Assembly: GCF_001715295.1 (NCBI RefSeq)
Contig: NZ_MDKB01000004.1
Span: 186,001-250,000 of the forward strand
Direction of reading: 5' to 3'
DNA length: 64,000 nucleotides
Source of the DNA: Streptomyces griseus
GTDB lineage: Bacteria > Actinomycetota > Actinomycetes > Streptomycetales > Streptomycetaceae
Shown here: positions 1 through 64,000 of the stretch, piece after piece
How the letters are laid out: each line of letters opens with the position of its first letter
Position numbering within the stretch: position 1 is the stretch's first letter
Program-made: the position numbers and the translations under genes
Notes under the pieces: model-generated
The model's database searches: none
Seen by the model: the letters and a program-made list of their open reading frames with translations, nothing else
What the model was told of the DNA's origin: nothing

Positions 1-173
1 TCGTCGTAGCGGGCGAGCGGGAGAGGCTGCGACGGTGCGAGGCACCGGACTGCCGGCGCGCCTTCGTAGACCTGTCGCGCAACCGCTCCCGCCGCTACTG
101 CTCCAGCCGCACCTGCGGCAACCGGCTGCACGTAGCCGCGTACCGGGCCCGCCGCCGGGAAGCCACCGGCTGA
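1..173 (+). CDS. CGNR zinc-finger domain protein, C-terminal end (partial)
   Basis: Only the last 56 residues are in the window, read in frame from base 3 to a TGA at 171-173; the start lies upstream. The tail has the pair C-EAPD-C followed about 20 residues later by C-SSRT-C directly continued by G-N-R, the hallmark of the CGNR zinc finger. Proteins of this type pair an N-terminal ABATE-like domain with this C-terminal finger and are presumed DNA-binding regulators; that domain is not visible here. The basic tail (RARRR) fits nucleic-acid binding. The next gene is convergent, and a short GC-rich hairpin lies between them. Confidence 0.85.
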   Translation, partial: VVAGERERLRRCEAPDCRRAFVDLSRNRSRRYCSSRTCGNRLHVAAYRARRREATG

Positions 174-180
174 CGGCCGG

Positions 181-210
181 CGGCCCGGGGAGACGGCCCG
201 CGCCGGGCCG
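181..210. terminator. possible bidirectional hairpin terminator
   Basis: CGGCCCGG (181-188) pairs perfectly with CCGGGCCG (203-210) across a 14-base loop. It sits between the stop codons of two convergent genes. There is no U-tract, as is common in high-GC actinobacteria, so the call rests on position and stem only. Confidence 0.35.
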
Positions 211-218
211 GGGACCGC

Positions 219-374
219 TCACAGGAGGAAGAGATCATGCAGTGCGGCCATCAGCAGCAGGCCGCCGATCACCGTCAGGAAGATCATCAGGGGCGGCTGC
301 GACAGGGCGAAGAGGCAGCCGCGCGGCTCTTCGGCAGGGGGTGCGGGGGACTCGCCCCGGGATGTGTCCACCAT
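219..374 (-). CDS. 51-residue single-span membrane protein
   Basis: A short frame running from ATG at 374 to TGA at 219-221. The first ~20 residues are Pro/Glu-rich and polar (SPAPPAEEPRG). Residues about 28-45 form one hydrophobic helix (LMIFLTVIGGLLLMAAL), followed by a short tail HDLFLL. The N-out or N-in topology cannot be told. The size, composition and single span suggest a small membrane peptide of unknown role. It is convergent with the CGNR gene and lies downstream of the LacI regulator on the same strand, 155 bases away. No strong ribosome site is visible, so the start is less sure than the frame. Confidence 0.6.
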   Translation of the reverse strand: MVDTSRGESPAPPAEEPRGCLFALSQPPLMIFLTVIGGLLLMAALHDLFLL

Positions 375-529
375 CTCGTAGTGATCATGACGCACCGGGA
401 GCAGTGCGGGTGATCAATACGCCTTCCGGAGCGGTGAGTTCACCCACTCCAGGTCGCGAACAATCGCTCCGGCGTCCGAACCCCCGGGACCCGTTCGAGC
501 GCACGCCCCTGCGGCCCGGCCGGAGCGGC

Positions 530-1549
530 TCAGCGAGGGGCGGCGCTGGAGGCGCGTACGACCAGTTCCGGCTGGAGAACCACACTGCGGTGCTGGTGCC
601 CGCCGTTCTCGTCGTCCGCCTCCTCGAGGAGGAGTTCGGCCGCCATCCTGCCCATCACCACGGCGGGCTGCCGGACCGAGGTGAGCGGCACGGCCGCCGC
701 CGCGGCGAACTCGATGTCGTCGTACCCGACGATGGCCACGTCCTGAGGCACCCGGACCCCGGCGGCGTACAGCGCCTGCAGGACGCCGAGGGCCAGCAGG
801 TCGTTGGCGCAGAAGACGGCGGTCGGCCGGGGCACCAGGCCGAGCAGGCGGGCCCCGGCATCACGGCCCGCCGCCACGTCCAGGCGGTCCGAGGGGATCT
901 CGACCAGCGCCTCCGGCCCGAGCCCGGCCTCGGCCAGGGCAGCCAGGGCTCCCTCGCGGCGGTCCCTGATCTGATGCAGGTCGCCGGGCCCGCTCACGTA
1001 GGCGACCGAGGTGCGGCCGGCGGACACGAGGTGCCCGACGGCCAGCATGCCGCCGCGTACGTCGTCCACGGAGACCGCGCAGTTCTCGGTGGAGGCCGCG
1101 ACCCGGTCCACCAGCACGTAGGGGATGCGGTGGCGGGCGAACGCCTCCAGGTTCTTCCCGGTGGCGTCCGCGGGGGTGACCAGCACCCCGCAGACCCGCT
1201 GCTCGGCGAAGAGCCCGAGGTATTCGGACTCCTCCTCCTGACTCTGGCCGCTGTTGCAGACCATGACGCCGAGTCCGGCGTCCCGGGCCGCGCGCTCGGC
1301 ACCGCGGGCGATGTCCACGAAGAAGGGGTTGCCCATGTCCAGGACGAGCAGCGCCATGATGCGGCTGCGGCCGGCCCTGAGCTGCCTGGCCGACTCGCTC
1401 CGTACGTAACCCAGCTCGTCGATCGCCGCCAGCACCCGGGCGCGCGTGTCGGGCAGCACCGCCTCGGGGCGGTTGATCACGTTCGAGACCGTGCCCACCG
1501 AGACACCCGCCTGCCGGGCCACGTCCTTGATCCCTGCCACACGCGCCAC
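530..1549 (-). CDS. LacI/GalR-family transcriptional regulator
   Basis: 339 residues, the normal family length. The N-terminal helix-turn-helix and hinge start at residue 7 (IKDVARQAGVSVGTVSN), followed by a periplasmic-binding-protein-like effector domain with the usual PTAVFCANDLLALGVLQAL and VPQDVAIVGYDDIEFA blocks near residues 235-275. Such proteins bind palindromic operators as dimers and release DNA on binding a sugar or related ligand. The ligand cannot be deduced: no sugar transporter or glycosidase is adjacent in the window. Two candidate operators lie upstream (1667-1680 and 1791-1806), consistent with autoregulation. Confidence 0.92.
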   Translation of the reverse strand: MARVAGIKDVARQAGVSVGTVSNVINRPEAVLPDTRARVLAAIDELGYVRSESARQLRAGRSRIMALLVLDMGNPFFVDIARGAERAARDAGLGVMVCNSGQSQEEESEYLGLFAEQRVCGVLVTPADATGKNLEAFARHRIPYVLVDRVAASTENCAVSVDDVRGGMLAVGHLVSAGRTSVAYVSGPGDLHQIRDRREGALAALAEAGLGPEALVEIPSDRLDVAAGRDAGARLLGLVPRPTAVFCANDLLALGVLQALYAAGVRVPQDVAIVGYDDIEFAAAAAVPLTSVRQPAVVMGRMAAELLLEEADDENGGHQHRSVVLQPELVVRASSAAPR

Positions 1550-1666
1550 TTGCCCTGCCCCACTGATGCACTCGGCCGCCGCGCCCCGGCGCGACGTCTC
1601 ACTGTCGTACGGACGGACGTCCCGGCACGGCCCGCCCTCGCGTCGTCCGGGGCCGCACCACCGGAA

Positions 1667-1680
1667 TGAATTGTTTCAAT
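1667..1680. promoter_or_regulatory. candidate LacI-type half-palindrome
   Basis: TGAATTGTTTCAAT contains two nested inverted repeats: TGAA-TTGT-TTCA and ATTG-TTT-CAAT. It lies about 120 bases upstream of the LacI-family start codon, in an AT-richer patch of otherwise GC-rich DNA. It may be an autoregulatory operator; this is inferred from symmetry and position only. Confidence 0.4.
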
Positions 1681-1790
1681 ACGCTCGGGACGCTAAACCC
1701 GCCCTCGGCGTACAGTCAAGCTCGTGGCGCCGTGCGGCGAAATATACCCAGTCCCGGCGGAGGGTGCCGCGCCAGGGCCTGGCGATGCGC

Positions 1791-1806
1791 CATGAATCGA
1801 TTCATG
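1791..1806. promoter_or_regulatory. 16-bp perfect palindrome, candidate LacI-family operator
   Basis: CATGAATCGATTCATG is a perfect 16-bp palindrome with a central CG, the symmetry and TGAATCGATTCA core typical of LacI/GalR operators. It lies 242 bases upstream of the LacI-family start and about 55 bases past the stop codon of the next gene on the same strand. The 1550-1860 interval holds no convincing gene; these two sites are its notable content. Confidence 0.55.
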
Positions 1807-1860
1807 GACGCTGCGCCACGCGGCGGGAGGCTTGACCGTCCCGCCGGGCGGCGCGCTCCG

Positions 1861-2328
1861 TCAGATGCCGTGCTTCTTCAGGATCGCCTCGATGTCGCTG
1901 AAATCGTCCCCGGCCCCCGCGGACCGCTGCGACTTCTTCCCGCTGCCGTCCCGCGAGGCCGCCGGGGGAACCGCACCGGCACCGGGCCCGATCGAGGGCG
2001 CCGACGCACCGGGCGCCACCGCCTCACCCCGCGACGCGGCCCGTGCGGCCCTGCGCTCCTTGCGGGTGCCACCGCCCCGGCGCTCCACGGCACGCGTGGT
2101 CATGAAGAGCAGCCAGGCGACGCCCAGCAGCCCGAAGCCGATCCAGATGCTCGGCTTGAAGGCGATGCCGGACACCCACTCCACGAGGCCCGTGAGCACC
2201 AGGCCCACCGGCACCAGTGAGTAGGCGGCGATCCGGGTGGCCGCGAGGTACCGCTTGCGGTAGGCGGTGACCGCGGCGATGCCCAGTCCCGCCGCCGACA
2301 CCGCGGAACAGATGGTCTCGGCAAGCAT
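1861..2328 (-). CDS. conserved membrane protein with charged C-terminal tail
   Basis: 155 residues starting at ATG 2328, chosen because GGAGG sits 5 bases upstream; longer in-frame starts lack a ribosome site. Three hydrophobic segments lie near residues 5-22, 33-52 and 60-77. A basic stretch (RKERRAARAASR) and a Pro/Ala/Gly-rich linker follow, ending in an acidic-then-basic motif, DDFSDIEAILKKHGI, that looks like a conserved protein-contact tail. No enzymatic motif is visible. The function is unknown; the tail suggests docking to a cytoplasmic partner. Confidence 0.75.
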   Translation of the reverse strand: MLAETICSAVSAAGLGIAAVTAYRKRYLAATRIAAYSLVPVGLVLTGLVEWVSGIAFKPSIWIGFGLLGVAWLLFMTTRAVERRGGGTRKERRAARAASRGEAVAPGASAPSIGPGAGAVPPAASRDGSGKKSQRSAGAGDDFSDIEAILKKHGI

Positions 2329-2482
2329 CGCGGCCTCCAGCGATCGGGAAACGTCCCTTCCATCCTGCACCGGCCACCCGCGGCGGGGCCACGTCTCCGA
2401 GCCACATCAGGGACATTTCAGGGCCGCGATCCTCCCCAGGTCCCGTTTGGGAGGCGCGGCTCCGGCCTGGAAGACTGATTCC

Positions 2483-2998
2483 ATGAGCGATTCCACCCTC
2501 GCGGCGCCGGTCGTCCTCGACCTCTGGTGCGAGCTCGAGTGCCCCGACTGCCATCAGGCCCTCTCCGACGTCCACGCCCTGCGCGCCCGGTACGGCGACC
2601 GGCTCGACGTACGGCTGCGCCACTTCCCCCTGGATAAACACAAGCACGCCTACGCCGCGGCCCAGGCGGCCGAGGAGGCCGCCGACCAGGGCAAGGCGTG
2701 GGAGTACGTCGAGGCCGTTCTGGGGCGGGCGGCCGACCTCTCCCGCACCGGTGAGCCGCTGCTGCTCGAGGTGGCGCGGGAACTGGGCCTGGACGCCGAG
2801 GAGTTCGACACCGCCCTGATCGACGGCCGGCATCTGCTGATCGTCGACGCGGACCAGGCGGAAGGCAAGGCGATCGGCGTCACCGGCACTCCGACGTATG
2901 TGATCGGCGACGAGCGGCTGGACGGCGGGAAGAGCCAGGAGGGGCTGCGCGCGAGGATCGAGGAGATCGCCGACCGCCTGCTCGCGGAACAGGGCTGA
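2483..2998 (+). CDS. DsbA-family thioredoxin-like protein
   Basis: 171 residues with no signal peptide, so probably cytoplasmic. The active-site pair is CPDC at residues 20-23, directly after a beta strand (VVLDLWCELE), and the cis-Pro loop is GTPTY at about 135-139. The intervening helical insert matches the DsbA/FrnE thioredoxin superfamily. Such proteins handle thiol-disulfide exchange or isomerisation; the substrate is unknown. The gene is divergent from the membrane protein at 1861-2328, with a 154-base gap holding both promoters. A GNAT gene follows, convergent. Confidence 0.85.
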   Translation: MSDSTLAAPVVLDLWCELECPDCHQALSDVHALRARYGDRLDVRLRHFPLDKHKHAYAAAQAAEEAADQGKAWEYVEAVLGRAADLSRTGEPLLLEVARELGLDAEEFDTALIDGRHLLIVDADQAEGKAIGVTGTPTYVIGDERLDGGKSQEGLRARIEEIADRLLAEQG

Positions 2999-3029
2999 CG
3001 CCGCCCGGCGCGACCGGGGCGCCGGGCGC

Positions 3030-3866
3030 CTACAGGGCCTTGGCCAGGTTGTACTGGGTCACCTCGTAGCCCAGCGACTCGTAGAGCCGCAGGGCGGGCG
3101 TGTTGGACGCGAAGACGTGCAGGCCCAGCCGGGCCGGTCCGGCTTCGAGGGTGAGTTGCTCCGCGAGGCGCATCAGCGCCCGCCCGTAGCCGTGGCCCCG
3201 GTGCTCCTCGGCCACCTCGACGTCGAAGACGTAGCCGATCTCGTCGCCCTCGGGCGTGGGGAGCCGGGCCAGCCAGAGGTGCCCGAGTGTCTCCTCGCCG
3301 CGGACGAGGACGTGGAAGCGCATGCCCGGCGTCGACAGTCCGTCCGGGAGTTTCGTGGCGTGGTCGGTCTCGGACTTGTGCCGGGCCTGCTCCTCGGGGA
3401 CGCCCCGCTCGATCCAGCTCCGCGCGTACGCCTCGGCGCTGGTGCTCGCCCACACCGCGAACTCCGCCTCGGTCATCGGGCGGCCGTTCAGCCCCTCGGG
3501 CAGCGCCGGGGCGGGCCGCGCCAGGGTCTTCAGCATGTTCCGGCTGCGCTCGGTGTAGCCGAGTGCGGCGCCGAGGCCCCCGGCGGCCCGGGCGTCCGCC
3601 GGCACCACCGCGCGGACCTGGGTGCAGCCCCATCCGCGCAGCACCTCCTCCGCGGCGAGGACGGCGATGGTGCCGCGCCCGCGCCGGCGCCGCGGTTCGT
3701 CGATGCGGAGGTCCCGCAGGATGCCGGCGCTCGGACCGAACGCCGGGTCGGTGCTGATGCCGAGGGACCCGACGGGACGTCCGTTGTCGCAGACGTCGTA
3801 CGTGCGGGACCGGGCACCGTCGGCGCCGTGCTGGATCGGCCCGGTGGGCCGCAGGGTCGTTGTCAT
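3030..3866 (-). CDS. tandem GNAT-domain N-acetyltransferase
   Basis: 278 residues from ATG 3866; an upstream in-frame ATG at 3941 would add 25 polar residues with no support. Two GNAT folds are seen. The C-terminal one has a clear acetyl-CoA loop, VEVAEEHRGHGYGRALM, near residues 210-226, and the closing FASNTPALRLYESLGYE. The N-terminal copy has a weaker R/G-rich loop (RRRRGRGTI). The N-terminal half is often the non-catalytic partner in such tandem enzymes. The substrate is unknown. It is convergent with the DsbA-like gene, 31 bases apart. Confidence 0.85.
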   Translation of the reverse strand: MTTTLRPTGPIQHGADGARSRTYDVCDNGRPVGSLGISTDPAFGPSAGILRDLRIDEPRRRRGRGTIAVLAAEEVLRGWGCTQVRAVVPADARAAGGLGAALGYTERSRNMLKTLARPAPALPEGLNGRPMTEAEFAVWASTSAEAYARSWIERGVPEEQARHKSETDHATKLPDGLSTPGMRFHVLVRGEETLGHLWLARLPTPEGDEIGYVFDVEVAEEHRGHGYGRALMRLAEQLTLEAGPARLGLHVFASNTPALRLYESLGYEVTQYNLAKAL

Positions 3867-3921
3867 CACGGGATTTCTATCCGCTGGGCGGCCGTCCGTC
3901 ACCCGCTTTTCCGGATCCGGT

Positions 3922-4743
3922 TCACGGGTCGAGGTCGTCACCCGCGCGCTCGTCGAAGAGCCGCACGGCCTTGGCCGTCACCGGCCCGGGGGCGCCCGGC
4001 AGTTCCCGTCCGTCGATCCGGTGGACGGCCTGGATGTCGCGGAGGGTCGACGTCAGGAAGATCTCCTCCGCGTGTTCCAGCACGTCCATCGGGAGGTCGG
4101 TCTCCTGGGCGCCCGTCCACTCCACGGCCAGGGCCCGGGTGATTCCCGCGAGGCAGCCGGAGGTGACGGGAGGGGTGTGGATCCGGCCGTCGAGGACGAC
4201 GAAGACGTTGGAGCCCGTGCCCTCGCAGAGCCTGCCGACCGTGTTGGGGAACAGCGCCTCGGACGCGCCCCGCTCGTGGGCGCGCGCCAGGGCGACCACG
4301 TTCTCGGCGTACGAGGTGGTCTTGAGCCCGGACAGCGCGCCCCGTTCGTTGCGCGTCCAGGGCACGGTGATCACCGCCGTGCTGTCGGGGCGCCGGTCGG
4401 CCTCGCCCAGGGCGACCACCAGGCTGGGCCCGTCGTCGCCGCGGTCGGAGCCGAGCGGGGAGAGGCCGCCGGTGTACGTGATCCGGAGCCGGCCGAGCGC
4501 CATCGGGTTGGCGTCGATCACCGCCGCGCAGGCGCCGCGCACCTCGTCGAGGTCGGGGTCGGGCAGGCCGAGCCCCCTGGCCGAGCGGGTCAGCCGGTCG
4601 AGGTGCCGGGTGAGCGCGAAGGGGCGCCCCTCGGCGACCCTGACCGTCTCGAAGATGCCGTCCCCCACGGTCAGCCCGTGGTCCAGGACGGACACCCGTG
4701 CGTCGTCGGCGTCCCGCAGTTCCCCGTTGACCCAGATCCTCAT
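3922..4743 (-). CDS. pabC: aminodeoxychorismate lyase (class IV aminotransferase)
   Basis: 273 residues. This PLP enzyme converts 4-amino-4-deoxychorismate to 4-aminobenzoate plus pyruvate for folate synthesis. The N-terminal VNGELRDADDARVSVLDHG and GDGIFETVRV blocks are class IV signatures, and the PLP lysine is K141 in SGLKTTSYAEN, followed by EALFPNTVGRLCEGTGSNVF. The start ATG at 4743 overlaps the TGA of pabB (ATGA), so the two are translationally coupled. A branched-chain or D-amino-acid aminotransferase is the alternative, but the pabB neighbour makes PabC much more likely. Confidence 0.9.
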   Translation of the reverse strand: MRIWVNGELRDADDARVSVLDHGLTVGDGIFETVRVAEGRPFALTRHLDRLTRSARGLGLPDPDLDEVRGACAAVIDANPMALGRLRITYTGGLSPLGSDRGDDGPSLVVALGEADRRPDSTAVITVPWTRNERGALSGLKTTSYAENVVALARAHERGASEALFPNTVGRLCEGTGSNVFVVLDGRIHTPPVTSGCLAGITRALAVEWTGAQETDLPMDVLEHAEEIFLTSTLRDIQAVHRIDGRELPGAPGPVTAKAVRLFDERAGDDLDP

Positions 4744-5792
4744 GGCGCGGTCCCTCCTGTCTCCTCGTGGACGCCCGACGCTACCGCGAGCAGCCGCGAC
4801 GCCTTCAGCTCGGTCTCCGCCCATTCACGGCGCGGGTCGGACCCCCAGGTGATTCCCGCTCCCGTACCGAAGCGCAGCAGGGGCGCCGGGCCGGTGCGGT
4901 CGATCCAGAAGGTCCGTATCCCCACGGCGAGTCCGGCGGTGACCCGGTCGGCGTCCACCCATCCGACCGCGCCGCAGTAGGGGCCCCGGGGCGACGTCTC
5001 CAGGGCTTCGATGATGCGCAGCGCGCTGGACTTGGGTGCGCCGGTGACGGATCCGGGTGGGAACGCCGCGGTGAGCAGTTCGGGCCAGCCGGCGCCGTCG
5101 GCGAGCCGCCCGCGCACGGTGGAGACGAGGTGGACGAGGCCGGGGTGCTTCTCGACCACGCAGAGGTCGGGCACGCCCACGCTGCCGGTCGCGCAGACCC
5201 GTCCCAGGTCGTTGCGGACCAGGTCCACGATCATGACGTTCTCCGCGTGGTCCTTCTCCAGGAGGTCGTCCTCGGTGCGGCCGGTGCCCTTGATCGGTCC
5301 CGACTCCACGGTCCGGCCGTCGCGCTTCAGGAAGAGCTCGGGGGAGGCGGTGGCGATCTCCACCCCGTGCGAGGGCAGACGGATCGTGCCCGCGTACGGC
5401 GCCGGGTTGCCCCGGGCGAGCAGCGCGGTGAGGGCGTCGACGTCGGCGGCGGGGTCGGGCAGGGGCGCGGACAGCACCCGGCAGAGGTTCGCCTGGTAGA
5501 CCTCGCCCGCCGCGATGTGTTCACGGATCCGTCGTACGCCGGCCAGGTAGGCGTCCTCGTCCAGTGACGAGGTCCAGTCCCGCGGCGCGGGTCCGCGCCA
5601 GGCCCCGGGCCCGGGGAAGGGCACCTGCTCCGTACGTACGGTGGCGAAGCGGGCGCAGACCAGGCGGCCTTCGAAGTCGGCGCACACGGCCCAGAAACCG
5701 GACGATTCGAGAGCCGCGGGATCGCTGGTCACGTCCTGCAGACCGGAGGCGACGAGGCCGCCGAAGCGGGCCATGGGGGCGAGGTCGTACAC
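4740..5792 (-). CDS. pabB: aminodeoxychorismate synthase component I
   Basis: 350 residues with a GTG start at 5792. It is the chorismate-binding subunit that aminates chorismate. Recognisable blocks are the ASPELFL strand, SGPIKGTGRT, DLVRNDLGRVC, VHLVSTVRGRL and the FPPGSVTGAPK active-site region, ending in GTGAGITWGSDP. It is shorter than TrpE/PabB of ~450-500 residues because most of the N-terminal regulatory half is missing, which is usual for this actinobacterial type. The amidotransferase subunit (pabA/trpG) is not nearby. No good ribosome site was found, so the start could instead be the ATG at 5774. Confidence 0.88.
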   Translation of the reverse strand: MYDLAPMARFGGLVASGLQDVTSDPAALESSGFWAVCADFEGRLVCARFATVRTEQVPFPGPGAWRGPAPRDWTSSLDEDAYLAGVRRIREHIAAGEVYQANLCRVLSAPLPDPAADVDALTALLARGNPAPYAGTIRLPSHGVEIATASPELFLKRDGRTVESGPIKGTGRTEDDLLEKDHAENVMIVDLVRNDLGRVCATGSVGVPDLCVVEKHPGLVHLVSTVRGRLADGAGWPELLTAAFPPGSVTGAPKSSALRIIEALETSPRGPYCGAVGWVDADRVTAGLAVGIRTFWIDRTGPAPLLRFGTGAGITWGSDPRREWAETELKASRLLAVASGVHEETGGTAP

Positions 5793-5867
5793 GCCGACGA
5801 GTGTAGGGCGGTCCGTGCTGACCTGCGGCGGGGCGGAGGCAGCGCAGCACGCTGCGCAAACGCGTTT

Positions 5868-5895
5868 TTGTACTGGCCCGGGAATCCGCTAGAGT
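5868..5895 (+). promoter_or_regulatory. promoter of the tRNA cluster
   Basis: TTGTAC (5868-5873), a 16-base spacer and TAGAGT (5890-5895) form a housekeeping-sigma type promoter 42 bases before the first tRNA. It sits in an AT-rich island preceded by T5 and followed by a GC-rich leader, as is usual for stable-RNA promoters in Streptomyces. Confidence 0.6.
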
Positions 5896-5937
5896 TCAAC
5901 ACGTCGCCGGGACGCGCAAGCGGGCCGGAAAGGACAA

Positions 5938-6010
5938 GCGGACGTAGCTCAGTTGGTAGAGCGCAACCTTGCCAAGGTTGAGGTCGCCAGTTCGAACCTG
6001 GTCGTCCGCT
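5938..6010 (+). tRNA. tRNA-Gly (GCC)
   Basis: A full cloverleaf: acceptor GCGGACG pairs with CGTCCGC, D arm GCTC...GAGC, anticodon stem CAACC/GGTTG with loop TTGCCAA (anticodon GCC), and T arm with TTCGAAC. Discriminator base T. The 3' CCA is not encoded. First of five tRNAs in a single array. Confidence 0.97.
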
Positions 6011-6047
6011 CGCAGAAGGTGGGGGATCTTCCCGAACCCTCATCCGT

Positions 6048-6121
6048 GGTGGAGTGGCCGAGAGGCGAGGCAACGGCCTGCAAAGCCGTCTACACGGGTT
6101 CAAATCCCGTCTCCACCTCCA
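6048..6121 (+). tRNA. tRNA-Cys (GCA)
   Basis: Acceptor GGTGGAG pairs with CTCCACC; the anticodon stem ACGGC/GCCGT encloses loop CTGCAAA (anticodon GCA); the T loop is TTCAAAT. Discriminator T is followed by an encoded CCA (6119-6121). Only two bases separate it from the next tRNA. Confidence 0.96.
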
Positions 6122-6122
6122 A

Positions 6123-6194
6123 GGACGATTAGCTCAGCGGGAGAGCACTTCCCTGACACGGAAGGGGTCACTGGTTCAATCCCAGTATCGTCCA
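6123..6194 (+). tRNA. tRNA-Val (GAC), copy 1
   Basis: Acceptor GGACGAT/ATCGTCC, D arm GCTC/GAGC, anticodon stem CTTCC/GGAAG with loop CTGACAC (anticodon GAC), T loop TTCAATC. Discriminator A. The body is identical to copy 2 but the acceptor stem differs. Confidence 0.96.
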
Positions 6195-6213
6195 CCGGTC
6201 CGCAAGGACCCCC

Positions 6214-6285
6214 GCGCGATTAGCTCAGCGGGAGAGCACTTCCCTGACACGGAAGGGGTCACTGGTTCAATCCCAGTATCGCGCA
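6214..6285 (+). tRNA. tRNA-Val (GAC), copy 2
   Basis: Same body as copy 1 with acceptor GCGCGAT/ATCGCGC. The anticodon loop is CTGACAC. Discriminator A. Placed 19 bases after copy 1. Confidence 0.96.
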
Positions 6286-6308
6286 CGCAGTACACGCAGG
6301 TCCGTCCC

Positions 6309-6380
6309 GCGCGATTAGCTCAGCGGGAGAGCGCTTCCCTGACACGGAAGAGGTCACTGGTTCAATCCCAGTATCGCGCA
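6309..6380 (+). tRNA. tRNA-Val (GAC), copy 3
   Basis: Acceptor GCGCGAT/ATCGCGC as in copy 2, with small changes in the D-arm/anticodon junction (GAGCGC) and variable region (AGAGGTC). Anticodon GAC. The array terminator follows after 6 bases. Confidence 0.96.
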
Positions 6381-6386
6381 CCGTGC

Positions 6387-6420
6387 GAAACCCCCGGTCG
6401 TCTCGACGACCGGGGGTTTC
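6387..6420 (+). terminator. terminator of the tRNA array
   Basis: GAAACCCCCGGTCGT (6387-6401) pairs perfectly with ACGACCGGGGGTTTC (6406-6420) around a 4-base loop, with T-rich sequence (TTTCTTC) on the 3' side. Strong intrinsic-type hairpin directly after the last tRNA. Confidence 0.9.
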
Positions 6421-6937
6421 TTCGTCGGTGGGTGGGGTCGGCGGGTGACGCCGGTGGGGGGTGCGAGGCAGTCGGTGCCCGGTCCGCTGCCGCCGATGAA
6501 ACCCTGGCCGAGGACGACGGGCCGGTACCGGCCGGTGGCCGCTCCGGGGGCGGCGGCGAAACCGGACGAGAAGCGGCGAGGGAGGCGGGCACCGCCCGGC
6601 GGGGACCGTCGCGTTCGGCAGGGTGCCCGCCGAAGGCGGCGGGGAGGCCCGCACGGCGAGGCCCCGGCCGGAGGGCGGGGGCGGAGGCCGGATGCGAGCG
6701 GGGTGTGCACGCGGTCCGGGGGCGTCGGCCGGGCGGAAGGAGAGGTCCGCCGGCGAGCGCGGCGGGTCGTACGCGCCGGCGGGTGCGGGGCGCGGCCGTC
6801 CGGGACCTGCCGGGGACTTCATGGCGCGCGCTCCGGCCGTGGACCTGACCAGAGGTCCGGGATCATGGGCGGGGAGCCTTCGTCCGTACGTCACGGGCCG
6901 GTGCGTCCGGCACCCGGCCCGTGGCGCGGCGGTCGGG
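6421..6937. other. 517-bp gene-free GC-rich interval
   Basis: Open frames exist on both strands but are Arg/Pro/Gly-rich low-complexity translations that run into the tRNA region and look like products of high GC. I see no ribosome site, conserved motif, repeat family member or tRNA here. It separates the tRNA terminator from the stop codon of the next minus-strand gene. Confidence 0.6.
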
Positions 6938-7222
6938 TCAGGAGGAGAAGAGCATCCGGCCGAAGCTCTTCTGGCGGTGGTGGCCGCCGTAGTGACCGCC
7001 CTGGTGCGGCGCGCCCCAGGCGGGGGCGGGCGCGGCGGGGTAGGCCTGCGGGGCCGGCGGCGCGGGCGGGGCCTGCTGCGTCCACTGCGCCTCCAGGCGG
7101 GTCAGGGACTCCAGCTCGCCGTAGTCGAGGAATATCCCGCGGCAGCCGCTGCACTGCTCGATCTGGACGCCGTTGCGGTTGTAGGTGTGCATCTGGGCGT
7201 GACACTTGGGGCACTGGATCAT
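6938..7222 (-). CDS. TFIIB-type zinc-ribbon protein
   Basis: 94 residues. Two Cys pairs, CPKC (residues 4-7) and CSGC (24-27), bracket a beta-hairpin (MHTYNRNGVQIEQ) and are followed by RGIFLDYGELESL, the standard form of the TFIIB-like zinc-ribbon domain. The C-terminal half is a Pro/Ala linker and a Gly/His-rich stretch (HQGGHYGGHH) that could bind metal. Proteins of this type are widespread and poorly characterised; a nucleic-acid or protein-binding role is inferred from the fold only. Confidence 0.85.
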   Translation of the reverse strand: MIQCPKCHAQMHTYNRNGVQIEQCSGCRGIFLDYGELESLTRLEAQWTQQAPPAPPAPQAYPAAPAPAWGAPHQGGHYGGHHRQKSFGRMLFSS

Positions 7223-7285
7223 CGGGTCGGCTCCTCCGTCGTCGTGTCGTCACCGGAACGGATGCCCGGCGGCGGTCGGTTCACC

Positions 7286-8317
7286 CTACGACGCGTGTCC
7301 GGCCGCCGACCGGGGCGGGAGGGCGGCGATGCGGACGCAGGCGTCGACCATCAACTGTTCGCTCTCGTCGGGTTCGCGCCGCTGCGCGCGGGACCTGGCC
7401 AGCGCGAGCGCCGCCGTCTGCACCGTCAGGGCGCGGGCCGGGACGTCGAGTTCGGGCCAGGGGTCACCCTCCGGCCGCACGGCCGGGCCTCCTCGATCCC
7501 GGTAGGCGGCCAGGAAGCGCAGCCAGTCCTCGGTGGGCAGCAGGCCGGCCGCGTACCAGGCGGCGGGGCGGGCCAGGTCCCAGGCAGGGTCGCCGAGTCC
7601 GGTGTCGTCGACGTCGATCAGCAGCCAGGGGCCGTGCGGTGCGGGGTGCCGCACGAGCTGGCCGAGGTGCAGGTCCCCGTGGCAGAGGAAACCGGTCCGG
7701 CCGGCGGGCGCGGGGCCCTCGTCACGCGCCCAGGCGGGCAGGCCGCGCCAGGCGGCGAGCACGGCTCGGGTGTCCGGCCCCCCGGGCCGGGCGGCGCACA
7801 TCCGGGTGACGGCCAGGGCCGCCTTGGCCGGGCCGCGCATCGGCGGCAGCGGGCGGGGTGGCCGGGTGCGGTGCAGCGCGGCCAGGAGGGCGGCCGCCTC
7901 CTCCCAGGGGGCGGCGTCGGGGTCCGCGGGGTCGACGGGCTCGCCGTACGGCCAGAGGCTCACGGCACGGCCGTCCACGGTCCGGAGGCCGGCTGCCGGG
8001 TCAGGCGGCGGGGGGCCTGGGCGGGCCGGGGCCGGCACCCGCGGGACCGGTGCGGAGGGGTGCGTACCGTCGAGCGGGGGAAGCAGGATGCCCGCCAGGT
8101 GCGGGGAGGCGGCCAGGGAGAGCCGGGCCGCCAGGGCGGCGGCGTCCGTGCCGGAGGCGTGGGCCTTGGCGACCACGGGACCGCTGCGCACCACCGTGCC
8201 GTCGGGGCGGTCCGCGAGCACCTGCGGCGCCGCGCAGCCACACGCGGCGGCAGGGGCGGCGTGGGCACGGTCGTGCGCGAGGGTGCCCAGGGCCCGTACG
8301 ACGGGGGTGGTGGTCAT
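7286..8317 (-). CDS. aminoglycoside phosphotransferase-fold kinase
   Basis: 343 residues from ATG 8317, chosen because GGGAG lies 9 bases upstream; the frame is open another 51 codons but those are low complexity. The catalytic loop CHGDLHLGQL near residue 211 and the metal-binding LIDVDDTGLGDPAWDLARP about 20 residues later identify the APH/choline-kinase fold. The N-terminal lobe is poorly conserved. The substrate may be an antibiotic, a sugar, a choline-like alcohol or a protein; context gives no clue, so a resistance function should not be assumed. Confidence 0.85.
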   Translation of the reverse strand: MTTTPVVRALGTLAHDRAHAAPAAACGCAAPQVLADRPDGTVVRSGPVVAKAHASGTDAAALAARLSLAASPHLAGILLPPLDGTHPSAPVPRVPAPARPGPPPPDPAAGLRTVDGRAVSLWPYGEPVDPADPDAAPWEEAAALLAALHRTRPPRPLPPMRGPAKAALAVTRMCAARPGGPDTRAVLAAWRGLPAWARDEGPAPAGRTGFLCHGDLHLGQLVRHPAPHGPWLLIDVDDTGLGDPAWDLARPAAWYAAGLLPTEDWLRFLAAYRDRGGPAVRPEGDPWPELDVPARALTVQTAALALARSRAQRREPDESEQLMVDACVRIAALPPRSAAGHAS

Positions 8318-8525
8318 CGCGGCGGCTCCCTGGGCGGTCCCGGCCGGCCCTGCGGCCGGTCCGGCGCCGAGCCTACGCGGCGCGCGGCGACGGCCCCGGA
8401 CAGCGCGATGTCCGGCCAGCTCCCCAGCTGGCCGGACCATCGCTGCCGTCCGCCGCACCCCCGTCCCCACGGGGCTGTTGGCCGGATGTCCGGTCCGGAC
8501 CGCTCTTCCGGACCCGGGGCACCGC

Positions 8526-8732
8526 TCAGCGCCCCAGCATCACGCCCACGGACGACGCCTGTGTGACCACTGCCTCCCAGCCGCCGAAGACGACGACGAG
8601 CAGGGCCGCCAGGGGAAGCACCATCGCGGTCGCCACCAAGGGGTGGCGACGGCCGGACGGCCGGACACCGAACGAGGCGTACGCCTTGCGTTCCTGCGTG
8701 CGGATCATGGTCCGCGCTGCCGTGTCCGCCAT
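8526..8732 (-). CDS. 68-residue single-span membrane protein
   Basis: Starts at ATG 8732 behind a strong AGGAGAGG. The N-terminal half is polar and basic (TMIRTQERKAYASFGVRPSGRRH). One hydrophobic helix follows (LVATAMVLPLAALLVVVFGGW, about residues 38-58, shown in part) and then a short tail. Topology by the positive-inside rule is N-in, C-out. The function is unknown. It lies 208 bases upstream of the APH-fold kinase on the same strand. Confidence 0.75.
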   Translation of the reverse strand: MADTAARTMIRTQERKAYASFGVRPSGRRHPLVATAMVLPLAALLVVVFGGWEAVVTQASSVGVMLGR

Positions 8733-8919
8733 GGTTCCTCTCCTGACCTGTGCCGGGGCGGCGGGCGTGTGCCTCGGGGGACGAGTTCCCCGCCCGCCGC
8801 TTGACCTCAACATTAGGGAGACGGAAGCCGTACGGCGTCATGCCCGCGTACCGATTGCCCGGCCTCCCGGAGGATGAGCCGGCCGCCTCCGGTGTACTCC
8901 CCTGGGTGGAGATCCGGCC

Positions 8920-9086
8920 TAAGGGGTGTCCCGCAATCCCCGGTGGATCAGCGTGCGGCGTCAGATGCGGTGCATCGCAAGGCGGAGGGACGTCCGCATA
9001 CGGGATGTATGGGGACGTCCTGACAACGCGGCGAGGTGCCGTAGCTGTCGTCGCACGCCCGCCGGGAATTGCCGGGGCAGCCCTTA
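8920..9086. repeat. inverted-repeat element family 1, copy A
   Basis: A 167-bp element whose left end (TAAGGGGTGTCCCGCAATCC) and right end (reading inwards TAAGGGCTGCCCCGGCAATT) are imperfect inverted repeats. The interior shares long identical stretches with copies B and C (for example ACAACGCGGCGAGGTGCCGT). No transposase is inside. The right terminal TTA supplies the TAA stop codon of the minus-strand gene at 9084-9335. Confidence 0.85.
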
Positions 9087-9335
9087 AGGGGTGTCCCCGA
9101 GGGGACGCTCGGAGGCGTCCTCGCGGGGGACCGGCTGTTCGACCAGGGCGAGCACCCTGGTCGCCATGAAGCGGGCGGTACGGACAACTGATCCACTTCT
9201 GGTGACTTCACTCACTTCGACCACCCCTCTGCGGACCGCTGTCTCCACCCGGCGGCCTGCTCTGGAGGCCACCACCTCGTACGTCCGTGTCGTGTCCCCG
9301 GCGTCCACGACTATTTCCACACGATCGCCCTTCAC
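9084..9335 (-). CDS. small conserved protein of unknown function, stop codon in a repeat
   Basis: 83 residues from GTG 9335 with GGGGG about 10 bases upstream. The sequence begins VKGDRVEIVVDAGDTTRTYEV and continues with R/V/E-rich beta-strand-like stretches (GRRVETAVRRGVVEVSEVTR). It looks like a compact all-beta protein, not membrane-associated. I cannot name a domain. The frame ends at a TAA formed by the terminal TTA of repeat copy A, so the last few codons (about SERPLGDTP) may have been altered by the element. It is divergent from the Ser/Thr kinase. Confidence 0.75.
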   Translation of the reverse strand: MKGDRVEIVVDAGDTTRTYEVVASRAGRRVETAVRRGVVEVSEVTRSGSVVRTARFMATRVLALVEQPVPREDASERPLGDTP

Positions 9336-9548
9336 TGATCCAATCCCCCTTCTGCGACGCTCCTTTGAGATCTCGCACGGGCCGGAGAGCCTGGATCTGC
9401 GGCTCCCTGACCACTCTTCGATCCTCCCACCGGGCACTGACAATCGATGGGACGGCGAGGGCGCGGCCTCTGAGCGCGCCGCGCCGCGGGTACGTAAGCT
9501 GTGCCTCGTCAGGCGGACGGCGGACCAGGCAGCGGGGATGGGCAGACG

Positions 9549-10874
9549 ATGGCGATGATGCGGCTCCGGCGCGAGGACCCGCGTGTCGTCGGCTCGTTCA
9601 GGCTCCACCGGCGGCTCGGCGCGGGCGGCATGGGCGTCGTCTACCTGGGTTCCGACCGCCGGGGCCAGCGGGTGGCGCTGAAGGTGATCCGGCCGGACCT
9701 GGCGGAGGACCAGGAGTTCCGTTCGCGCTTCGCGCGCGAGGTGTCCGCCGCCCGGCGGATCCGCGGCGGCTGTACGGCACGTCTGGTGGCCGCCGATCTG
9801 GAGGCGGACCGCCCCTGGTTCGCGACGCAGTACGTGCCCGGGCCCTCGCTCCACGACAAGGTCGCCGAGGAGGGGCCGCTGTCGGCCGCCGAGGTGGCGT
9901 CGATCGGGGCGGCGCTGTCGGAGGGGCTGGTGGCGGTGCACGAGGCCGGGGTCGTCCACCGTGACCTGAAGCCGTCGAACATCCTCCTCTCCCCCAAGGG
10001 CCCGCGGATCATCGACTTCGGCATCGCCTGGGCGACCGGGGCCAGCACACTCACCCATGTCGGTACGGCCGTCGGCTCGCCGGGGTTCCTGGCGCCGGAG
10101 CAGGTCCGGGGAGCGGCGGTGACGCCGGCCACGGACGTGTTCTCGCTGGGTGCCACGCTGGCGTACGCGGCGATGGCCGACTCACCCTTCGGGCACGGCA
10201 GTTCCGAGGTGATGCTCTACCGCGTGGTGCACGAGGAACCGCACCTTCTCGACGTCCACGACGCGCTGGCCCCCTTGGTGCGGGCCTGTCTGGCGAAGGA
10301 CCCCGAGGAGCGTCCGAGCACGCTGCAGTTGTCCATGCGGCTCAAGGAGATCGCCGCACGCGAGGCACAGGGGCTTCACGAGCGCCGGCCGCCGGCGCCC
10401 CGCGGCGAGCGGGAGCTGGACCGCCCGACCGGCCGTCTGCCGGGCCCGTACACCGAGCAGCACACCCGCCGCGCGGCGGGCCCGGGCCCGGAGACGCGTC
10501 CCCCGGCCCGGCGGCCGTCGTCCGGGCGCCCGGCGCCGGCCCGCACCGGCGGCTCACGCCCCCAGGCCTCCCGGGGTGGTACGCCCGTGGGGAAGCGCCC
10601 GCACGGCACGAACGGGACGCACCGTACGAACGGCCGTCCCGGCACCCGCTCCGGGGTGCGGACCACCTCGGCGGGGAAGAACGGCCCGCGCAGGCCCGCC
10701 AATCCGCGGCTGCTGCGTCAGCGGCTCGTCGTCTTCGTCGTGGTGACGTTGCTGGTGGCACTGGGGATCGCGGCGGCCCAGGGCTGCCAGGGCCCGGCGC
10801 GCGGGCTGGGCGGTACGCCGTCGCAGACGCAGGACCGGGCTGCGGATCATCCCCGGGGAAGCGACGGGCCCTGA
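9549..10874 (+). CDS. Hanks-type Ser/Thr protein kinase with a C-terminal membrane span
   Basis: 441 residues from ATG 9549 (GGGGATGGG upstream). The kinase domain covers about 17-285: GAGGMG loop at 24-29, VALK lysine K45, HRDLKPSN with catalytic D139, IDFG with D156, and GSPGFLAPEQ activation segment. It is followed by a Pro/Arg/Gly-rich juxtamembrane linker of about 100 residues, one transmembrane helix near 395-413 (VVFVVVTLLVALGIAA) and a short outer tail. There are no PASTA, WD40 or other sensor domains, so the external signal domain is minimal. A threonine-containing activation loop (STLTHVGTAVG) suggests autophosphorylation. Confidence 0.93.
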   Translation: MAMMRLRREDPRVVGSFRLHRRLGAGGMGVVYLGSDRRGQRVALKVIRPDLAEDQEFRSRFAREVSAARRIRGGCTARLVAADLEADRPWFATQYVPGPSLHDKVAEEGPLSAAEVASIGAALSEGLVAVHEAGVVHRDLKPSNILLSPKGPRIIDFGIAWATGASTLTHVGTAVGSPGFLAPEQVRGAAVTPATDVFSLGATLAYAAMADSPFGHGSSEVMLYRVVHEEPHLLDVHDALAPLVRACLAKDPEERPSTLQLSMRLKEIAAREAQGLHERRPPAPRGERELDRPTGRLPGPYTEQHTRRAAGPGPETRPPARRPSSGRPAPARTGGSRPQASRGGTPVGKRPHGTNGTHRTNGRPGTRSGVRTTSAGKNGPRRPANPRLLRQRLVVFVVVTLLVALGIAAAQGCQGPARGLGGTPSQTQDRAADHPRGSDGP

Positions 10875-10953
10875 CCGCCCGTACGGGGAGGGACCGCACG
10901 CGTCCGCCGCGGTCCGTCTGCCCGGCCGGCCGGACACGCCTGGGCCGGGCGCC

Positions 10954-11118
10954 AAGGGCTGTCCCGCAGTTCCCGGTGGATCAGCGCGCGGCGTCGGATG
11001 CGGTGCGTCGCACGGCGGAGGGGCGTCCGCATACTGGATGTACGGGGACGTTCCGACAACGCGGCGAGGTGCCGTAGCTGTCGTCGCGCGCCCGCCGTGA
11101 AGTGCGGTGGAGCCCTTA
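10954..11118. repeat. inverted-repeat element family 1, copy B
   Basis: 165 bp, left end AAGGGCTGTCCCGCAGTTCC and a degraded right end (GAAGTGCGGTGGAGCCCTTA). The interior matches copies A and C closely. The right terminal TTA (11116-11118) is the TAA stop codon of the SpoU methyltransferase gene on the minus strand. It separates that gene from the convergent Ser/Thr kinase. Confidence 0.85.
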
Positions 11119-11934
11119 GCTGACCCGCGTCGCGTAGAAGGCGACGGCGGAGGCCGCGGCGACGTTCAGTGAGTCCACGCCGGCGTCCATCGGGATGCGG
11201 ACGTGGCAGTCGGCGGCGCCGAGTGCCTGGGGCGTGAGCCCGTCGCCCTCCGTACCGAAGACCAGGGCCAGCTTCTCGTACCCGTGTGCCACGAGTTCGT
11301 CCAGGGTGATCGACCGCTCGCTCAGGCAGAGCGCGGCGGTCGTGAAGCCCGCCGCCCGCAGCAGGCCGAGATCCCCGGGCCATGACTCCAGCCGCGTCCA
11401 CGGCACGTGGAAGACGGACCCCATCGAGACCTTGACCGCCCGGCGGTAGAGCGGGTCGGCGCAGCGCGGGGTGAGCAGGACCGCGTCGACGCCCAGTGCG
11501 GCCGCGTTGCGGAAGGCGGCCCCGAGGTTGGCGTGGTCGACGATGTCCTCGAACACCGCCACCCGGCGGACGTCCCCCGACTCCGGACCCAGCAGCGCGC
11601 CGACGGCCGGCAGCGGGGCGCGCTGCATGGAGGCGAGGGCGCCGCGGTGCACGTGGTACCCGGTGACGCGCTCGGCGAGTTCGGGGGCGACCGCGTAGAC
11701 CGGTGCGGGCGTCGTGTCGATCACGTCGCGCATGACGTCGAACCACTTGGCGGAGAGCAGCATGGACCGCATCGCGTACCCGGCGTCGACGGCGCGTCTG
11801 ATGACCTTCTCGCCTTCGGCGATGAAGAGGCCCTCGGCGGGTTCCCGCCGGCGCCGCAGTTCGACGTCGGTCAGACCGGTGTAGTCGCTCAGGCGCGGGT
11901 CGTCGGGGTCGGTGACGGTGATGAGTTCAGCCAC
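11116..11934 (-). CDS. SpoU/TrmH-family RNA 2'-O-methyltransferase
   Basis: 272 residues. The N-terminal substrate-binding domain (GLFIAEGEKVIRRAVDAGY, residues 35-53) precedes a SPOUT domain with motif 1 FEDIVDHANLGAAFRNAAALG, motif 2 VFGTEGDGLTPQAL and motif 3 IPMDAGVDSLNVAAASAVAFY. These form the knotted SAM site; the Arg in FRNAA, Glu in GTEGDG and Asn in DSLNV are the expected catalytic and binding residues. It methylates ribose 2'-OH in rRNA or tRNA; the target is unknown. The protein ends on a TAA formed with repeat copy B. Confidence 0.9.
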   Translation of the reverse strand: MAELITVTDPDDPRLSDYTGLTDVELRRRREPAEGLFIAEGEKVIRRAVDAGYAMRSMLLSAKWFDVMRDVIDTTPAPVYAVAPELAERVTGYHVHRGALASMQRAPLPAVGALLGPESGDVRRVAVFEDIVDHANLGAAFRNAAALGVDAVLLTPRCADPLYRRAVKVSMGSVFHVPWTRLESWPGDLGLLRAAGFTTAALCLSERSITLDELVAHGYEKLALVFGTEGDGLTPQALGAADCHVRIPMDAGVDSLNVAAASAVAFYATRVS

Positions 11935-11966
11935 GGGGTGATGCTGCCTTGTCGGGTGTGGGTGCC

Positions 11967-11991
11967 GGGGCCGGGCCGGAGCCCGGTCCCC
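11967..11991 (-). terminator. hairpin downstream of the siroheme gene
   Basis: GGGGCCGGGC (11967-11976) pairs with GCCCGGTCCCC (11981-11991) around CGGA, with one G-T pair. It lies 25-49 bases after the stop codon at 12016 and before the SpoU start. Confidence 0.5.
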
Positions 11992-12015
11992 GGACGCGTA
12001 GCGGGGGTGTGCCGC

Positions 12016-13269
12016 TCAGTGGGTGGTGGGTCCGGGCACGTCCGAGCCGACGGCGACGACGTCGCCGATGACGATGACGGCCGGGGGGCGCACCTCTTCG
12101 GCCACCACCCGCTCCCCCACGGTCGCGAGCGTGGCGTCCACCCTGCGCTGCGCGGCCGTGGTGCCTTCCTGGATCAGTGCGACGGGGGTCTGCGGGGACT
12201 TCCCGTGGGCGACGAGCGCGTGGGCGATGGCGCCTATCTTGTCGACGGCCATCAGCAGGACGAGTGTGCCGCGCAGGTGCGCGAGGGCATCCCAGTCGAC
12301 CAGCGAACGCGGGTCGTCGGGGCCGACATGTCCGCTGACCACGGTGAACTCGTGGGCGACACCGCGGTGGGTGACGGGGATCCCGGCCGCGCCCGGTACG
12401 GAGATGGAGCTGGAGATCCCGGGGACGACGGTGCAGGCGATGCCCTCGGCGGCCAGCGCCTGGGCCTCCTCCATGCCCCGCCCGAAGACGTAGGGGTCGC
12501 CGCCCTTGAGGCGCACGACGGACTTGCCGGCCTTGGCGTGGTCGATCAGCGCCTGGTTGATCGCCTCCTGGGCCATGTAGCGGCCGTACGGGATCTTCGC
12601 GGCGTCGATCACCTCGACGTGGGGCGGGAGTTCGTCGAGCAGGTCGCGGGGGCCGAGCCGGTCGGCGATGACCACGTCGGCCTCGGCGAGGAGCCGGCGG
12701 CCGCGGACGGTGATGAGGTCGGGGTCGCCGGGGCCGCCGCCCACCAGGGCCACCCCGGGGGTGCGGGTGCGGTGGTGCGGGGCGGCGAGGGTCCCGTCGC
12801 GCAGGCCCTCCACGATGGCGTCGCGGACGGCGGCGGAGTGCCGGGGGTCGCGGCCCTCGGAGGTGGTGCTGAGGACGGCCACCGTGATGCCCTCGCTGCG
12901 GCCGGTGGCCGGGGTCCAGGCGGTCGCCGCCTCCGCGTCGTCGCTGCGGACGCACCAGGTGCGGGTGCGCTCCGCCTCGGCGGACGCGGCGTCGTTGGCC
13001 GCGGGGTCCGAGGACGCGATGAGCGCGTACCAGGTGTCGGCGAGGTCCCCGTCCTGGTACCTGCGGCGCTCCCAGCGGATCTCCCCGGTGTCGGCCATCG
13101 CCTCGACGGAGGCGGTCGCGGAGGGGGAGACGAGGGTGATGTCCGCTCCGGCCGCGATGAGGGCGGGCAGCCTGCGCTGCGCGACCTGGCCGCCGCCGAC
13201 GACGACCACGCGGCGCCCGTTGAGGCGCAGTCCGACAGGGTAGGCGGGGTGCTCGTCGTACTCGGCCAT
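12016..13269 (-). CDS. cysG: siroheme synthase-type precorrin-2 dehydrogenase/uroporphyrinogen-III methyltransferase
   Basis: 417 residues from ATG 13269. The N-terminal half (about 10-150) is a Rossmann-fold CysG-type dehydrogenase/ferrochelatase domain with RRVVVVGGGQVAQRRLPAL and a retained Asp in IASSDPAAND. The C-terminal half (about 165-415) is a SUMT domain with VALVGGGPGDPDLITVRG, VIDAAKIPYGR, VVRLKGGDPYVFGRG, VPGISSSISVPGAAGIPVTHRG. It would make precorrin-2 from uroporphyrinogen III and oxidise it towards sirohydrochlorin for siroheme or cobalamin. It sits with BluB-CobT and CobL, supporting a B12-linked role. Fusion order and length match E. coli CysG. Confidence 0.92.
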   Translation of the reverse strand: MAEYDEHPAYPVGLRLNGRRVVVVGGGQVAQRRLPALIAAGADITLVSPSATASVEAMADTGEIRWERRRYQDGDLADTWYALIASSDPAANDAASAEAERTRTWCVRSDDAEAATAWTPATGRSEGITVAVLSTTSEGRDPRHSAAVRDAIVEGLRDGTLAAPHHRTRTPGVALVGGGPGDPDLITVRGRRLLAEADVVIADRLGPRDLLDELPPHVEVIDAAKIPYGRYMAQEAINQALIDHAKAGKSVVRLKGGDPYVFGRGMEEAQALAAEGIACTVVPGISSSISVPGAAGIPVTHRGVAHEFTVVSGHVGPDDPRSLVDWDALAHLRGTLVLLMAVDKIGAIAHALVAHGKSPQTPVALIQEGTTAAQRRVDATLATVGERVVAEEVRPPAVIVIGDVVAVGSDVPGPTTH

Positions 13270-13449
13270 GGTCGTGCGGGCTCCTCGTGCAGGGTGCGGT
13301 GTGCTGCGGGCCGCTGCGGCGGTGGAGCGGCGGGGACTGCGCTGGTCTGTGCGGGCGGGGACGGCGGGACGGCGCCGGGGCGGTACGGGTGGGACCACGA
13401 TACGGGGTGGTGCCACGGGGCCGTCCGGCCGTGGGGCCGGGGGCCCGGG

Positions 13450-13495
13450 GGGGGGAGGTGCTCCGGGCCACGGGTGGCCCGGAGCACCTCCCCCC
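13450..13495 (-). terminator. strong hairpin terminator after bluB-cobT
   Basis: A 22-bp perfect stem: the arm beginning GGGGGGAGGTGCTCC at 13450 pairs with the arm ending GGAGCACCTCCCCCC at 13495, around a central GG. It begins 3 bases after the stop codon of the gene at 13498. It is one of the strongest stem-loops in the window. Confidence 0.85.
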
Positions 13496-13497
13496 GG

Positions 13498-16400
13498 CTA
13501 CTTCTCCGTCACTCCCGCCGAGTCGAACGTCGCCACCTCGTGCATCGCCCGCGCCGCGCTCTGCACGATGGGGAGCGCGAGCAGCGCACCGGTGCCCTCG
13601 CCGAGGCGGAGGTCGAGATCGACCAGCGGACGCAGGCCCAGCTTGTTGAGCGCGGCCACGTGGCCGGGTTCCGCGCTGCGGTGGCCCGCGATGCAGGCGG
13701 CCAGAGCCTCGGGGGCGATCGCCCGGGCGACCAGGGCCGCGGCTCCGGCGCTCACCCCGTCCAGGATCACGGGCGTACGCAGCGAGGCGCCGCCCAGCAG
13801 GAAGCCGGCCATCGCGGCGTGCTCCAGCCCGCCGACCGCGGCCAGTACCCCGATCGGGTCGGCGGGGTCGGGCTGGTGCAGCTCCAGGGCCCGGCGGACC
13901 ACGTCGACCTTGCGGGCGTGCATCTCGTCGTTGATGCCGGTGCCGCGACCGGTCACCTCGGCCGGGTCCATGCCCGTGTACACGCAGATCAGCGCCGCCG
14001 ACGCCGTGGTGTTGGCGATGCCCATCTCACCGGTGAGCAGGCCCTTGTTGCCCGCGGCCACCAGATCACGGGCGGTCTCGATGCCGACCTCGATCGCGGC
14101 GAGGACCTCGTCGCGGGTGAGCGCGGGGCCGGTCGTGAAGTCGGCCGTTCCCGGCCGGACCTTGCGCGGCAGCAGACCGGGGGTGGCGGGCAGTTCGGCG
14201 GCGACACCCACGTCGACCACACAGACCTCGGCGCCGACCTGGGCGGCGAAGGCGTTGCAGACCGCGCCCCCGCCGAGGAAGTTGGCGACCATCTGCGCGG
14301 TGACCTCCTGCGGCCACGCGGTGACGCCCTGGGCGTGCACCCCGTGGTCACCGGCGAAGATCGCGACCGCCGCCGGCTCCGGGATCGGCGGCGGGCACTT
14401 CCGGGAGAGCCCGGACAGCTGCGCCGAGATGATCTCCAGCATGCCGAGCGCACCGGCGGGCTTGGTCATCCGCTTCTGGCGCTCCCAGGCCTCCCCCAGC
14501 GCCTTGGCGTCCAGCGGGCGGATGTTGGCGATGGTCTCCTGGAGCAGGTCGTGCGGCTCCTCGCCCGGCAGGGCGCGCCGGCCGTACGTCTCCTCGTGGA
14601 CGACCCAGGACAGCGGGCGGCGCTTGGACCAGCCCGCCTGCATCAGCTCGGGCTCCTCGGGGAATTCGTCGACGTAACCGACACACAGGTAGGCGACGAC
14701 CTCGAGGTGTTCGGGCAGGCCCAGGGCGCGGACCATCTCGCGCTCGTCGAAGAAGCTCACCCAGCCGACGCCGAGGCCCTCGGCGCGGGCGGCGAGCCAG
14801 AGGTTCTCGACGGCGAGCGCGGAGGAGTACGGGGCCATCTGCGGCTGGGTGTGCCGGCCGAGGGTGTGGCGGCCGCCGCGGGTGGGGTCGGCGGTGACGA
14901 CGATGTTGACCGGGGTGTCGAGGATGGCCTCGATCTTCAGTTCCTTGAACTGCTTGGCCCGGGCCTTGGGGAGCGACTTGGCGTACGCGTCACGCTGGCG
15001 CTGAGCGAGTTCGTGCATCGACCGGCGCGTCTCCGCGGACCGGATGACGACGAAGTCCCACGGCTGCGAGTGGCCGACGCTGGGTGCGGTGTGCGCGGCC
15101 TCGAGGACGCGGAGCAGGACCTCGTGCGGGATGGGGTCGCTGCGGAAGCCGTTGCGGATGTCGCGGCGCTCGCGCATGACCCGCAGGACGGCCTCGCGCT
15201 CGGCGTCGTCGTATCCGGGGGCGGGCGGCGTGGCGGGCGCCTCGTCCGCCGCGACGTGGAACTCCTCGGCCTCGATGGCCTGGTTCTCCGGCGTTCCGGC
15301 CTCGGGGACCTGGGTTCCGGAGGGAGCGGCCTCGGGGGCCTGGGTTTCGGGGGTAGCGGTCTCCGGGTCCGGCGAGGCGGGCCCCTCGGCTGACGGTGCT
15401 CCGGTCCCGGACGGCACGGGCTGCGGGTCTCCGGCTTCCTGGGACACGGCTTCCTCGACCTCCGCCTCCGGCGTCTCGATGATCTCGGGCCCGGCACCGG
15501 CCTCGGACTCGGCGGGCGCCGGGATCTCGGCCTGCGGTACGGGCACGGGCTCGGGCTCCACGACGGGCTCGGGATCGACCACGGGGGCGGCCTCTGCCAC
15601 CGGCTCCGGCGCGGCGGCCGGTACGGGCTCGGGTGCCACCACGGGCTCGGGCTGGACCACGGGGGCGGCCTCTGCCACAGGCTCCGGCGCGGCGGCCGGC
15701 GTCGGCTCGGGAGCCACCACGGGCTCGGGCTGGACGGTCGCAGCGGGGGCGGGGAGCTCCTGCGCCTCGGGCGCCTCCGGCTCCGGTTCCGGAGCAGCGG
15801 AGGGTTCTTCCACGGCGACCGGGGCCTGCGGGGCGTCCTCGGCGACCGGAGCCGCTTCGGCGGCCGGGGGTGCCTCGGCAACCGGGGCTGCTTCGGCGGC
15901 CTGAGCCGCCTGCGGGGCCGGGACGGCGGCAGGCTCCGGTGTGACGTCGGCCGCGGGCGGAACCTGCACCGGTGCCGCCACGGCCTCCACGGCCTCGGGC
16001 CGCACGGGCTCGGCGGGATCCGTCGGCGTGAGGGGAACGGCGGCCGGGGTGGGGTTCTCCGCCGCCGGAGCGGGGACCTCCAGGGGCGCGAGCGGTCCTT
16101 CGTCCGCGGTCGCGACAGCCGCCTCCGCCGGGGCCCCGGCCGGGACGTCGGGGGTCGCGGTCGCGACCGGCTCTGCCACGGGCTTCTCGACGGCGTCGGG
16201 CTCCACAGGGGCCACCGGCTCGGGGACGACCGTTTCTGCGGGCGGGACGGGGGCGGCAGCGGGAGCGGACGCGTCCTGCGGAGCCGGAGCGGGCACAGCG
16301 TCGGCAACGGGAACCGGAGCGGGATCAGGCACAGCGTCGGCAGCGGGAGCAGGCACAGCCTCGGGAGCGGTAGCCGGCTCGGCGGCAGCCACCGGCTGGG

Positions 16401-17286
16401 CGGCGGCCACCGGTTCGGCGGGCGCCACGGCCTCGGGCCCGGCCTGCACGACCGGCTCGGCAGCCGTCTCGGGCCCGGCGTGGACCGCAGGCTCGACAGC
16501 CGCCACGAACGCGGGCTCAGCCTGGACCGGCGGCTCAGCCTGGACCGCAGGCTCGCCCGACTCGGCCACCGACCCGGGCCCGGCCTGCACGACCGGCTCG
16601 GCGGGCGTCACGAACCCGGGCCCGGCCTGGACGGCCGGCTCCGGCTGGGCTCCGGCCTCGGCCTGGGCCGCCGGTACGGCCTGGGCGGCCGCCTCCGGCG
16701 GCTGGGCACCCCACGGGGTCCCGCCCTGCGGCGGGATCTCCCCGAGCTGGGGACCGGGCAGCCGGGCCCCGTCGTCGGCCGGGAGGCCGACGTACTCGGG
16801 CCCCGTCGTCGGCGGTACAACGTGCCGTACGGGCGTGGGGCTCTGCGGTGCGCCGGCGGGGCCGCGGTCCGCGAGCGAACGCACCACTCCGCCGCTCGGC
16901 GTGCCGCCGTAGGACGGCGCCTCGGGAGAGGCGGGGCCGCGGTGCGGGCGGCGCCGGGCAGCCGGGGCCGCGTGGGCGGCCACGGGCACCTGGGCGGGGG
17001 CCGGGATGCGGACCGCGCCGACGTCGGTGGCCCCGGAACCGTGGGCGCCGCCCGCGGTCCGGTCCGCCGAGGGGCGCGCGTGGGCCCGCGGCTGGGGCTC
17101 GGACTGCCCCGCCGGTGCGTCGCTCCACGCGCCCTGGGGTGCCGGCATCAGGAGGAGGTCGTCGTCGGGCGTCTGCTCGGAGGGTTCGAGGAAGGTGTGC
17201 GCGTCCGGGGCGGGGACGCCCGGCTGCTCCACCATGCCTGCGTTCTCCGGCAGTCCCTCACCCGGGATCCGGCCGGTGTCAGTCAT
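13498..17286 (-). CDS. cobT: BluB-CobT fusion with a ~690-residue low-complexity N-terminus
   Basis: 1262 residues from ATG 17286 (GAGGGG upstream). Residues 1-690 are Pro/Ala/Glu/Val-rich, with degenerate repeats such as EPVVQAGP and PVVAPEP and no predicted fold. About 690-905 is a BluB/nitroreductase-like domain (ERRDIRNGFRSDPIP, HTAPSVGHSQPWDFV, LGRHTQPQMAPYSS), which cleaves FMNH2 to 5,6-dimethylbenzimidazole. About 912-1262 is CobT (IFAGDHGVHAQGVTAWPQEV, GEMGIANTTASAAL, HRSAEPGH, ending in an acidic active-site region DLRLGEGTGALLALP), which makes alpha-ribazole phosphate. Together they build the lower B12 ligand. The N-terminus may be a flexible tether. Confidence 0.9.
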   Translation of the reverse strand: MTDTGRIPGEGLPENAGMVEQPGVPAPDAHTFLEPSEQTPDDDLLLMPAPQGAWSDAPAGQSEPQPRAHARPSADRTAGGAHGSGATDVGAVRIPAPAQVPVAAHAAPAARRRPHRGPASPEAPSYGGTPSGGVVRSLADRGPAGAPQSPTPVRHVVPPTTGPEYVGLPADDGARLPGPQLGEIPPQGGTPWGAQPPEAAAQAVPAAQAEAGAQPEPAVQAGPGFVTPAEPVVQAGPGSVAESGEPAVQAEPPVQAEPAFVAAVEPAVHAGPETAAEPVVQAGPEAVAPAEPVAAAQPVAAAEPATAPEAVPAPAADAVPDPAPVPVADAVPAPAPQDASAPAAAPVPPAETVVPEPVAPVEPDAVEKPVAEPVATATPDVPAGAPAEAAVATADEGPLAPLEVPAPAAENPTPAAVPLTPTDPAEPVRPEAVEAVAAPVQVPPAADVTPEPAAVPAPQAAQAAEAAPVAEAPPAAEAAPVAEDAPQAPVAVEEPSAAPEPEPEAPEAQELPAPAATVQPEPVVAPEPTPAAAPEPVAEAAPVVQPEPVVAPEPVPAAAPEPVAEAAPVVDPEPVVEPEPVPVPQAEIPAPAESEAGAGPEIIETPEAEVEEAVSQEAGDPQPVPSGTGAPSAEGPASPDPETATPETQAPEAAPSGTQVPEAGTPENQAIEAEEFHVAADEAPATPPAPGYDDAEREAVLRVMRERRDIRNGFRSDPIPHEVLLRVLEAAHTAPSVGHSQPWDFVVIRSAETRRSMHELAQRQRDAYAKSLPKARAKQFKELKIEAILDTPVNIVVTADPTRGGRHTLGRHTQPQMAPYSSALAVENLWLAARAEGLGVGWVSFFDEREMVRALGLPEHLEVVAYLCVGYVDEFPEEPELMQAGWSKRRPLSWVVHEETYGRRALPGEEPHDLLQETIANIRPLDAKALGEAWERQKRMTKPAGALGMLEIISAQLSGLSRKCPPPIPEPAAVAIFAGDHGVHAQGVTAWPQEVTAQMVANFLGGGAVCNAFAAQVGAEVCVVDVGVAAELPATPGLLPRKVRPGTADFTTGPALTRDEVLAAIEVGIETARDLVAAGNKGLLTGEMGIANTTASAALICVYTGMDPAEVTGRGTGINDEMHARKVDVVRRALELHQPDPADPIGVLAAVGGLEHAAMAGFLLGGASLRTPVILDGVSAGAAALVARAIAPEALAACIAGHRSAEPGHVAALNKLGLRPLVDLDLRLGEGTGALLALPIVQSAARAMHEVATFDSAGVTEK

Positions 17287-17619
17287 GCGTACCCCTCGCC
17301 CATCGTCAGTGCTCCTTCGGCCCTTCGCCGGGATGCCCGAACCATGGCACGCCGGTGCTCGTCGACTAGAACGAGCGGGCTCGCCGCGCGGCACGAAACG
17401 CGCGCGGAGGTATACATTCTCGCGGTCGTTCGCCGCCGCGGCAGACGGATCTGCCACGGCTCGCTGTGGACTGCGCCACGTTGCGCGTCCCCCCGGTGGT
17501 GCCGTACCACATCGCGGACCAAAACGGTCCCCTTTTCCGGACATTGACGAACGAACCGTCGAACGGCCGGGTGCGGTACAACAATCGGTCAGCTTACCTC
17601 GCACCAGGTCGGCGGCACC

Positions 17620-18858
17620 TCAGGGGGCGAGGTCGGAACGCAGCGCGGAGAGCAGGAAGACGACGGACCGTTCGCGCTCGGTCCAGGCGGAGGTGTCGAG
17701 TTCGACGGACTGGAGCAGCGAGCACTCGACGGTGTAACCGTTCCCCGCGAGGGCCGCGCCGAGGGCCTCGGCCTCGTCCCGGTTCGACGCGTGGGTGACG
17801 ATGCGTTCCGGCCGCCGGTCGGCGACCGCGGTGACGACGGGGACACCCCCGCCGCCGATGCGTACGACGTCCGGTTCCGGCAGGCGCTCCAGTACGTGCG
17901 GTGCCTGGCCCTGGACGACCTGGACGGGCACCTGGAAGGCCCGGGCCGCCGCCGCGGTGCGCGCGCAGGCGTCCGGGTCGCTGTCGACGGCCAGTACCGC
18001 GGCACCGAAGCGGGCCGCCTCGACCGCGAGGGCGCCGCCGCCCGACCCGATGTCCCAGACCAGGTCGCCGGAGCGGGGACCGAGGCGGGCCAGTTGGGCG
18101 GCGCGCAGCCCGGGCGACTCGCCCTCGCCGTGCTCCTCGGAACCACGGGGTGCGCCGGGTGCGCCGAAGGCGGCCTCGGGCAACGCCCAACCGCGCATGC
18201 CCCGGGCGCAGTCGGGCCGGCGTCCGCCGATCCAGGCTCCGCCGGACGTCTCCGGGCCGCTGCCGATGACGATCACGACGTTGGGGTCGCGCCAGGTGTG
18301 GTCGGCGACCTTGTCCGAGGTGAGCACGGTGACGCGCTCGCGTTCGGTGCCCAGTTCCTCGCAGATCACGAAGGTGCGGTGAACGCCTTCGAGGAGCAGG
18401 GCGAGTTCGGCGGGGCCGGCACCCGGGGAGGTGAGCACGGCGACCTTGTGGTGTGCGCGGCAGACGTTGACCGCGCGGCGCAGGGTGCGTGGGTGGGCGA
18501 CGACTATCTGGGCGTCGTCCCACGGCATGCCGGCGCGGGCGAAGGCGGTGGCGACGGAGGAGACGGCGGGAACGACCTCGACCTCGAGGCCGTGTTCGGG
18601 TGCGCGCAGGGTCCGTACGACGCCGAAGAGGCCGGGGTCGCCGTCGGCGAGGACCACGGGGCTGCCGCGGTGGCCGGCGATCCTTCGTGCGGCCAGGTCG
18701 ACGCTGCCGAGACGGATGCGTTCGGCGCGCTCCGGGACTTCGGGGAGTGCGAGGTGGTGGGCGGCTCCGGCGACGAGCGTGGCGGCCGAGAGCGCGGCCG
18801 TCGCCGCTCTGGTCAGAGGCGAGCCGTCCCAGCCGATCACCGTGACCCGGTCGGCCAT
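17620..18858 (-). CDS. cobL: precorrin-6Y C5,15-methyltransferase (decarboxylating)
   Basis: 412 residues. The N-terminal half is a tetrapyrrole methylase (VTVIGWDGSPLT, PVVLADGDPGLFGV, VEVVPAVSSVATAFARAGMPWDDA) and the C-terminal half, from about residue 250, is a class I SAM methyltransferase with VWDIGSGGGALAVEAAR and VDSDPDACART. This is the CobE-CobT bifunctional layout of CobL, which methylates C5 and C15 and removes the acetate side chain of precorrin-6B. It lies upstream of bluB-cobT on the same strand with 333 bases between, so a separate promoter is likely. No cobalamin riboswitch was recognised in that gap. Confidence 0.92.
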   Translation of the reverse strand: MADRVTVIGWDGSPLTRAATAALSAATLVAGAAHHLALPEVPERAERIRLGSVDLAARRIAGHRGSPVVLADGDPGLFGVVRTLRAPEHGLEVEVVPAVSSVATAFARAGMPWDDAQIVVAHPRTLRRAVNVCRAHHKVAVLTSPGAGPAELALLLEGVHRTFVICEELGTERERVTVLTSDKVADHTWRDPNVVIVIGSGPETSGGAWIGGRRPDCARGMRGWALPEAAFGAPGAPRGSEEHGEGESPGLRAAQLARLGPRSGDLVWDIGSGGGALAVEAARFGAAVLAVDSDPDACARTAAAARAFQVPVQVVQGQAPHVLERLPEPDVVRIGGGGVPVVTAVADRRPERIVTHASNRDEAEALGAALAGNGYTVECSLLQSVELDTSAWTERERSVVFLLSALRSDLAP

Positions 18859-18979
18859 CGTCGTGTGTCTCCAGAGGTCTTCTCGGGCGGGAGCTCTGCG
18901 CGGTCGTGGCGGAGCAAGGGTGAGCGTATCCGGTCCGTACCCGTGTCCGACCGGCGGCTGCCCGGAGACCGGGCGCGGG

Positions 18980-19624
18980 TCAGCGCCAGTCGTCGTAGGT
19001 GTAACCGCCCGCGTCGGCGAGCTGCTCGGCGACGCCTTCCAGGTCCTCGGGCAGAAGTCCCCAGACGATGAGGTCGGTCCTGATGTCGGTCCAGCCGCCG
19101 TCCGTGCCGTTCTCGGTCCGGGTCCGCGCTATCCGGGCGTTGCGCAGGACTCCCTCGCTGATGCAGCCGAGCTTCTGGGCTACCTGCTGCGAGGCGGTGT
19201 TGTCCGCGGGGGTGCGCAGTTCGATGCGCTCGAAGGCCTGGTCGCGGAAGAGCCACTCGGCGAGTGCCAGCACGGACTCGGTGGCGTACCCCTCGCCGCG
19301 CGCCCAGGGTGCGGTGATGTAGCGGACCTCGGCCGCCAGGGTGCGCCAGTCGGTGTTGAGGAGCCGGACGGATCCGACGAGGCGCTGGGTGAGGAACTCG
19401 GTGACGGCGAAGACGATGCCGTGGCCCTGGGTGCGCTCGGCGGGGGCGATCCGGCGGACCCACCGTTCGGCGTCGACCTGGGTGTAGGGGTGCGGTGCGT
19501 CGACCCAGGCGGTGACGAGTTCGTCGTTCATCATCTCGATGTACGCGGGGACGTCGGCCATGTCGAAGGGGCGCAGCACCAACCGGTCCGTGCTGATGGA
19601 GATGGACGGGAAGGTGGTAGTCAT
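18980..19624 (-). CDS. GNAT N-acetyltransferase (RimJ/RimL type)
   Basis: 214 residues from ATG 19624, with GGAG 7 bases upstream; an ATG four codons earlier is possible. The N-terminal STDRLVLRPFDMADVPAYIE pattern and the acetyl-CoA region APWARGEGYATESVLALAEW, followed by RIELRTPADNTASQQVAQKLG, are typical of RimJ/RimL-like ribosomal-protein or small-molecule acetyltransferases. The substrate is unknown. It lies between cobL and metQ but shares no function with either that I can see. Confidence 0.85.
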   Translation of the reverse strand: MTTTFPSISISTDRLVLRPFDMADVPAYIEMMNDELVTAWVDAPHPYTQVDAERWVRRIAPAERTQGHGIVFAVTEFLTQRLVGSVRLLNTDWRTLAAEVRYITAPWARGEGYATESVLALAEWLFRDQAFERIELRTPADNTASQQVAQKLGCISEGVLRNARIARTRTENGTDGGWTDIRTDLIVWGLLPEDLEGVAEQLADAGGYTYDDWR

Positions 19625-19709
19625 GCGCAGCTCCATGCCGAAGACCGTGTAAAGGCACAGCATGCAGCATCGGGGCCGTCCCGCGCATGGCCGGGCCGGG
19701 GACGGCGGA

Positions 19710-19740
19710 GCCCCGCGCACCCGGTGCGGGTGTGCGGGGC
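19710..19740 (-). terminator. hairpin terminator after metQ
   Basis: GCCCCGCGCACCC (19710-19722) pairs with GGGTGTGCGGGGC (19728-19740) around a 5-base loop, with one G-T pair. It starts 24 bases after the metQ stop, placing the end of the metNIQ transcript before the GNAT gene. Confidence 0.7.
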
Positions 19741-19764
19741 CCGGTGAGCGGGTGCCGTGAGCTG

Positions 19765-20631
19765 TCAGGATGCGACGGGGGTCCCGAAGGCAGGGATGAT
19801 CGAGCCCTGGTAGGTGTCCTCGATGTACTTCTTGACCTCGTCCGAGTTGAGGAGCTTCGCGAGCTTCTGGACGCGGGCGTCCTTCTCGTGCCCCTCCTTG
19901 ACGGCCAGGAAGTTGGCGTACGGGTTCTTGTCGGCGCTCTCCAGCGCCAGCGAGTTCTTGCCCGGCTTCAGACCGGCCTCGATGGCGTAGTTGCCGTTGA
20001 TGACGGCGGCGTCGACGTCGTTCAGGGCGCGGGGCACGGTCGCGGCCTCCAGCTCCTTGAACTCCAGGCCCTTCTTGTCCGTGATGTCGCTGAGCTTGGC
20101 ACTGGTGCCGACGCCCGCCTTGAGGGTGATCAGGCCGTTGTCGGCGAGGAGCTGGAGGGCGCGGCCCTCGTTGGTGGTGTCGTTGGGCACGGCGACGGTC
20201 TGGCCGGCCTTGATGTCCTTGATGTTCGCGGCCTTCTTGGAATAGAGGCCGAGCGGCTCCAGGTGCACGTCGACGACCGGCACGATGTGGGTGCCGTTCT
20301 TCTTGTTGAAGTCGTCGAGGTAAGGCTTGTGCTGGAAGAAGTTGGCGTCGACCTGGCCGTTCTCGGTGGCGGTGTTCGGCAGGACGTAGTCCGTGAACTC
20401 CTTGATCTCCAGCTTGAGCCCGGCCTTCGGCGCCAGGTTCTTCTTGACGTACTCGAGGATGTCGGCGTGGGGCGTCGGGGACGCGGCGACGACGAGGGCC
20501 TTGGAGGTGTCGGCGTCCGCGCCGGTCCCGCCCTTGGCGGCGGGGTCGGAGTCCGTACCGCAGGCGGCGAGGCCCAGGGCGAGGGCGGCGGTCGCTGCGG
20601 CCGCAGCGGTGATCTTGATGTTCTTACGCAC
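19765..20631 (-). CDS. metQ: methionine ABC transporter substrate-binding lipoprotein
   Basis: 288 residues from GTG 20631. A basic N-terminus (RKNIK) and Ala-rich helix lead to a lipobox with the lipidated Cys at residue 24 (GLAACG). The mature domain is NlpA/MetQ-type: VAASPTPHADILEYVKK, IKEFTDYVLPNTA, DANFFQHKPYLD, VAVPNDTTNEGRALQLL, NVDAAVINGNYAIEAG-like block and NPYANFLAV. It captures L- or D-methionine outside the membrane for MetI/MetN. It is the last gene of metN-I-Q. A related specificity (Met sulfoxide or N-formyl-Met) is possible. Confidence 0.93.
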   Translation of the reverse strand: MRKNIKITAAAAATAALALGLAACGTDSDPAAKGGTGADADTSKALVVAASPTPHADILEYVKKNLAPKAGLKLEIKEFTDYVLPNTATENGQVDANFFQHKPYLDDFNKKNGTHIVPVVDVHLEPLGLYSKKAANIKDIKAGQTVAVPNDTTNEGRALQLLADNGLITLKAGVGTSAKLSDITDKKGLEFKELEAATVPRALNDVDAAVINGNYAIEAGLKPGKNSLALESADKNPYANFLAVKEGHEKDARVQKLAKLLNSDEVKKYIEDTYQGSIIPAFGTPVAS

Positions 20632-20700
20632 GAAGAGTGCCTCTTTCGGTGGTGAGGTGGTGCGCCCGGACAAGGAGTTCGGGCTTCTGGGGAGATGAGG

Positions 20701-21372
20701 TCAGGAGGAGGTGCGGCCCCGGCGGGCCAGCAGGCGTACGGCTCCGTCGCCGATCAGCTGGATCACGGTCACGATGAGGATCAGGAGCGCGACGGTGATG
20801 AGCATGAACTGGTTGTCGAAGCGCTGGAATCCGTACGTCACGGCCTTGGAGCCGAGCCCCTCGCCGCCGACCGCTCCGGCCATCGCCGAGTAGCCGATGA
20901 GCACGATGACGGTGGTGGTGACCGCGGAGACGAGCGAGGGCAGGGCCTGGGGCAGGAGGACCTTGCGGATGATCGTGGGGATGGACCCGCCCATCGACTG
21001 GACCGCCTCGACCAGGCCGTGGTCGACCTCGCGCACCGCCGTCTCGACGAGCCGCGCGAAGAAGGGGATGGCGCCGACGGCGAGCGGCACGATCATGGCG
21101 GACGGTCCGATGAAGGTGCCGACGACCCAGGTGGTGAAGGGGATCAGGGCGATCAGCAGGATGATGAACGGCAGCGAGCGGCCGATGTTCACGATCACGC
21201 CGACGACCTTGTTGACCACGGTGTTCTGCAGCAGTCCGCCCTTGTCGGTGAGGACGAGCAGAACGCCCAGCGGCAGTCCGCCGGCGACGGTGACAAGAGT
21301 GGACCAGAGCACCATGTAGAGGGTGTCGATGGTCCCCTGGGTGAGCAGCGGCTGCATTTCGGACCAGGTCAC
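20701..21372 (-). CDS. metI: methionine ABC transporter permease
   Basis: 223 residues with a GTG start at 21372 overlapping the metN TGA (GTGA). It has five or six hydrophobic helices in the MetI pattern, starting after a WSEMQPLL head. The BPD-transporter coupling region is EVDHGLVEAVQSMGGSIPTII followed by KVLLPQALPSLVSAV, where it contacts the MetN ATPase. The chain ends in a basic tail (LLARRGRTSS). Translational coupling with metN is expected from the overlap. Confidence 0.94.
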   Translation of the reverse strand: MTWSEMQPLLTQGTIDTLYMVLWSTLVTVAGGLPLGVLLVLTDKGGLLQNTVVNKVVGVIVNIGRSLPFIILLIALIPFTTWVVGTFIGPSAMIVPLAVGAIPFFARLVETAVREVDHGLVEAVQSMGGSIPTIIRKVLLPQALPSLVSAVTTTVIVLIGYSAMAGAVGGEGLGSKAVTYGFQRFDNQFMLITVALLILIVTVIQLIGDGAVRLLARRGRTSS

Positions 21373-22439
21373 TTCGCCACCTCCTCGGTGAGCGGTGCGG
21401 ACACGGGGGCGGGGATGCCGGTGGCGCCGGCGGGCTCGCCGCCGACGATCTCGGCCTGGAGGCCCTGCTCGCGCAGGAAACCGATGGGCACGACGTTCTC
21501 CTCGAAGCGGCCGGGCAGCTCGATGCGCATCCGGCCGATCTGCCGGCCGCCGACGGTGTCCATCGCGGCACCGAGGATCGAGATGTCGATGTTGTACGTA
21601 CGGGAGAGCTGCGAGATCACCGGGCGGGCGGCCGCGTCGCCGTGGAAGGTGACGTCGACGACGGTGCGGCCGGGTCCGGAGGCCGTGCCGCCGACGGGGA
21701 ACAGCGCGTGGGCCAGCTCGGAGCCGGGGGTGGCCAGCAGCGTGCCGACCGTGCCCGATTCGACGACGCGTCCCCGCCTCATCAGGGCGGCCGAGTCGCA
21801 GACGGTCTTGACGACGTCCATCTCGTGGGTGATGAGCAGGACGGTCAGGCCGAGCTCCTGGTTGAGGTCGCGCAGGAGCTGCAGGATGGAGCGGGTGGTC
21901 TCGGGGTCCAGGGCGGAGGTCGCCTCGTCGGAGAGGAGCACCTTGGGGTCGCCGGCCAGGGCGCGGGCGATGCCGACGCGCTGCTTCTGACCGCCGGAGA
22001 GCTGCCCGGGGTAGGCCTTCGCCTTGTCGGCGAGGCCGACGAGGTCGAGGAGTTCCAGGGCCTTACGGGTGCGTTCACGTCCGGAGACGCCGAGGATCTC
22101 CAGGGGCAGTTCGACGTTGTCCCGGACGGTCCGCGAGTCGAGCAGGTTGAAGTGCTGGAAGACCATGCCGATGCGGCTGCGCGCCCGCCTCAGCTCCTGG
22201 CCGGCGCGCCGGCCCCGGCCGGCCAGGGCGGTGAGGTCCTGCCCGGCCACCGTCACGGTGCCGGACGTGGGGCGTTCCAGCAGGTTGACGCAGCGGATGA
22301 GGGAGGACTTGCCGGCACCGCTCTGTCCGATGACGCCGTAGACCTCTCCTTCGCGGACGTGCAGATCCACGCCGTCCAGGGCGGTGACCTCGCGGCCGCG
22401 TGACTGGTAGACCTTCGTGAGGCCCGAAGTGGTGATCAC
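21369..22439 (-). CDS. metN: methionine ABC transporter ATP-binding protein
   Basis: 356 residues, with the start placed at GTG 22439 (VITTSGLTKVYQ) because family members begin there; the frame stays open 18 codons further up. Walker A is GQSGAGKSS at about 38-46, with Q loop VFQHFN, signature LSGGQKQRV, Walker B KVLLSDEATSALDP and switch His in LLITHEMDVV. The C-terminal ~90 residues form the NIL/ACT-like domain that lets methionine inhibit transport from inside. First structural gene of metNIQ, 209 bases after the stop codon of a Met/Cys leader ORF. Confidence 0.94.
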   Translation of the reverse strand: MITTSGLTKVYQSRGREVTALDGVDLHVREGEVYGVIGQSGAGKSSLIRCVNLLERPTSGTVTVAGQDLTALAGRGRRAGQELRRARSRIGMVFQHFNLLDSRTVRDNVELPLEILGVSGRERTRKALELLDLVGLADKAKAYPGQLSGGQKQRVGIARALAGDPKVLLSDEATSALDPETTRSILQLLRDLNQELGLTVLLITHEMDVVKTVCDSAALMRRGRVVESGTVGTLLATPGSELAHALFPVGGTASGPGRTVVDVTFHGDAAARPVISQLSRTYNIDISILGAAMDTVGGRQIGRMRIELPGRFEENVVPIGFLREQGLQAEIVGGEPAGATGIPAPVSAPLTEEVAK

Positions 22440-22648
22440 AGGGTTTCCGTCACTGTCGAGTGCGCGGCGCGGTGTCCGCCGGGCACGGGGCATTCGTCTG
22501 CTGAGACTGTTCTCAGTGGTCGACCGGTGGGAGTCCCCCCACGGCCGGGCGGCCGGGCGCGGCGCATGCCGGGGCAGGCCCGATCCGCAGGAGTGCGGAC
22601 GGCGCGTGGCTCAATCTCGCTTCGGGGCGCGAGGATCGGCGGGGGCCC

Positions 22649-22735
22649 TCAGAACGTGCGCATTCGACACATACAACGAGCACCGGGCGCGGTGATCGCC
22701 TCGGTCGCAGGGCTGCGGAAGCTCGTCGTGGTCAT
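22649..22735 (-). CDS. 28-residue leader peptide ahead of metNIQ
   Basis: ATG 22735 to TGA 22649-22651 encodes MTTTSFRSPATEAITAPGAR followed by CMCRMRTF. The last nine residues, RCMCRMRTF, hold two Cys and two Met codons just before the stop. It lies 209 bases upstream of metN on the same strand. This arrangement is what a ribosome-mediated attenuator sensing Met and/or Cys supply would look like. The weak GGGG ribosome site and the lack of an obvious single terminator/antiterminator pair are cautions. Short actinobacterial leader ORFs with Cys-rich ends are known before sulfur genes; this specific assignment is inference. Confidence 0.6.
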   Translation of the reverse strand: MTTTSFRSPATEAITAPGARCMCRMRTF

Positions 22736-22775
22736 GGCCCCAGTAAAACAGACGTGACGTTCCGCCAAGCCCTCC

Positions 22776-22792
22776 TGTCCGTATAGCGGACA
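22776..22792. promoter_or_regulatory. palindrome over a possible -10 box upstream of the met leader
   Basis: TGTCCGTATAGCGGACA: arms TGTCCG/CGGACA around TATAG. Read on the minus strand the centre gives TATACG, a plausible -10 element 45-50 bases before the leader ORF. A repressor bound here would block transcription of the leader and metNIQ. The regulator is not identified and no -35 is obvious. Confidence 0.4.
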
Positions 22793-23001
22793 CGCCTGGA
22801 CGTCCGGCCGCCTTCTGCCGGGAGTCCGTCCCACCCCTGTGACCTGCGGCGATACGGAACCGAGCGCTCCGCCTGCCTGGCGCGCCCCGGCACCCGGCTC
22901 ACGGCGGCTGTGGCCAAGGCCACGATCCCCCGGCACCCGCCGTACGGCCCCGCGCCAGGGGCGCACGCGGCCGTACCCGCGGTCCGTAATACCCTCGGGT
23001 C

Positions 23002-23361
23002 ATGCTTGACGCCCTGACGGTCGCGGTCGCCGTGACCGCGCTCGCCCTCGCCGCCTGGTGCGGACTGGCCGCCTACCGGGACCAGCCCACCAAGGACTGG
23101 CACTTCATCGGGATGGCGGTCGTCTCCGTGCTGGCACTGGCCCAGCTCGTGGTGGGGATCGTGCAACTCGCCCGGGGCGAGCGGCCGGACCAGGGCATGA
23201 CGATCTTCATCGCCTATCTGATCGGCTCCTTCGCGGCCGTGCCCGCGGCGGGCTTCCTGTCACTGACGGAGCGGACCCGCTGGGGTTCGGTGACCGTGGC
23301 GGCGGGCGCGGTGGTGCTGGCCGTCCTCGAAGTGCGGCTCTACGACATCTGGGGAAAGTGA
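23002..23361 (+). CDS. integral membrane protein, four predicted spans
   Basis: 119 residues from ATG 23002. Hydrophobic segments lie near 4-24, 36-58, 67-86 and 92-113, with short polar loops (YRDQPTKDWH; RGERPDQGM). A TAATAC element sits 11 bases before the start (22987-22992), so a leaderless or very short-leader transcript is likely. The stop TGA overlaps the GTG start of the next gene (GTGA), so the pair is an operon. No family motif is recognised; a small paired membrane complex is one possibility. Confidence 0.75.
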   Translation: MLDALTVAVAVTALALAAWCGLAAYRDQPTKDWHFIGMAVVSVLALAQLVVGIVQLARGERPDQGMTIFIAYLIGSFAAVPAAGFLSLTERTRWGSVTVAAGAVVLAVLEVRLYDIWGK

Positions 23362-23810
23362 CCGTGACCGACACCGACCGCACCGGGACGTCCGCGGGCC
23401 CTCGGACCCGGCCGAAGCAGCAGTTCGAACTCGGCACGGGACCGGGGCGCGTACTGGTCTGGTTCTACGGGGTGTTCACCGTGGCGGCCGCCTCCCGCGC
23501 GGTGGTCCAGATGATCCTGGACTTCGGCCGCGCGCCCCTGGCGTACGTGCTGTCCGCCGTCGCCGCCGTCGTGTACGGCTTCATCACGTACTCGCTGGTG
23601 CGGGGCGGTGAGAAGGCGCGCAGGGCGGCGCTGGTGTGCTGCGCCGCCGAGCTCGCGGGCGTGCTGGTCGTCGGTACGTGGACCCTGGCGGAGCCGTCCG
23701 CGTTCCGCGACGCCACCGTCTGGTCGGACTTCGGCATGGGCTACCTGTTCATCCCGGTGATCCTGCCGGTCACCGGGATGATGTGGCTGCGCCGCGCGCG
23801 GAGCGCGTGA
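23358..23810 (+). CDS. integral membrane protein, four predicted spans
   Basis: 150 residues. GTG at 23358 overlaps the stop of the upstream membrane gene. A polar N-terminus of about 30 residues (TDTDRTGTSAGPRTRPKQQ) is followed by four hydrophobic segments, near 32-54, 61-82, 90-112 and 125-143, ending in a basic tail (RRARSA). The arrangement resembles small actinobacterial membrane proteins of unknown role. A second GTG two codons on is an alternative start. The next gene is convergent. Confidence 0.75.
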   Translation: MTVTDTDRTGTSAGPRTRPKQQFELGTGPGRVLVWFYGVFTVAAASRAVVQMILDFGRAPLAYVLSAVAAVVYGFITYSLVRGGEKARRAALVCCAAELAGVLVVGTWTLAEPSAFRDATVWSDFGMGYLFIPVILPVTGMMWLRRARSA

Positions 23811-23880
23811 CTCCCGGCTCCGCCCCGGCTGTTCGCCGTCCGGCGGGTGGCCGCCGTGCGGCGGGCCACCCGGCGGGCGT

Positions 23881-24384
23881 TCAGGCGCTGGCGACGTACG
23901 CCGGCGCGGTGGCGTCCTTCTCGAGCATGACCAGCCGGACACCGTCCTCGCCGGTGGTGTTGCCCACCTGGGCGTATCCGGCCCTGCGGTAGAGCCGCAG
24001 GTTGCCCTCGCTGCGCTCGCCCGTGTGCAGCCGGAAGCGCGTGGCCGAACGGCCGTCCGTCAGACCGGACTCCGCGGCGCGCAGCAGGCGGGTGCCGAGT
24101 CCGTGCCCCCGGAGGCGGGGGTGCACGCAGAGCTTGCCGATCCTGCCGGTGCCGTCCTTGTCGGTGAACCCGCGTACCGAGCCGACGACTTCGTCGCCGA
24201 GCCGGGCGACAAAGACCAGATCGGTGGCGACTTCGTCGCGGACCGAGTCGAAGCTCTGGACGAGCGGGTCGATCCGGTAGTTGCCGTAGAGCTCCGCCTC
24301 GCTCTGGAAACAGAGGTACTGGAGCCTGAAGATCTGCTCGGCGTCCTGCGCTGTCGCCGCCGAGATGGTCACGCTCATGCCCAT
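23881..24384 (-). CDS. GNAT N-acetyltransferase
   Basis: 167 residues from ATG 24384, chosen because GGGAGG lies 9 bases upstream; ATG 24378 is nearly as good. The acetyl-CoA loop is VHPRLRGHGLGTRLLRAAE, preceded by VVGSVRGFTDKDGTGRIGKL and followed by GERSEGNLRLYRRAGYAQVG, all canonical. The substrate is unknown. It lies 37 bases downstream of the sigma-like gene on the same strand, so the two may be cotranscribed. Confidence 0.85.
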   Translation of the reverse strand: MGMSVTISAATAQDAEQIFRLQYLCFQSEAELYGNYRIDPLVQSFDSVRDEVATDLVFVARLGDEVVGSVRGFTDKDGTGRIGKLCVHPRLRGHGLGTRLLRAAESGLTDGRSATRFRLHTGERSEGNLRLYRRAGYAQVGNTTGEDGVRLVMLEKDATAPAYVASA

Positions 24385-24421
24385 GTGTGCATGCCTCCCG
24401 CTCACCTGCTCCGCCGGTTGT

Positions 24422-24979
24422 CTACCGCTCCATTCCCCTCGGGTCAGGAGCTACAACCTCCGCCGCGAGCATTCTGCGCAGACATCCAAGGCATCGGGAA
24501 CGCATCGGTCCCAAACTCCCCTGTGACATACCCAACTCCCCTGCGATTTGCCGGTAGGTCGGGTCGTGGGGGGCCAGCATCGCCTCCAGCAGCCGGGGGC
24601 ATCTCCCGGGCAGCCGTCCCACGGCGGCGCGCAGCGCCCGGCGCTCGTCGGCGCCCAGGGTGATCCGTTCGGGGCAGCCGCTCCAGTCGCCCGGGGGTCC
24701 ACCGGCGGGGTAGGCGTGCTCGTGACGCGACCTGCGGCGGGCCTCGCGCGCCGCCGCCCGCACGGCGGCGCGGACCCAGCGGGCGGGGTCCCGGGGCGTC
24801 CCCCGGCCGGCCGAGCGCTCCAGGAACCGTACCCAGACGGTCTGTTCGAGGTCGGCGGCCTCGATCCCGGCCGCCGCCGCCTCGGCTTCCGCCTCCGCGC
24901 GCACCAGGGGGTGCAGGGCGCGGACGGCGGCCCTGCGGGAGGCGTCCGGGGGCCGGGGAACACGTTCAGGAAGTGTCAT
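24422..24979 (-). CDS. sigma-70/ECF-like protein
   Basis: 185 residues from ATG 24979. The N-terminal half has a region-2-like helix (EAADLEQTVWVRFLERS, about residues 40-56), and the C-terminal half a region-4 helix-turn-helix (DPTYRQIAGELGMSQGSLG, about 141-158) ending in RCLGCLRRML. Between them is an Arg/Ala-rich linker. This is the two-domain layout of ECF sigma factors, though the residue matches are weak and no anti-sigma gene follows. A transcription regulator borrowing a sigma-4 HTH is the alternative. Confidence 0.7.
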   Translation of the reverse strand: MTLPERVPRPPDASRRAAVRALHPLVRAEAEAEAAAAGIEAADLEQTVWVRFLERSAGRGTPRDPARWVRAAVRAAAREARRRSRHEHAYPAGGPPGDWSGCPERITLGADERRALRAAVGRLPGRCPRLLEAMLAPHDPTYRQIAGELGMSQGSLGPMRSRCLGCLRRMLAAEVVAPDPRGMER

Positions 24980-25076
24980 GCCCCGTGAACGCTCCCCGCG
25001 CTGGGCCGGTTGCCGTGCGCGGGGAGCTCCACCCGACCGGGGCATGACGGCCGGGCGGCTGACGCGTGGGCCTGGC

Positions 25077-25242
25077 GCCTGTCCGACAATTCCCGGCTGC
25101 CTCGCGACACCATGCACGGACTCTCGCCGCACCGGGCGCCGAGCCGAGTACATCCAGTACGAGGTTCGACGCCCGGCACGCCTGGAGCACGCACCTGACG
25201 CCGCGGGGCGGCACTCCGGGCGACGCGCCTTGTCGGACAGGC
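25077..25242. repeat. diverged inverted-repeat element (copy E)
   Basis: 166 bp bounded by perfect 13-bp inverted repeats GCCTGTCCGACAA (25077-25089) and TTGTCGGACAGGC (25230-25242). Read in reverse, the interior carries TACTGGATGTA, GCGGCGAG and CAGCCGGGAATTGTC in the same order as family 1 (TACTGGATGTA, GCGGCGAG, CCGGGAATTGC), so it is a diverged relative with changed ends. Its right end abuts the TGA of the glycerophosphodiesterase gene (25243-25245). Confidence 0.75.
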
Positions 25243-26403
25243 TCAGCCCTCGGCGAAGTCGGACGCCGCGAGCAGAGCGGTGTCCGGGTTGTCGGCGAAG
25301 ACGCCGTCGATACCCGTCCCGAAGTAGGTGCGCAGGGCGCCGAAGGCGTCGCCGTACGCGGTGGGGTCCGTACCGCGCCGGAAGTCCGCCGGCAGGAAGG
25401 TGTTCTCGTTGCGCATCGTGTACGGGTGCAGGATCAGGCCGCGGGCGTGCGCGTCGTCCACCAGGGTGGTGGGCGTGGTCAGCCGGCCGGTGCCGTCCCG
25501 GGGGATGACCAGGTCGAGCGTCGGGCCGATGCCCTCGGCGAAGGACGCGATCCACGTCAGCCCGGCGGGCTTCACCAGGTCGGCGACGGTGCGCGGGTCA
25601 CCCGCCTCGACGAAGTCCCACGGCCGCTCCCCCGCCCCGGACAGCAGGACGACACGCGGGGTGGCGACGAGCTCGGCCAGGCGCTGTACGGAGCTCGGCT
25701 CGAAGGACTGGAGGATCAGCGGGGAGTGCGCCCGGTGCCGGTTGTGACGGCGCAGCAGCCGCGCGAGCGGCTCCTCCAGCGCCAGCCCGATGCCGCGGAA
25801 GTAGGAGGGGTGCTTGGTCTCGACGTACAGCCAGACGGGCTTGCCGCGCCTGCGGCCCTCCTCGTCGGCCCAGCGCAGGACCTCCTCGAAGGTGGGGATC
25901 TCCCAGCGTCCGTCGTAGAGGGTGTTCTCCTGGCGGGTTCCGGGGATGCGCTCCTTCGCCCGGAGGGTCTTCAGCTCGGCCAGGGTGAAATCCTCGGTGA
26001 ACCAGCCGGTGAGCGGAACGCCGTCGATCCTCTTGGTGGTCCTGCGGCTCGCGAACTCGGGGTGCGAGGCGACGTCCGTGGTGGCGGTGATGTCGTTCTC
26101 GTGGCGGCAGACGAGGTGTCCGTCCTTGGTCGGCACCAGGTCCTGCTCGACGATGTGCGCGCCCATGTCCAGAGCCAGCCGGTACGAGCCGAGGGTGTGT
26201 TCGGGGCGGTAGCCGCTGGCTCCGCGGTGGCCGATGACGGTCGGCACGGGCAGGTCCCGGTACGACCCGTGACCGCCGGCCCGCCCGCCCGCGCCGCGCT
26301 CGGCGGCGTCGGCCGTACCGGGCAGCCCGAGGGCCGCCGTGCCGAGGACGGCGGCCCCCAGAAGGCTCCGTCGGCCGGGACTCGTCCGCGCGCGCTCTGT
26401 CAT
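25243..26403 (-). CDS. secreted glycerophosphodiester phosphodiesterase
   Basis: 386 residues from ATG 26403 (GAGGAG upstream). An N-terminal signal of twin-arginine type (PGRRSLLGAAVLG...GTADAA) is followed by the GDPD TIM barrel: VIGHRGASGYRPEHTLGSY with catalytic His pair region, IVEQDLVPTKDGHLV, CRHENDITATTDV, WLYVETKHPSYF and the closing GIDGVFADNPDTAL. It hydrolyses glycerophosphodiesters from phospholipid or teichoic-acid turnover to glycerol-3-phosphate outside the cell. Such enzymes are often phosphate-regulated; I did not see a clear PHO box. Its TGA abuts repeat element E. Confidence 0.92.
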   Translation of the reverse strand: MTERARTSPGRRSLLGAAVLGTAALGLPGTADAAERGAGGRAGGHGSYRDLPVPTVIGHRGASGYRPEHTLGSYRLALDMGAHIVEQDLVPTKDGHLVCRHENDITATTDVASHPEFASRRTTKRIDGVPLTGWFTEDFTLAELKTLRAKERIPGTRQENTLYDGRWEIPTFEEVLRWADEEGRRRGKPVWLYVETKHPSYFRGIGLALEEPLARLLRRHNRHRAHSPLILQSFEPSSVQRLAELVATPRVVLLSGAGERPWDFVEAGDPRTVADLVKPAGLTWIASFAEGIGPTLDLVIPRDGTGRLTTPTTLVDDAHARGLILHPYTMRNENTFLPADFRRGTDPTAYGDAFGALRTYFGTGIDGVFADNPDTALLAASDFAEG

Positions 26404-26637
26404 GAATGCTCCTCGGGTGGGATGTCTGGCATCGTGTCGAGCGAGGCCCGATCGTAGGCAGCCGTGCCCTCGACGGGGCAGCCCGTGGGCGAACATGGCG
26501 GAAACACGCGTCAACACCGCGTATCCGCTCCGTGAACCCGATGTGCGATCAGGCAGTACCCGCGAGTATCGTCCTCACCTGCACAGACCCTTGCGAAACC
26601 CGACCCGGCCGGCCCGGCCACGACACCGGAGGATGCG

Positions 26638-27309
26638 TTGTCCCGACTCACGGTCATCAAGGCAGTGCTCGGACCGATCCTGCGCCTGATGTTCCGCCCG
26701 CAGGTGGAAGGCGCCGAGAACATCCCGGGGACGGGGCCGGTGATTCTCGCGGGGAATCACCTGACGTTCATCGACTCGATGATCATGCCGATCTGCTGCG
26801 ACCGTCCGGTGTTCTACATCGGCAAGGACGAGTACGTCACCGGCAAGGGCCTCAAGGGCCGTCTGATGGCGTGGTTCTTCACGGGGTGCGGCATGATCCC
26901 GGTCGACCGGGACGGCGGCCGCGGCGGTGTCGCGGCGCTGATGACGGGCCGCCGGGTGCTGGACGAGGGCAACGCCTTCGCGATCTACCCGGAGGGCACC
27001 CGCTCCCCCGACGGCCGGCTCTACCGGGGGCGTACGGGCATCGCGCGGCTGACGCTGATGACGGGCGCGCCGGTCGTGCCGTTCGCCATGATCGGCACGG
27101 ACAAGTTGCAGCCGGGGGGCGCGGGGCTGCCCCGCCCGGGCAAGGTCACAGTCCGCTTCGGTGAGCCGATGGAGTTCTCCCGTTACGAGGGCATGGACCG
27201 CGACCGCTACGTACTGCGGGCGGTGACGGACTCGGTGATGGCCGAGGTGATGCGGCTGTCCGGCCAGGAGTACGTCGACGTCTACGCCACGAAGGCCAAG
27301 GCCGCCTGA
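26638..27309 (+). CDS. 1-acyl-sn-glycerol-3-phosphate acyltransferase family protein
   Basis: 223 residues from a TTG start at 26638, chosen because GGAGG ends 5 bases before it and no ATG or GTG fits. PlsC motifs are all present: NHLTFID (HX4D), GCGMIPVDRDG, YPEGTRSPDGRLYRGRTG and VVPFAMIG. It acylates lysophosphatidic acid or a related lysolipid at the membrane. An amphipathic head (VIKAVLGPILRLMF) probably docks it. It is divergent from the glycerophosphodiesterase, so two lipid-glycerol enzymes share the 234-base gap. Confidence 0.92.
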   Translation: MSRLTVIKAVLGPILRLMFRPQVEGAENIPGTGPVILAGNHLTFIDSMIMPICCDRPVFYIGKDEYVTGKGLKGRLMAWFFTGCGMIPVDRDGGRGGVAALMTGRRVLDEGNAFAIYPEGTRSPDGRLYRGRTGIARLTLMTGAPVVPFAMIGTDKLQPGGAGLPRPGKVTVRFGEPMEFSRYEGMDRDRYVLRAVTDSVMAEVMRLSGQEYVDVYATKAKAA

Positions 27310-27311
27310 CG

Positions 27312-27369
27312 GGTACGCCGAAGGGCCCGTACCCGCCGTACGAGGCGGGTACGGGCCCTTCGGCGTACC
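27312..27369. terminator. 26-bp perfect-stem bidirectional terminator
   Basis: An arm beginning GGTACGCCGAAGGGCCC at 27312 pairs base for base over 26 bp with the arm ending CTTCGGCGTACC at 27369, around the loop GTACGA. It sits exactly between the convergent plsC-like and MFS genes (stops at 27309 and 27397). Confidence 0.9.
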
Positions 27370-27396
27370 GCGGTCCGGGCGCGGGGGCGCGCCCCC

Positions 27397-28944
27397 TCAC
27401 TCCTCCGGGATGATGCCCTCCTCCAGCTTCTGCCCCCGCAGCAGGTGCCACGCGGCCGTGGCGGTGGCCAGCAGCACCACGGCACCGACGGCCGCGGACA
27501 CCCGCAGCCCGTTGACGAACGCCTCCTGGGCCGCGAGGACCAGGTCGCCGCCCAGGGGAGCGGGAAGGCGCTGGGCCGTTTCGACGGCGCCGCCGAGCGA
27601 TTCGTGGGCCGCCTTCGCCGCTGCCGCCGAGACGCCCTCGGGGGTGCCGAACCCCCGGTAGACGCCCGTGACGATGGACCCGAGCAGGGCGATCCCGAGG
27701 GCGGCGCCGAGTTCGTAGGCCGTCTCGGAGACCGCGGAGGCGGATCCGGCCTGCTCCTTGGGGACGCTGGAGAGGATCACGTCCGAGGTGACGGTGAAGG
27801 CGAATCCCGCGCCGACTCCCACGACCAGGAGCAGCGCCCCGATCAGCGGGTAGCCGGTCTCCTTGTGGATCACGGTGACCACGGCGAGCGCCGCACCGAT
27901 CGCCGCGAGGCCGCCGGAGACGACCGCGCGCACCGAGTAGCGGCGCGCGACGACCCCCGCCGAGAGACCTGCGGTCACCGCGCCGACGGCCGCCGGGAGC
28001 TCAGCAAGGCCGGCCTCCAGCGGTCCGCGCCCCTGGACCAGTTGGAGGAACTGGGAGAGGAAGAAGACGAGCCCGGAGAGCCCCAGGATGGTGAGCAGGT
28101 CGGCGAGCACGGCGCCGGAGAAGCCCCGGTGGTGGAAGAGCCGCATGTCCAGGAGCGGGGACGGCAGCCTGAGCTGACGGCGTACGAACCAGACGAGGGC
28201 CGCCGTGCCGCAGACGGCCGAGACGGCGACCTCCCAGCCGACGCCGTGCGCGGCGGCCTCCTTGACGGCGTAGACGATGCCGAACATGCCGACGAGGGAG
28301 AGCCCCACGCTGGGCAGGTCCCAGGGGCCGGGCGCCGGGTTCTTCGACTCGGGGATCATCTTGATGCCGACGGCGACGAGCACCGCCATCACCGGCAGGT
28401 TGATCAGGAAGACCGAGCCCCACCAGAAGTGCTCCAGCAGCAGGCCGCCGACGACCGGTCCGACGGCGGCACCCGCCGAGGCCATCGCGCCCCAGATGCC
28501 GACGGCGAGGCTGCGCTCGCGGGGGTCGTGGAAGAGGTTGCGGATCAGGGCCAGCGTGGACGGCATGAGGGTCGCACCCGCCACGCCGAGCAGCGCACGG
28601 GCCAGGATCATCATCTCGGGCGTGGTCGCGTACGCGTTGAGCACCGAGACCGCGCCGAAGGCGGTCGCCCCGCTCAGCAGCAGCTTCTTCCGGCCGATGC
28701 GGTCACCGAGGCTGCCCATCGAGACGAGGAGTCCGGCGATGACGAAGGAGTAGACGTCGCCGATCCAGAGCAGCTGGGTGCCGGTCGGCTCGAGGTCCTC
28801 GCTGAGGAAGGGGGTCGCCAGCCCGAGGACGGTGGCGTCGACGGCCACCAGGAGTACGGCGAGGACGAGGACCGCGAGGGCGATCCACCGCCCGGGATGG
28901 TGGAGCCCGTCCGGTGTCTTCGGGTGCTGGTGGGTGCTCGTCAC
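27397..28944 (-). CDS. DHA2-type MFS drug/efflux transporter
   Basis: 515 residues with a GTG start at 28944 overlapping the TGA of the TetR gene (GTGA). About 14 hydrophobic spans are seen. Motif A is GSLGDRIGRKKLLLSG after span 2, motif D-like VDATVLGLATPFL is in span 1, and motif C is WGAMASAGAAVGPVVGGLLLE in span 5, as in QacA/EmrB antiporters that use the proton gradient to expel hydrophobic drugs or metabolites. The coupled TetR repressor probably senses the transported compound. Confidence 0.92.
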   Translation of the reverse strand: MTSTHQHPKTPDGLHHPGRWIALAVLVLAVLLVAVDATVLGLATPFLSEDLEPTGTQLLWIGDVYSFVIAGLLVSMGSLGDRIGRKKLLLSGATAFGAVSVLNAYATTPEMMILARALLGVAGATLMPSTLALIRNLFHDPRERSLAVGIWGAMASAGAAVGPVVGGLLLEHFWWGSVFLINLPVMAVLVAVGIKMIPESKNPAPGPWDLPSVGLSLVGMFGIVYAVKEAAAHGVGWEVAVSAVCGTAALVWFVRRQLRLPSPLLDMRLFHHRGFSGAVLADLLTILGLSGLVFFLSQFLQLVQGRGPLEAGLAELPAAVGAVTAGLSAGVVARRYSVRAVVSGGLAAIGAALAVVTVIHKETGYPLIGALLLVVGVGAGFAFTVTSDVILSSVPKEQAGSASAVSETAYELGAALGIALLGSIVTGVYRGFGTPEGVSAAAAKAAHESLGGAVETAQRLPAPLGGDLVLAAQEAFVNGLRVSAAVGAVVLLATATAAWHLLRGQKLEEGIIPEE

Positions 28945-29492
28945 TTCTCCACGCTCCGGCGTGCTCCGCCGAGCAGCAACTCGACGATCATGTAGGGGAA
29001 GTCCTGCGCGGCGACCCGTCCGGCCTGAACGGCCCACGCGCCCGTCCCGATGAGGCCGTACAGGGCCTCGGTCAGCCAGGCGGGTGTGAGGTCGATGCGG
29101 AACTCACCGCGTTCCTGGCCGCGCCGGAAGAAGGCGGAGACGCGGGCGTCGAGCCGGTTCCACCCCTCGTTGACCTGGTCGCCCTCGAAGAGCTGGTTCT
29201 CGGTGACGAGGAAGGACAGCAGTCCGGCGGCGGGTTCGACGGCGGCGACGAGCCGCCGCAGCCCCTCCTCGGCGCTGCCCTCGTCGAGGGCGGCGGCGTC
29301 CAGTGCGGCTTCGAACTCGCGGATACCGAGGTCCTCCAACGCCCTCACCAGGGCGTCCCGGCCGGCGAAGTGCCGGTGCAGGGTGGCGCGGCCGATCCCC
29401 GCGGCCTTGGCGACCTCGTCCATGGTCGCGGTGGATCTGCGGGTCAGCAGGGCGGCGGCACTGCGCAGCACCTGCTCGCGGTCGAGAGTCAT
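28941..29492 (-). CDS. TetR-family repressor of the adjacent MFS pump
   Basis: 183 residues from ATG 29492. The N-terminal HTH is ATMDEVAKAAGIGRATLHRHF (about residues 22-42, quoted in part), and the C-terminal ~130 residues are an all-helical ligand domain. It is coupled to the MFS gene by a 4-base overlap. A 20-bp palindrome at 29511-29530 lies 18 bases before the start, with a half-site (ATGAGAC) overlapping the start codon, consistent with autorepression of the operon. The inducer is unknown. Confidence 0.9.
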   Translation of the reverse strand: MTLDREQVLRSAAALLTRRSTATMDEVAKAAGIGRATLHRHFAGRDALVRALEDLGIREFEAALDAAALDEGSAEEGLRRLVAAVEPAAGLLSFLVTENQLFEGDQVNEGWNRLDARVSAFFRRGQERGEFRIDLTPAWLTEALYGLIGTGAWAVQAGRVAAQDFPYMIVELLLGGARRSVEK

Positions 29493-29510
29493 GAGACGAG
29501 AGTAACCCGA

Positions 29511-29530
29511 ATGAGACACTAACGTCTCAT
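29511..29530. promoter_or_regulatory. TetR operator candidate
   Basis: ATGAGACACTAACGTCTCAT: perfect 7-bp arms ATGAGAC/GTCTCAT around a 6-base centre. It lies just upstream of the TetR gene. A third ATGAGAC half-site at 29491-29497 overlaps the start codon region. Confidence 0.7.
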
Positions 29531-29744
29531 CGTAGGGCGTCGGCTCTCCGCAGCCCCAGGGCACCACGCGGCCACGAAGCCGCCGCCGCCGCTCGATGTC
29601 GACGGCCCGCCCCACCCCGTACGCGGCACCGTCCCACCGCCGGACGCCCCCGGTACACCGACGGCACCTCGTGCGGCAGGCGGGGTGGACGGCGGGGCCG
29701 GTGCGGCGGGACCTGGGCGTGCTCGCCGGCCGGGGTGAGGCGGG

Positions 29745-30716
29745 TCAGCTCCAGGGCAGCGAGGCACGGTGGCGCCAGTACGCCTCCGGCTCCTCGACCA
29801 GGGCGTCCAAGCGGTCCAGCCGACCCTCGTCGAGGTCGAGGACGGGGGCGTGCAGATTACCGGCGAGCTGGGTCACCGTGGCCGCTCCGGACAGGACGAC
29901 GCCCGCCCACGGCTGGTGGAGCACGAACGCCAGGGCGACGGCGTCCGCGTCCAGTCCGGCATCGGCGCCGATCTCCCGCACGACGGCCGGGGCTTCCGCG
30001 CCGGCGAGCCGGCCGTTGGCCATGGCCTCCTTGACGATGACGGTGACCCCCGCCTGGTGAGCCTCGGCGAGGGCGGGCGCGGCGGAGGTCTCCAGGGCGT
30101 TGTAGGTGGCCTGCACCGTACGGAAGAGGGGTTCACCGTCCACCGTCACGGCGAGGGCGGCCCGGATGGCGTCCGCCTGGCCCGGGCCGCTCGTGGAGAC
30201 ACCGACGGTGGTGCCCTCGGCGGCCAGCGCGGCCAGCCGGGCGTGCAGCTCCTTGTCGCTCAGTGCCGGGCTGTCGGCCGTCACCGAGTGGATCTGGTAG
30301 AGGTCGAGCCGGTCGCCGAGCAGCGCGGCGGTCTCGGCGCGCTGGCGCTCGAACATGGCGAGGCTGTGGTCCTTCACCTCGTGCGTCTCGGCGTCGACAC
30401 GCCAGTCGGCCGTGTAGGCGTATCCCCACTTGCTGCCGATCACGACGTCCGTCACGTCCGGCCGGGCTGTCAGCCAGTCGGCGAGATATTCCTCCGAACG
30501 GCCGTAGGAGCGGGCCGCGTCGAAGTAGCGCACCCCCTGCGCGTAGGCCGCTTCCAGCAGTTCGTGGGTGCGGGCCCGCAGCGCGTCCACGCTGCGGTCG
30601 GCGGGCAGGTCCCGGTCACGGTGCAGGGTGATGTAGCCGGGCCTGCCGACGGCTGCCAGGCCCAGCCCGATGTGGGCGGTCGGGGTGGTCGCTCGGTTCA
30701 GGCGGGCGAAGGGCAT
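29745..30716 (-). CDS. aldo/keto reductase
   Basis: 323 residues, normal for the family. The catalytic tetrad region is visible: YFDAARSYGRSEEYL (Asp and Tyr, about residues 62-77), SKWGYAY (Lys) and DLYQIHSV (His). The NADPH-binding end includes IVKEAMANGRL and a tail LSGAATVTQLAGNL. It reduces an aldehyde or ketone with NADPH; the substrate is unknown. It precedes argH on the map but is read in the same direction downstream of it by 63 bases, so read-through from argH is possible. Confidence 0.9.
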   Translation of the reverse strand: MPFARLNRATTPTAHIGLGLAAVGRPGYITLHRDRDLPADRSVDALRARTHELLEAAYAQGVRYFDAARSYGRSEEYLADWLTARPDVTDVVIGSKWGYAYTADWRVDAETHEVKDHSLAMFERQRAETAALLGDRLDLYQIHSVTADSPALSDKELHARLAALAAEGTTVGVSTSGPGQADAIRAALAVTVDGEPLFRTVQATYNALETSAAPALAEAHQAGVTVIVKEAMANGRLAGAEAPAVVREIGADAGLDADAVALAFVLHQPWAGVVLSGAATVTQLAGNLHAPVLDLDEGRLDRLDALVEEPEAYWRHRASLPWS

Positions 30717-30779
30717 CGCGGGCTCCTCTGGGTCGGTTCCCGACGCCTTCCCGAAAAGGCGGCCCGCGACGCCTCCCGG

Positions 30780-33825
<3,046 letters not shown>

Positions 33826-33840
33826 CCGGCGCCGGGCGGC

Positions 33841-33906
33841 TAGGCCGTGTTGCGAAAGTCCCGTCTGCCCTCCGGGCAGACGACGCCACTTTCGCCACAC
33901 GGCCTA
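33841..33906. repeat. 66-bp palindromic element
   Basis: TAGGCCGTGTTGCGAAAGT (33841-33859) and its inverted partner ending ACACGGCCTA (33906) match at 18 of 19 positions; inside, GTCTGCCC pairs with GGGCAGAC. The whole element can fold into one long hairpin. The ends look like insertion-sequence terminal repeats, so it may be a MITE remnant now serving as a terminator between the L,D-transpeptidase gene and argR. Confidence 0.8.
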
Positions 33907-33907
33907 C

Positions 33908-33980
33908 GAGCCTGTCGGCGCCTCGGAAGCGTGCGTGCCGGACCACGTCCGCTCGATCAGAGGTCACCCGACAGGCCCTC
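33908..33980. repeat. family 2 inverted-repeat element, short copy at argR
   Basis: 73 bp bounded by GAGCCTGTCGG (33908-33918) and CCGACAGGCCCTC (33968-33980). The interior GGAAGCGTGCGTGCCGG is shared with the family 2 element at 57286-57612. Its right end runs into the TGA of argR (33979-33981). Confidence 0.7.
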
Positions 33981-34515
33981 AGACGTCGTTCTGCGCCAGC
34001 CGCAGCAGATGGTCGGCCAGCGCCTGCCCGCCGGCCGGGTCACGGCTGATGAGCATCAGCGTGTCGTCGCCCGCGATCGTGCCGAGGATCGCCTGGAGTT
34101 CGGCCTGGTCGATGGCGGAAGCGAGGAACTGGGCGGCGCCCGGCGGGGTGCGCAGCACCACGAGGTTGGCCGAGGCCTCCGCGGAGATCAGCAGCTCCGC
34201 GGAGAGCCGGCGCATCCGTTCCTCCTTCGCCGACCCGCCGAGCGGCGCCTGCGGGGTGCGGAAACCGCCCTCGCTGGGCACCGCGTAGATCAGCTCGCCG
34301 CCGGTGTTGCGGATCTTCACCGCGCCGAGTTCGTCGAGGTCGCGGGAGAGGGTCGCCTGGGTGACGCTCAGCCCGTCGTCGGCGAGGAGCCTGGCGAGCT
34401 GGCTCTGCGACCGCACCGGCTGCCGGTTCAGGATGTCCACGATCCTGCGGTGGCGCGCCGTGCGGGTCTGCGGCACCGACGGCCCGCCGTGGTCGGTCTC
34501 GTGCGCCTCGTTCAT
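33979..34515 (-). CDS. argR: arginine repressor
   Basis: 178 residues. The N-terminal winged helix ([40 protein letters not shown]) and the C-terminal oligomerisation and arginine-binding domain ([36 protein letters not shown] with the GDDT arginine contact) are typical of ArgR/AhrC. As a hexamer with arginine it binds paired ARG boxes. It is the last gene of argC-J-B-D-R, 10 bases after argD, so the operon encodes its own repressor. Confidence 0.96.
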
Positions 34516-34525
34516 CGTCGTGGCC

Positions 34526-35722
34526 TCATTCTCCGGTTCGTCCGTCCCCGTAAGCCGCGTCGAGGGCTCCCGGAAGGACCCGCAGGAACGCGTCCGCCTC
34601 CGCGTCACCGATGATCAGCGGCGGCATGAGCCGGACGACATCGGGGGCGGGCGCGTTGACCAGGAGTCCGGCTCCCTGAGCCGCCTGCTGCACCTGCGGT
34701 GCGAGGGGTCCGGTGAGCACGATACCCAGCAGCAGTCCGGAGCCGCGGACGTGGGAGACCAGGGGGTGCCCGAGGCCCTCGACGCCGTTCCTGATCTTCT
34801 CGCCGATCCGCTTCACCCGGTCCAGGGCGCCGTCGGCGGCGAGGGTGTCCAGGACGGCGAGCCCGGCGGCGCAGGCGACGGGGTTGCCGCCGAACGTCGT
34901 ACCGTGCTGCCCCGGCTTCAGCAGGTCGGCCGCCGCACCGAACGCGACGGTGGCGCCGATGGGCAGTCCGCCGCCGAGACCCTTGGCGAGCGTGACGACG
35001 TCCGGCTCGACCCCTTGGTGGGCCTGGTGCTCGAACCAGTGGCCGCAGCGCCCGATCCCGGTCTGGACCTCGTCCAGGACGAGCAGGGTGCCGGTGGCAC
35101 GGGTGATCTCCCGGGCGGCCTCCAGGTAGCCCTTCGGCGGGACGACGACGCCGTTCTCACCCTGCACGGGCTCGATGACCAGGAGGGCGGTATCGGTCGT
35201 GACCGCGGCCCGGAGGGCCTCGGTGTCGCCGTACGGCACGTGCGTGACGTCGCCGGGCAGTGGCAGGAACGCCTCGCGCTTCGCGGGCTGGCCCGTCAGG
35301 GCGAGGGCGCCCATGGTCCGGCCGTGGAAACCGCCGTCCGTGGCGACCATGTGCGTGCGCCCGGTCAGCCGGCCGATCTTGAACGCGGCTTCGTTGGCCT
35401 CGGCGCCGGAGTTGCAGAAGTAGACCCTGCCCTTCCGGCCGAAGAGCTGGAGGAGCCGTTCGGCGAGCGCGATGGGCGGCTCGGCGGTGTAGAGGTTGGA
35501 GACATGGCCGAGGGAGGCGATCTGTGTGGCGACGGCCTCGACCACGGCGGGGTGGGCGTGACCGAGCGCGTTGACCGCGATACCGCCGACGAAGTCGAGG
35601 TACTCGGTGCCCTCCGCGTCCCACACGCGGGCGCCCGCGCCGCGTACCAGGGGAAGCTGCGGGGTGCCGTAGTTGTCCATCAGCGCGCCCTGCCAGCGCC
35701 GGGTGAACCCCTCGTTGCTCAT
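34526..35722 (-). CDS. argD: acetylornithine aminotransferase
   Basis: 398 residues. PLP-dependent class III aminotransferase making N-acetylornithine from the semialdehyde and glutamate. The marks are [62 protein letters not shown] with the PLP-contacting Asp, and the Schiff-base lysine K247 in [13 protein letters not shown]. The start ATG (35722) overlaps the argB TGA (ATGA), so coupling is expected. It might also serve in lysine or succinylornithine reactions. Confidence 0.96.
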
Positions 35723-36641
35723 GACTCCCCCTCGGCGTCGTCCGCGGTGGCGGGTGCCGGGTCGGGCACGACCATCGTGCCGATCCCCTCGTCGGTGAAG
35801 ATCTCCAGCAGGATCGAGTGCTGGACGCGGCCGTCGATGACCCGGGCGGTCTCGACGCCGTTGCGGACGGCGTGCAGACACCCCTGCATCTTGGGCACCA
35901 TGCCGCTGGAGAGGTCGGGCAGAAGCTTCTCCAGCTCGGTGGCGGTGAGGCGGCTGATCACGTCGTCGCTGTTCGGCCAGTCCTCGTACAGGCCCTCCAC
36001 GTCGGTGAGGACCATCAGCGTCTCGGCGTTCAGCGCGGCGGCGAGGGCGGCGGCCGCGGTGTCGGCGTTGACGTTGTAGACGTGGTTGTCCTCGGCGGAG
36101 CGGGCGATGGAGGAGACGACCGGGATCCGGCCGTCGTCCAGCAGGGCCTGGATGGCTCCGGTGTCGATCGAGGTGATCTCCCCGACCCGGCCGATGTCGA
36201 CGGACTCGCCGTCGATCACCGGGCGGTGCTGGGTGGCGGTGATGGTGTGGGCGTCCTCGCCCGTCATGCCGACGGCGAGCGGACCGTGCTGGTTCAGCAG
36301 GCCGACGAGTTCACGCTGCACCTGGCCCGCCAGCACCATGCGGACGACGTCCATGGCCTCCGGTGTGGTGACGCGCAGCCCCGCCTTGAACTCGCTGACG
36401 AGACCCTGCTTGTCGAGCTGGGCACTGATCTGCGGGCCTCCGCCGTGCACGACGACGGGCTTCAGGCCGGCGTGCCGCAGGAAGACCACGTCTTGGGCGA
36501 AGGCGGCCTTCAGCTCCTCGTCGATCATGGCGTTGCCGCCGAACTTGATGACGACGGTCCTGCCGTTGTGGCGGGTCAGCCAGGGCAGCGCCTCGATGAG
36601 GATCTGGGCCTTGGGCAGCGCGGTGTGCTTCCTCGCCGCGC

Positions 36642-36645
<4 letters not shown>
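35719..36645 (-). CDS. argB: N-acetylglutamate kinase
   Basis: 308 residues. It phosphorylates N-acetylglutamate. Amino-acid-kinase fold marks are [12 protein letters not shown] near residue 31, [14 protein letters not shown], the substrate loop [38 protein letters not shown] and [10 protein letters not shown]. The N-terminal helix ([15 protein letters not shown]) is the type found in arginine-inhibited, hexameric enzymes. ATG overlaps the argJ stop, and its own stop overlaps argD. Confidence 0.96.
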
Positions 36646-38874
<2,229 letters not shown>

Positions 38875-39099
38875 AGACTCGGGTTCCGGGGCACCCGGGT
38901 ACGACTGCGCGCCGACCCGGCCCACGAGCGCTCGACCGGCTCGACCGGCTCGGTGAGAGCCGCGGCCGCAGACCGGGCGGAGGCCCGCCCTGCCCACCCG
39001 CGCGGATGCTGCGGGACGGGGCGGCGGCGCCGACCGGCCCCCTGTCGGTGGGCGGGGCTACCGTGCGTGGAAACGGCCCGGCGCGAGCAGGAGATGATC

Positions 39100-39660
39100 A
39101 TGACCACATTGGACAACCGGCCGAACACCGCCCTCCTGGTCGTCGACGTGCAGAAGGGCGTCGTCGAGGAGGGCCACCGGCGCGACGCGGTCGTCTCGAA
39201 CATCGCCGGCCTCGTCGAGCGGGCGCGGCAGGAGCGGATCCCGGTGATCTGGGTCCGGCACTCCGACGAGGAACTCACTCGGGGGAGCGACGACTGGCGG
39301 ATCGTGCCGGAGCTCACTCCCGTGGACGCCGAGCCGCTCGTCGAGAAGAGCTACGGCGACTCCTTCGAGGACACCACTCTGGAGACCGTGCTCTCGGAAC
39401 TCGGTGTCGGACGGCTCGTCGTCGTCGGCGCGGAGACGGACGCCTGCATCCGCTCGACCCTGCACGGTGCGTTCACCAGGGGGTACGACGCGACCCTGGT
39501 CAGCGACGCCCACACGACGGGCGACAGAACGGCATGGGGCGCGCCGCCGCCGGACCAGGTCATCGCGCACACGAACCTGTACTGGACGTACCAGACGGCT
39601 CCGGGACGGACGGCTGAGGCGGTCGCGAGCGCGGACGTCGTCCTCGGCGGCGCCTCCTGA
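39100..39660 (+). CDS. isochorismatase-family cysteine hydrolase
   Basis: 186 residues from ATG 39100, preferred over ATG 39094 because GGAG sits 6 bases ahead. The fold is shown by TALLVVDVQKGVVEEGHRRD with catalytic Asp, IPVIWVRHSDEEL, the Lys in VEKSYGDSFEDTTL and VVVGAETDACIRSTLHGAFTRG with the nucleophile Cys about residue 112. Such enzymes hydrolyse amides or vinyl ethers (nicotinamide, isochorismate and others). The actual substrate is unknown. It is divergent from argC. Confidence 0.9.
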   Translation: MTTLDNRPNTALLVVDVQKGVVEEGHRRDAVVSNIAGLVERARQERIPVIWVRHSDEELTRGSDDWRIVPELTPVDAEPLVEKSYGDSFEDTTLETVLSELGVGRLVVVGAETDACIRSTLHGAFTRGYDATLVSDAHTTGDRTAWGAPPPDQVIAHTNLYWTYQTAPGRTAEAVASADVVLGGAS

Positions 39661-39929
39661 CGCCCCGCGTCGCGCCCGTCGGCGGCCACGACGCACACCC
39701 GGGGCCGGCCGGATCGCGCACCGGTCCGCCCGGCCACCCGGCCACCCGGCCGCCCGGGCCGGCGGGCCGGTTGCGGACCCCGCGCGGGTCACAGGTGGCA
39801 GAGTGGTGGGGTGAGGCCTTCGGGCTGCGGACCGTGCCGGGAACAGCGCGGAACCCCGCCCGGACCTACGCGACACAGAGCTCGCGCGGGGCGAACGCGG
39901 GCACGGGCCCCCGGAGGGAATGAGCGGCG

Positions 39930-40562
39930 ATGAGTGACATCGCGGACGAGATCTACCGCGTCCACCGGGAGACCGGCGAGCGGCGTGGGGCCGCCGGCCC
40001 GGTTCGCACCGTGCTGGCGCGGCGCGTCTTCGACGCGGAGGTCGCCGAGGTCTGGGACGCGGTGACCTCTCCCGAGCGGCTGCGCACGTGGTTCCTCCCG
40101 GTGGACGGGGATCTCCGGGCCGGTGGGCGGTACCGGATCGAGGGGAGCGCCGAGGGCGAGATCCTGGCGTGCGTGGCGCCGGAGCGGCTGCGGGTCAGCT
40201 GGCTGGCCGGGCCTGACCCCGGGTTCAGCGAGGTGGAACTGCGGCTGGCGCCGGACGGCGCAGGCCGCACGGTCCTCGAACTCGAGCATGCCTCCGAGGT
40301 GCCCGAGGAATTCTGGCGGCAGTTCGGCCCCGGGGCGGCCGGGGTCGGCTGGGACCTGATGCTCCTGGGGCTCAGCAGGCACCTCTCCGGCGCCGCGAGC
40401 GACGTGGAGGCGGGGGCGGACTGGCCGGCCTCCCCCGAGGCGAAGGATTTCGTGACGCTCTCGGGAGAGGCGTGGGGTGCCGCGTACGCCGCGTCGGGTG
40501 CGGACGCGGAGGTCGTGGCGGCCACCACGGCGGCGACGATCGGCTTCTACACGCAGACGTGA
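39930..40562 (+). CDS. SRPBCC/AHSA1-type START-fold protein
   Basis: 210 residues. The fold is shown by LARRVFDAEVAEVWDAVTSPERLRTWFLPV near residues 30-60 and the strand GDLRAGGRYRIEGSAEGEILACVAPERLRVSW, typical of the Aha1/SRPBCC hydrophobic-cavity family. The C-terminal ~60 residues (GAADAEVVAATTAATIGFYTQ-like) extend the core. It may bind a hydrophobic ligand; some relatives pair with ArsR regulators, but none is next to it here. The 269-base gap upstream holds no gene. Confidence 0.85.
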   Translation: MSDIADEIYRVHRETGERRGAAGPVRTVLARRVFDAEVAEVWDAVTSPERLRTWFLPVDGDLRAGGRYRIEGSAEGEILACVAPERLRVSWLAGPDPGFSEVELRLAPDGAGRTVLELEHASEVPEEFWRQFGPGAAGVGWDLMLLGLSRHLSGAASDVEAGADWPASPEAKDFVTLSGEAWGAAYAASGADAEVVAATTAATIGFYTQT

Positions 40563-40871
40563 GCGCCTGCGTTCCCCGGGTCACGTCTGCGGGGAACGGT
40601 ATGCCCCGTACCGACCACGGCTGTCGTACGGGCGGAGGGGCGCATGGCGGCGGCTGACCCGGCATCGATGGTCGTGCGGATGACCGGCGGTCCGGCAACC
40701 GGCGCAGGCACCGGGGCGGGAGCGGGGCGGGCGCTCGCTGTGAGGGGTCGCACGGGAGGCCCGACCTCTGCCGGGAGGGATCCTCTCCGCGAAGGTCGCA
40801 GGCCCCTGTCCGGTCGGCCGCGGCCGCCGCCCGGTCCGTCCTCCGCTCAGGGCGTACACCTCCGGGGGACA
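40563..40871. other. gene-free interval after the SRPBCC gene
   Basis: About 310 bases of high-GC sequence. The open frames are Arg/Gly/Pro-rich on both strands and lack ribosome sites. No repeat of the dispersed families was recognised. It ends in the hairpin at 40872-40900. Confidence 0.55.
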
Positions 40872-40900
40872 GCCGTCCCGCACGGGCCGTGCGGGACGGC
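40872..40900. terminator. hairpin terminator between convergent genes
   Basis: GCCGTCCCGCACGG (40872-40885) pairs with CCGTGCGGGACGGC (40887-40900). It lies 32 bases past the stop of the minus-strand gene at 40933 and also downstream of the SRPBCC gene. Confidence 0.7.
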
Positions 40901-40932
40901 CGGCACAGCTCACCGTCCCCGGAGGACGCGGG

Positions 40933-41334
40933 TCAGGAGCGGCGTCCGGAGTCCTGAGCACGGGCCGCGTCGCGCTCCTTGATCCGCGCGGCCTCCTTGC
41001 GGACATCGGCCTGGGTGGCGCGCTCCTTCTGGAGCCACTCCGGGCTTTCCTTCTTCAGTTCGTCGATCTGCTCGGTCGTGAGCGGCTCCGTGACCCCGCC
41101 GCGGGCGAGCCCGGCGATGGAGACGCCCAGCTTCGAGGCGACCACGGGCCGGGGGTGCGGGCCGTTGCGGCGCAGTTCCTGCAGCCACTCGGGCGGGTCG
41201 GACTGCAGCGCGTTCAGCTCGGCGCGCGAGACGACGCCTTCCTGGAACTCGGCGGGGGTGGCTTCGAGGTACACACCCAGCTTCTTCGCCGCGGTGGCGG
41301 GCTTCATCGTCTGGGTGGTCTGGTGCGACGTCAT
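40933..41334 (-). CDS. DUF5997-like small protein
   Basis: 133 residues from ATG 41334. It has two similar helical repeats: KKLGVYLEATPAEFQEGVVS with ALQSDPPEWLQELRRNGPHP, and SKLGVSIAGLARGGVTEPLT with ELKKESPEWLQKERATQADV. The paired (S/K)KLGV...PEWLQ pattern suggests an internal duplication. The tail is highly charged. The function is unknown. It is divergent from a LysR-substrate-domain gene with only 58 bases between starts, so the two are probably coregulated. Confidence 0.75.
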   Translation of the reverse strand: MTSHQTTQTMKPATAAKKLGVYLEATPAEFQEGVVSRAELNALQSDPPEWLQELRRNGPHPRPVVASKLGVSIAGLARGGVTEPLTTEQIDELKKESPEWLQKERATQADVRKEAARIKERDAARAQDSGRRS

Positions 41335-41392
41335 GAAGCCCAGGGTATCCACCACGTACGACGCCTCCGACCACGGCCGGTAACCTGGCGGG

Positions 41393-42184
41393 GTGACAGG
41401 CTCGGAAGTACCCCCTTCGTTCCGGCTCGCCTACGTCCCGGGCGTGACCCCGACCAAGTGGGTGCGAATCTGGAACGAGCGACTGCCCGGCACCCCTCTG
41501 ACCCTCGTCGGCGTGCCCGCCGCGGAGGCGGCCGGTCTGCTGCGTGACGGCGGCGCCGACGCCGGTTTCGTGCGGCTGCCCGTCGACCGGACGGATCTCA
41601 GCGCCATCCCGCTGTACACCGAGACGACCGTGGTCGTGATCCCCAAGGACCACGTCGCCACGGCCGTCGAGGAGATGTCGGCCGAGGACCTCGCCGAGGA
41701 GGTCGTGCTGCACCCCCTCGACGACAGCCTCGACTGGGAGCACCCGCCCGGCCTGCCCGCCTTCGAACGGCCCGCCACGACGGCGGACGCCGTCGAGCTG
41801 GTCGCGGCGGGGGTGGGACTGCTCGTCGTCCCGCAGTCGCTGGCCCGTCTGCACCACCGCAAGGACCTCACCTACCGGCCCCTGACAGGCGCCCCCGAGT
41901 CGCGGATCGCGCTGTCGTGGCCGGAGGAGCGGACAACCGACCTGGTGGAGGAGTTCATCGGGATCGTCCGCGGCCGTACCGTCAACAGCACCCGGGGCCG
42001 GCCGCCGACGCCTCCGCAGCCCAGGAGCAAGGCCAAGGCCGCTGACAAGAAGAGCGGTACCCCCCGCAAACCGGCGGCGGGCCAGACCTCCCGCGGCGGC
42101 TCGGGCGGCGCGAAGAGCCCCAGGAGCGGCGCGAAGAACACCAAAGGCGGCGCGAAGCGCGGAAAGCCCCGCCGCCGCCCGTAG
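41393..42184 (+). CDS. LysR substrate-binding-domain protein without HTH, with a basic tail
   Basis: 263 residues from GTG 41393. It begins directly with a LysR-type effector domain: FRLAYVPGVTPTKWVRIWNE, AGLLRDGGADAGFVRLPVD, TETTVVVIPKDH, TADAVELVAAGVGLLVVPQSLAR. No N-terminal winged helix is present. From about residue 200 the chain becomes Lys/Arg/Gly/Pro-rich (SKAKAADKKSG, KNTKGGAKRGKPRRR), a tail like those of histone H1-type nucleoid proteins. It may have swapped its DNA-binding domain for a nonspecific basic tail, or it may be a ligand sensor acting with the divergent DUF5997 protein. Confidence 0.85.
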   Translation: MTGSEVPPSFRLAYVPGVTPTKWVRIWNERLPGTPLTLVGVPAAEAAGLLRDGGADAGFVRLPVDRTDLSAIPLYTETTVVVIPKDHVATAVEEMSAEDLAEEVVLHPLDDSLDWEHPPGLPAFERPATTADAVELVAAGVGLLVVPQSLARLHHRKDLTYRPLTGAPESRIALSWPEERTTDLVEEFIGIVRGRTVNSTRGRPPTPPQPRSKAKAADKKSGTPRKPAAGQTSRGGSGGAKSPRSGAKNTKGGAKRGKPRRRP

Positions 42185-42280
42185 CGGGCCGGGCGAACGG
42201 GCCCGCAGGGACCGGCCGCGGGCTGCCGTGCGCACCGGCCGGTCGGCCCGCCGATGCCTCCGGCCGGGTACCGCACGGGC

Positions 42281-43432
42281 TCATAGGGCCCCGTACACCG
42301 CCTCGACCAGTGCCATCTTGCGCGGGTCGTCCGCGATGTGCGGGCCCATGCGGTTCATGACGTATCCGAGCGCGAGGCCGGCCTCCGGGTCGGCGAGCCC
42401 GCAGGAACCGCCGGCGCCGTCGTGCCCCACGGCGCGCGGGTTGGGGCCGTACGAGGCGTGGGGACCGCTCAGCCAGAGCCCGAGGCCCAGCTCGGTGTCG
42501 TGGGTGAAGCCGGTGCCCAGCACCAGGTCCCGGCAGCTGCCCTGCCCCTCGCGGACCCGTTCCGCGGCCTCTTCGGAGAGGACGCGCCGGCCGTCCAGGC
42601 TGCCGCGTCCGGCGACGATGCCGTAGAGGGCGGCGACCGCGCGGGCGGTGCCGTGGCCGTTCGCGGCGGGGATCTCGGCGGCCCGCCACGCGGGGGTGCT
42701 GGCAGCGGCGGTCCCGGTCGCGGGGTTGAGCAGGGAGGCGATGGCCACCGGCTCCATCCGGGCGAAGATCGTGGCCTGGGTACGGGCGACGGTGCCGGGC
42801 CGGACGAGTTCGGCGACCCGGCCGGCGTGCTCCTCCGGGAGGCCGACGGTGAAGTCGATGCCGAGCGGTCCGGTGATCTCCTGCCGCAGGAACTCGCCGG
42901 GCAGCAGGCCGGTGATCCGGCGGACGACCTCGCCGATCAGGAACCCGAAGGAGATGGCGTGGTATCCGGAGCGGGTGCCGGGCTCCCACCAGGGTTCGGT
43001 CGCCGCGAGGCGGGCCGTGGTCAGCTCCCAGTCGTAGAGCTCGGCCAGCGTGTGCGCCCGGCGCAGTCCCGCGACGCCCGACCGGTGCGAGAGCAGGTGG
43101 CGTACGCGGACGGACTCCTTGCCGGCGGCGGCGAACTCGGGCCAGTACGCCGAGACGGGGGCGTCCAGGTCCAGGAGGCCCCGGTCGGCGAGGATGTGTG
43201 CGCACAGCGCGGTCGGGCCCTTGGTCGTGGACCAGACGTTGACCACGGTGTCCCGCTCCCATGGGCGGGTACGCGCGCTGTCGGCCCAGCCGCCCCAGAG
43301 GTCCACCACCGGTGAGCCGTCGAGGAGGACGGTGACGGCAGCGCCCAGTTCGTCGCGTTCGGCGAAGTTCGCCGCGAACGCGTCGCGCACGGCGGCGAAG
43401 CGGTCGTCGCAGAAGCCGTGGATCTGCGGCAC
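42281..43432 (-). CDS. serine hydrolase of the beta-lactamase/esterase class C fold
   Basis: 383 residues from GTG 43432 (GAGGAGAG upstream). The SxxK motif is STTK at residues 68-71 in VVNVWSTTKGPTALC. The YxN-like motif lies in GYHAISFGFLIGEVVRR, and a KTG-like region in AVGHDGAGGSCGLADPEAG. This matches EstB-type esterases more closely than true beta-lactamases. There is no signal peptide, so it is probably cytoplasmic, and resistance is unlikely to be its role. Confidence 0.88.
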   Translation of the reverse strand: MPQIHGFCDDRFAAVRDAFAANFAERDELGAAVTVLLDGSPVVDLWGGWADSARTRPWERDTVVNVWSTTKGPTALCAHILADRGLLDLDAPVSAYWPEFAAAGKESVRVRHLLSHRSGVAGLRRAHTLAELYDWELTTARLAATEPWWEPGTRSGYHAISFGFLIGEVVRRITGLLPGEFLRQEITGPLGIDFTVGLPEEHAGRVAELVRPGTVARTQATIFARMEPVAIASLLNPATGTAAASTPAWRAAEIPAANGHGTARAVAALYGIVAGRGSLDGRRVLSEEAAERVREGQGSCRDLVLGTGFTHDTELGLGLWLSGPHASYGPNPRAVGHDGAGGSCGLADPEAGLALGYVMNRMGPHIADDPRKMALVEAVYGAL

Positions 43433-43527
43433 GTCTCTCTCCTCGGCTCGGGGACTGCACCGTACCGGCTGGTCGGATCGGCGGGAAGGCGTCGCGCGCG
43501 GAACCCCTCGGCAGGGCCCCTTCCCGG

Positions 43528-44103
43528 TCAGCCGGCGAACGCCCGGAGGCTGAGGCTCCAGCGGCCGGGAAGACCGGTGAGGGTCAGGGTGGAGAGGGGA
43601 CGGACGTCCACACGCCAGTACACCGACGGCGGGACCTGCAGCGCGTGGACGAGGGCGGCGCGGATCACGGCGGGTTCGGCGACGGCGACGACGGAGCCCC
43701 CGAGGGCCGGCCGGGTGTCGAGCCAGTCCCCTATCCGGGAGATGAAGGCCAGCAGCGGTTCGCCGCCGTGCGGGGCGGAGCGGGGGTCGGCGAGCCAGGC
43801 GTCGACGGAGGCCGGTTCGCGGGCGGCCACCTCCGCCAGGGTCAGGCCCCGCCACCGCCCCATGTCGCAGTCGCGCAGGGCGGGCTGGGTGAGCGGGGCG
43901 AAGCCCAGGGCGTCCCCGGTGGCACGGCTGCGCGGGGTGGGTGAGCAGTAGCGCAGTTCGGCGGCGCCCAGAGGCACCAGGGCGTGCGCGACGAACTGCA
44001 CCTCGCGCCGGCCGGTGGGGTCGAGCGGCCGGTCGTCGTCGAATCGTTCGGCGAGGAGGGCTGAGCTGCGTGCTGCGGCGACGAGCGAGACCCTGACACT
44101 CAT
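43528..44103 (-). CDS. histidine-phosphatase-fold protein lacking catalytic histidines
   Basis: 191 residues from ATG 44103. The phosphoglycerate-mutase fold is recognisable by RPLDPTGRREVQFVAHAL, LRYCSPTPRSRATGDALG, DCDMGRWRGLTLAEV and the closing strand-helix VVAVAEPAVIRAALVHAL. The first-strand RHG is replaced by AAA (SLVAAARSS), and the second His in SHGGVIR is replaced (AEPAVIR). With both catalytic His positions gone, it is probably not an active phosphatase, more likely a binding protein. The frame is intact and full length, so it is not a pseudogene. Confidence 0.75.
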   Translation of the reverse strand: MSVRVSLVAAARSSALLAERFDDDRPLDPTGRREVQFVAHALVPLGAAELRYCSPTPRSRATGDALGFAPLTQPALRDCDMGRWRGLTLAEVAAREPASVDAWLADPRSAPHGGEPLLAFISRIGDWLDTRPALGGSVVAVAEPAVIRAALVHALQVPPSVYWRVDVRPLSTLTLTGLPGRWSLSLRAFAG

Positions 44104-44292
44104 GGGCGCGATCGTGGAACCGAACGCCGCCCCGGTCAAGAGGGCGGCCGGGCGGCGTGTACGACTGTCCGGATCCGGACCCCGGCGGGTGCCCCTCCGG
44201 TCGAGCCCCCGCCGGCCCCCCACGCTTCCGGCGCCCCGACATCGCACGCGGAACCTCGTCCGCCGTCCGGGCGCCGGTCACCCCACGGACTC

Positions 44293-44730
44293 TCAGTCGA
44301 TGTGGAGGGCCATCCACATGTCCGGTTCGGCGAGCGGGGCGAACCCTGTGCCCGCGTAGACCCCGTGGGCGTCCTTCGTCGCGAGGACCAGCCGGCGGAC
44401 CCCCAGGGGGGCGAGGTGGTCGCGTACGGCGGTGACGAGCCGGGTGCCCAGGCCCTGCCCCCGGGCGGCACGGTCGACGTACACGTCGCAGAGCCAGGCG
44501 AAGGTGGCGTGATCCGTCACCGCCCGGGCGTACGCGGCCTGTTCGCCCGTCGCGAGGTCGTACGCACCGAAGTTGAGCGAACCGGCGATCGCCCGGTCCT
44601 GATGCTCGCGGGTGCGGCCGGACGCCCAGTAGGAGTCCGTGGAGAGCCAGTGGTGGATGCGGGCCGCGTCCAGACGGGCCGGGTCCGGGGAGATCTCGTA
44701 CCGCTGTGCGGGAGTGCGGGTGTCGGTCAT
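44293..44730 (-). CDS. GNAT N-acetyltransferase
   Basis: 145 residues. The acetyl-CoA loop is VYVDRAARGQGLGTRLVTAV, preceded by HATFAWLCDVYV and followed by LGVRRLVLATKDAHGVYAGTGF, a compact one-domain GNAT. The substrate is unknown. The gene lies 10 bases after the stop... of no plus-strand gene but directly downstream of the MocR-type regulator on the minus strand (10-base gap), so they may be cotranscribed. Confidence 0.85.
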   Translation of the reverse strand: MTDTRTPAQRYEISPDPARLDAARIHHWLSTDSYWASGRTREHQDRAIAGSLNFGAYDLATGEQAAYARAVTDHATFAWLCDVYVDRAARGQGLGTRLVTAVRDHLAPLGVRRLVLATKDAHGVYAGTGFAPLAEPDMWMALHID

Positions 44731-44740
44731 GGGCGGGAGG

Positions 44741-46189
44741 CTATCGCCCGGCCGCCGGCAGTTCGTCCCAGGCGGTGCGCAGCCTGCGTACGCCCTCGGC
44801 GATCTCGGCGGGCCCGGAGACGGCCGCGAAGCTCAACCGCAGGTGTCCCGCCGGGGGTTCGGCGCAGTGGTACGGGCTACCGGGGGCGACGGCGACGCCG
44901 GCCCGCAGGGCGGCCGAGACCAGGGCCGGCTCCTCGGCCCCCGGCCCGGGGAGCCGGAGCCAGACGCTGCCGCCGCCGGACGGCACGTACGCCAGGGTGA
45001 GTTCGGGCAGCCGGGTGCGTACGGCTGCGGTCATCGCGGTGCGACGGGTGCCGAGTTCGGCGGCCACGGCCCGCAGATGGCGCTCCCAGGCCGGGGAGCC
45101 GACGAGTTCGAGTGCGGCCTCCTGGAGTGGCCGCGGCACGAAGAAGCTGTCCACGACCTGGATGGCGCGCAGCCGTTCGCGGACGGGCCCGCGGGCGGCC
45201 AGCGCGCCGACGCGGAGGCTGGGGGAGGTGATCTTGGTGAGGGAGCGCACATGGATCACGACGCCGTCCGGGTCGTGGGCGGCCAGAGGTTCGGGCAGGG
45301 GTCCGGCGTCGTCGTGGACGAGGTGGCGGGCGAAGTCGTCCTCGACGACGAAGGCGCCCACCTGCCGGGCGGCCCGCACGACGCGTTCGCGCCGCTCGGC
45401 GGCGAGCGTGACGCCCGTCGGGTTCTGGAAGAGCGGCTGGCAGACGAAGACCTTGGCCCCGGTGGCGCGGAACGCGGCCTCCAGCAGGTCGGGACGGACC
45501 CCGTCGGCGTCCATCGGCACGGGTACGGGCCGCAGGCCGGTGGCGCGGGCGGCGGCCAGCATGCCCGGGTAGGTGGGTGATTCGACGAGGACGGGGGCGC
45601 CGGGCGGGGCGAGCGCGCGCAGCGCCGTGGCCAGGGCGCTCTGCCCGCCCGCCGTGACCAGGACGTCGGAGCCGGTGAGGGAGCCGCCGATCTCCCGGGC
45701 GAACCAGGCGCGCAGTTCGGGCAGGCCGCAGGTGGGCGGCCTGCCCCACGCGCCCGGCCGGCGGCCGGCTCGGGCGAGGGCGGAGGCCAGGGCCCGCTCG
45801 GGCTGGAGGCCGGGGTGGAGGTAGCCGCCGTTGAACTCGATGACGCCCGGCGGGGGTGCGGCCAGCGTGACGAGGACACCCGAGGCGTCCACGGTGCGCG
45901 GCACGACCTCGGGTCCGGTGTCGCTGCTGAGCGACACCTCCTGCCAGGAGGTGTCCCCCGGATCGGGGAGGGCGGTGCGCGCCTCGGCCCGGAAAGCCCC
46001 GGCGCCGGGCCGGGTGACGACCAGTCCTTCGGCGGCGAGCTGGGCGATGGCCCGGGAGACGGTCACGGGGCTGACGCCGAAGCGCTGGACGAGTGCGCGG
46101 CTGGACGGCAGCTTCCCACCGGGTGAGTAGCGGTTCAGTTCCCCCTTGAGGGAAGTAGCCAATTCGGAGGCGCTGCTACGCTCGTGCAT
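44741..46189 (-). CDS. MocR-type regulator (GntR HTH fused to class I aminotransferase)
   Basis: 482 residues from ATG 46189. A GntR winged helix (ATSLKGELNRYSPGGKLPSS, FGVSPVTVSRAIAQLAAEGL) covers residues 8-70. The rest is an aspartate-aminotransferase-fold domain (LVTAGGQSALATALRAL, VESPTYPGM, CQPLFQNPTGVTL) with the PLP lysine K319 in RSLTKITSPSLRVGAL. MocR proteins use PLP or its adduct as a signal. It is divergent from an EamA exporter; the two ATG codons overlap, so they surely share control sequences. Confidence 0.92.
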   Translation of the reverse strand: MHERSSASELATSLKGELNRYSPGGKLPSSRALVQRFGVSPVTVSRAIAQLAAEGLVVTRPGAGAFRAEARTALPDPGDTSWQEVSLSSDTGPEVVPRTVDASGVLVTLAAPPPGVIEFNGGYLHPGLQPERALASALARAGRRPGAWGRPPTCGLPELRAWFAREIGGSLTGSDVLVTAGGQSALATALRALAPPGAPVLVESPTYPGMLAAARATGLRPVPVPMDADGVRPDLLEAAFRATGAKVFVCQPLFQNPTGVTLAAERRERVVRAARQVGAFVVEDDFARHLVHDDAGPLPEPLAAHDPDGVVIHVRSLTKITSPSLRVGALAARGPVRERLRAIQVVDSFFVPRPLQEAALELVGSPAWERHLRAVAAELGTRRTAMTAAVRTRLPELTLAYVPSGGGSVWLRLPGPGAEEPALVSAALRAGVAVAPGSPYHCAEPPAGHLRLSFAAVSGPAEIAEGVRRLRTAWDELPAAGR

Positions 46190-47156
46190 GACAGCACAGG
46201 ATAGCGCTACTGCACACACGGCGATAGCGGTCGAGGAAGCCCCCCGGATACCGGGGCGCACCGGTGGCGGCGTACTGCTCGCCGGTCTCGGCGTCGTCGC
46301 CTTCTCCCTGACCTTCCCGTCCACCGTGTGGGGTCTGGAGAGCTTCGGCCCCTGGTCCCTCGTCGCGCTGCGCAGCCTGCTCGCCGCCCTGATCGCGGGC
46401 TGCGCCCTGCTGGCGGGCCGGGTGCCGCTGCCCGCCCGCCGCCACTGGGGCGGCCTCGCCGTGGTGGCGGGCGGCGTGGTGGTGGGATTCCCGCTGCTGA
46501 CCACGCTGGCGCTGCAGACCTCGACCAGTTCGCACGCCGCCGTGGTGGTGGGCCTCCTGCCGCTGACGACAGCGCTCCTGGCGGCCGCGCGCACCGGCTC
46601 GCGCCCGCCGCGCGCCTTCTGGGCGGCCGCCCTGGCCGGGGCCGCCGTGGTCATCGCCTTCACGGTCCAGCAGAGCGGCGGGGCGCTGACCGGCGGCGAC
46701 GTGTACCTGTTCGGTGCGCTGCTGGTCTGCGCGGCCGGCTACACCGAGGGCGGCAGGCTGGCCCGGGTGATGCCGGGCTGGCAGGTGATCGGCTGGGCCC
46801 TCGTCCTCTGCCTGCCGCTCGCGGTGGCCGGGGCCGCGGTGGCCCTGCCCTTCGAACCGGTGCACCTCACCCCGCGCGGAGTCGCCGGACTGGTCTGGGT
46901 GGCCGCCGGATCGACCTTCCTGGGTCTGTACGCGTGGTACCGGGGCATGGCGGAGATCGGCGTCCCGCGCGCCAGCCAGCTGCAGCTGGCACAGCCGCTG
47001 CTCACCCTGGCCTGGTCCTTCCTCGCACTCGGCGAGGAGGTGTCCGCGGCGGCCCCGGTGGCGGCCGTGGCCGTCCTGCTCTGCATCGCGGCCACCCAGC
47101 GAACGGGCGGCCGGGGGTCAGGCCGCCCGGGAGGCGGCGACGCCGCGCAGCCATAG
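46188..47156 (+). CDS. EamA-family (DMT) metabolite exporter
   Basis: 322 residues from ATG 46188. Ten hydrophobic spans in two EamA repeats: the first begins GGVLLAGLGVVAFSLTFPST, the second near GGDVYLFGALLVCAAGYTEGG. Motifs GPWSLVALRSLLAAL and GVPRASQLQLAQPLLTL are typical of the family. It probably exports an amino acid or vitamin-related compound. The partner MocR regulator suggests a substrate linked to PLP or amines. Its start codon overlaps that of the divergent MocR gene. Confidence 0.9.
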   Translation: MTAQDSATAHTAIAVEEAPRIPGRTGGGVLLAGLGVVAFSLTFPSTVWGLESFGPWSLVALRSLLAALIAGCALLAGRVPLPARRHWGGLAVVAGGVVVGFPLLTTLALQTSTSSHAAVVVGLLPLTTALLAAARTGSRPPRAFWAAALAGAAVVIAFTVQQSGGALTGGDVYLFGALLVCAAGYTEGGRLARVMPGWQVIGWALVLCLPLAVAGAAVALPFEPVHLTPRGVAGLVWVAAGSTFLGLYAWYRGMAEIGVPRASQLQLAQPLLTLAWSFLALGEEVSAAAPVAAVAVLLCIAATQRTGGRGSGRPGGGDAAQP

Positions 47157-47200
47157 ACTTGTCGATATACGGACCGCCACCCGTGAGGAGGTCACTCCCG

Positions 47201-47404
47201 ATGGAGGCACACACGGGCGACAGGCTGCTGATGCACGGCAGGACCGTGGGTCAGCACGACCGGGTCGCAGAGATCATCGAAGTACTCGGCGAGGGGGGCA
47301 GCCCTCCGTACCGTCTGCGCTACGAGGACGGGCACGAGTCGATCAGGTCCCCCGGCCCCGACAGCGTCGTCCAGCACCCCACGCCCGAGAAACGGGACGC
47401 GTAG
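47201..47404 (+). CDS. DUF1918 small protein
   Basis: 67 residues from ATG 47201 with GAGGAGGT upstream. The chain GDRLLMHGRTVGQHDRVAEI followed by EVLGEGGSPPYRLRYEDGHE is the DUF1918 SH3-like barrel. The function is unknown. It may be cotranscribed with the EamA exporter, whose stop is 44 bases upstream. Confidence 0.88.
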   Translation: MEAHTGDRLLMHGRTVGQHDRVAEIIEVLGEGGSPPYRLRYEDGHESIRSPGPDSVVQHPTPEKRDA

Positions 47405-47408
47405 CACG

Positions 47409-47445
47409 CGGGTGCGCCGCGAGCCCCGGGCCCGCGGCGCACCCG
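47409..47445. terminator. bidirectional hairpin terminator
   Basis: CGGGTGCGCCGCG (47409-47421) pairs perfectly with CGCGGCGCACCCG (47433-47445). It sits between the convergent DUF1918 and glycosidase-like genes, 5 bases from each stop. Confidence 0.85.
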
Positions 47446-47450
47446 TCCGC

Positions 47451-48731
47451 TCACCGCGGGGTGCGGACCCGTGCCCCGTAGTGGTCGGCCACCACGCGGG
47501 CCATGGCCCCGACGGGGTCGCTCTTCACCTGCTTCGCCGAGAAGAACACGTGACCGCCCACCTCCGGGTGGTCCGCGTCCAGGTCGAGGTGGCGGGAGAG
47601 TTCGCCCGGGTCCTGCCAGGCGGCGGGCTGGGCGGGGTCGCCGGCCTTGTAGAGCGCCTCGCCGATGTAGAGGTCGACGCCGGTGCCCCGGACGGTCTCG
47701 GCCCACCACGGCACGAGCTTGGCGTAGTCGGCCGACGCGAGGCCGATGTGCCAGTAGAGCTGGGGACAGATGTAGTCCACCCACCCCTGCTTGACCCACT
47801 TACGGGTGTCGGCGTACACGTCGTCGTAGGTCTGTACGCCCGCACGGGTGTCGGAGCCCAGCGGGTCGGTCGCCTTGTTGCGCCACACGCCGGAAGGGCT
47901 GATACCGAAGCGGACACCGCTTCTGGTGTCCTTGATCCGTCCGGCCGTCTCGCGCACCAGGCGGTCGATGTTGTCACGGCGCCAGGACGCCTTGTCCGCG
48001 AAGCCGGCACCGTGGAGTGCGTACGTGTCGTCGTCGTCGAAGTCCTGGCCCGCGACCGGGTAGGGGTAGAAGTAGTCGTCCCAGTGGACCGCGTCCACCG
48101 GGTAGCGGCTCACCGCGTCGAGCATCGCGTTCTGGACGAACGCCCGGACCTCGGGGAGCCCCGGGTTGTAGTAGAGCTTCCCGCCGTAGGGCACCACCCA
48201 TTCCGGGTGCCGCCTGGCGGGGTGCGTGGCGACCAGCCGCGAGGGATCGGTGTGGTTCGCCACCCGGTACGGGTTGAACCAGGCGTGCAGCTCCAGCCCA
48301 CGGGCGTGCGCCTCGCGCACCGCCGTGCCCAGCGGGTCCCAGCCCGGATCCTTGCCCTGTACACCCGTGAGGTACTGCGACCACGGTTCGTACGGCGAGG
48401 GCCAGAGCGCGTCCGCGGTGGGCCGGACCTGGAGGACGACGGCGTTCAGCCGCAGCTCGACCGCGCGGTCCAGATGGGCGGTCAGCTCGGCCTGCTGGGC
48501 GGCGGCCGTCAGGCCGGTCCGCGAGGGCCAGTCCACGTTGGCCACGGTGGAGATCCATACGCCCCGCAGCTCCGCCGGCGCCGCCCGCCGCCGCCCTGGC
48601 ACCGCGCCGGGACCCGGCACGGGCAGGGCGGCGCCCGGCCGGGGCACGGCGACGGCGTCGCCCGCCGTCACCACTGCGGCCAGCATCCCCGCCGCGCTCA
48701 TCACAAAAGACCTCCGGCCACAACGCCGCAT
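47451..48731 (-). CDS. secreted GHL10-type (family-10-like) glycoside hydrolase
   Basis: 426 residues from ATG 48731 (AAAGG upstream). An export signal with a twin-arginine look (RRCGRRSFVMSAAGMLAAVV) is followed by a Pro/Ala/Gly linker and a TIM barrel: ELRGVWISTVANVDWPS, NAVVLQVRPTADALWPS, ELHAWFNPYRVANHTD, AVHWDDYFYPYPV and YICPQLYWHIGLA. These are the marks of the DUF187/GHL10 family of putative glycosidases. The substrate is unknown, possibly a cell-wall or extracellular glycan. Confidence 0.88.
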   Translation of the reverse strand: MRRCGRRSFVMSAAGMLAAVVTAGDAVAVPRPGAALPVPGPGAVPGRRRAAPAELRGVWISTVANVDWPSRTGLTAAAQQAELTAHLDRAVELRLNAVVLQVRPTADALWPSPYEPWSQYLTGVQGKDPGWDPLGTAVREAHARGLELHAWFNPYRVANHTDPSRLVATHPARRHPEWVVPYGGKLYYNPGLPEVRAFVQNAMLDAVSRYPVDAVHWDDYFYPYPVAGQDFDDDDTYALHGAGFADKASWRRDNIDRLVRETAGRIKDTRSGVRFGISPSGVWRNKATDPLGSDTRAGVQTYDDVYADTRKWVKQGWVDYICPQLYWHIGLASADYAKLVPWWAETVRGTGVDLYIGEALYKAGDPAQPAAWQDPGELSRHLDLDADHPEVGGHVFFSAKQVKSDPVGAMARVVADHYGARVRTPR

Positions 48732-48933
48732 CGATCGCGCCTTTCGTCTCACTGTGTCCACGTCCGTCCGTTCCGGCCGCCCCGCGTGACACGGATCATG
48801 CCCACCACCGCCCCGCGACCCGCAGACCACGGAGGCCGGATCGCGGAGTAACGTCGTGGGGTCGAGGCGGGCCCCGGAATCAGACGGATACTGCCGCACG
48901 GAGATCAGCGAAAGGCACGAGGTGACGGACTCT

Positions 48934-49794
48934 ATGGCCGACATTGCACGCGTCGGAGTGGTGGGCTGTGGCCAAATGGGCGCAGGCATCGCGGAGGTGT
49001 GCGCCCGCAGCGGTCTCGAGGTCATGGTGGCCGAGACCACCGGCGAGGCGCTGGAGATAGGGCGTACCCGCCTGCACAACTCCCTCTCGAAGGCCGCCGA
49101 ACGCGGCAAGATCACCGAGGAGGAGCGGGACGGGACACTCGGCCGCCTCAGCTTCACGACCGACCTCGGCGCGTTCGCCGACCGTGACCTCGTCATCGAG
49201 GCCGTCGTGGAGAACGAGCAGGTGAAGACCGAGATCTTCCAGGTGCTCGACCAGGTGGTGACCCGGCCGGACGCCATCCTCGCCTCGAACACCTCCTCCA
49301 TCCCGCTGGTGAAGCTGGCGGTGGCGACCTCCCGGCCCGACCAGGTCATCGGTATCCACTTCTTCAACCCGGCGCCGGTGCAGAAGCTCGTGGAGCTGAT
49401 CCCCGCGCTGACCACCTCGGACGTGACGGTCAAGCGCGCCGAGGCGGTGGTGGAGGACGTGCTCGGCAAGCACGCGATCCGCGCCCAGGACCGCTCCGGC
49501 TTCGTGGTCAACGCCCTGCTGATCCCGTACCTCCTGTCCGCGATCCGGATGTTCGAGTCGGGCATCGCCAGCCGTGAGGACATCGACAACGGGATGGAGA
49601 TGGGCTGCGCCCACCCGATGGGGCCGCTGAAGCTCGCCGACCTGATCGGCCTGGACACCGTGGCCTCGGTCGCCGACTCGATGTACGCGGAGTACAAGGA
49701 GCCCCTGTACGCCGCTCCCCCGCTGCTCCAGCGCATGGTCGACGCGGGCCGCCTCGGCCGCAAGACCGGCTCGGGCTTCTACCCGTACGCCTGA
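48934..49794 (+). CDS. 3-hydroxybutyryl-CoA dehydrogenase
   Basis: 286 residues from ATG 48934, preferred over GTG 48922 because GAGGTGA ends 8 bases ahead of it. It is an NAD(P)-dependent dehydrogenase of 3-hydroxyacyl-CoA: Rossmann loop VGVVGCGQMGAGIAEVCARSG, ILASNTSSIPLVKLA with catalytic Ser, GIHFFNPAPVQKLVELI with catalytic His, and GFVVNALLIPYLLSAIRM. The C-terminal helical domain ends RKTGSGFYPY. It works in butyryl-CoA formation, PHB turnover or fatty-acid oxidation. No partner gene is adjacent. Confidence 0.94.
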   Translation: MADIARVGVVGCGQMGAGIAEVCARSGLEVMVAETTGEALEIGRTRLHNSLSKAAERGKITEEERDGTLGRLSFTTDLGAFADRDLVIEAVVENEQVKTEIFQVLDQVVTRPDAILASNTSSIPLVKLAVATSRPDQVIGIHFFNPAPVQKLVELIPALTTSDVTVKRAEAVVEDVLGKHAIRAQDRSGFVVNALLIPYLLSAIRMFESGIASREDIDNGMEMGCAHPMGPLKLADLIGLDTVASVADSMYAEYKEPLYAAPPLLQRMVDAGRLGRKTGSGFYPYA

Positions 49795-49799
49795 AACCC

Positions 49800-49844
49800 C
49801 GCGACGGGGGCCGGCCGGGGAGCTCCCGGCCGGCCCCCGTCGCG
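49800..49844. terminator. long GC hairpin terminator
   Basis: A perfectly symmetric arm pair: CGCGACGGGGGCCGGCCGGG at 49800-49819 and its complement ending CCCCCGTCGCG at 49844, around GAGCT. It lies between two convergent stops (49794 and 49855). Confidence 0.88.
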
Positions 49845-49854
49845 CGTACGCCGC

Positions 49855-50385
49855 TCAGCGCAGGCGCAGGTGGTGGAGCATCAGCAGGCCCGCCGCCATG
49901 GCGGCCGCCGGTACCTCCCCCCGCGCGATCATGTCGGGCACCAGCTCGAGCGGTACCCACGCGCGGCGCGAGGACTCGAAGTCGTCCGCCGGGGGGCCGG
50001 TGTACGTCGCCTCCCGCGCCCAGAAGAGGTGGTGGCGGGCGTCGGTGAGGCCGTTGGCCGGCTCGGCGGTCATCAGGGGACTCAGCGCGCCGGGGCGCCA
50101 GCCGGTCTCCTCCTCCATCTCCCGGGCGGCCGCGGCGGCGACGTCCTCACCGTCCTCGACCACGCCCGCCGCCAGTTCCCATCCCCAGCTGTCCGTGATG
50201 AACCGGTGCCGCCACAGCAGCAGCACCTCGTCGGCCTCGTTGACGACGGTGGCCGCAGCCACGGGCCGGAGCCGGATGACGAAGTGGTCGAGATGACGGC
50301 CGTCGGGGAGAACGACATCCGCCAGATTGACCCGGAACCAGCGATTCGCGTACACAGCCTGTTCGTTCAAGTTCGCCCACTGCAC
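49855..50385 (-). CDS. NUDIX hydrolase
   Basis: 176 residues from GTG 50385 with GGAAGGTGG upstream. The Nudix box is GVVEDGEDVAAAAAREMEEE followed by TGW, with all the metal-binding glutamates. The N-terminal part (WANLNEQAVYANRWFRVNLA) and the DGRHLDHFVIRL strand are like ADP-ribose or related nucleoside-diphosphate hydrolases. The substrate is unproven. It lies just downstream of the NsdA-like regulator, on the same strand with an 87-base gap. Confidence 0.9.
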   Translation of the reverse strand: MQWANLNEQAVYANRWFRVNLADVVLPDGRHLDHFVIRLRPVAAATVVNEADEVLLLWRHRFITDSWGWELAAGVVEDGEDVAAAAAREMEEETGWRPGALSPLMTAEPANGLTDARHHLFWAREATYTGPPADDFESSRRAWVPLELVPDMIARGEVPAAAMAAGLLMLHHLRLR

Positions 50386-50472
50386 AGTTCTGCCACCTTC
50401 CGACTGGTCGATGGCATCATCGGAACAGGGCCGTCTCCGCACGGGAACGCGTGGTGGCGGTGCGGACGAAGC

Positions 50473-51813
50473 TCACAGAGGCACGCGCAGTGCCCCGTCG
50501 ATCAGGGACACCGCCGCTTCGGCCTCGGCGCAGCCGCTCACGGCCAGGAGATCGCGCACCGAACGCAGCCGGTCCCGGAGCCGCCGGGACTCCATACCGC
50601 GGGCGAGTTCGGCCATCTCCGAGGCTGTGCGGGCCGCCTTGTCCGCCTCTCCCTGCATCAGTTCGAGACGGCTGAGCAAGGCCAGCCGATGCACCCTGCC
50701 CCGGTCGTGCGCCGGGGAGCGTACGGCCGCCGCGGCGTGCTCCCTGGCCCCGGCCAGGTCGCCCAGGCCGAGCAGGGCCTCGGCGACCTGCACGTCGACG
50801 AGCCCTGGCTGGACGTAGCCGGTCTCGTCCGGCTCACGTCCGGGACGGATCCGCCCGGCCTCGGCCTCGGCCCGGCGGATGCGCTCCATGGCGCCACCGT
50901 GGTCGCCGAGCCGTGCGTACGCCTTGGCCTGCATCGCGTACAGGTCGGCTGCCAGGGCGGGGGTGATGTGCGGGCCCGCCGCACGCAGCGCCGCCTCGGC
51001 GAAGGCGACGGAACTGCGGTAGTCGGCCAGGAACAGCGACTGGTTGACCAGCAGGGCGATCACGTAGGCGCCGAAACCCCGGTCGCCGCTCGCCTTGGCG
51101 AGGCGCAGCGCCTGGTGGAAGTAGCGCTGGGCGAGTCCGTGCGCGTCGGAGTCGTAGGCGCAGATGCCGGCGACGGCCACCAGACCGCCGGCCGCGCGGT
51201 GCAGCCTGCGGCCCGTCGCGTCGCCGTAACCGCCCCGCAGCAGCGGTGCCGTCTCCGCGTTGAGGAAACCGACGATGCGGGATCTGGTCGCGATGCCCCC
51301 CGCCTTCCGGTACATCTGTTCGTAGTGGGCGCGGGCCGAGCGGAGCATCACTATGTCCGCCGGACCCACACGGGACGGGCCGGGGCGCGACACGTCGGCG
51401 TCCTCGGGCGGGTTCTCCCACTCCCACACGGGCATCACCGCGGGCGTGCCCGTGACGGCGGCGGACGCGGTCAGGTGCGGGCGCCGCTGTTCGTCGGAGC
51501 GCCACAGCGCGGTGGCGTGCTCGACGAAACCGGGGAGCGTGGCACCGTGCGCGGTCGTGCGCGTCCCGGAGGTCCCCATGCCGATGTCGTCGAGCGTGAC
51601 GGCCCGGCGCAGCCTGCCGCCGAGGACCTCGCAGATCAGGTCCGGCACCTGCCCGCGCGGGCGCTGGCCCTTGAGCCAGCGGGAGACCGCCGTGTGTTCG
51701 TACCGCAGACACAGGCCGCGGGCACGGCCTGCCTGGTTGACGTGACCGGCGAGCCCCGCACGGGACACACCCGCCTCGTCGATCAGGGATTCGAGCAGGA
51801 CGTTGGGCTCCAT
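50473..51813 (-). CDS. NsdA-like regulator (HTH plus TPR-like repeats)
   Basis: 446 residues from ATG 51813. The N-terminal ~75 residues hold an HTH-like segment (GVSRAGLAGHVNQAG, RYEHTAVSRWLKGQRPRGQV). The rest, from about residue 150, is helical and TPR-like (GLAQRYFHQALRLAKASGD, ALAADLYAMQAKAYARLGDH, ALLGLGDLAGAREHAAAAV). This layout matches NsdA-type proteins that restrain Streptomyces sporulation and antibiotic production; the ortholog assignment is inference. A perfect TTCACAC/GTGTGAA palindrome lies upstream, possibly autoregulatory. Confidence 0.78.
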   Translation of the reverse strand: MEPNVLLESLIDEAGVSRAGLAGHVNQAGRARGLCLRYEHTAVSRWLKGQRPRGQVPDLICEVLGGRLRRAVTLDDIGMGTSGTRTTAHGATLPGFVEHATALWRSDEQRRPHLTASAAVTGTPAVMPVWEWENPPEDADVSRPGPSRVGPADIVMLRSARAHYEQMYRKAGGIATRSRIVGFLNAETAPLLRGGYGDATGRRLHRAAGGLVAVAGICAYDSDAHGLAQRYFHQALRLAKASGDRGFGAYVIALLVNQSLFLADYRSSVAFAEAALRAAGPHITPALAADLYAMQAKAYARLGDHGGAMERIRRAEAEAGRIRPGREPDETGYVQPGLVDVQVAEALLGLGDLAGAREHAAAAVRSPAHDRGRVHRLALLSRLELMQGEADKAARTASEMAELARGMESRRLRDRLRSVRDLLAVSGCAEAEAAVSLIDGALRVPL

Positions 51814-51839
51814 CGCCCCCCCATGTGCGTGTCGCGATG

Positions 51840-51873
51840 AGCATAGTGGAGCACGATTCACACGGGGTGTGAA
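51840..51873 (-). promoter_or_regulatory. promoter with 17-bp palindrome ahead of the NsdA-like gene
   Basis: On the minus strand a TATGCT -10 (51840-51845) lies 27 bases before the start codon. Eleven bases upstream of it is TTCACACGGGGTGTGAA (51857-51873), perfect 7-bp arms around GGG, where the -35 would be. It fits repression or activation at this promoter. The rest of 51874-52120 holds no gene. Confidence 0.55.
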
Positions 51874-52120
51874 CGGAATGCCCGAACCGTACCGCTGTGC
51901 GCTCTGCCGCGCCGGGGCGCCGGTGGCTTGAATAAGTGCCTCGCAAGAGGCGGCCGGGTCGTCGGCTCCCCCTCGTACAGTCGACGACCCGCTCCCGCGC
52001 CGTCCGTCCTGCCGACCTGCCCGACACTCCGAGGCAGTACGGACGGCGCCGGACCGCACGACCCACTGCCGATGACAGGAGGGCGCGCGTGCGGTCCCCG
52101 GGGCCGTCCGGCGAGACGGA

Positions 52121-52151
52121 AGGGGCGTATCCGGTGGCCGGATACGCCCCT
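52121..52151 (-). terminator. hairpin terminator after pheT
   Basis: AGGGGCGTATCCGG (52121-52134) pairs perfectly with CCGGATACGCCCCT (52138-52151) around TGG. It lies 23 bases beyond the pheT stop. Confidence 0.88.
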
Positions 52152-52174
52152 CCTCATCGGCTTCCGCCGCCGGG

Positions 52175-54688
52175 CTACGCGCCGCGCAGCACCGCGCCGG
52201 TGCGCTCGGCGGCCAGCGCGACCGCGGCGTCGCGGGCGGCGGTGGCCTCCTCCACGGTCAGCGTGCGGTCGGGCGCACGGAACCGCAGGGCGTACGCCAG
52301 GGACTTCCGGTCCTCGCCGATCTGGTCGCCGGTGAAGACGTCGAACAGCCGCAGCGATTCGAGCAGGTCTCCGGCGCCTTCGCGCAGCGCCTTCTCCACC
52401 GCCTCGGCGGGTACGTCCGCACCCACGACGAGGGCCACGTCCTGGGTCGCCACCGGGAAGGTGGAGATCCGCGGTGCCTGCAGGGCTCCGTCGACGGCCT
52501 GCTCCAGGACGTCGAGCTCGACCTCCATGGCGCAGGTCCGGTCGGGCAGGTGGAGCTCCTTGATGACGCGCGGGTGCAGTTCGCCCGCGTGCCCGAAGAG
52601 GGTCTCCTCGCCGTCGACCGTGACGTAGAGCGCCGCGCAGCGGCCCGGGTGCCAGGGGGCGTGCCGGTCGGCGCGGACGGTCAGTTCGACGCCCGCCTCG
52701 CGGGCGATCGTGCGCGCCGCCTCGACGGAGTCCGCCCAGTCGGCGGGGCGGCCCTTGCCCCACCAGCCGGCCTGCTCGCGGGCGCCCGCGAGGACGACCG
52801 CGGCCCGGCGGGGCTGGCGCGGCAGCGCCGCGTCCAGACCGGCGATCTCCTCGTCGGTCGGACGCCGGTCGACGGGCAGGCGTACGGCCTTCGTCTCGTG
52901 GCCGGTCGGCCGGAAGACCAGCCCGGTCTCGAAGAGCGCGAGGTCGTGGCTGCCCCGTCCGTCGTTGCGCCGCAGGGAACCGAGCAGGCCCGGCAGCAGC
53001 GTGGTGCGCAGCGAGGGCTCCTCGTCCGAGAGCGGGTTGACGAGGGTGACCGTACGGCGGCGGGCGTCGCCCTCCTCCAGGCCGAGCTGGTCGAGGACGG
53101 CCTCCCCGATGAAGGGGTAGCTGAGCGACTCGACGTAACCGGCTCCGGCGAGGGCGCGGCCGATACGGCGGTGCAGCCGCTGCCGGTCGGTGAGCCCGCG
53201 GCCCGAGGGCGGCGTCGGCAGGGTGGAGGGGAGGTTCTCGTACCCCTCCAGCCGGATGACCTCCTCGGCCAGGTCGTTCGGCTCGCTCAGGTCGGGGCGC
53301 CAGGACGGCACGGTGACGATCAGCTCGTCCTGCCCGTAGACGTCGCAGCCGACCTCCTGGAGGCGGCGTACGACGGTCTCGCGGCCGTACTCGACGCCGG
53401 CCACCCGGTCGGGGTGGGCGGCGGGCATCGCGATGGTGCGCGGTGCGGAGGGGGCGCTGATCTCCGTGACGCCGGCCTCCGCGGTACCGCCGGCGAGCAG
53501 GACCAGCAGGTCGACGGTGCGCTGCGCGGCAGCGGCGGCGGCCTGCGGGTCGACGCCTCGCTCGAAGCGCTTGGACGCCTCGGAGGACAGCTTGTGGCGG
53601 CGTGCGGTGCGGGCGATCGAGATGGCGTCGAAGTGGGCTGCCTCGACGACGACCTCGGTGGTGCCGGACTCCTCGGCCTGCACGTCGGCGATCTCCGTGT
53701 GCGCCCCGCCCATGACGCCCGCGAGACCGATCGGCCCGCGGTCGTCGGTGATGACGAGGTCCGCGGCGTCCAGGACGCGTACGACGCCGTCGAGCGTGGT
53801 GAGCTTCTCGCCCTGCACGGCGCGGCGTACGCCGATCGGCCCGTCGACCCGGGTGCGGTCGTAGGCGTGCAGCGGCTGGCCGAGCTCCAGCATCACGTAG
53901 TTGGTGATGTCCACGGCGAGCGAGATCGGGCGCATCCCGGCCTTCTGCAGGCGGCGCTGCATCCAGATCGGGGAACGCGCCTCGGGGCGCAGTCCGGTGA
54001 CCGTGCGCGCCGTGAACCGGCTGCAACCGATCGGGTCGGACACCTTCACCGGGTAGCCGAACGCGTTCGGCGCGGGCACGTCCAGGAGTGCCGGGTCGCG
54101 CAGCGGCAGGCCGTAGGCGATGGCGGCCTCGCGGGCGACGCCGCGCATCGACAGGCAGTAGCCGCGGTCCGGCGTGACGGCGATGTCGAGGACCTCGTCG
54201 ACCAGCTCGAGGAGCTCGATCGCGTCGGTGCCCGGCTCGTACTCGGGCGGCAGCACGATGATGCCGTGCGTACCGTCGTCGCCCATGCCGAGTTCGTCGG
54301 TGGAGCAGATCATGCCGTGCGAGGTCTTGCCGTAGGTCTTGCGCGCGGCGATCGCGAAGTCGCCGGGCAGCACGGCGCCCGGGAGGACCACGACGACCTT
54401 GTCGCCCACGGAGAAGTTGCGGGCGCCGCAGACGATCTCCTGCGGCGCGCCGGTGCCGTTGGCCGTGCCGACGTCGACGGTGCAGAAACGGATGGGCTTC
54501 TTGAAGCCCTCCAGCTCCTCGATGGTCAGTACCTGTCCGACGACCAGCGGGCCCTTGAGGCCGGCGCCGGTCTGCTCGACGGTCTCGACCTCCAGGCCGA
54601 CGGAGACGAGCTTGGCCTGTACGTCACGGCCCGTCTCCGTCGCCGGCAGGTCGACGTATTCCCGCAGCCAGGAAAGCGGGACGCGCAT
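52175..54688 (-). CDS. pheT: phenylalanine-tRNA ligase beta subunit
   Basis: 837 residues. It has [15 protein letters not shown] at the start, the tRNA-binding (EMAP-like) domain about 40-155 ([20 protein letters not shown]), the B3/B4 editing domain ([20 protein letters not shown]), B5 ([20 protein letters not shown]), the catalytic-like core ([20 protein letters not shown]) and the C-terminal anticodon-binding FDX-ACB domain ([17 protein letters not shown]). It forms an alpha2-beta2 enzyme with PheS. Start ATG shares one base with the pheS stop (TGATG). Confidence 0.97.
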
Positions 54689-55815
54689 CAGATCTCCATC
54701 CCGAACGGCCGGGTGAACCGGACGTCACCCTCGACCATGTCTCGCATGTCCTCGACGTTGTGGCGGAACATCAGCATCCGCTCGATGCCGAACCCGAAGG
54801 CGAATCCGCTGTACTTCTCGGGGTCCACACCGCAGGCGACGAGCACCTTGGGGTTGACCATGCCGCAGCCGCCGAGCTCGATCCAGCCCTCGCTGCCGCA
54901 GGTGCGGCAGGGCCGGTCGGGGTTGCCGACGGACGCGCCGCGGCAGACGTAGCAGACCATGTCCATCTCGGCGGACGGCTCGGTGAACGGGAAGAAGTTC
55001 GGCCGCAGCCGGGTCTTCATGTCCGGGCCGAAAAGTGCCTGGACCATGTGGTCGAGGGTGCCCTTGAGGTCGGCCATGGTGAGGCCCTCGTCGACGGCGA
55101 GCAGCTCGATCTGGTGGAAGACCGGGGTGTGCGTGGCGTCGAGCTCGTCGGTGCGGTAGACCCGGCCGGGGCAGACCACGTAGACGGGGGGCTTGCGGCT
55201 GAGCAGCGAGCGGGCCTGGACCGGCGAGGTGTGCGTGCGGAGCACGACACCGGACTCGTCGCCCTCTGCGCCGTCGGGGCCCTGGACGAAGAAGGTGTCC
55301 TGCATCTGCCGCGCCGGGTGGTCGGGCACGAAGTTCAGGGCGTCGAAGTTGAACCACTCCGCCTCGGCCTCGGGGCCTTCCGCGATCTCGTAGCCCATGG
55401 CGACGAAGACGTCGGCGACGCGCTCCATGATGGTCGTCAGGGGGTGGCGCGCGCCGGCCGGTGTGCGGTCGTAGGGCAGAGTGACGTCCACCGCCTCCTC
55501 GACCAGCACCCGGGCGTCACGCTCGGCCTCGAGCTCCGCCTGGCGGGCCGCCAGCGCCTTGGAGACGGCGCCGCGGGCCTGGCCCACGCGCTTGCCCGCC
55601 TCGGCCTTGGCCTGCGGCGGCAGGGCGCCGATCTCCCGGTTGGCGAGCGACAGGGGCGAGGTACCACCGGTGTGCGCGGTCTTCGCCTGGGCGAGCGCCT
55701 CGAGGTCGCCGGCGGCGGCGAAGGCGGCGAACGCCTCGTCCCGCATGCGCTCGATCTCTTCCGGTTTCAGTGCCTCGACCTCGACTGGGTCGTACGACTT
55801 GTTCGGTGCCGACAT
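54688..55815 (-). CDS. pheS: phenylalanine-tRNA ligase alpha subunit
   Basis: 375 residues from ATG 55815. The N-terminal coiled coil ([40 protein letters not shown]) contacts tRNA. The class II core has motif 2 [20 protein letters not shown] with the Arg in [17 protein letters not shown], and motif 3 [21 protein letters not shown]. Four Cys (CYVCRG, CRTCG) form an actinobacterial zinc-type insert. First gene of pheS-pheT. I saw no clear Phe-rich leader peptide or T-box upstream. Confidence 0.97.
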
Positions 55816-55982
55816 CTCTTCCCGTGCTTCCGATTGGCTGGTGGCGACCCTGGTTCGACGACTGAGGACGCAAAGGTGCCAAAAGTCGAGTCTACGGCCG
55901 CCGGGAGGCGAAGACGCCCGTGGGCGGCCCGGGCCCTCCCGTCGCCCGCCGCCGCCCCGTCCGATTCGCTGCGCGAAACCCC

Positions 55983-57137
55983 TTATTTCATGAAGGCCGG
56001 CATGCTCACGGGCAGGACGAACCTGAATTCGGCTCCACCTCCGGGACCCCGGTCCACGGTGATGGTGCCGCCGTGCGCCTCGACGATGCCCTTGACGATG
56101 TACAGGCCCAGGCCGGTCCCACCGCGCTTGCTCCCCCGCCAGAAGCGGGTGAAGACGCGGCCCATCGACTCCTCGGGGATGCCGGGACCTTCGTCGCTCA
56201 CGGTGACCGCCGTTCCCTTCTCGTCGCTCTTGCCCGGTGCGGGCGCGGGGGCGATCTCGATGGTGACGGTTCCCTCGCCGTGGCGCACCGCGTTTTCCAG
56301 GAGGTTGCCCAGGACCTGGTCCACTTTGTCCGGGTCGGCCCAGAGCCCCGGCAGGGGCTGCCGGGTGCGGACGAGGAAGCGGTCGGGGGCCTGGCCGACG
56401 GCGGTGAGTGCCTGGATGTGGCGCTCGACCGCGGCGGAGATGTCCACGGGCTGGCGCCGCAGCTCCAGCCGGCCGGAGTCGATGCGGGAGATGTCGAGCA
56501 GTTCGGCGATCAGCCGGTTGACACGGTTGGCGTCGGCGTCGACCGTCTCCAGCATGAGCCGCTTCTGGTCGTCGGTGAACCTCTCCCACTTGGCCAGCAG
56601 CGTCGCGGTGAACCCCTTGACCGAGGTCAGCGGGGAGCGCAGCTCGTGGGCGACGGTGGCGATCAGCTCGGCGTGGCTGCGTTCCGTGCGGCGGCGGGCC
56701 TCGGTGCCGCGCAGCGAGACGACGAGCCGGCGGACCGGCCCGGTCGGCGTGTCGCGTACGTAGCGCGCGGAGACGAGGACCTCGCGGCCGCCGGGGAGCA
56801 GCAGATTGCGCTCGGGCTGGCCGACGCGGGTGGCGAGCCCGCCGTACGGGTCGGTCACGGCCCACCAGCGCCGGCCCTTGAGGTCCTCCAGGGGCAGCGC
56901 GTGTTCCAGGGAGCGGCCGAGGGCTGCGGCGCGGGGCGTGGCGGTGATCCTCGCGGCGGCCGCGTTGAAGCAGACGACCCGGCCGTTCTCGTCCGCGACG
57001 ACGAGCCCGTCGGGCAGGTCGTCCGGGCCGATGCCCGTCGCCGTGTCGCCGGTGTCCTGGTCCTCGCCGTCCCCGTCGGTGGTGGCGCGCACGGCCGCCG
57101 TGTGTGTGTGACCCGGCGTGCTCATGCTGACAGCCAT
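55983..57137 (-). CDS. orphan cytosolic PAS sensor histidine kinase
   Basis: 384 residues from ATG 57137; GTG 57152 and ATG 57125 are alternatives. A PAS-like domain (LPDGLVVADENGRVVCFNAA, about 45-150) is followed by HisKA with the phospho-acceptor His in ATVAHELRSPLTSVKGF (about 175), N box VDQVLGNLLENAVRHG, G1 VSDEGPGIPEESM, and G2 RGGTGLGLYIVKGIVEAHGG. There is no transmembrane helix, so it senses something in the cytoplasm. No response regulator is adjacent. It lies between pheS and the repeat cluster. Confidence 0.9.
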   Translation of the reverse strand: MAVSMSTPGHTHTAAVRATTDGDGEDQDTGDTATGIGPDDLPDGLVVADENGRVVCFNAAAARITATPRAAALGRSLEHALPLEDLKGRRWWAVTDPYGGLATRVGQPERNLLLPGGREVLVSARYVRDTPTGPVRRLVVSLRGTEARRRTERSHAELIATVAHELRSPLTSVKGFTATLLAKWERFTDDQKRLMLETVDADANRVNRLIAELLDISRIDSGRLELRRQPVDISAAVERHIQALTAVGQAPDRFLVRTRQPLPGLWADPDKVDQVLGNLLENAVRHGEGTVTIEIAPAPAPGKSDEKGTAVTVSDEGPGIPEESMGRVFTRFWRGSKRGGTGLGLYIVKGIVEAHGGTITVDRGPGGGAEFRFVLPVSMPAFMK

Positions 57138-57285
57138 CTTCCCGTACCCCACCTCTCGAACCGGTGCAGTGGGCCCCCGAGTTCGTCACCCTACTAGGCG
57201 CCGCCCGGCGAGCGACACCCTGCGGGCGCGCCCCGGCCGGTGTGGCCGGTACCGGCCGGTGGGGTGCCGCTGCGGGGGCGGCTCG

Positions 57286-57612
57286 GAGCCTGTCTGCTGA
57301 CCTGCGACCGGAAAGCGGACGCGGTCCGGTGCGTGCGATCCCAAGACGCCGGAAGGCGCTCGTAGCGGAGCTAAGGGCTGTCCCGCAATTCCCGGTGGAT
57401 CAGCGTGCGGCGTCAGACGCGGGGCATCGCAAGGCGGAGGGACGTCCGCATACTGGATGTATGGGGACGTTCCGACAACGCGGCGAGGTGCCGTAGCTGT
57501 CGTCGCACGTCCGCCGGGAAGTGCGGGACAGCCCTTTCGTGGGCGTTTCGGCAACGCGGGAAGCGTGCGTGCCGGGGCGTGGCCGCTCGGTCGGATGTCA
57601 GCCGACAGGCTC
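57286..57612. repeat. family 2 inverted-repeat element interrupted by a family 1 element
   Basis: Ends GAGCCTGTCTGCTGACC (57286 on) and, inverted, GAGCCTGTCGGCTGACATCC (ending 57612) are imperfect terminal repeats. Family 1 copy C (57372-57537) sits inside; without it the element is 161 bp. The short copy by argR shares GGAAGCGTGCGTGCCGG. Its right end abuts the TGA of the TrmH-type gene (57613-57615). Confidence 0.75.
57372..57537. repeat. inverted-repeat element family 1, copy C (nested)
   Basis: 166 bp with the best-preserved ends: TAAGGGCTGTCCCGCAATTC at 57372 and, inverted, AAAGGGCTGTCCCGCACTTC ending 57537. The interior agrees with copies A and B at most positions. It is inserted in a family 2 element and has the same orientation relative to the upstream minus-strand gene as A and B. 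Confidence 0.88.
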
Positions 57613-58452
57613 TCAGGCCGTGGGACGCGGGCGCTGGGCCCGTGCGGAGGCGTACAGGCACACGGCGGCGGCGGTGGCGAGATTGAGGCTTTCCGCCTTG
57701 CCGTGGATCGGGACCCGGACCACCGCGTCGGCCAGCGCCCTGGTCTCTTCCGGCAGCCCCCAGGCCTCGTTGCCGAAGACCCAGGCGGTGGGCCCTCCCA
57801 TGGTGGCCGCGTCGAGCTCGTCGTCGAGGTCGTCGTCGCCGGCGCCGTCGGCCGCGAGGATGCGCACGCCGGCGGCGCGCAGTCCGCGCACGGCCTGCTC
57901 GACGGGTACGCCGACGGCCACCGGAAGGTGGAAGAGCGAACCGACGGAGGCGCGGACCGACTTGGGGTTGTAGAGGTCGACGGACGCGTCGGTCAGCACC
58001 ACGGCGTCCGCGCCGGCGGCGTCCGCGCAGCGCAGCACCGTGCCGGCGTTCCCGGGGTCGCGTACGTGGGCGAGGACGGCGACCAGGGTGGGCTTCGCGG
58101 CGAGGATGTCCTCGAAGGGCGAGTCCAGGAAGCGGCAGACACCGATGAGGCCCTGCGGGGTGACCGTCTGCGAGACCTCGGCCAGGACGTCGGCGTCGGC
58201 GAGGTGCACGCGGGCCCCCGCGGCACGGGCCGCGTCGATGATGGCGGCGTACCGCTCGGCCGCCTCGACGGTGGCGAAGAGCTCGGTGAGGGTGGGCTGC
58301 CCGTCGCTGCCCCGGTGCCCGGCGGCCTCCCGCACGGCCTGCGGCCCCTCGGCGATGAACCTGCGCTCCTTGCCGCGGAAGTTGCGCCGGGCCAGCCTGC
58401 GTGCGGCGGCGACACGCGGCGATCGCGCGGAGATCAGTTCGGGGGTGGCCAT
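57613..58452 (-). CDS. TrmH/SpoU-family RNA 2'-O-methyltransferase
   Basis: 279 residues from ATG 58452. It has an N-terminal substrate domain (RRFIAEGPQAVREAAGHRG) and a SPOUT domain: motif 1 LAHVRDPGNAGTVLRCADAAG, motif 2 WVFGNEAWGLPEETRALADA, motif 3 VPIHGKAESLNLATAAAVCLY. The Arg in VLRCA, Glu in FGNEAWG and Asn in SLNLA are the expected key residues. The target is 23S rRNA or tRNA; not determinable. Read downstream of infC-rpmI-rplT on the same strand, but separated by a terminator. Confidence 0.9.
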   Translation of the reverse strand: MATPELISARSPRVAAARRLARRNFRGKERRFIAEGPQAVREAAGHRGSDGQPTLTELFATVEAAERYAAIIDAARAAGARVHLADADVLAEVSQTVTPQGLIGVCRFLDSPFEDILAAKPTLVAVLAHVRDPGNAGTVLRCADAAGADAVVLTDASVDLYNPKSVRASVGSLFHLPVAVGVPVEQAVRGLRAAGVRILAADGAGDDDLDDELDAATMGGPTAWVFGNEAWGLPEETRALADAVVRVPIHGKAESLNLATAAAVCLYASARAQRPRPTA

Positions 58453-58548
58453 GGTCGGCGGCGAGCCTCTCTGCGTAACTCTGATTCTCTGCGTACGTTG
58501 ATCCGCGTACGGCTGACTACGCACGTACGCGGCGACGTCGTGCAACGC

Positions 58549-58583
58549 ACCGGACCCGCAGACGGCGCGCCTGCGGGTCCGGT
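58549..58583 (-). terminator. terminator of infC-rpmI-rplT
   Basis: ACCGGACCCGCAG (58549-58561) pairs perfectly with CTGCGGGTCCGGT (58571-58583) around a 9-base loop, 26 bases beyond the rplT stop. Confidence 0.85.
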
Positions 58584-58609
58584 TCGGAACGCTGGAAGTC
58601 CTGCCTGGA

Positions 58610-58993
58610 TCAGGCGGCCTTCGGGGCGTTGACGTCGCTCGGGAGGGCCTTCTGGGCGACCTCGACGAGCGCGGCGAACGCGTTGGCGTCGTTGACCGCG
58701 AGCTCGGCCAGGATCTTGCGGTCCACCTCGATGTTGGCGGCCTTCAGACCCTGGATGAGGCGGTTGTACGTCATGCCGTTCTGGCGGGCGGCCGCGTTGA
58801 TGCGCTGGATCCAGAGCTGACGGAAGTCGCCCTTGCGCTTCTTGCGGTCGTTGTAGTTGTAGACCAGGGAGTGGGTGACCTGCTCCTTGGCCTTGCGGTA
58901 CAGGCGCGAGCGCTGACCGCGGTAACCGCTGGCGGCCTCGAGGATCGCCCGGCGCTTCTTGTGGGCGTTTACTGCCCGCTTGACGCGTGCCAC
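58610..58993 (-). CDS. rplT: 50S ribosomal protein L20
   Basis: 127 residues. [19 protein letters not shown], then the very basic [18 protein letters not shown] and [20 protein letters not shown] identify L20, an early-assembly protein that binds 23S rRNA. It is third in infC-rpmI-rplT, 106 bases after rpmI. In other bacteria L20 represses its own operon; that regulation is not shown here. Confidence 0.97.
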
Positions 58994-59099
58994 TTTTAAC
59001 TCCTTGCAGCGGGGTCGTGGTCGGACTCACACGACCCGGAAACGAATGGGGCCCGGCCTGGTCGAGGGCGCGCCTCCGGTGTCACCGGAGGCCGCGTCC

Positions 59100-59294
59100 T
59101 CACTTGCCGAGAAGCTTCTTGATCTTCTTGGCGTCGGCCGGAGCCACGACGGTCGTACCGGTCAGCGAGCGGGTCTTCTTGGACGACTTGTGCTCGAGCA
59201 GGTGGCGCTTGCCGGCCTTCTCGCGAAGCACCTTGCCGGATCCGGTGATCTTGAAGCGCTTGCTGGCACCGCTGTGCGTCTTGTTCTTCGGCAT
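59100..59294 (-). CDS. rpmI: 50S ribosomal protein L35
   Basis: 64 residues. [39 protein letters not shown] and a C-terminal KKIKKLLGK are the full L35 pattern. It lies 120 bases after infC in the conserved infC-rpmI-rplT order. Confidence 0.97.
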
Positions 59295-59414
59295 CGCGCC
59301 GTTATCTCCTCGTCGGTGGCGCCCCTCGCGGTGCGGGCACCGGACTGCAGGGGCGTCAGATCTTTGGGTGGCTCCCGAGGGACCCGGGGGCGCCTGGATG
59401 GCGGCCCCCGGAGG

Positions 59415-60077
59415 TCACGCCTCGGAAGGTGTCTCGGCCGGAGCCTCGGCGGCCTCGGCGGGAGCCTGGGCAGCGTCCCCGTGGGACTCGGCGTCGTGGG
59501 TGGAACCCTGACGCTCCGCCTTACGGGCGGCCTGGGCCTCGCGGGCTTCGGCCATGGCTTCGGTCTTCTTCTTGTGCGGGCCCAGAACCATGATCATGTT
59601 CCGGCCGTCCTGCTTCGGGTTGGACTCGATGAAGCCGAGGTCCTCGACGTCCGAAGCGAGACGCTGGAGCAGTCGGAAGCCCAGCTCGGGGCGGGACTGC
59701 TCACGGCCGCGGAACATGATCGTGATCTTGACCTTGTCCCCCTGCTTGAGGAACCGGACGACGTGACCCTTCTTGGTGTCGTAGTCGTGCGGGTCGATCT
59801 TCGGCCGGAGCTTCATTTCCTTGATGACCGTGTGCGCCTGGTTCTTGCGCGCCTCACGGGCCTTCATGGCCGACTCGTACTTGAACTTCCCGTAGTCCAT
59901 GAGCTTGCACACGGGGGGACGGGCTGTCGCCGCCACCTCGACCAGGTCGAGGTCGTACTCCTGTGCGAGCTCCAGGGCCTTGGCAAGCGGAACAATCCCG
60001 ACCTGCTCGCCGCTGGGACCGACAAGTCGCACCTCGGGAACGCGAATCCGGTCGTTGATGCGGGGCTCGGCGCTGAT
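59415..60077 (-). CDS. infC: translation initiation factor IF-3, ATC start
   Basis: 220 residues if read from ATC at 60077, directly after GAGGAGG and a 4-base spacer. No ATG, GTG or TTG fits near this ribosome site in frame. The N-domain starts [20 protein letters not shown]; the linker and C-domain follow ([39 protein letters not shown]). The Ala/Glu/Pro-rich tail (about the last 35 residues) extends past the usual ~180. IF-3 rejects non-AUG starts, so an ATC start gives self-repression, as with AUU in E. coli. Confidence 0.93.
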
Positions 60078-60244
60078 GGATCCTCCTCGGTAGCACCACG
60101 CGACCGCCTGGCGGACAGCCGCGTAACGTCTGTTTGTGTAGGGACCAACCGAGCCGGGAGACGAAAAATGCCCCGGACGGGACACAGGCGGGGCTCCTGG
60201 AAATACCGGAACACCGTCGCGTGCAACCGCGGGGCGCATCGGGC

Positions 60245-60330
60245 GGCTCCGATCGTCCGTACGGAACGATGGGCGCCACCTGACCGGTGACCCGCCGTCC
60301 CGGAGGACGGTCAGGTGGGAGATCGGAGCC
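60245..60330 (-). ncRNA. structured 5' leader of infC
   Basis: Two nested perfect stems: GGCTCCGATC (60245-60254) with GATCGGAGCC (60321-60330), and CCACCTGACCG (60276-60286) with CGGTCAGGTGG (60308-60318). Together they form one long bulged hairpin in the leader between the promoter and infC. It may control premature termination or L20 binding. No known Rfam class was recognised by eye. Confidence 0.6.
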
Positions 60331-60376
60331 TCCACTTGTGGGCCGAGCACATAGGTGTCCGGCCGGTCGTTACACA

Positions 60377-60406
60377 AGGTTAGCAGCCTGCCCGCGCGGG
60401 CGCTAA
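60377..60406 (-). promoter_or_regulatory. infC promoter candidate
   Basis: On the minus strand TTAGCG (60401-60406), 18 bases, TAACCT (60377-60382). It gives an expected leader of about 290 bases before the ATC start, in keeping with the structured region inside it. Confidence 0.5.
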
Positions 60407-60468
60407 TCCCCCGGCCTCACCGGCTCCCGCGGAAGGGAGGGGTGCGGCCTGGCCTTATCGTGTGGGGC

Positions 60469-60834
60469 ATGAGTGACGCGCCCACCCCCAGCACCGAGAA
60501 CCCCGGCTTCGACGCCATGGCCCGCGACATCGCGGAGGTCCCCGCGGTCGAGGTGATCGTGACCGTCGCGGTCAACCTGATGAGCGCGGCAGCCGTGAAG
60601 CTCGGGCTGACCGAGGAGGGCGAGCAGCACAAGGACCTCGACGAGGCCCGCAAGCTGGTCCAGGCCCTGGCCGGGCTGCTCGACGCGAGCGCCACGGAGA
60701 TCAGCACCTTCCACGCCTCCCCCCTGCGCGACGGCCTGAAGTCGCTCCAGCTGGCGTTCCGCGAGGCTTCGCTCGTCCCCGACGAGCCGGGGAAGGGGCC
60801 CGGGGAGAAGTACACGGGCCCCGTCTACGGCTGA
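60469..60834 (+). CDS. DUF1844 protein
   Basis: 121 residues from ATG 60469. The core IAEVPAVEVIVTVAVNLMSA, AAVKLGLTEEG and DLDEARKLVQALAGLLDASA matches DUF1844, a small helical protein family common in actinobacteria next to infC. The function is unknown. It is divergent from infC. Its TGA (60832-60834) is followed at once by repeat copy D. Confidence 0.9.
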   Translation: MSDAPTPSTENPGFDAMARDIAEVPAVEVIVTVAVNLMSAAAVKLGLTEEGEQHKDLDEARKLVQALAGLLDASATEISTFHASPLRDGLKSLQLAFREASLVPDEPGKGPGEKYTGPVYG

Positions 60835-60995
60835 GGGCTGTCCCGCGGGTCCCGGCGGCCGCGCGACGACCGCTGCGGCACCTCGCCGCGTCGGTCGAAC
60901 GTCCCCACACGTCCGGAACACGGACGTCGCTCCGCCGCGTGACGCACCCACCACGTCCCCCGCACGACGATCCAGCGGTAAGGCGGGACGGCCCG
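60833..60995. repeat. inverted-repeat element family 1, copy D (degenerate, inverted)
   Basis: 163 bp. Read against the other copies in reverse, it keeps GGGCTGTCCCGC, CGGCACCTCGCCGCGT, GAACGTCCCCA, GGACGTCGCTCCGCC and a terminal GGCGGGACGGCCC. It starts inside the TGA of the DUF1844 gene. After inversion its orientation relative to the upstream gene is the same as for A, B and C. Confidence 0.7.
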
Positions 60996-61183
60996 GGGAG
61001 GGGCGCCCCTGTCGAACGTAGCGCCGTCCCACCGGGGGACGGTCCGGCGGCGTCCGGTGCGTTCCGTGCGATCCCAGCAACGCGCCGACGGCATGGGGCG
61101 GGAGACCTTCCTGGGGTGCGGTCCTGCACGGCTCCCCCGCCCGGGGCTTCGCCTTGGATCCCGGCCCCTGTGGCACCTGGCGT

Positions 61184-61213
61184 GGCCCGCCGCCTGGCCT
61201 CGGGCGGCGGGCC
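61184..61213 (-). terminator. hairpin terminator after the SseB-like gene
   Basis: GGCCCGCCGCC (61184-61194) pairs with GGCGGCGGGCC (61203-61213), starting 9 bases beyond the stop codon at 61222. Between copy D and this hairpin there is a possible fragment of repeat family 2 (GTGCGATCCCA at 61066-61076). Confidence 0.75.
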
Positions 61214-61221
61214 GCCGTGCG

Positions 61222-61950
61222 TCAGCGGCTGAACAGCGGCTCGCCCGGGGCGTCGGCCCCGGCCGGCAGCAGGGCCAGATCGATGCCCCGTACGAGCCTG
61301 GCCCGGAGCACCTCACTGGCCGACAGCGCCTCGGCGACCCGCCGGGCGGCCTCGGCCGGCACCACGTCCGGGGCAAGGACCAGGGCTACGGTGCCGTCGG
61401 CGCGACCGGGGCCGAGATGGGCGCGGACCACCGCGGGTTCCGCGGCGACCACCTGCCGTACGGCCTCGACGACCGCCGGGTCGTCGAGCGGGTCCGTGCT
61501 GGCGCGGTTCTCCGCCAGGGCCAGCAGCGCGGGCCCGGTCAGCTCGAACGCGACGGGGCCCGCCAGGTCGAGCACCACGGTGTCCGCCTTCTCGTGGGCT
61601 GCCGCCTGCAGGGCCTGGTGCAGGGGGACGGCGACGGGGCGGGCCTGCGGGTCCCAGAGGGCCAGCGAGGCGGTGGAGGTGAAGGCGGGCAGGGCGCGCC
61701 GGTCTCCGGCCTGGAGGGTGGGTACGGCCATGTCGCTGGTCTTCTCGCGGCGCAGCCCGTTCTCGTCCTCCTCCACCTCGCCGAGGACGGCGACGACGGG
61801 GACGAGCAGCCGGGCCCCGCGGAGCGCCGTGAGGACGGGGCCGACGGCCGTGCGGTCCTGCGCCCAGGCGGCCAGGGCGGCCGTGAGCTCGGGAGCGGCC
61901 GTGCCGTCGTCGTCGGAGAAACCGGGGTCCGGAATGTTCTTGAGCGCCAC
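61222..61950 (-). CDS. SseB-family protein
   Basis: 242 residues from GTG 61950. The N-terminal SseB-like domain is LTALRGARLLVPVVAVLGEV, TSDMAVPTLQAGDRRALPAF and STASLALWDPQARPVAVPLHQAL, followed by a second alpha/beta part (VVLDLAGPVAFELTGPALLAL). The family is named after a type III secretion chaperone, but actinobacterial members are cytoplasmic proteins of unknown role, often near cell-wall or secretion genes. The mycosin gene upstream on the same strand is separated by 421 bases. Confidence 0.85.
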   Translation of the reverse strand: MALKNIPDPGFSDDDGTAAPELTAALAAWAQDRTAVGPVLTALRGARLLVPVVAVLGEVEEDENGLRREKTSDMAVPTLQAGDRRALPAFTSTASLALWDPQARPVAVPLHQALQAAAHEKADTVVLDLAGPVAFELTGPALLALAENRASTDPLDDPAVVEAVRQVVAAEPAVVRAHLGPGRADGTVALVLAPDVVPAEAARRVAEALSASEVLRARLVRGIDLALLPAGADAPGEPLFSR

Positions 61951-62371
61951 ACGACGAGCGTAGTGGGTCGCTTCTCCCGAACCGGCGGGAGGTCGGGCAC
62001 CGGTGCCCTCGGCCGGGCTCCCCCACTGTGTTCCCGATCGGGGAGCCCGCGCGCCGGTGGGTGGTCCGGTTCCGTGTCGGGGTGGTCCGGGCGGACCGGT
62101 GTGACGTCGGCGCGGGGACGGGGAGCCCGGGGACAGGGAGCGCGGGCCAGGGTGACGGGTGGCGGGACCGGCTGGTCCGGGTACCCCGGTGGTCCGGGGT
62201 CCGGCGACCGCTGGCCGATTGACCCGGGTGGCGCCGGTGGCCGGGTGGTCACGTTGCGTGGGTGGCTCGGGGTCCTGGGTGCCCCGGCGGGCGGTGGTCC
62301 GGCGACCGGGTGATCAGGAGGCGGGGGGCGGCAGGTGGCCGGTGCAGCCAGGCACCAGGTGGCGGGGCGGG
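61951..62371. other. gene-free G-rich interval with short GGTGGTCCGG repeats
   Basis: 421 bases, G-rich on the plus strand. GTGGTCCGG or a near match recurs near 62061, 62081, 62171, 62189 and 62292. Translations are Pro/Arg/Gly-rich in several frames and lack ribosome sites. It separates the subtilase stop (62372) from the SseB-like start. It may hold regulatory sites or just a decayed simple repeat. Confidence 0.5.
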
Positions 62372-63589
62372 TCAGGGACGTACGGTGAGGCCCGGGGTGA
62401 GAGCGCTGTTCTCACGCCGGGGGTTGCTCCTGCCGCGCCACAGCACCACGGCCACGGCCAGCAGGAGTCCCCCGATCCCGCCGGCCGTCGGGGCCAGCCA
62501 GCCGGCCGGGCGCTCCTCCTCCGGCTCCGGGCTCGGGCCCGGGCCGAAGTACTGCTTCCCGTAGCCGGTGGCGGACGTGGCACCCAGGTCGCCGGGCCGC
62601 AGCTTCGCCCCGCTCTCGATCGCCGCCGCGGGGTCGACCAGCCCGTAGCCCCGGGCGTCGTCGCGTCCGCCGGCGGGGGAGTTCCGGGCGGTCTCCGCGA
62701 GGAGCGTCTTGATCCGGGCGGGCGAGAGCCCGGGGTGCGCGGCGCGTACGAGGGCGACGGCGCCCGAGACGAACGCCGATGCGGCGGAGGTGCCCCACTC
62801 GATGTAGTAGTGCCGGTCGGGATTGGCGACCACGATGTCGACGCCGGGCGCGCTGACCGTGGCGTACCACCGGCGGGTGGAGAACGCGGCGTGCGTGCCG
62901 TACTTGTCGACGGCGGCGACGGCGATCACCCCCGGGTAGGCGGCGGGGTAGGAGACGTGGTCGCCCTTGTCCCCGCTGTTGCCGGCGGAGGCGACGACCG
63001 AGACGCCCTTGCTCAGGGCGTACTGGACGGCGGCGTCCTCGCCGGGCTCCGGATGGGCCGACTCGCTGTCGTCGCCGAGGGAGAGGTTGATGACGTCGGC
63101 GCCCTGGTCGGTGGCCCAGCGGATACCGTCGGCGAGGGCGGTGCCGCGGGACGTGCGGGCCCGGTCGCGGGACGGGTCGTCGGACTCGAGGATCACCCGT
63201 ACGGGAAGGATCTTCGCTCCGGGGGCGACACCGAGCACCCCCTCCTCGCGACCCGGGCCGCTGCCGTGGCCCGCGATGATGCCGGCCATGGCGGTGCCGT
63301 GCAGGGCCCAGGAGCGGTCGCCCCGTCCGGCGCCGAAGCCGATGAGGTCCTTGCCGGGGAGCACCTGACCCGCGAGATCGGGGTGGCTGCCGTCCACGCC
63401 GGTGTCCAGGACGGCGACGGTGATGCCCTCGCCCCGGGTGGTCTGCCAGGCCCGGTCCGTGTGCATCGCCTCCAGGCCCCACTGCTGGTCCCGTATGGCG
63501 TCGGCGTGGGCCGGCAGGGCCGGAAGCAGCGTGAACGCGGTGGCCGTGGCCAGGGCGGTGACGGCGCGAAGCCGCCGTACGCGGGTCAT
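62372..63589 (-). CDS. mycosin-type S8 serine protease
   Basis: 405 residues from ATG 63589. There is a signal peptide (ALATATAFTLLPALPAHADA), then a subtilisin domain with catalytic Asp in VLDTGVDGSHPDL, His in HGTAMAGIIAGHG, oxyanion Asn in ASAGNSGDKG and Ser in WGTSAASAFVSGAVAL. A Pro-rich linker and one C-terminal membrane helix (GGIGGLLLAVAVVLW) end in a basic tail. This is the mycosin (MycP) layout linked to type VII secretion. ATG overlaps the TGA of the upstream gene. Confidence 0.93.
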   Translation of the reverse strand: MTRVRRLRAVTALATATAFTLLPALPAHADAIRDQQWGLEAMHTDRAWQTTRGEGITVAVLDTGVDGSHPDLAGQVLPGKDLIGFGAGRGDRSWALHGTAMAGIIAGHGSGPGREEGVLGVAPGAKILPVRVILESDDPSRDRARTSRGTALADGIRWATDQGADVINLSLGDDSESAHPEPGEDAAVQYALSKGVSVVASAGNSGDKGDHVSYPAAYPGVIAVAAVDKYGTHAAFSTRRWYATVSAPGVDIVVANPDRHYYIEWGTSAASAFVSGAVALVRAAHPGLSPARIKTLLAETARNSPAGGRDDARGYGLVDPAAAIESGAKLRPGDLGATSATGYGKQYFGPGPSPEPEEERPAGWLAPTAGGIGGLLLAVAVVLWRGRSNPRRENSALTPGLTVRP

Positions 63590-64000
63590 CCCGGCTTCTC
63601 CGTGAGGTCGGTGACGGTCCTGCGCAGCGCGCGCTCCACCCGGTCGGCCACGCCCTTCGCCTCGTGGCCGAGTCCGGCCTGCGCCGGGGCTGTCGTGGCG
63701 CCGTCCGCCATCGCCTCGGCGGCGGGCTGGGGTTCGGCTACGGGGCGGCCGTCGGCGAAGCCGGAGACGGAGAAGACGACGACGGGTACCTCGGTCAGGA
63801 CGTGGACGGTCCAGCTGGCCCGCTGCCGGTCACCGAACTCCGCGGCGGCGGTGCCCTTCGCCGGATAGGCGCGGGGCATCAGGTCGGTCCGCCGGTCGAG
63901 GTGCTGCCGGGTGAAGCGGGCGTCGAGCGCGGTCATCGCCTCGGTGTCCGCCACGGTGAAGACGAGGCCCACGGTGGTGACGCTGCTGCGGGTGGCGTCG
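63586..64000 (-). CDS. conserved protein, 3' part only (cut by the window edge)
   Basis: 138 residues are visible in frame to the TGA at 63586-63588; the start lies beyond base 64000. The visible part, beginning DATRSSVTTVGLVFTVADTE, has a beta-rich core (WTVHVLTEVPVVVFSVSGF), an Ala/Pro/Glu linker and a charged helical end (HEAKGVADRVERALRRTV). No motif identifies it. Its stop overlaps the mycosin start (ATGA), so the two are coupled; a type VII secretion accessory role is inferred from that alone. Confidence 0.75.
   Translation of the reverse strand, partial: DATRSSVTTVGLVFTVADTEAMTALDARFTRQHLDRRTDLMPRAYPAKGTAAAEFGDRQRASWTVHVLTEVPVVVFSVSGFADGRPVAEPQPAAEAMADGATTAPAQAGLGHEAKGVADRVERALRRTVTDLTEKPG

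Follow-up and report, generated by a model that had tools for sequence, protein, structure and literature searches.

In a 64,000-nt stretch of a Streptomyces griseus contig (NZ_MDKB01000004.1, positions 186,001 to 250,000, hereafter the window), four copies of one short repeat are present, and three of them end precisely within the stop codon of a protein coding gene. An earlier note on this DNA considered three such junctions unlikely by chance, and proposed either that the repeat targets stop-like sequence or that it is kept at gene ends for a function at the 3' end of the RNA. Here I ask what kind of element this is, how often it lies at stop codons, and whether it made those stops, was selected to stay there, or simply had few other places to go.

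Four copies in the window

The core of copy A comprises 163 nt on the plus strand (8922-9084, 160 bits, ends reading CTA...TAA), or 8920-9086 when the flanking TA dinucleotides at 8920-8921 and 9085-9086 are included. Its right end lies in the gene for a conserved protein of 83 amino acids on the minus strand (9084-9335, start codon inferred), which has no Pfam match, though homologs do occur in relatives. The TAA stop of this gene (9084-9086, minus strand) takes its T and A from the target and its final A from the end of the element, so that the TTA seen on the plus strand is indeed that stop. Copy B (core of 162 nt, 10955-11116, plus strand, 151 bits) is flanked by CA, a decayed TA, on the left and by TA on the right, and the core ends, as the earlier note had it, in the TAA (11116-11118, minus strand) of a gene of the SpoU_methylase family (PF00588; 11116-11934, minus strand). 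Copy D is decayed (about 162 nt, 60834-60995, minus strand, 70 bits), and its first base is the final A of the TGA stop (60832-60834, plus strand) of a DUF1844 gene (PF08899 by Pfam; 60469-60834, plus strand, start codon as called). Copy C (162 nt, 57374-57535, plus strand) is located at a TA within another repeat and not at a stop. The window also contains a cluster of five tRNA genes (5938-6380, plus strand) and, near copy D, an Rfam match to the Streptomyces sRNA Scr1601 (60163-60371, minus strand).

A dispersed family of short elements without genes

A total of 1.585 Mb of the 6.87-Mb genome was examined, comprising the entire contig C11 (714,640 nt), 80 kb of C8 and stretches selected around known copies and matches to the end repeat. 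Scanned with a profile built from 30 copies, this sequence gives 82 hits at E <1e-3. Contig C11 accounts for 23 of these, and scaling up from it predicts about 220 copies in the genome, or about 140 if only the 15 near-full ones are scaled. The main set used below consists of 56 near full-length copies scoring >100 bits; seven of the 63 near-full copies, copy D among them, score <=100 bits and were left out. As an independent set I took 43 stretches from other genomes, one genome per species, in which both end repeats occur without mismatch at the spacing of the element. All 43 are titled Streptomyces, as is every one of the 50 plasmid records that match the element, which is common in Streptomyces.

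The consensus is a core of 162 nt that is almost its own reverse complement, with TA on either side: it runs from C-TA through AGGGCTGTCCCGCA to TGCGGGACAGCCCT and TA-G, where the outer C and G are the commonest flanks. The element therefore has the terminal inverted repeats of a miniature inverted-repeat transposable element (MITE) as well as the short core without a transposase gene, and an overlap of >40 nt with a called gene is seen for none of the 56 copies of this genome and for one of the 43 of the independent set.

Duplication of the target TA is apparent from the flanks and from two comparisons of filled and empty sites. The repeat that hosts copy C is itself present in multiple copies in this genome (part of it shows as the direct repeat D9, at 57374-57616 and 33925-33982 of the window). 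Two unfilled paralogous repeats align without gaps and read GAGC-TA-CGTGG, with a third aligning more loosely, while the filled site reads GAGC-TA-core-TT-CGTGG; the TA was therefore duplicated, with one later change. In the second comparison the same codon is TAA in the filled locus L250 and TAG in the empty locus L234, in an alignment judged by eye. TA is kept on both sides in 16 of the 56 copies, and their reconstructed target is CTAG in eight, GTAG in four, CTAA in two and ATAG in two; in the independent set, 33 of the 43 stretches read CTA before and TAG after the element. Decayed ends that are not used as stops read TGA in 19 cases and CAA in 12.

Stop codons at the junctions

For gene calling I trained a phased Markov finder on the sequence of this genome; it yielded 1292 genes and is conservative, with 76% of bases called coding. 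Their stops are TGA in 1057, TAG in 169 (13%) and TAA in 66 cases. When a junction is defined as exact if the last base of the stop coincides with the first or last base of the core, 21 of the 56 copies have an exact junction with a called stop, against only two copies with a stop elsewhere within 12 nt (one 5 nt off, the other 1 nt off). As the gene at copy A was missed by the finder, this copy is counted among the divergent gaps below; with copy A included, the number becomes 22/56. In the independent set 26 of the 43 copies have an exact junction and two others a stop within 12 nt. All 26 junction stops are TAA, which follows in part from the selection of this set for exact ends. Against an even spread over 25 offsets, the binomial probability is 1e-27 for this genome and 2e-34 for the independent set, so the coincidence of the junctions with stop codons is beyond chance, and the enrichment holds for further copies both in this genome and in other Streptomyces.

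Element-free orthologs

If the element had created these stops, relatives without it should lack them at the same position. From the 22 junction genes (the 21 above and that of copy D) I picked 12 that by eye looked likely to be conserved, and read 60 of the loci matched in twelve relatives; no copy of the MITE was found in these at E <1e-3. Four of the twelve genes had no ortholog in these loci. For seven genes, 57 orthologs could be aligned to the end, and their last residue is mostly identical to that of the junction gene. Their stops are TAG in 34, TGA in 18 and TAA in five, to be compared with TAG in 169 of 1292 genes genome-wide (Fisher p 2e-15, the relatives not being mutually independent). 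TAG ends 10 of 12 orthologs of S-AdoMet synthetase, five of eight of Pup (both named by Pfam), five of six of C8:1324651 and all three of C8:571552. The orthologs of C9:1703128 are split evenly (six TAG, six TGA), those of C8:331671 nearly so (three TAG, four TGA), and those of DUF1844, the gene at copy D, have TGA in seven of nine and TAG in two. An eighth gene, C11:526838, did not align to the end and was left out of the 57; its three orthologs end in TGA, and their inclusion would make the TAG count 34/60. For the gene at copy A, 24 of 29 loci from relatives gave a match, and 14 of these 24 end in TAG. In 12 of the 14, the TAG directly precedes a downstream block that is also present after copy A here.

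Judging from these alignments, the element mostly did not make the gene ends at which it lies, and many relatives without it carry TAG at the very codon of the junction. The claim that the element supplies the stop thus stands only in the sense that a TAG has been rewritten to TAA, and the stronger version, that it created the stop, is contradicted by orthologs that mostly stop at the same place without it. Copy B is a possible exception, as its five closest SpoU relatives (82-89% identical) are two residues longer, with TGA as their stop, so that this copy may have shortened its gene slightly. At locus L227, too, the ortholog in this genome is about two codons longer, with TGA (by eye). One could accordingly suppose that at some sites the element inserted into coding DNA, gave an early TAA, and left a shortened gene that survived, which would be compatible with the main explanation given below. 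With the orthologs of seven junction genes, S-AdoMet synthetase and Pup included, mostly ending at the same residue, and with 12 of 24 relatives of gene A showing TAG in the corresponding position, ahead of the shared downstream block, I consider this rather unlikely.

A likely transposase

A duplicated TA initially suggested an IS630 element as partner, which would make the repeat a MITE of the IS630/Tc1 type, like RUP, ERIC or Correia. The TA duplication, the size and the hairpin are all compatible with this, and the available text of PMC2229807 links RUP to IS630-Spn1 and to insertion at TA. At locus L262, moreover, related repeats, GAGGCTGTCCCGTAA, enclose an IS630-type gene and are themselves flanked by CTA and TAG. 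However, that IS630 element has repeats of its own, TACTGAGGTTGTCCGGGTGT, and has split a transposase gene of the IS5 type, pieces of which lie on either side. Among the matches listed, 31 of 51 loci with PF13358 have clear TA-bounded repeats, and these read TTGATCCGAAAC or similar. Stray matches to the MITE ends (<=3 mismatches) occur in 16 of these 31 loci, with a single pair around a gene (L194), which has no TA outside. The IS630 elements of these 51 loci thus carry other ends, those of the MITE directly flank genes of apparent IS5 family instead, and the idea of an IS630 partner was dropped; I hold it to have almost no chance of being right. The DUF4096-type group of IS5 was also considered as partner, and no locus had the MITE repeats around its gene. 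It was nevertheless through a DUF4096-type locus (L291) and the IS630 locus L262, both of which hold parts of the element sought, that the transposase was reached.

The clearest case is L304, in another Streptomyces, where the repeats AGGGCTGTCCCGC surround a transposase open reading frame in an element of 1.55 kb with CTA and TAG outside; the transposase is 88% identical. This is an autonomous-type element with the ends of the MITE, though outside its own genome. Five further loci (L319, L320, L325, L327 and L330, about 0.87-1.36 kb) have transposase genes of probable IS5 family between AAGGG(C/T)TGTCCCGTAA repeats, and L319, L325 and L327 share with L304 the flanking CTA and TAG, a target of the YTAR/CTAG type. 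The transposases of L291 and L325 match PF01609, PF13359 and PF13613 above cut-off. The best NCBIfam model is that of the IS5 family (NF033581), at 111.3 bits and under its cut-off of 140. Past the terminal 13-16 nt, the MITE and L304 have nothing clear in common. The genome of the window encodes five homologs of this transposase. No end repeat was found within 1.5 kb of any of them at <=4 mismatches of 16, and the two longest share 53% and 69% identity with the protein of L304. Mobility in this genome may be over, or may depend on an unseen partner copy. Considering the shared ends, an IS5-family transposase likely moves the MITE.

Long open frames overlap both borders of the element at L325, one of them with what is presumably a recombinase-like end; the transposase therefore probably does not require a stop codon. 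Beside the transposase, at L304:2362-2913 and L291:1785-2189, there is a divergent open reading frame whose protein begins (M/V)NRPLLFLDVDGPLN, and which I take to resemble a HAD-type passenger gene.

Occupancy of CTAG sites

CTAG is scarce in this genome: outside the copies, C11 contains 71, whereas 1926 are expected from composition, a depletion of about 27-fold. When copies are compared to unoccupied CTAG sites by context, the ratio is 21:21 at stop codons, 8:12 in convergent gaps, 19:58 in tandem gaps, 8:52 in divergent gaps and 0:15 within genes (171 free sites in total, 13 of which lie at the edges of stretches and count in the total only). These ratios have relative meaning only, as the sites come in part from stretches selected around copies, and GTAG or ATAG was the target in some cases. 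The share of copies at stops (21/56) exceeds that of free CTAG (21/171) with p 1e-4, or p 2.5e-5 with copy A included (22/56), and so does the share in the independent set (26/43, p 4e-10). Occupancy is not significantly different between stop and convergent sites (p 0.59, on small numbers), and taken together these two are more often occupied than other contexts (p 3e-5), a pattern that the loss of harmful insertions would leave.

The enrichment at stops fits a combination of target choice and purifying selection, and the higher share of copies at stops may reflect some additional preference for gene ends. One need not invoke targeting of stops as such, though it may contribute, the difference between 21:21 and 8:12 being non-significant. 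The proposal that the element targets stop-like sequence was close: the TAG stop is among the few harmless places near genes that contain CTAG, but the actual target is TA, preferably CTAG.

The mechanism I propose is as follows. An IS5-family transposase (DDE_Tnp_1/DDE_Tnp_4 with HTH_Tnp_4) would recognise the terminal repeat AGGGCTGTCCCG(C/T)A and insert the MITE at a TA dinucleotide, preferably within CTAG, with duplication of the TA. As both ends of the element start with A, any in-frame TA ahead of it reads TAA, and a copy that enters a stop codon of the form TAG (or TAA) leaves the protein unchanged and merely swaps TAG for TAA. The TAA at the junction can later mutate to TGA. With CTAG scarce, especially inside genes, and with harmful insertions being lost, the survivors would collect at stops and in gaps on the 3' side of genes. 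TAG stops would be the place of accumulation because CTAG near genes exists there and insertion is harmless, and selection rather than targeting would be the cause of the pile-up. Taken together, the repeat is very probably a non-autonomous MITE of the IS5 type that inserts at TA, preferably at CTAG, and often exactly in a TAG stop.

Folding of the repeat

Alternatively, the element could be retained at gene ends as a portable terminator or a stabiliser of the 3' end, acting through an RNA hairpin. Both strands fold very stably (copy C at -121.8 and -96.8 kcal/mol, z -12.6 and -9.0), the same strand folds better in 53 of the 56 copies, and the copies do prefer the 3' sides of genes, with 26 of the 43 independent ones at stops. 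Pairing in the alignment is also slightly above that of shuffled alignments: 93.2% of cells pair, against 92.7% after shuffling (0/500 reach it), 27 cells show two-sided changes against 17.9 (0/500), the covariation score is 0.082 against 0.073 (1/500), and nine pairs show a two-sided change against 5.8 (29/500). However, related sequences can beat every shuffle, and a single variable pair near the ends (columns 15 and 159) contributes 15 of the 27 two-sided cells, where the ends of a transposon are expected to match. At pairs whose two arms match in the consensus, changes to G-U, which keep the pairing, are found in 69 cells, fewer than the 99 with A-C, which break it (by pair, on the better-folding strand, 13 vs 28, p 0.03). 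On that strand seven consensus pairs are G-U, and A-C is rare at those seven (5 cells). That stop CTAGs and convergent non-stop CTAGs show no significant difference in occupancy (p 0.59, small numbers) also speaks against such a role. An orientation bias relative to the gene, with five copies in the same and 17 in the opposite direction in this genome, was discarded, as it is not repeated in the independent set (16 vs 10).

The suggested function at the RNA 3' end thus finds its arms pairing slightly above the shuffles, but pairing-keeping changes are not commoner and stop CTAGs are not significantly more occupied than convergent ones. As far as alignments can tell, support for pairing being kept for a role in RNA is weak and mixed, without a convincing sign, and I regard a portable terminator or stabiliser as very improbable. 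There is likewise only a slim chance that the family has been co-opted as a portable, two-way module for 3' ends, in which case insertion into TAG would have been favoured since hairpin and TAA together improve termination of translation and transcription. If this were true, selection, beyond target choice, would have placed the element behind the genes for S-AdoMet synthetase and Pup.

Relation to known elements

MITEs of the IS5 type at CTAG (PMC3189936), the CTAG target of IS5 itself (PMC5493358) and stop codons encoded by a repeat in BOX elements (PMC3049150) are already known from the accessible text of these papers. Among the matches listed from the open-access papers searched, none describes a Streptomyces MITE of this family or an exchange of TAG for TAA by a transposon. 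Among the closest known systems is MITEPsy1 of Pseudomonas syringae, likewise a small MITE and associated with ISPsy2 of the IS5 family, which inserts at CTAG or YTAA; according to the same partial text it differs in a 4-nt duplication, a length of 100 nt and six copies, whereas the Streptomyces element duplicates TA, is 162 nt long and has 140-220 copies by extrapolation, and the available parts do not mention a stop-codon pattern (PMC3189936). IS5 of Escherichia coli has the target Py-T-A-Pu with CTAG as its commonest form, a word under-represented in bacterial genomes (PMC5493358, excerpts). Its CTAG-type target resembles that of the Streptomyces element, but it is autonomous with a 4-nt duplication, and the two are likened here by target only and not by ends.

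BOX elements in Streptococcus pneumoniae encode the stop at the extreme 3' end of 36 genes, and the available portion of that study found truncation not strongly evidenced; BOX repeats differ in being modular, and a CTAG target or an exchange of TAG for TAA is not mentioned in that portion (PMC3049150). RUP, ERIC (RU-1) and Correia are short hairpin MITEs as well, and RUP and the enterobacterial units also duplicate TA (PMC2229807, PMC2759123, both in part), but RUP has, by the same partial account, an IS630-type partner, and the Streptomyces IS630 elements examined have other repeats of their own. QMITE2 of Coxiella burnetii lies mainly in the 3' untranslated regions of open reading frames, as far as the accessible text goes (PMC10969869), but belongs to a separate family and is comparable in location bias only.

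These observations explain simply how an element with many copies can come to lie exactly at the stops of conserved genes: its target word is nearly absent from coding DNA except at TAG stops, and the end base of the element restores the stop on both strands. They also caution that a repeat which supplies a stop need not imply function or truncation, and add one more force able to swap TAG for TAA in high-GC genomes. The set of junctions is clean natural material for asking whether a strong hairpin at the 3' end alters expression.

Minor observations

A different element of about 200 nt, with the inverted ends CTAGTGCTGCGTCAG, lies directly past the stop of a gene at L250:1636-1838, and occupies the site where L234 carries the MITE family, so that one place has received two families. 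The region G000:C8:1616492-1619327 contains a young copy between two diverged ones, which are separated by about 2.7 kb and share the same 12-nt flanks, an arrangement that is probably a segment duplication. Miniature deletion derivatives that retain both end repeats measure 36, 55 and 60 nt (L183:659-694, G000:C12:571208-571262 and G000:C9:705803-705862, respectively) and may be the smallest mobile forms of the element; in that of 36 nt, the CTA and TAG flanks are intact.
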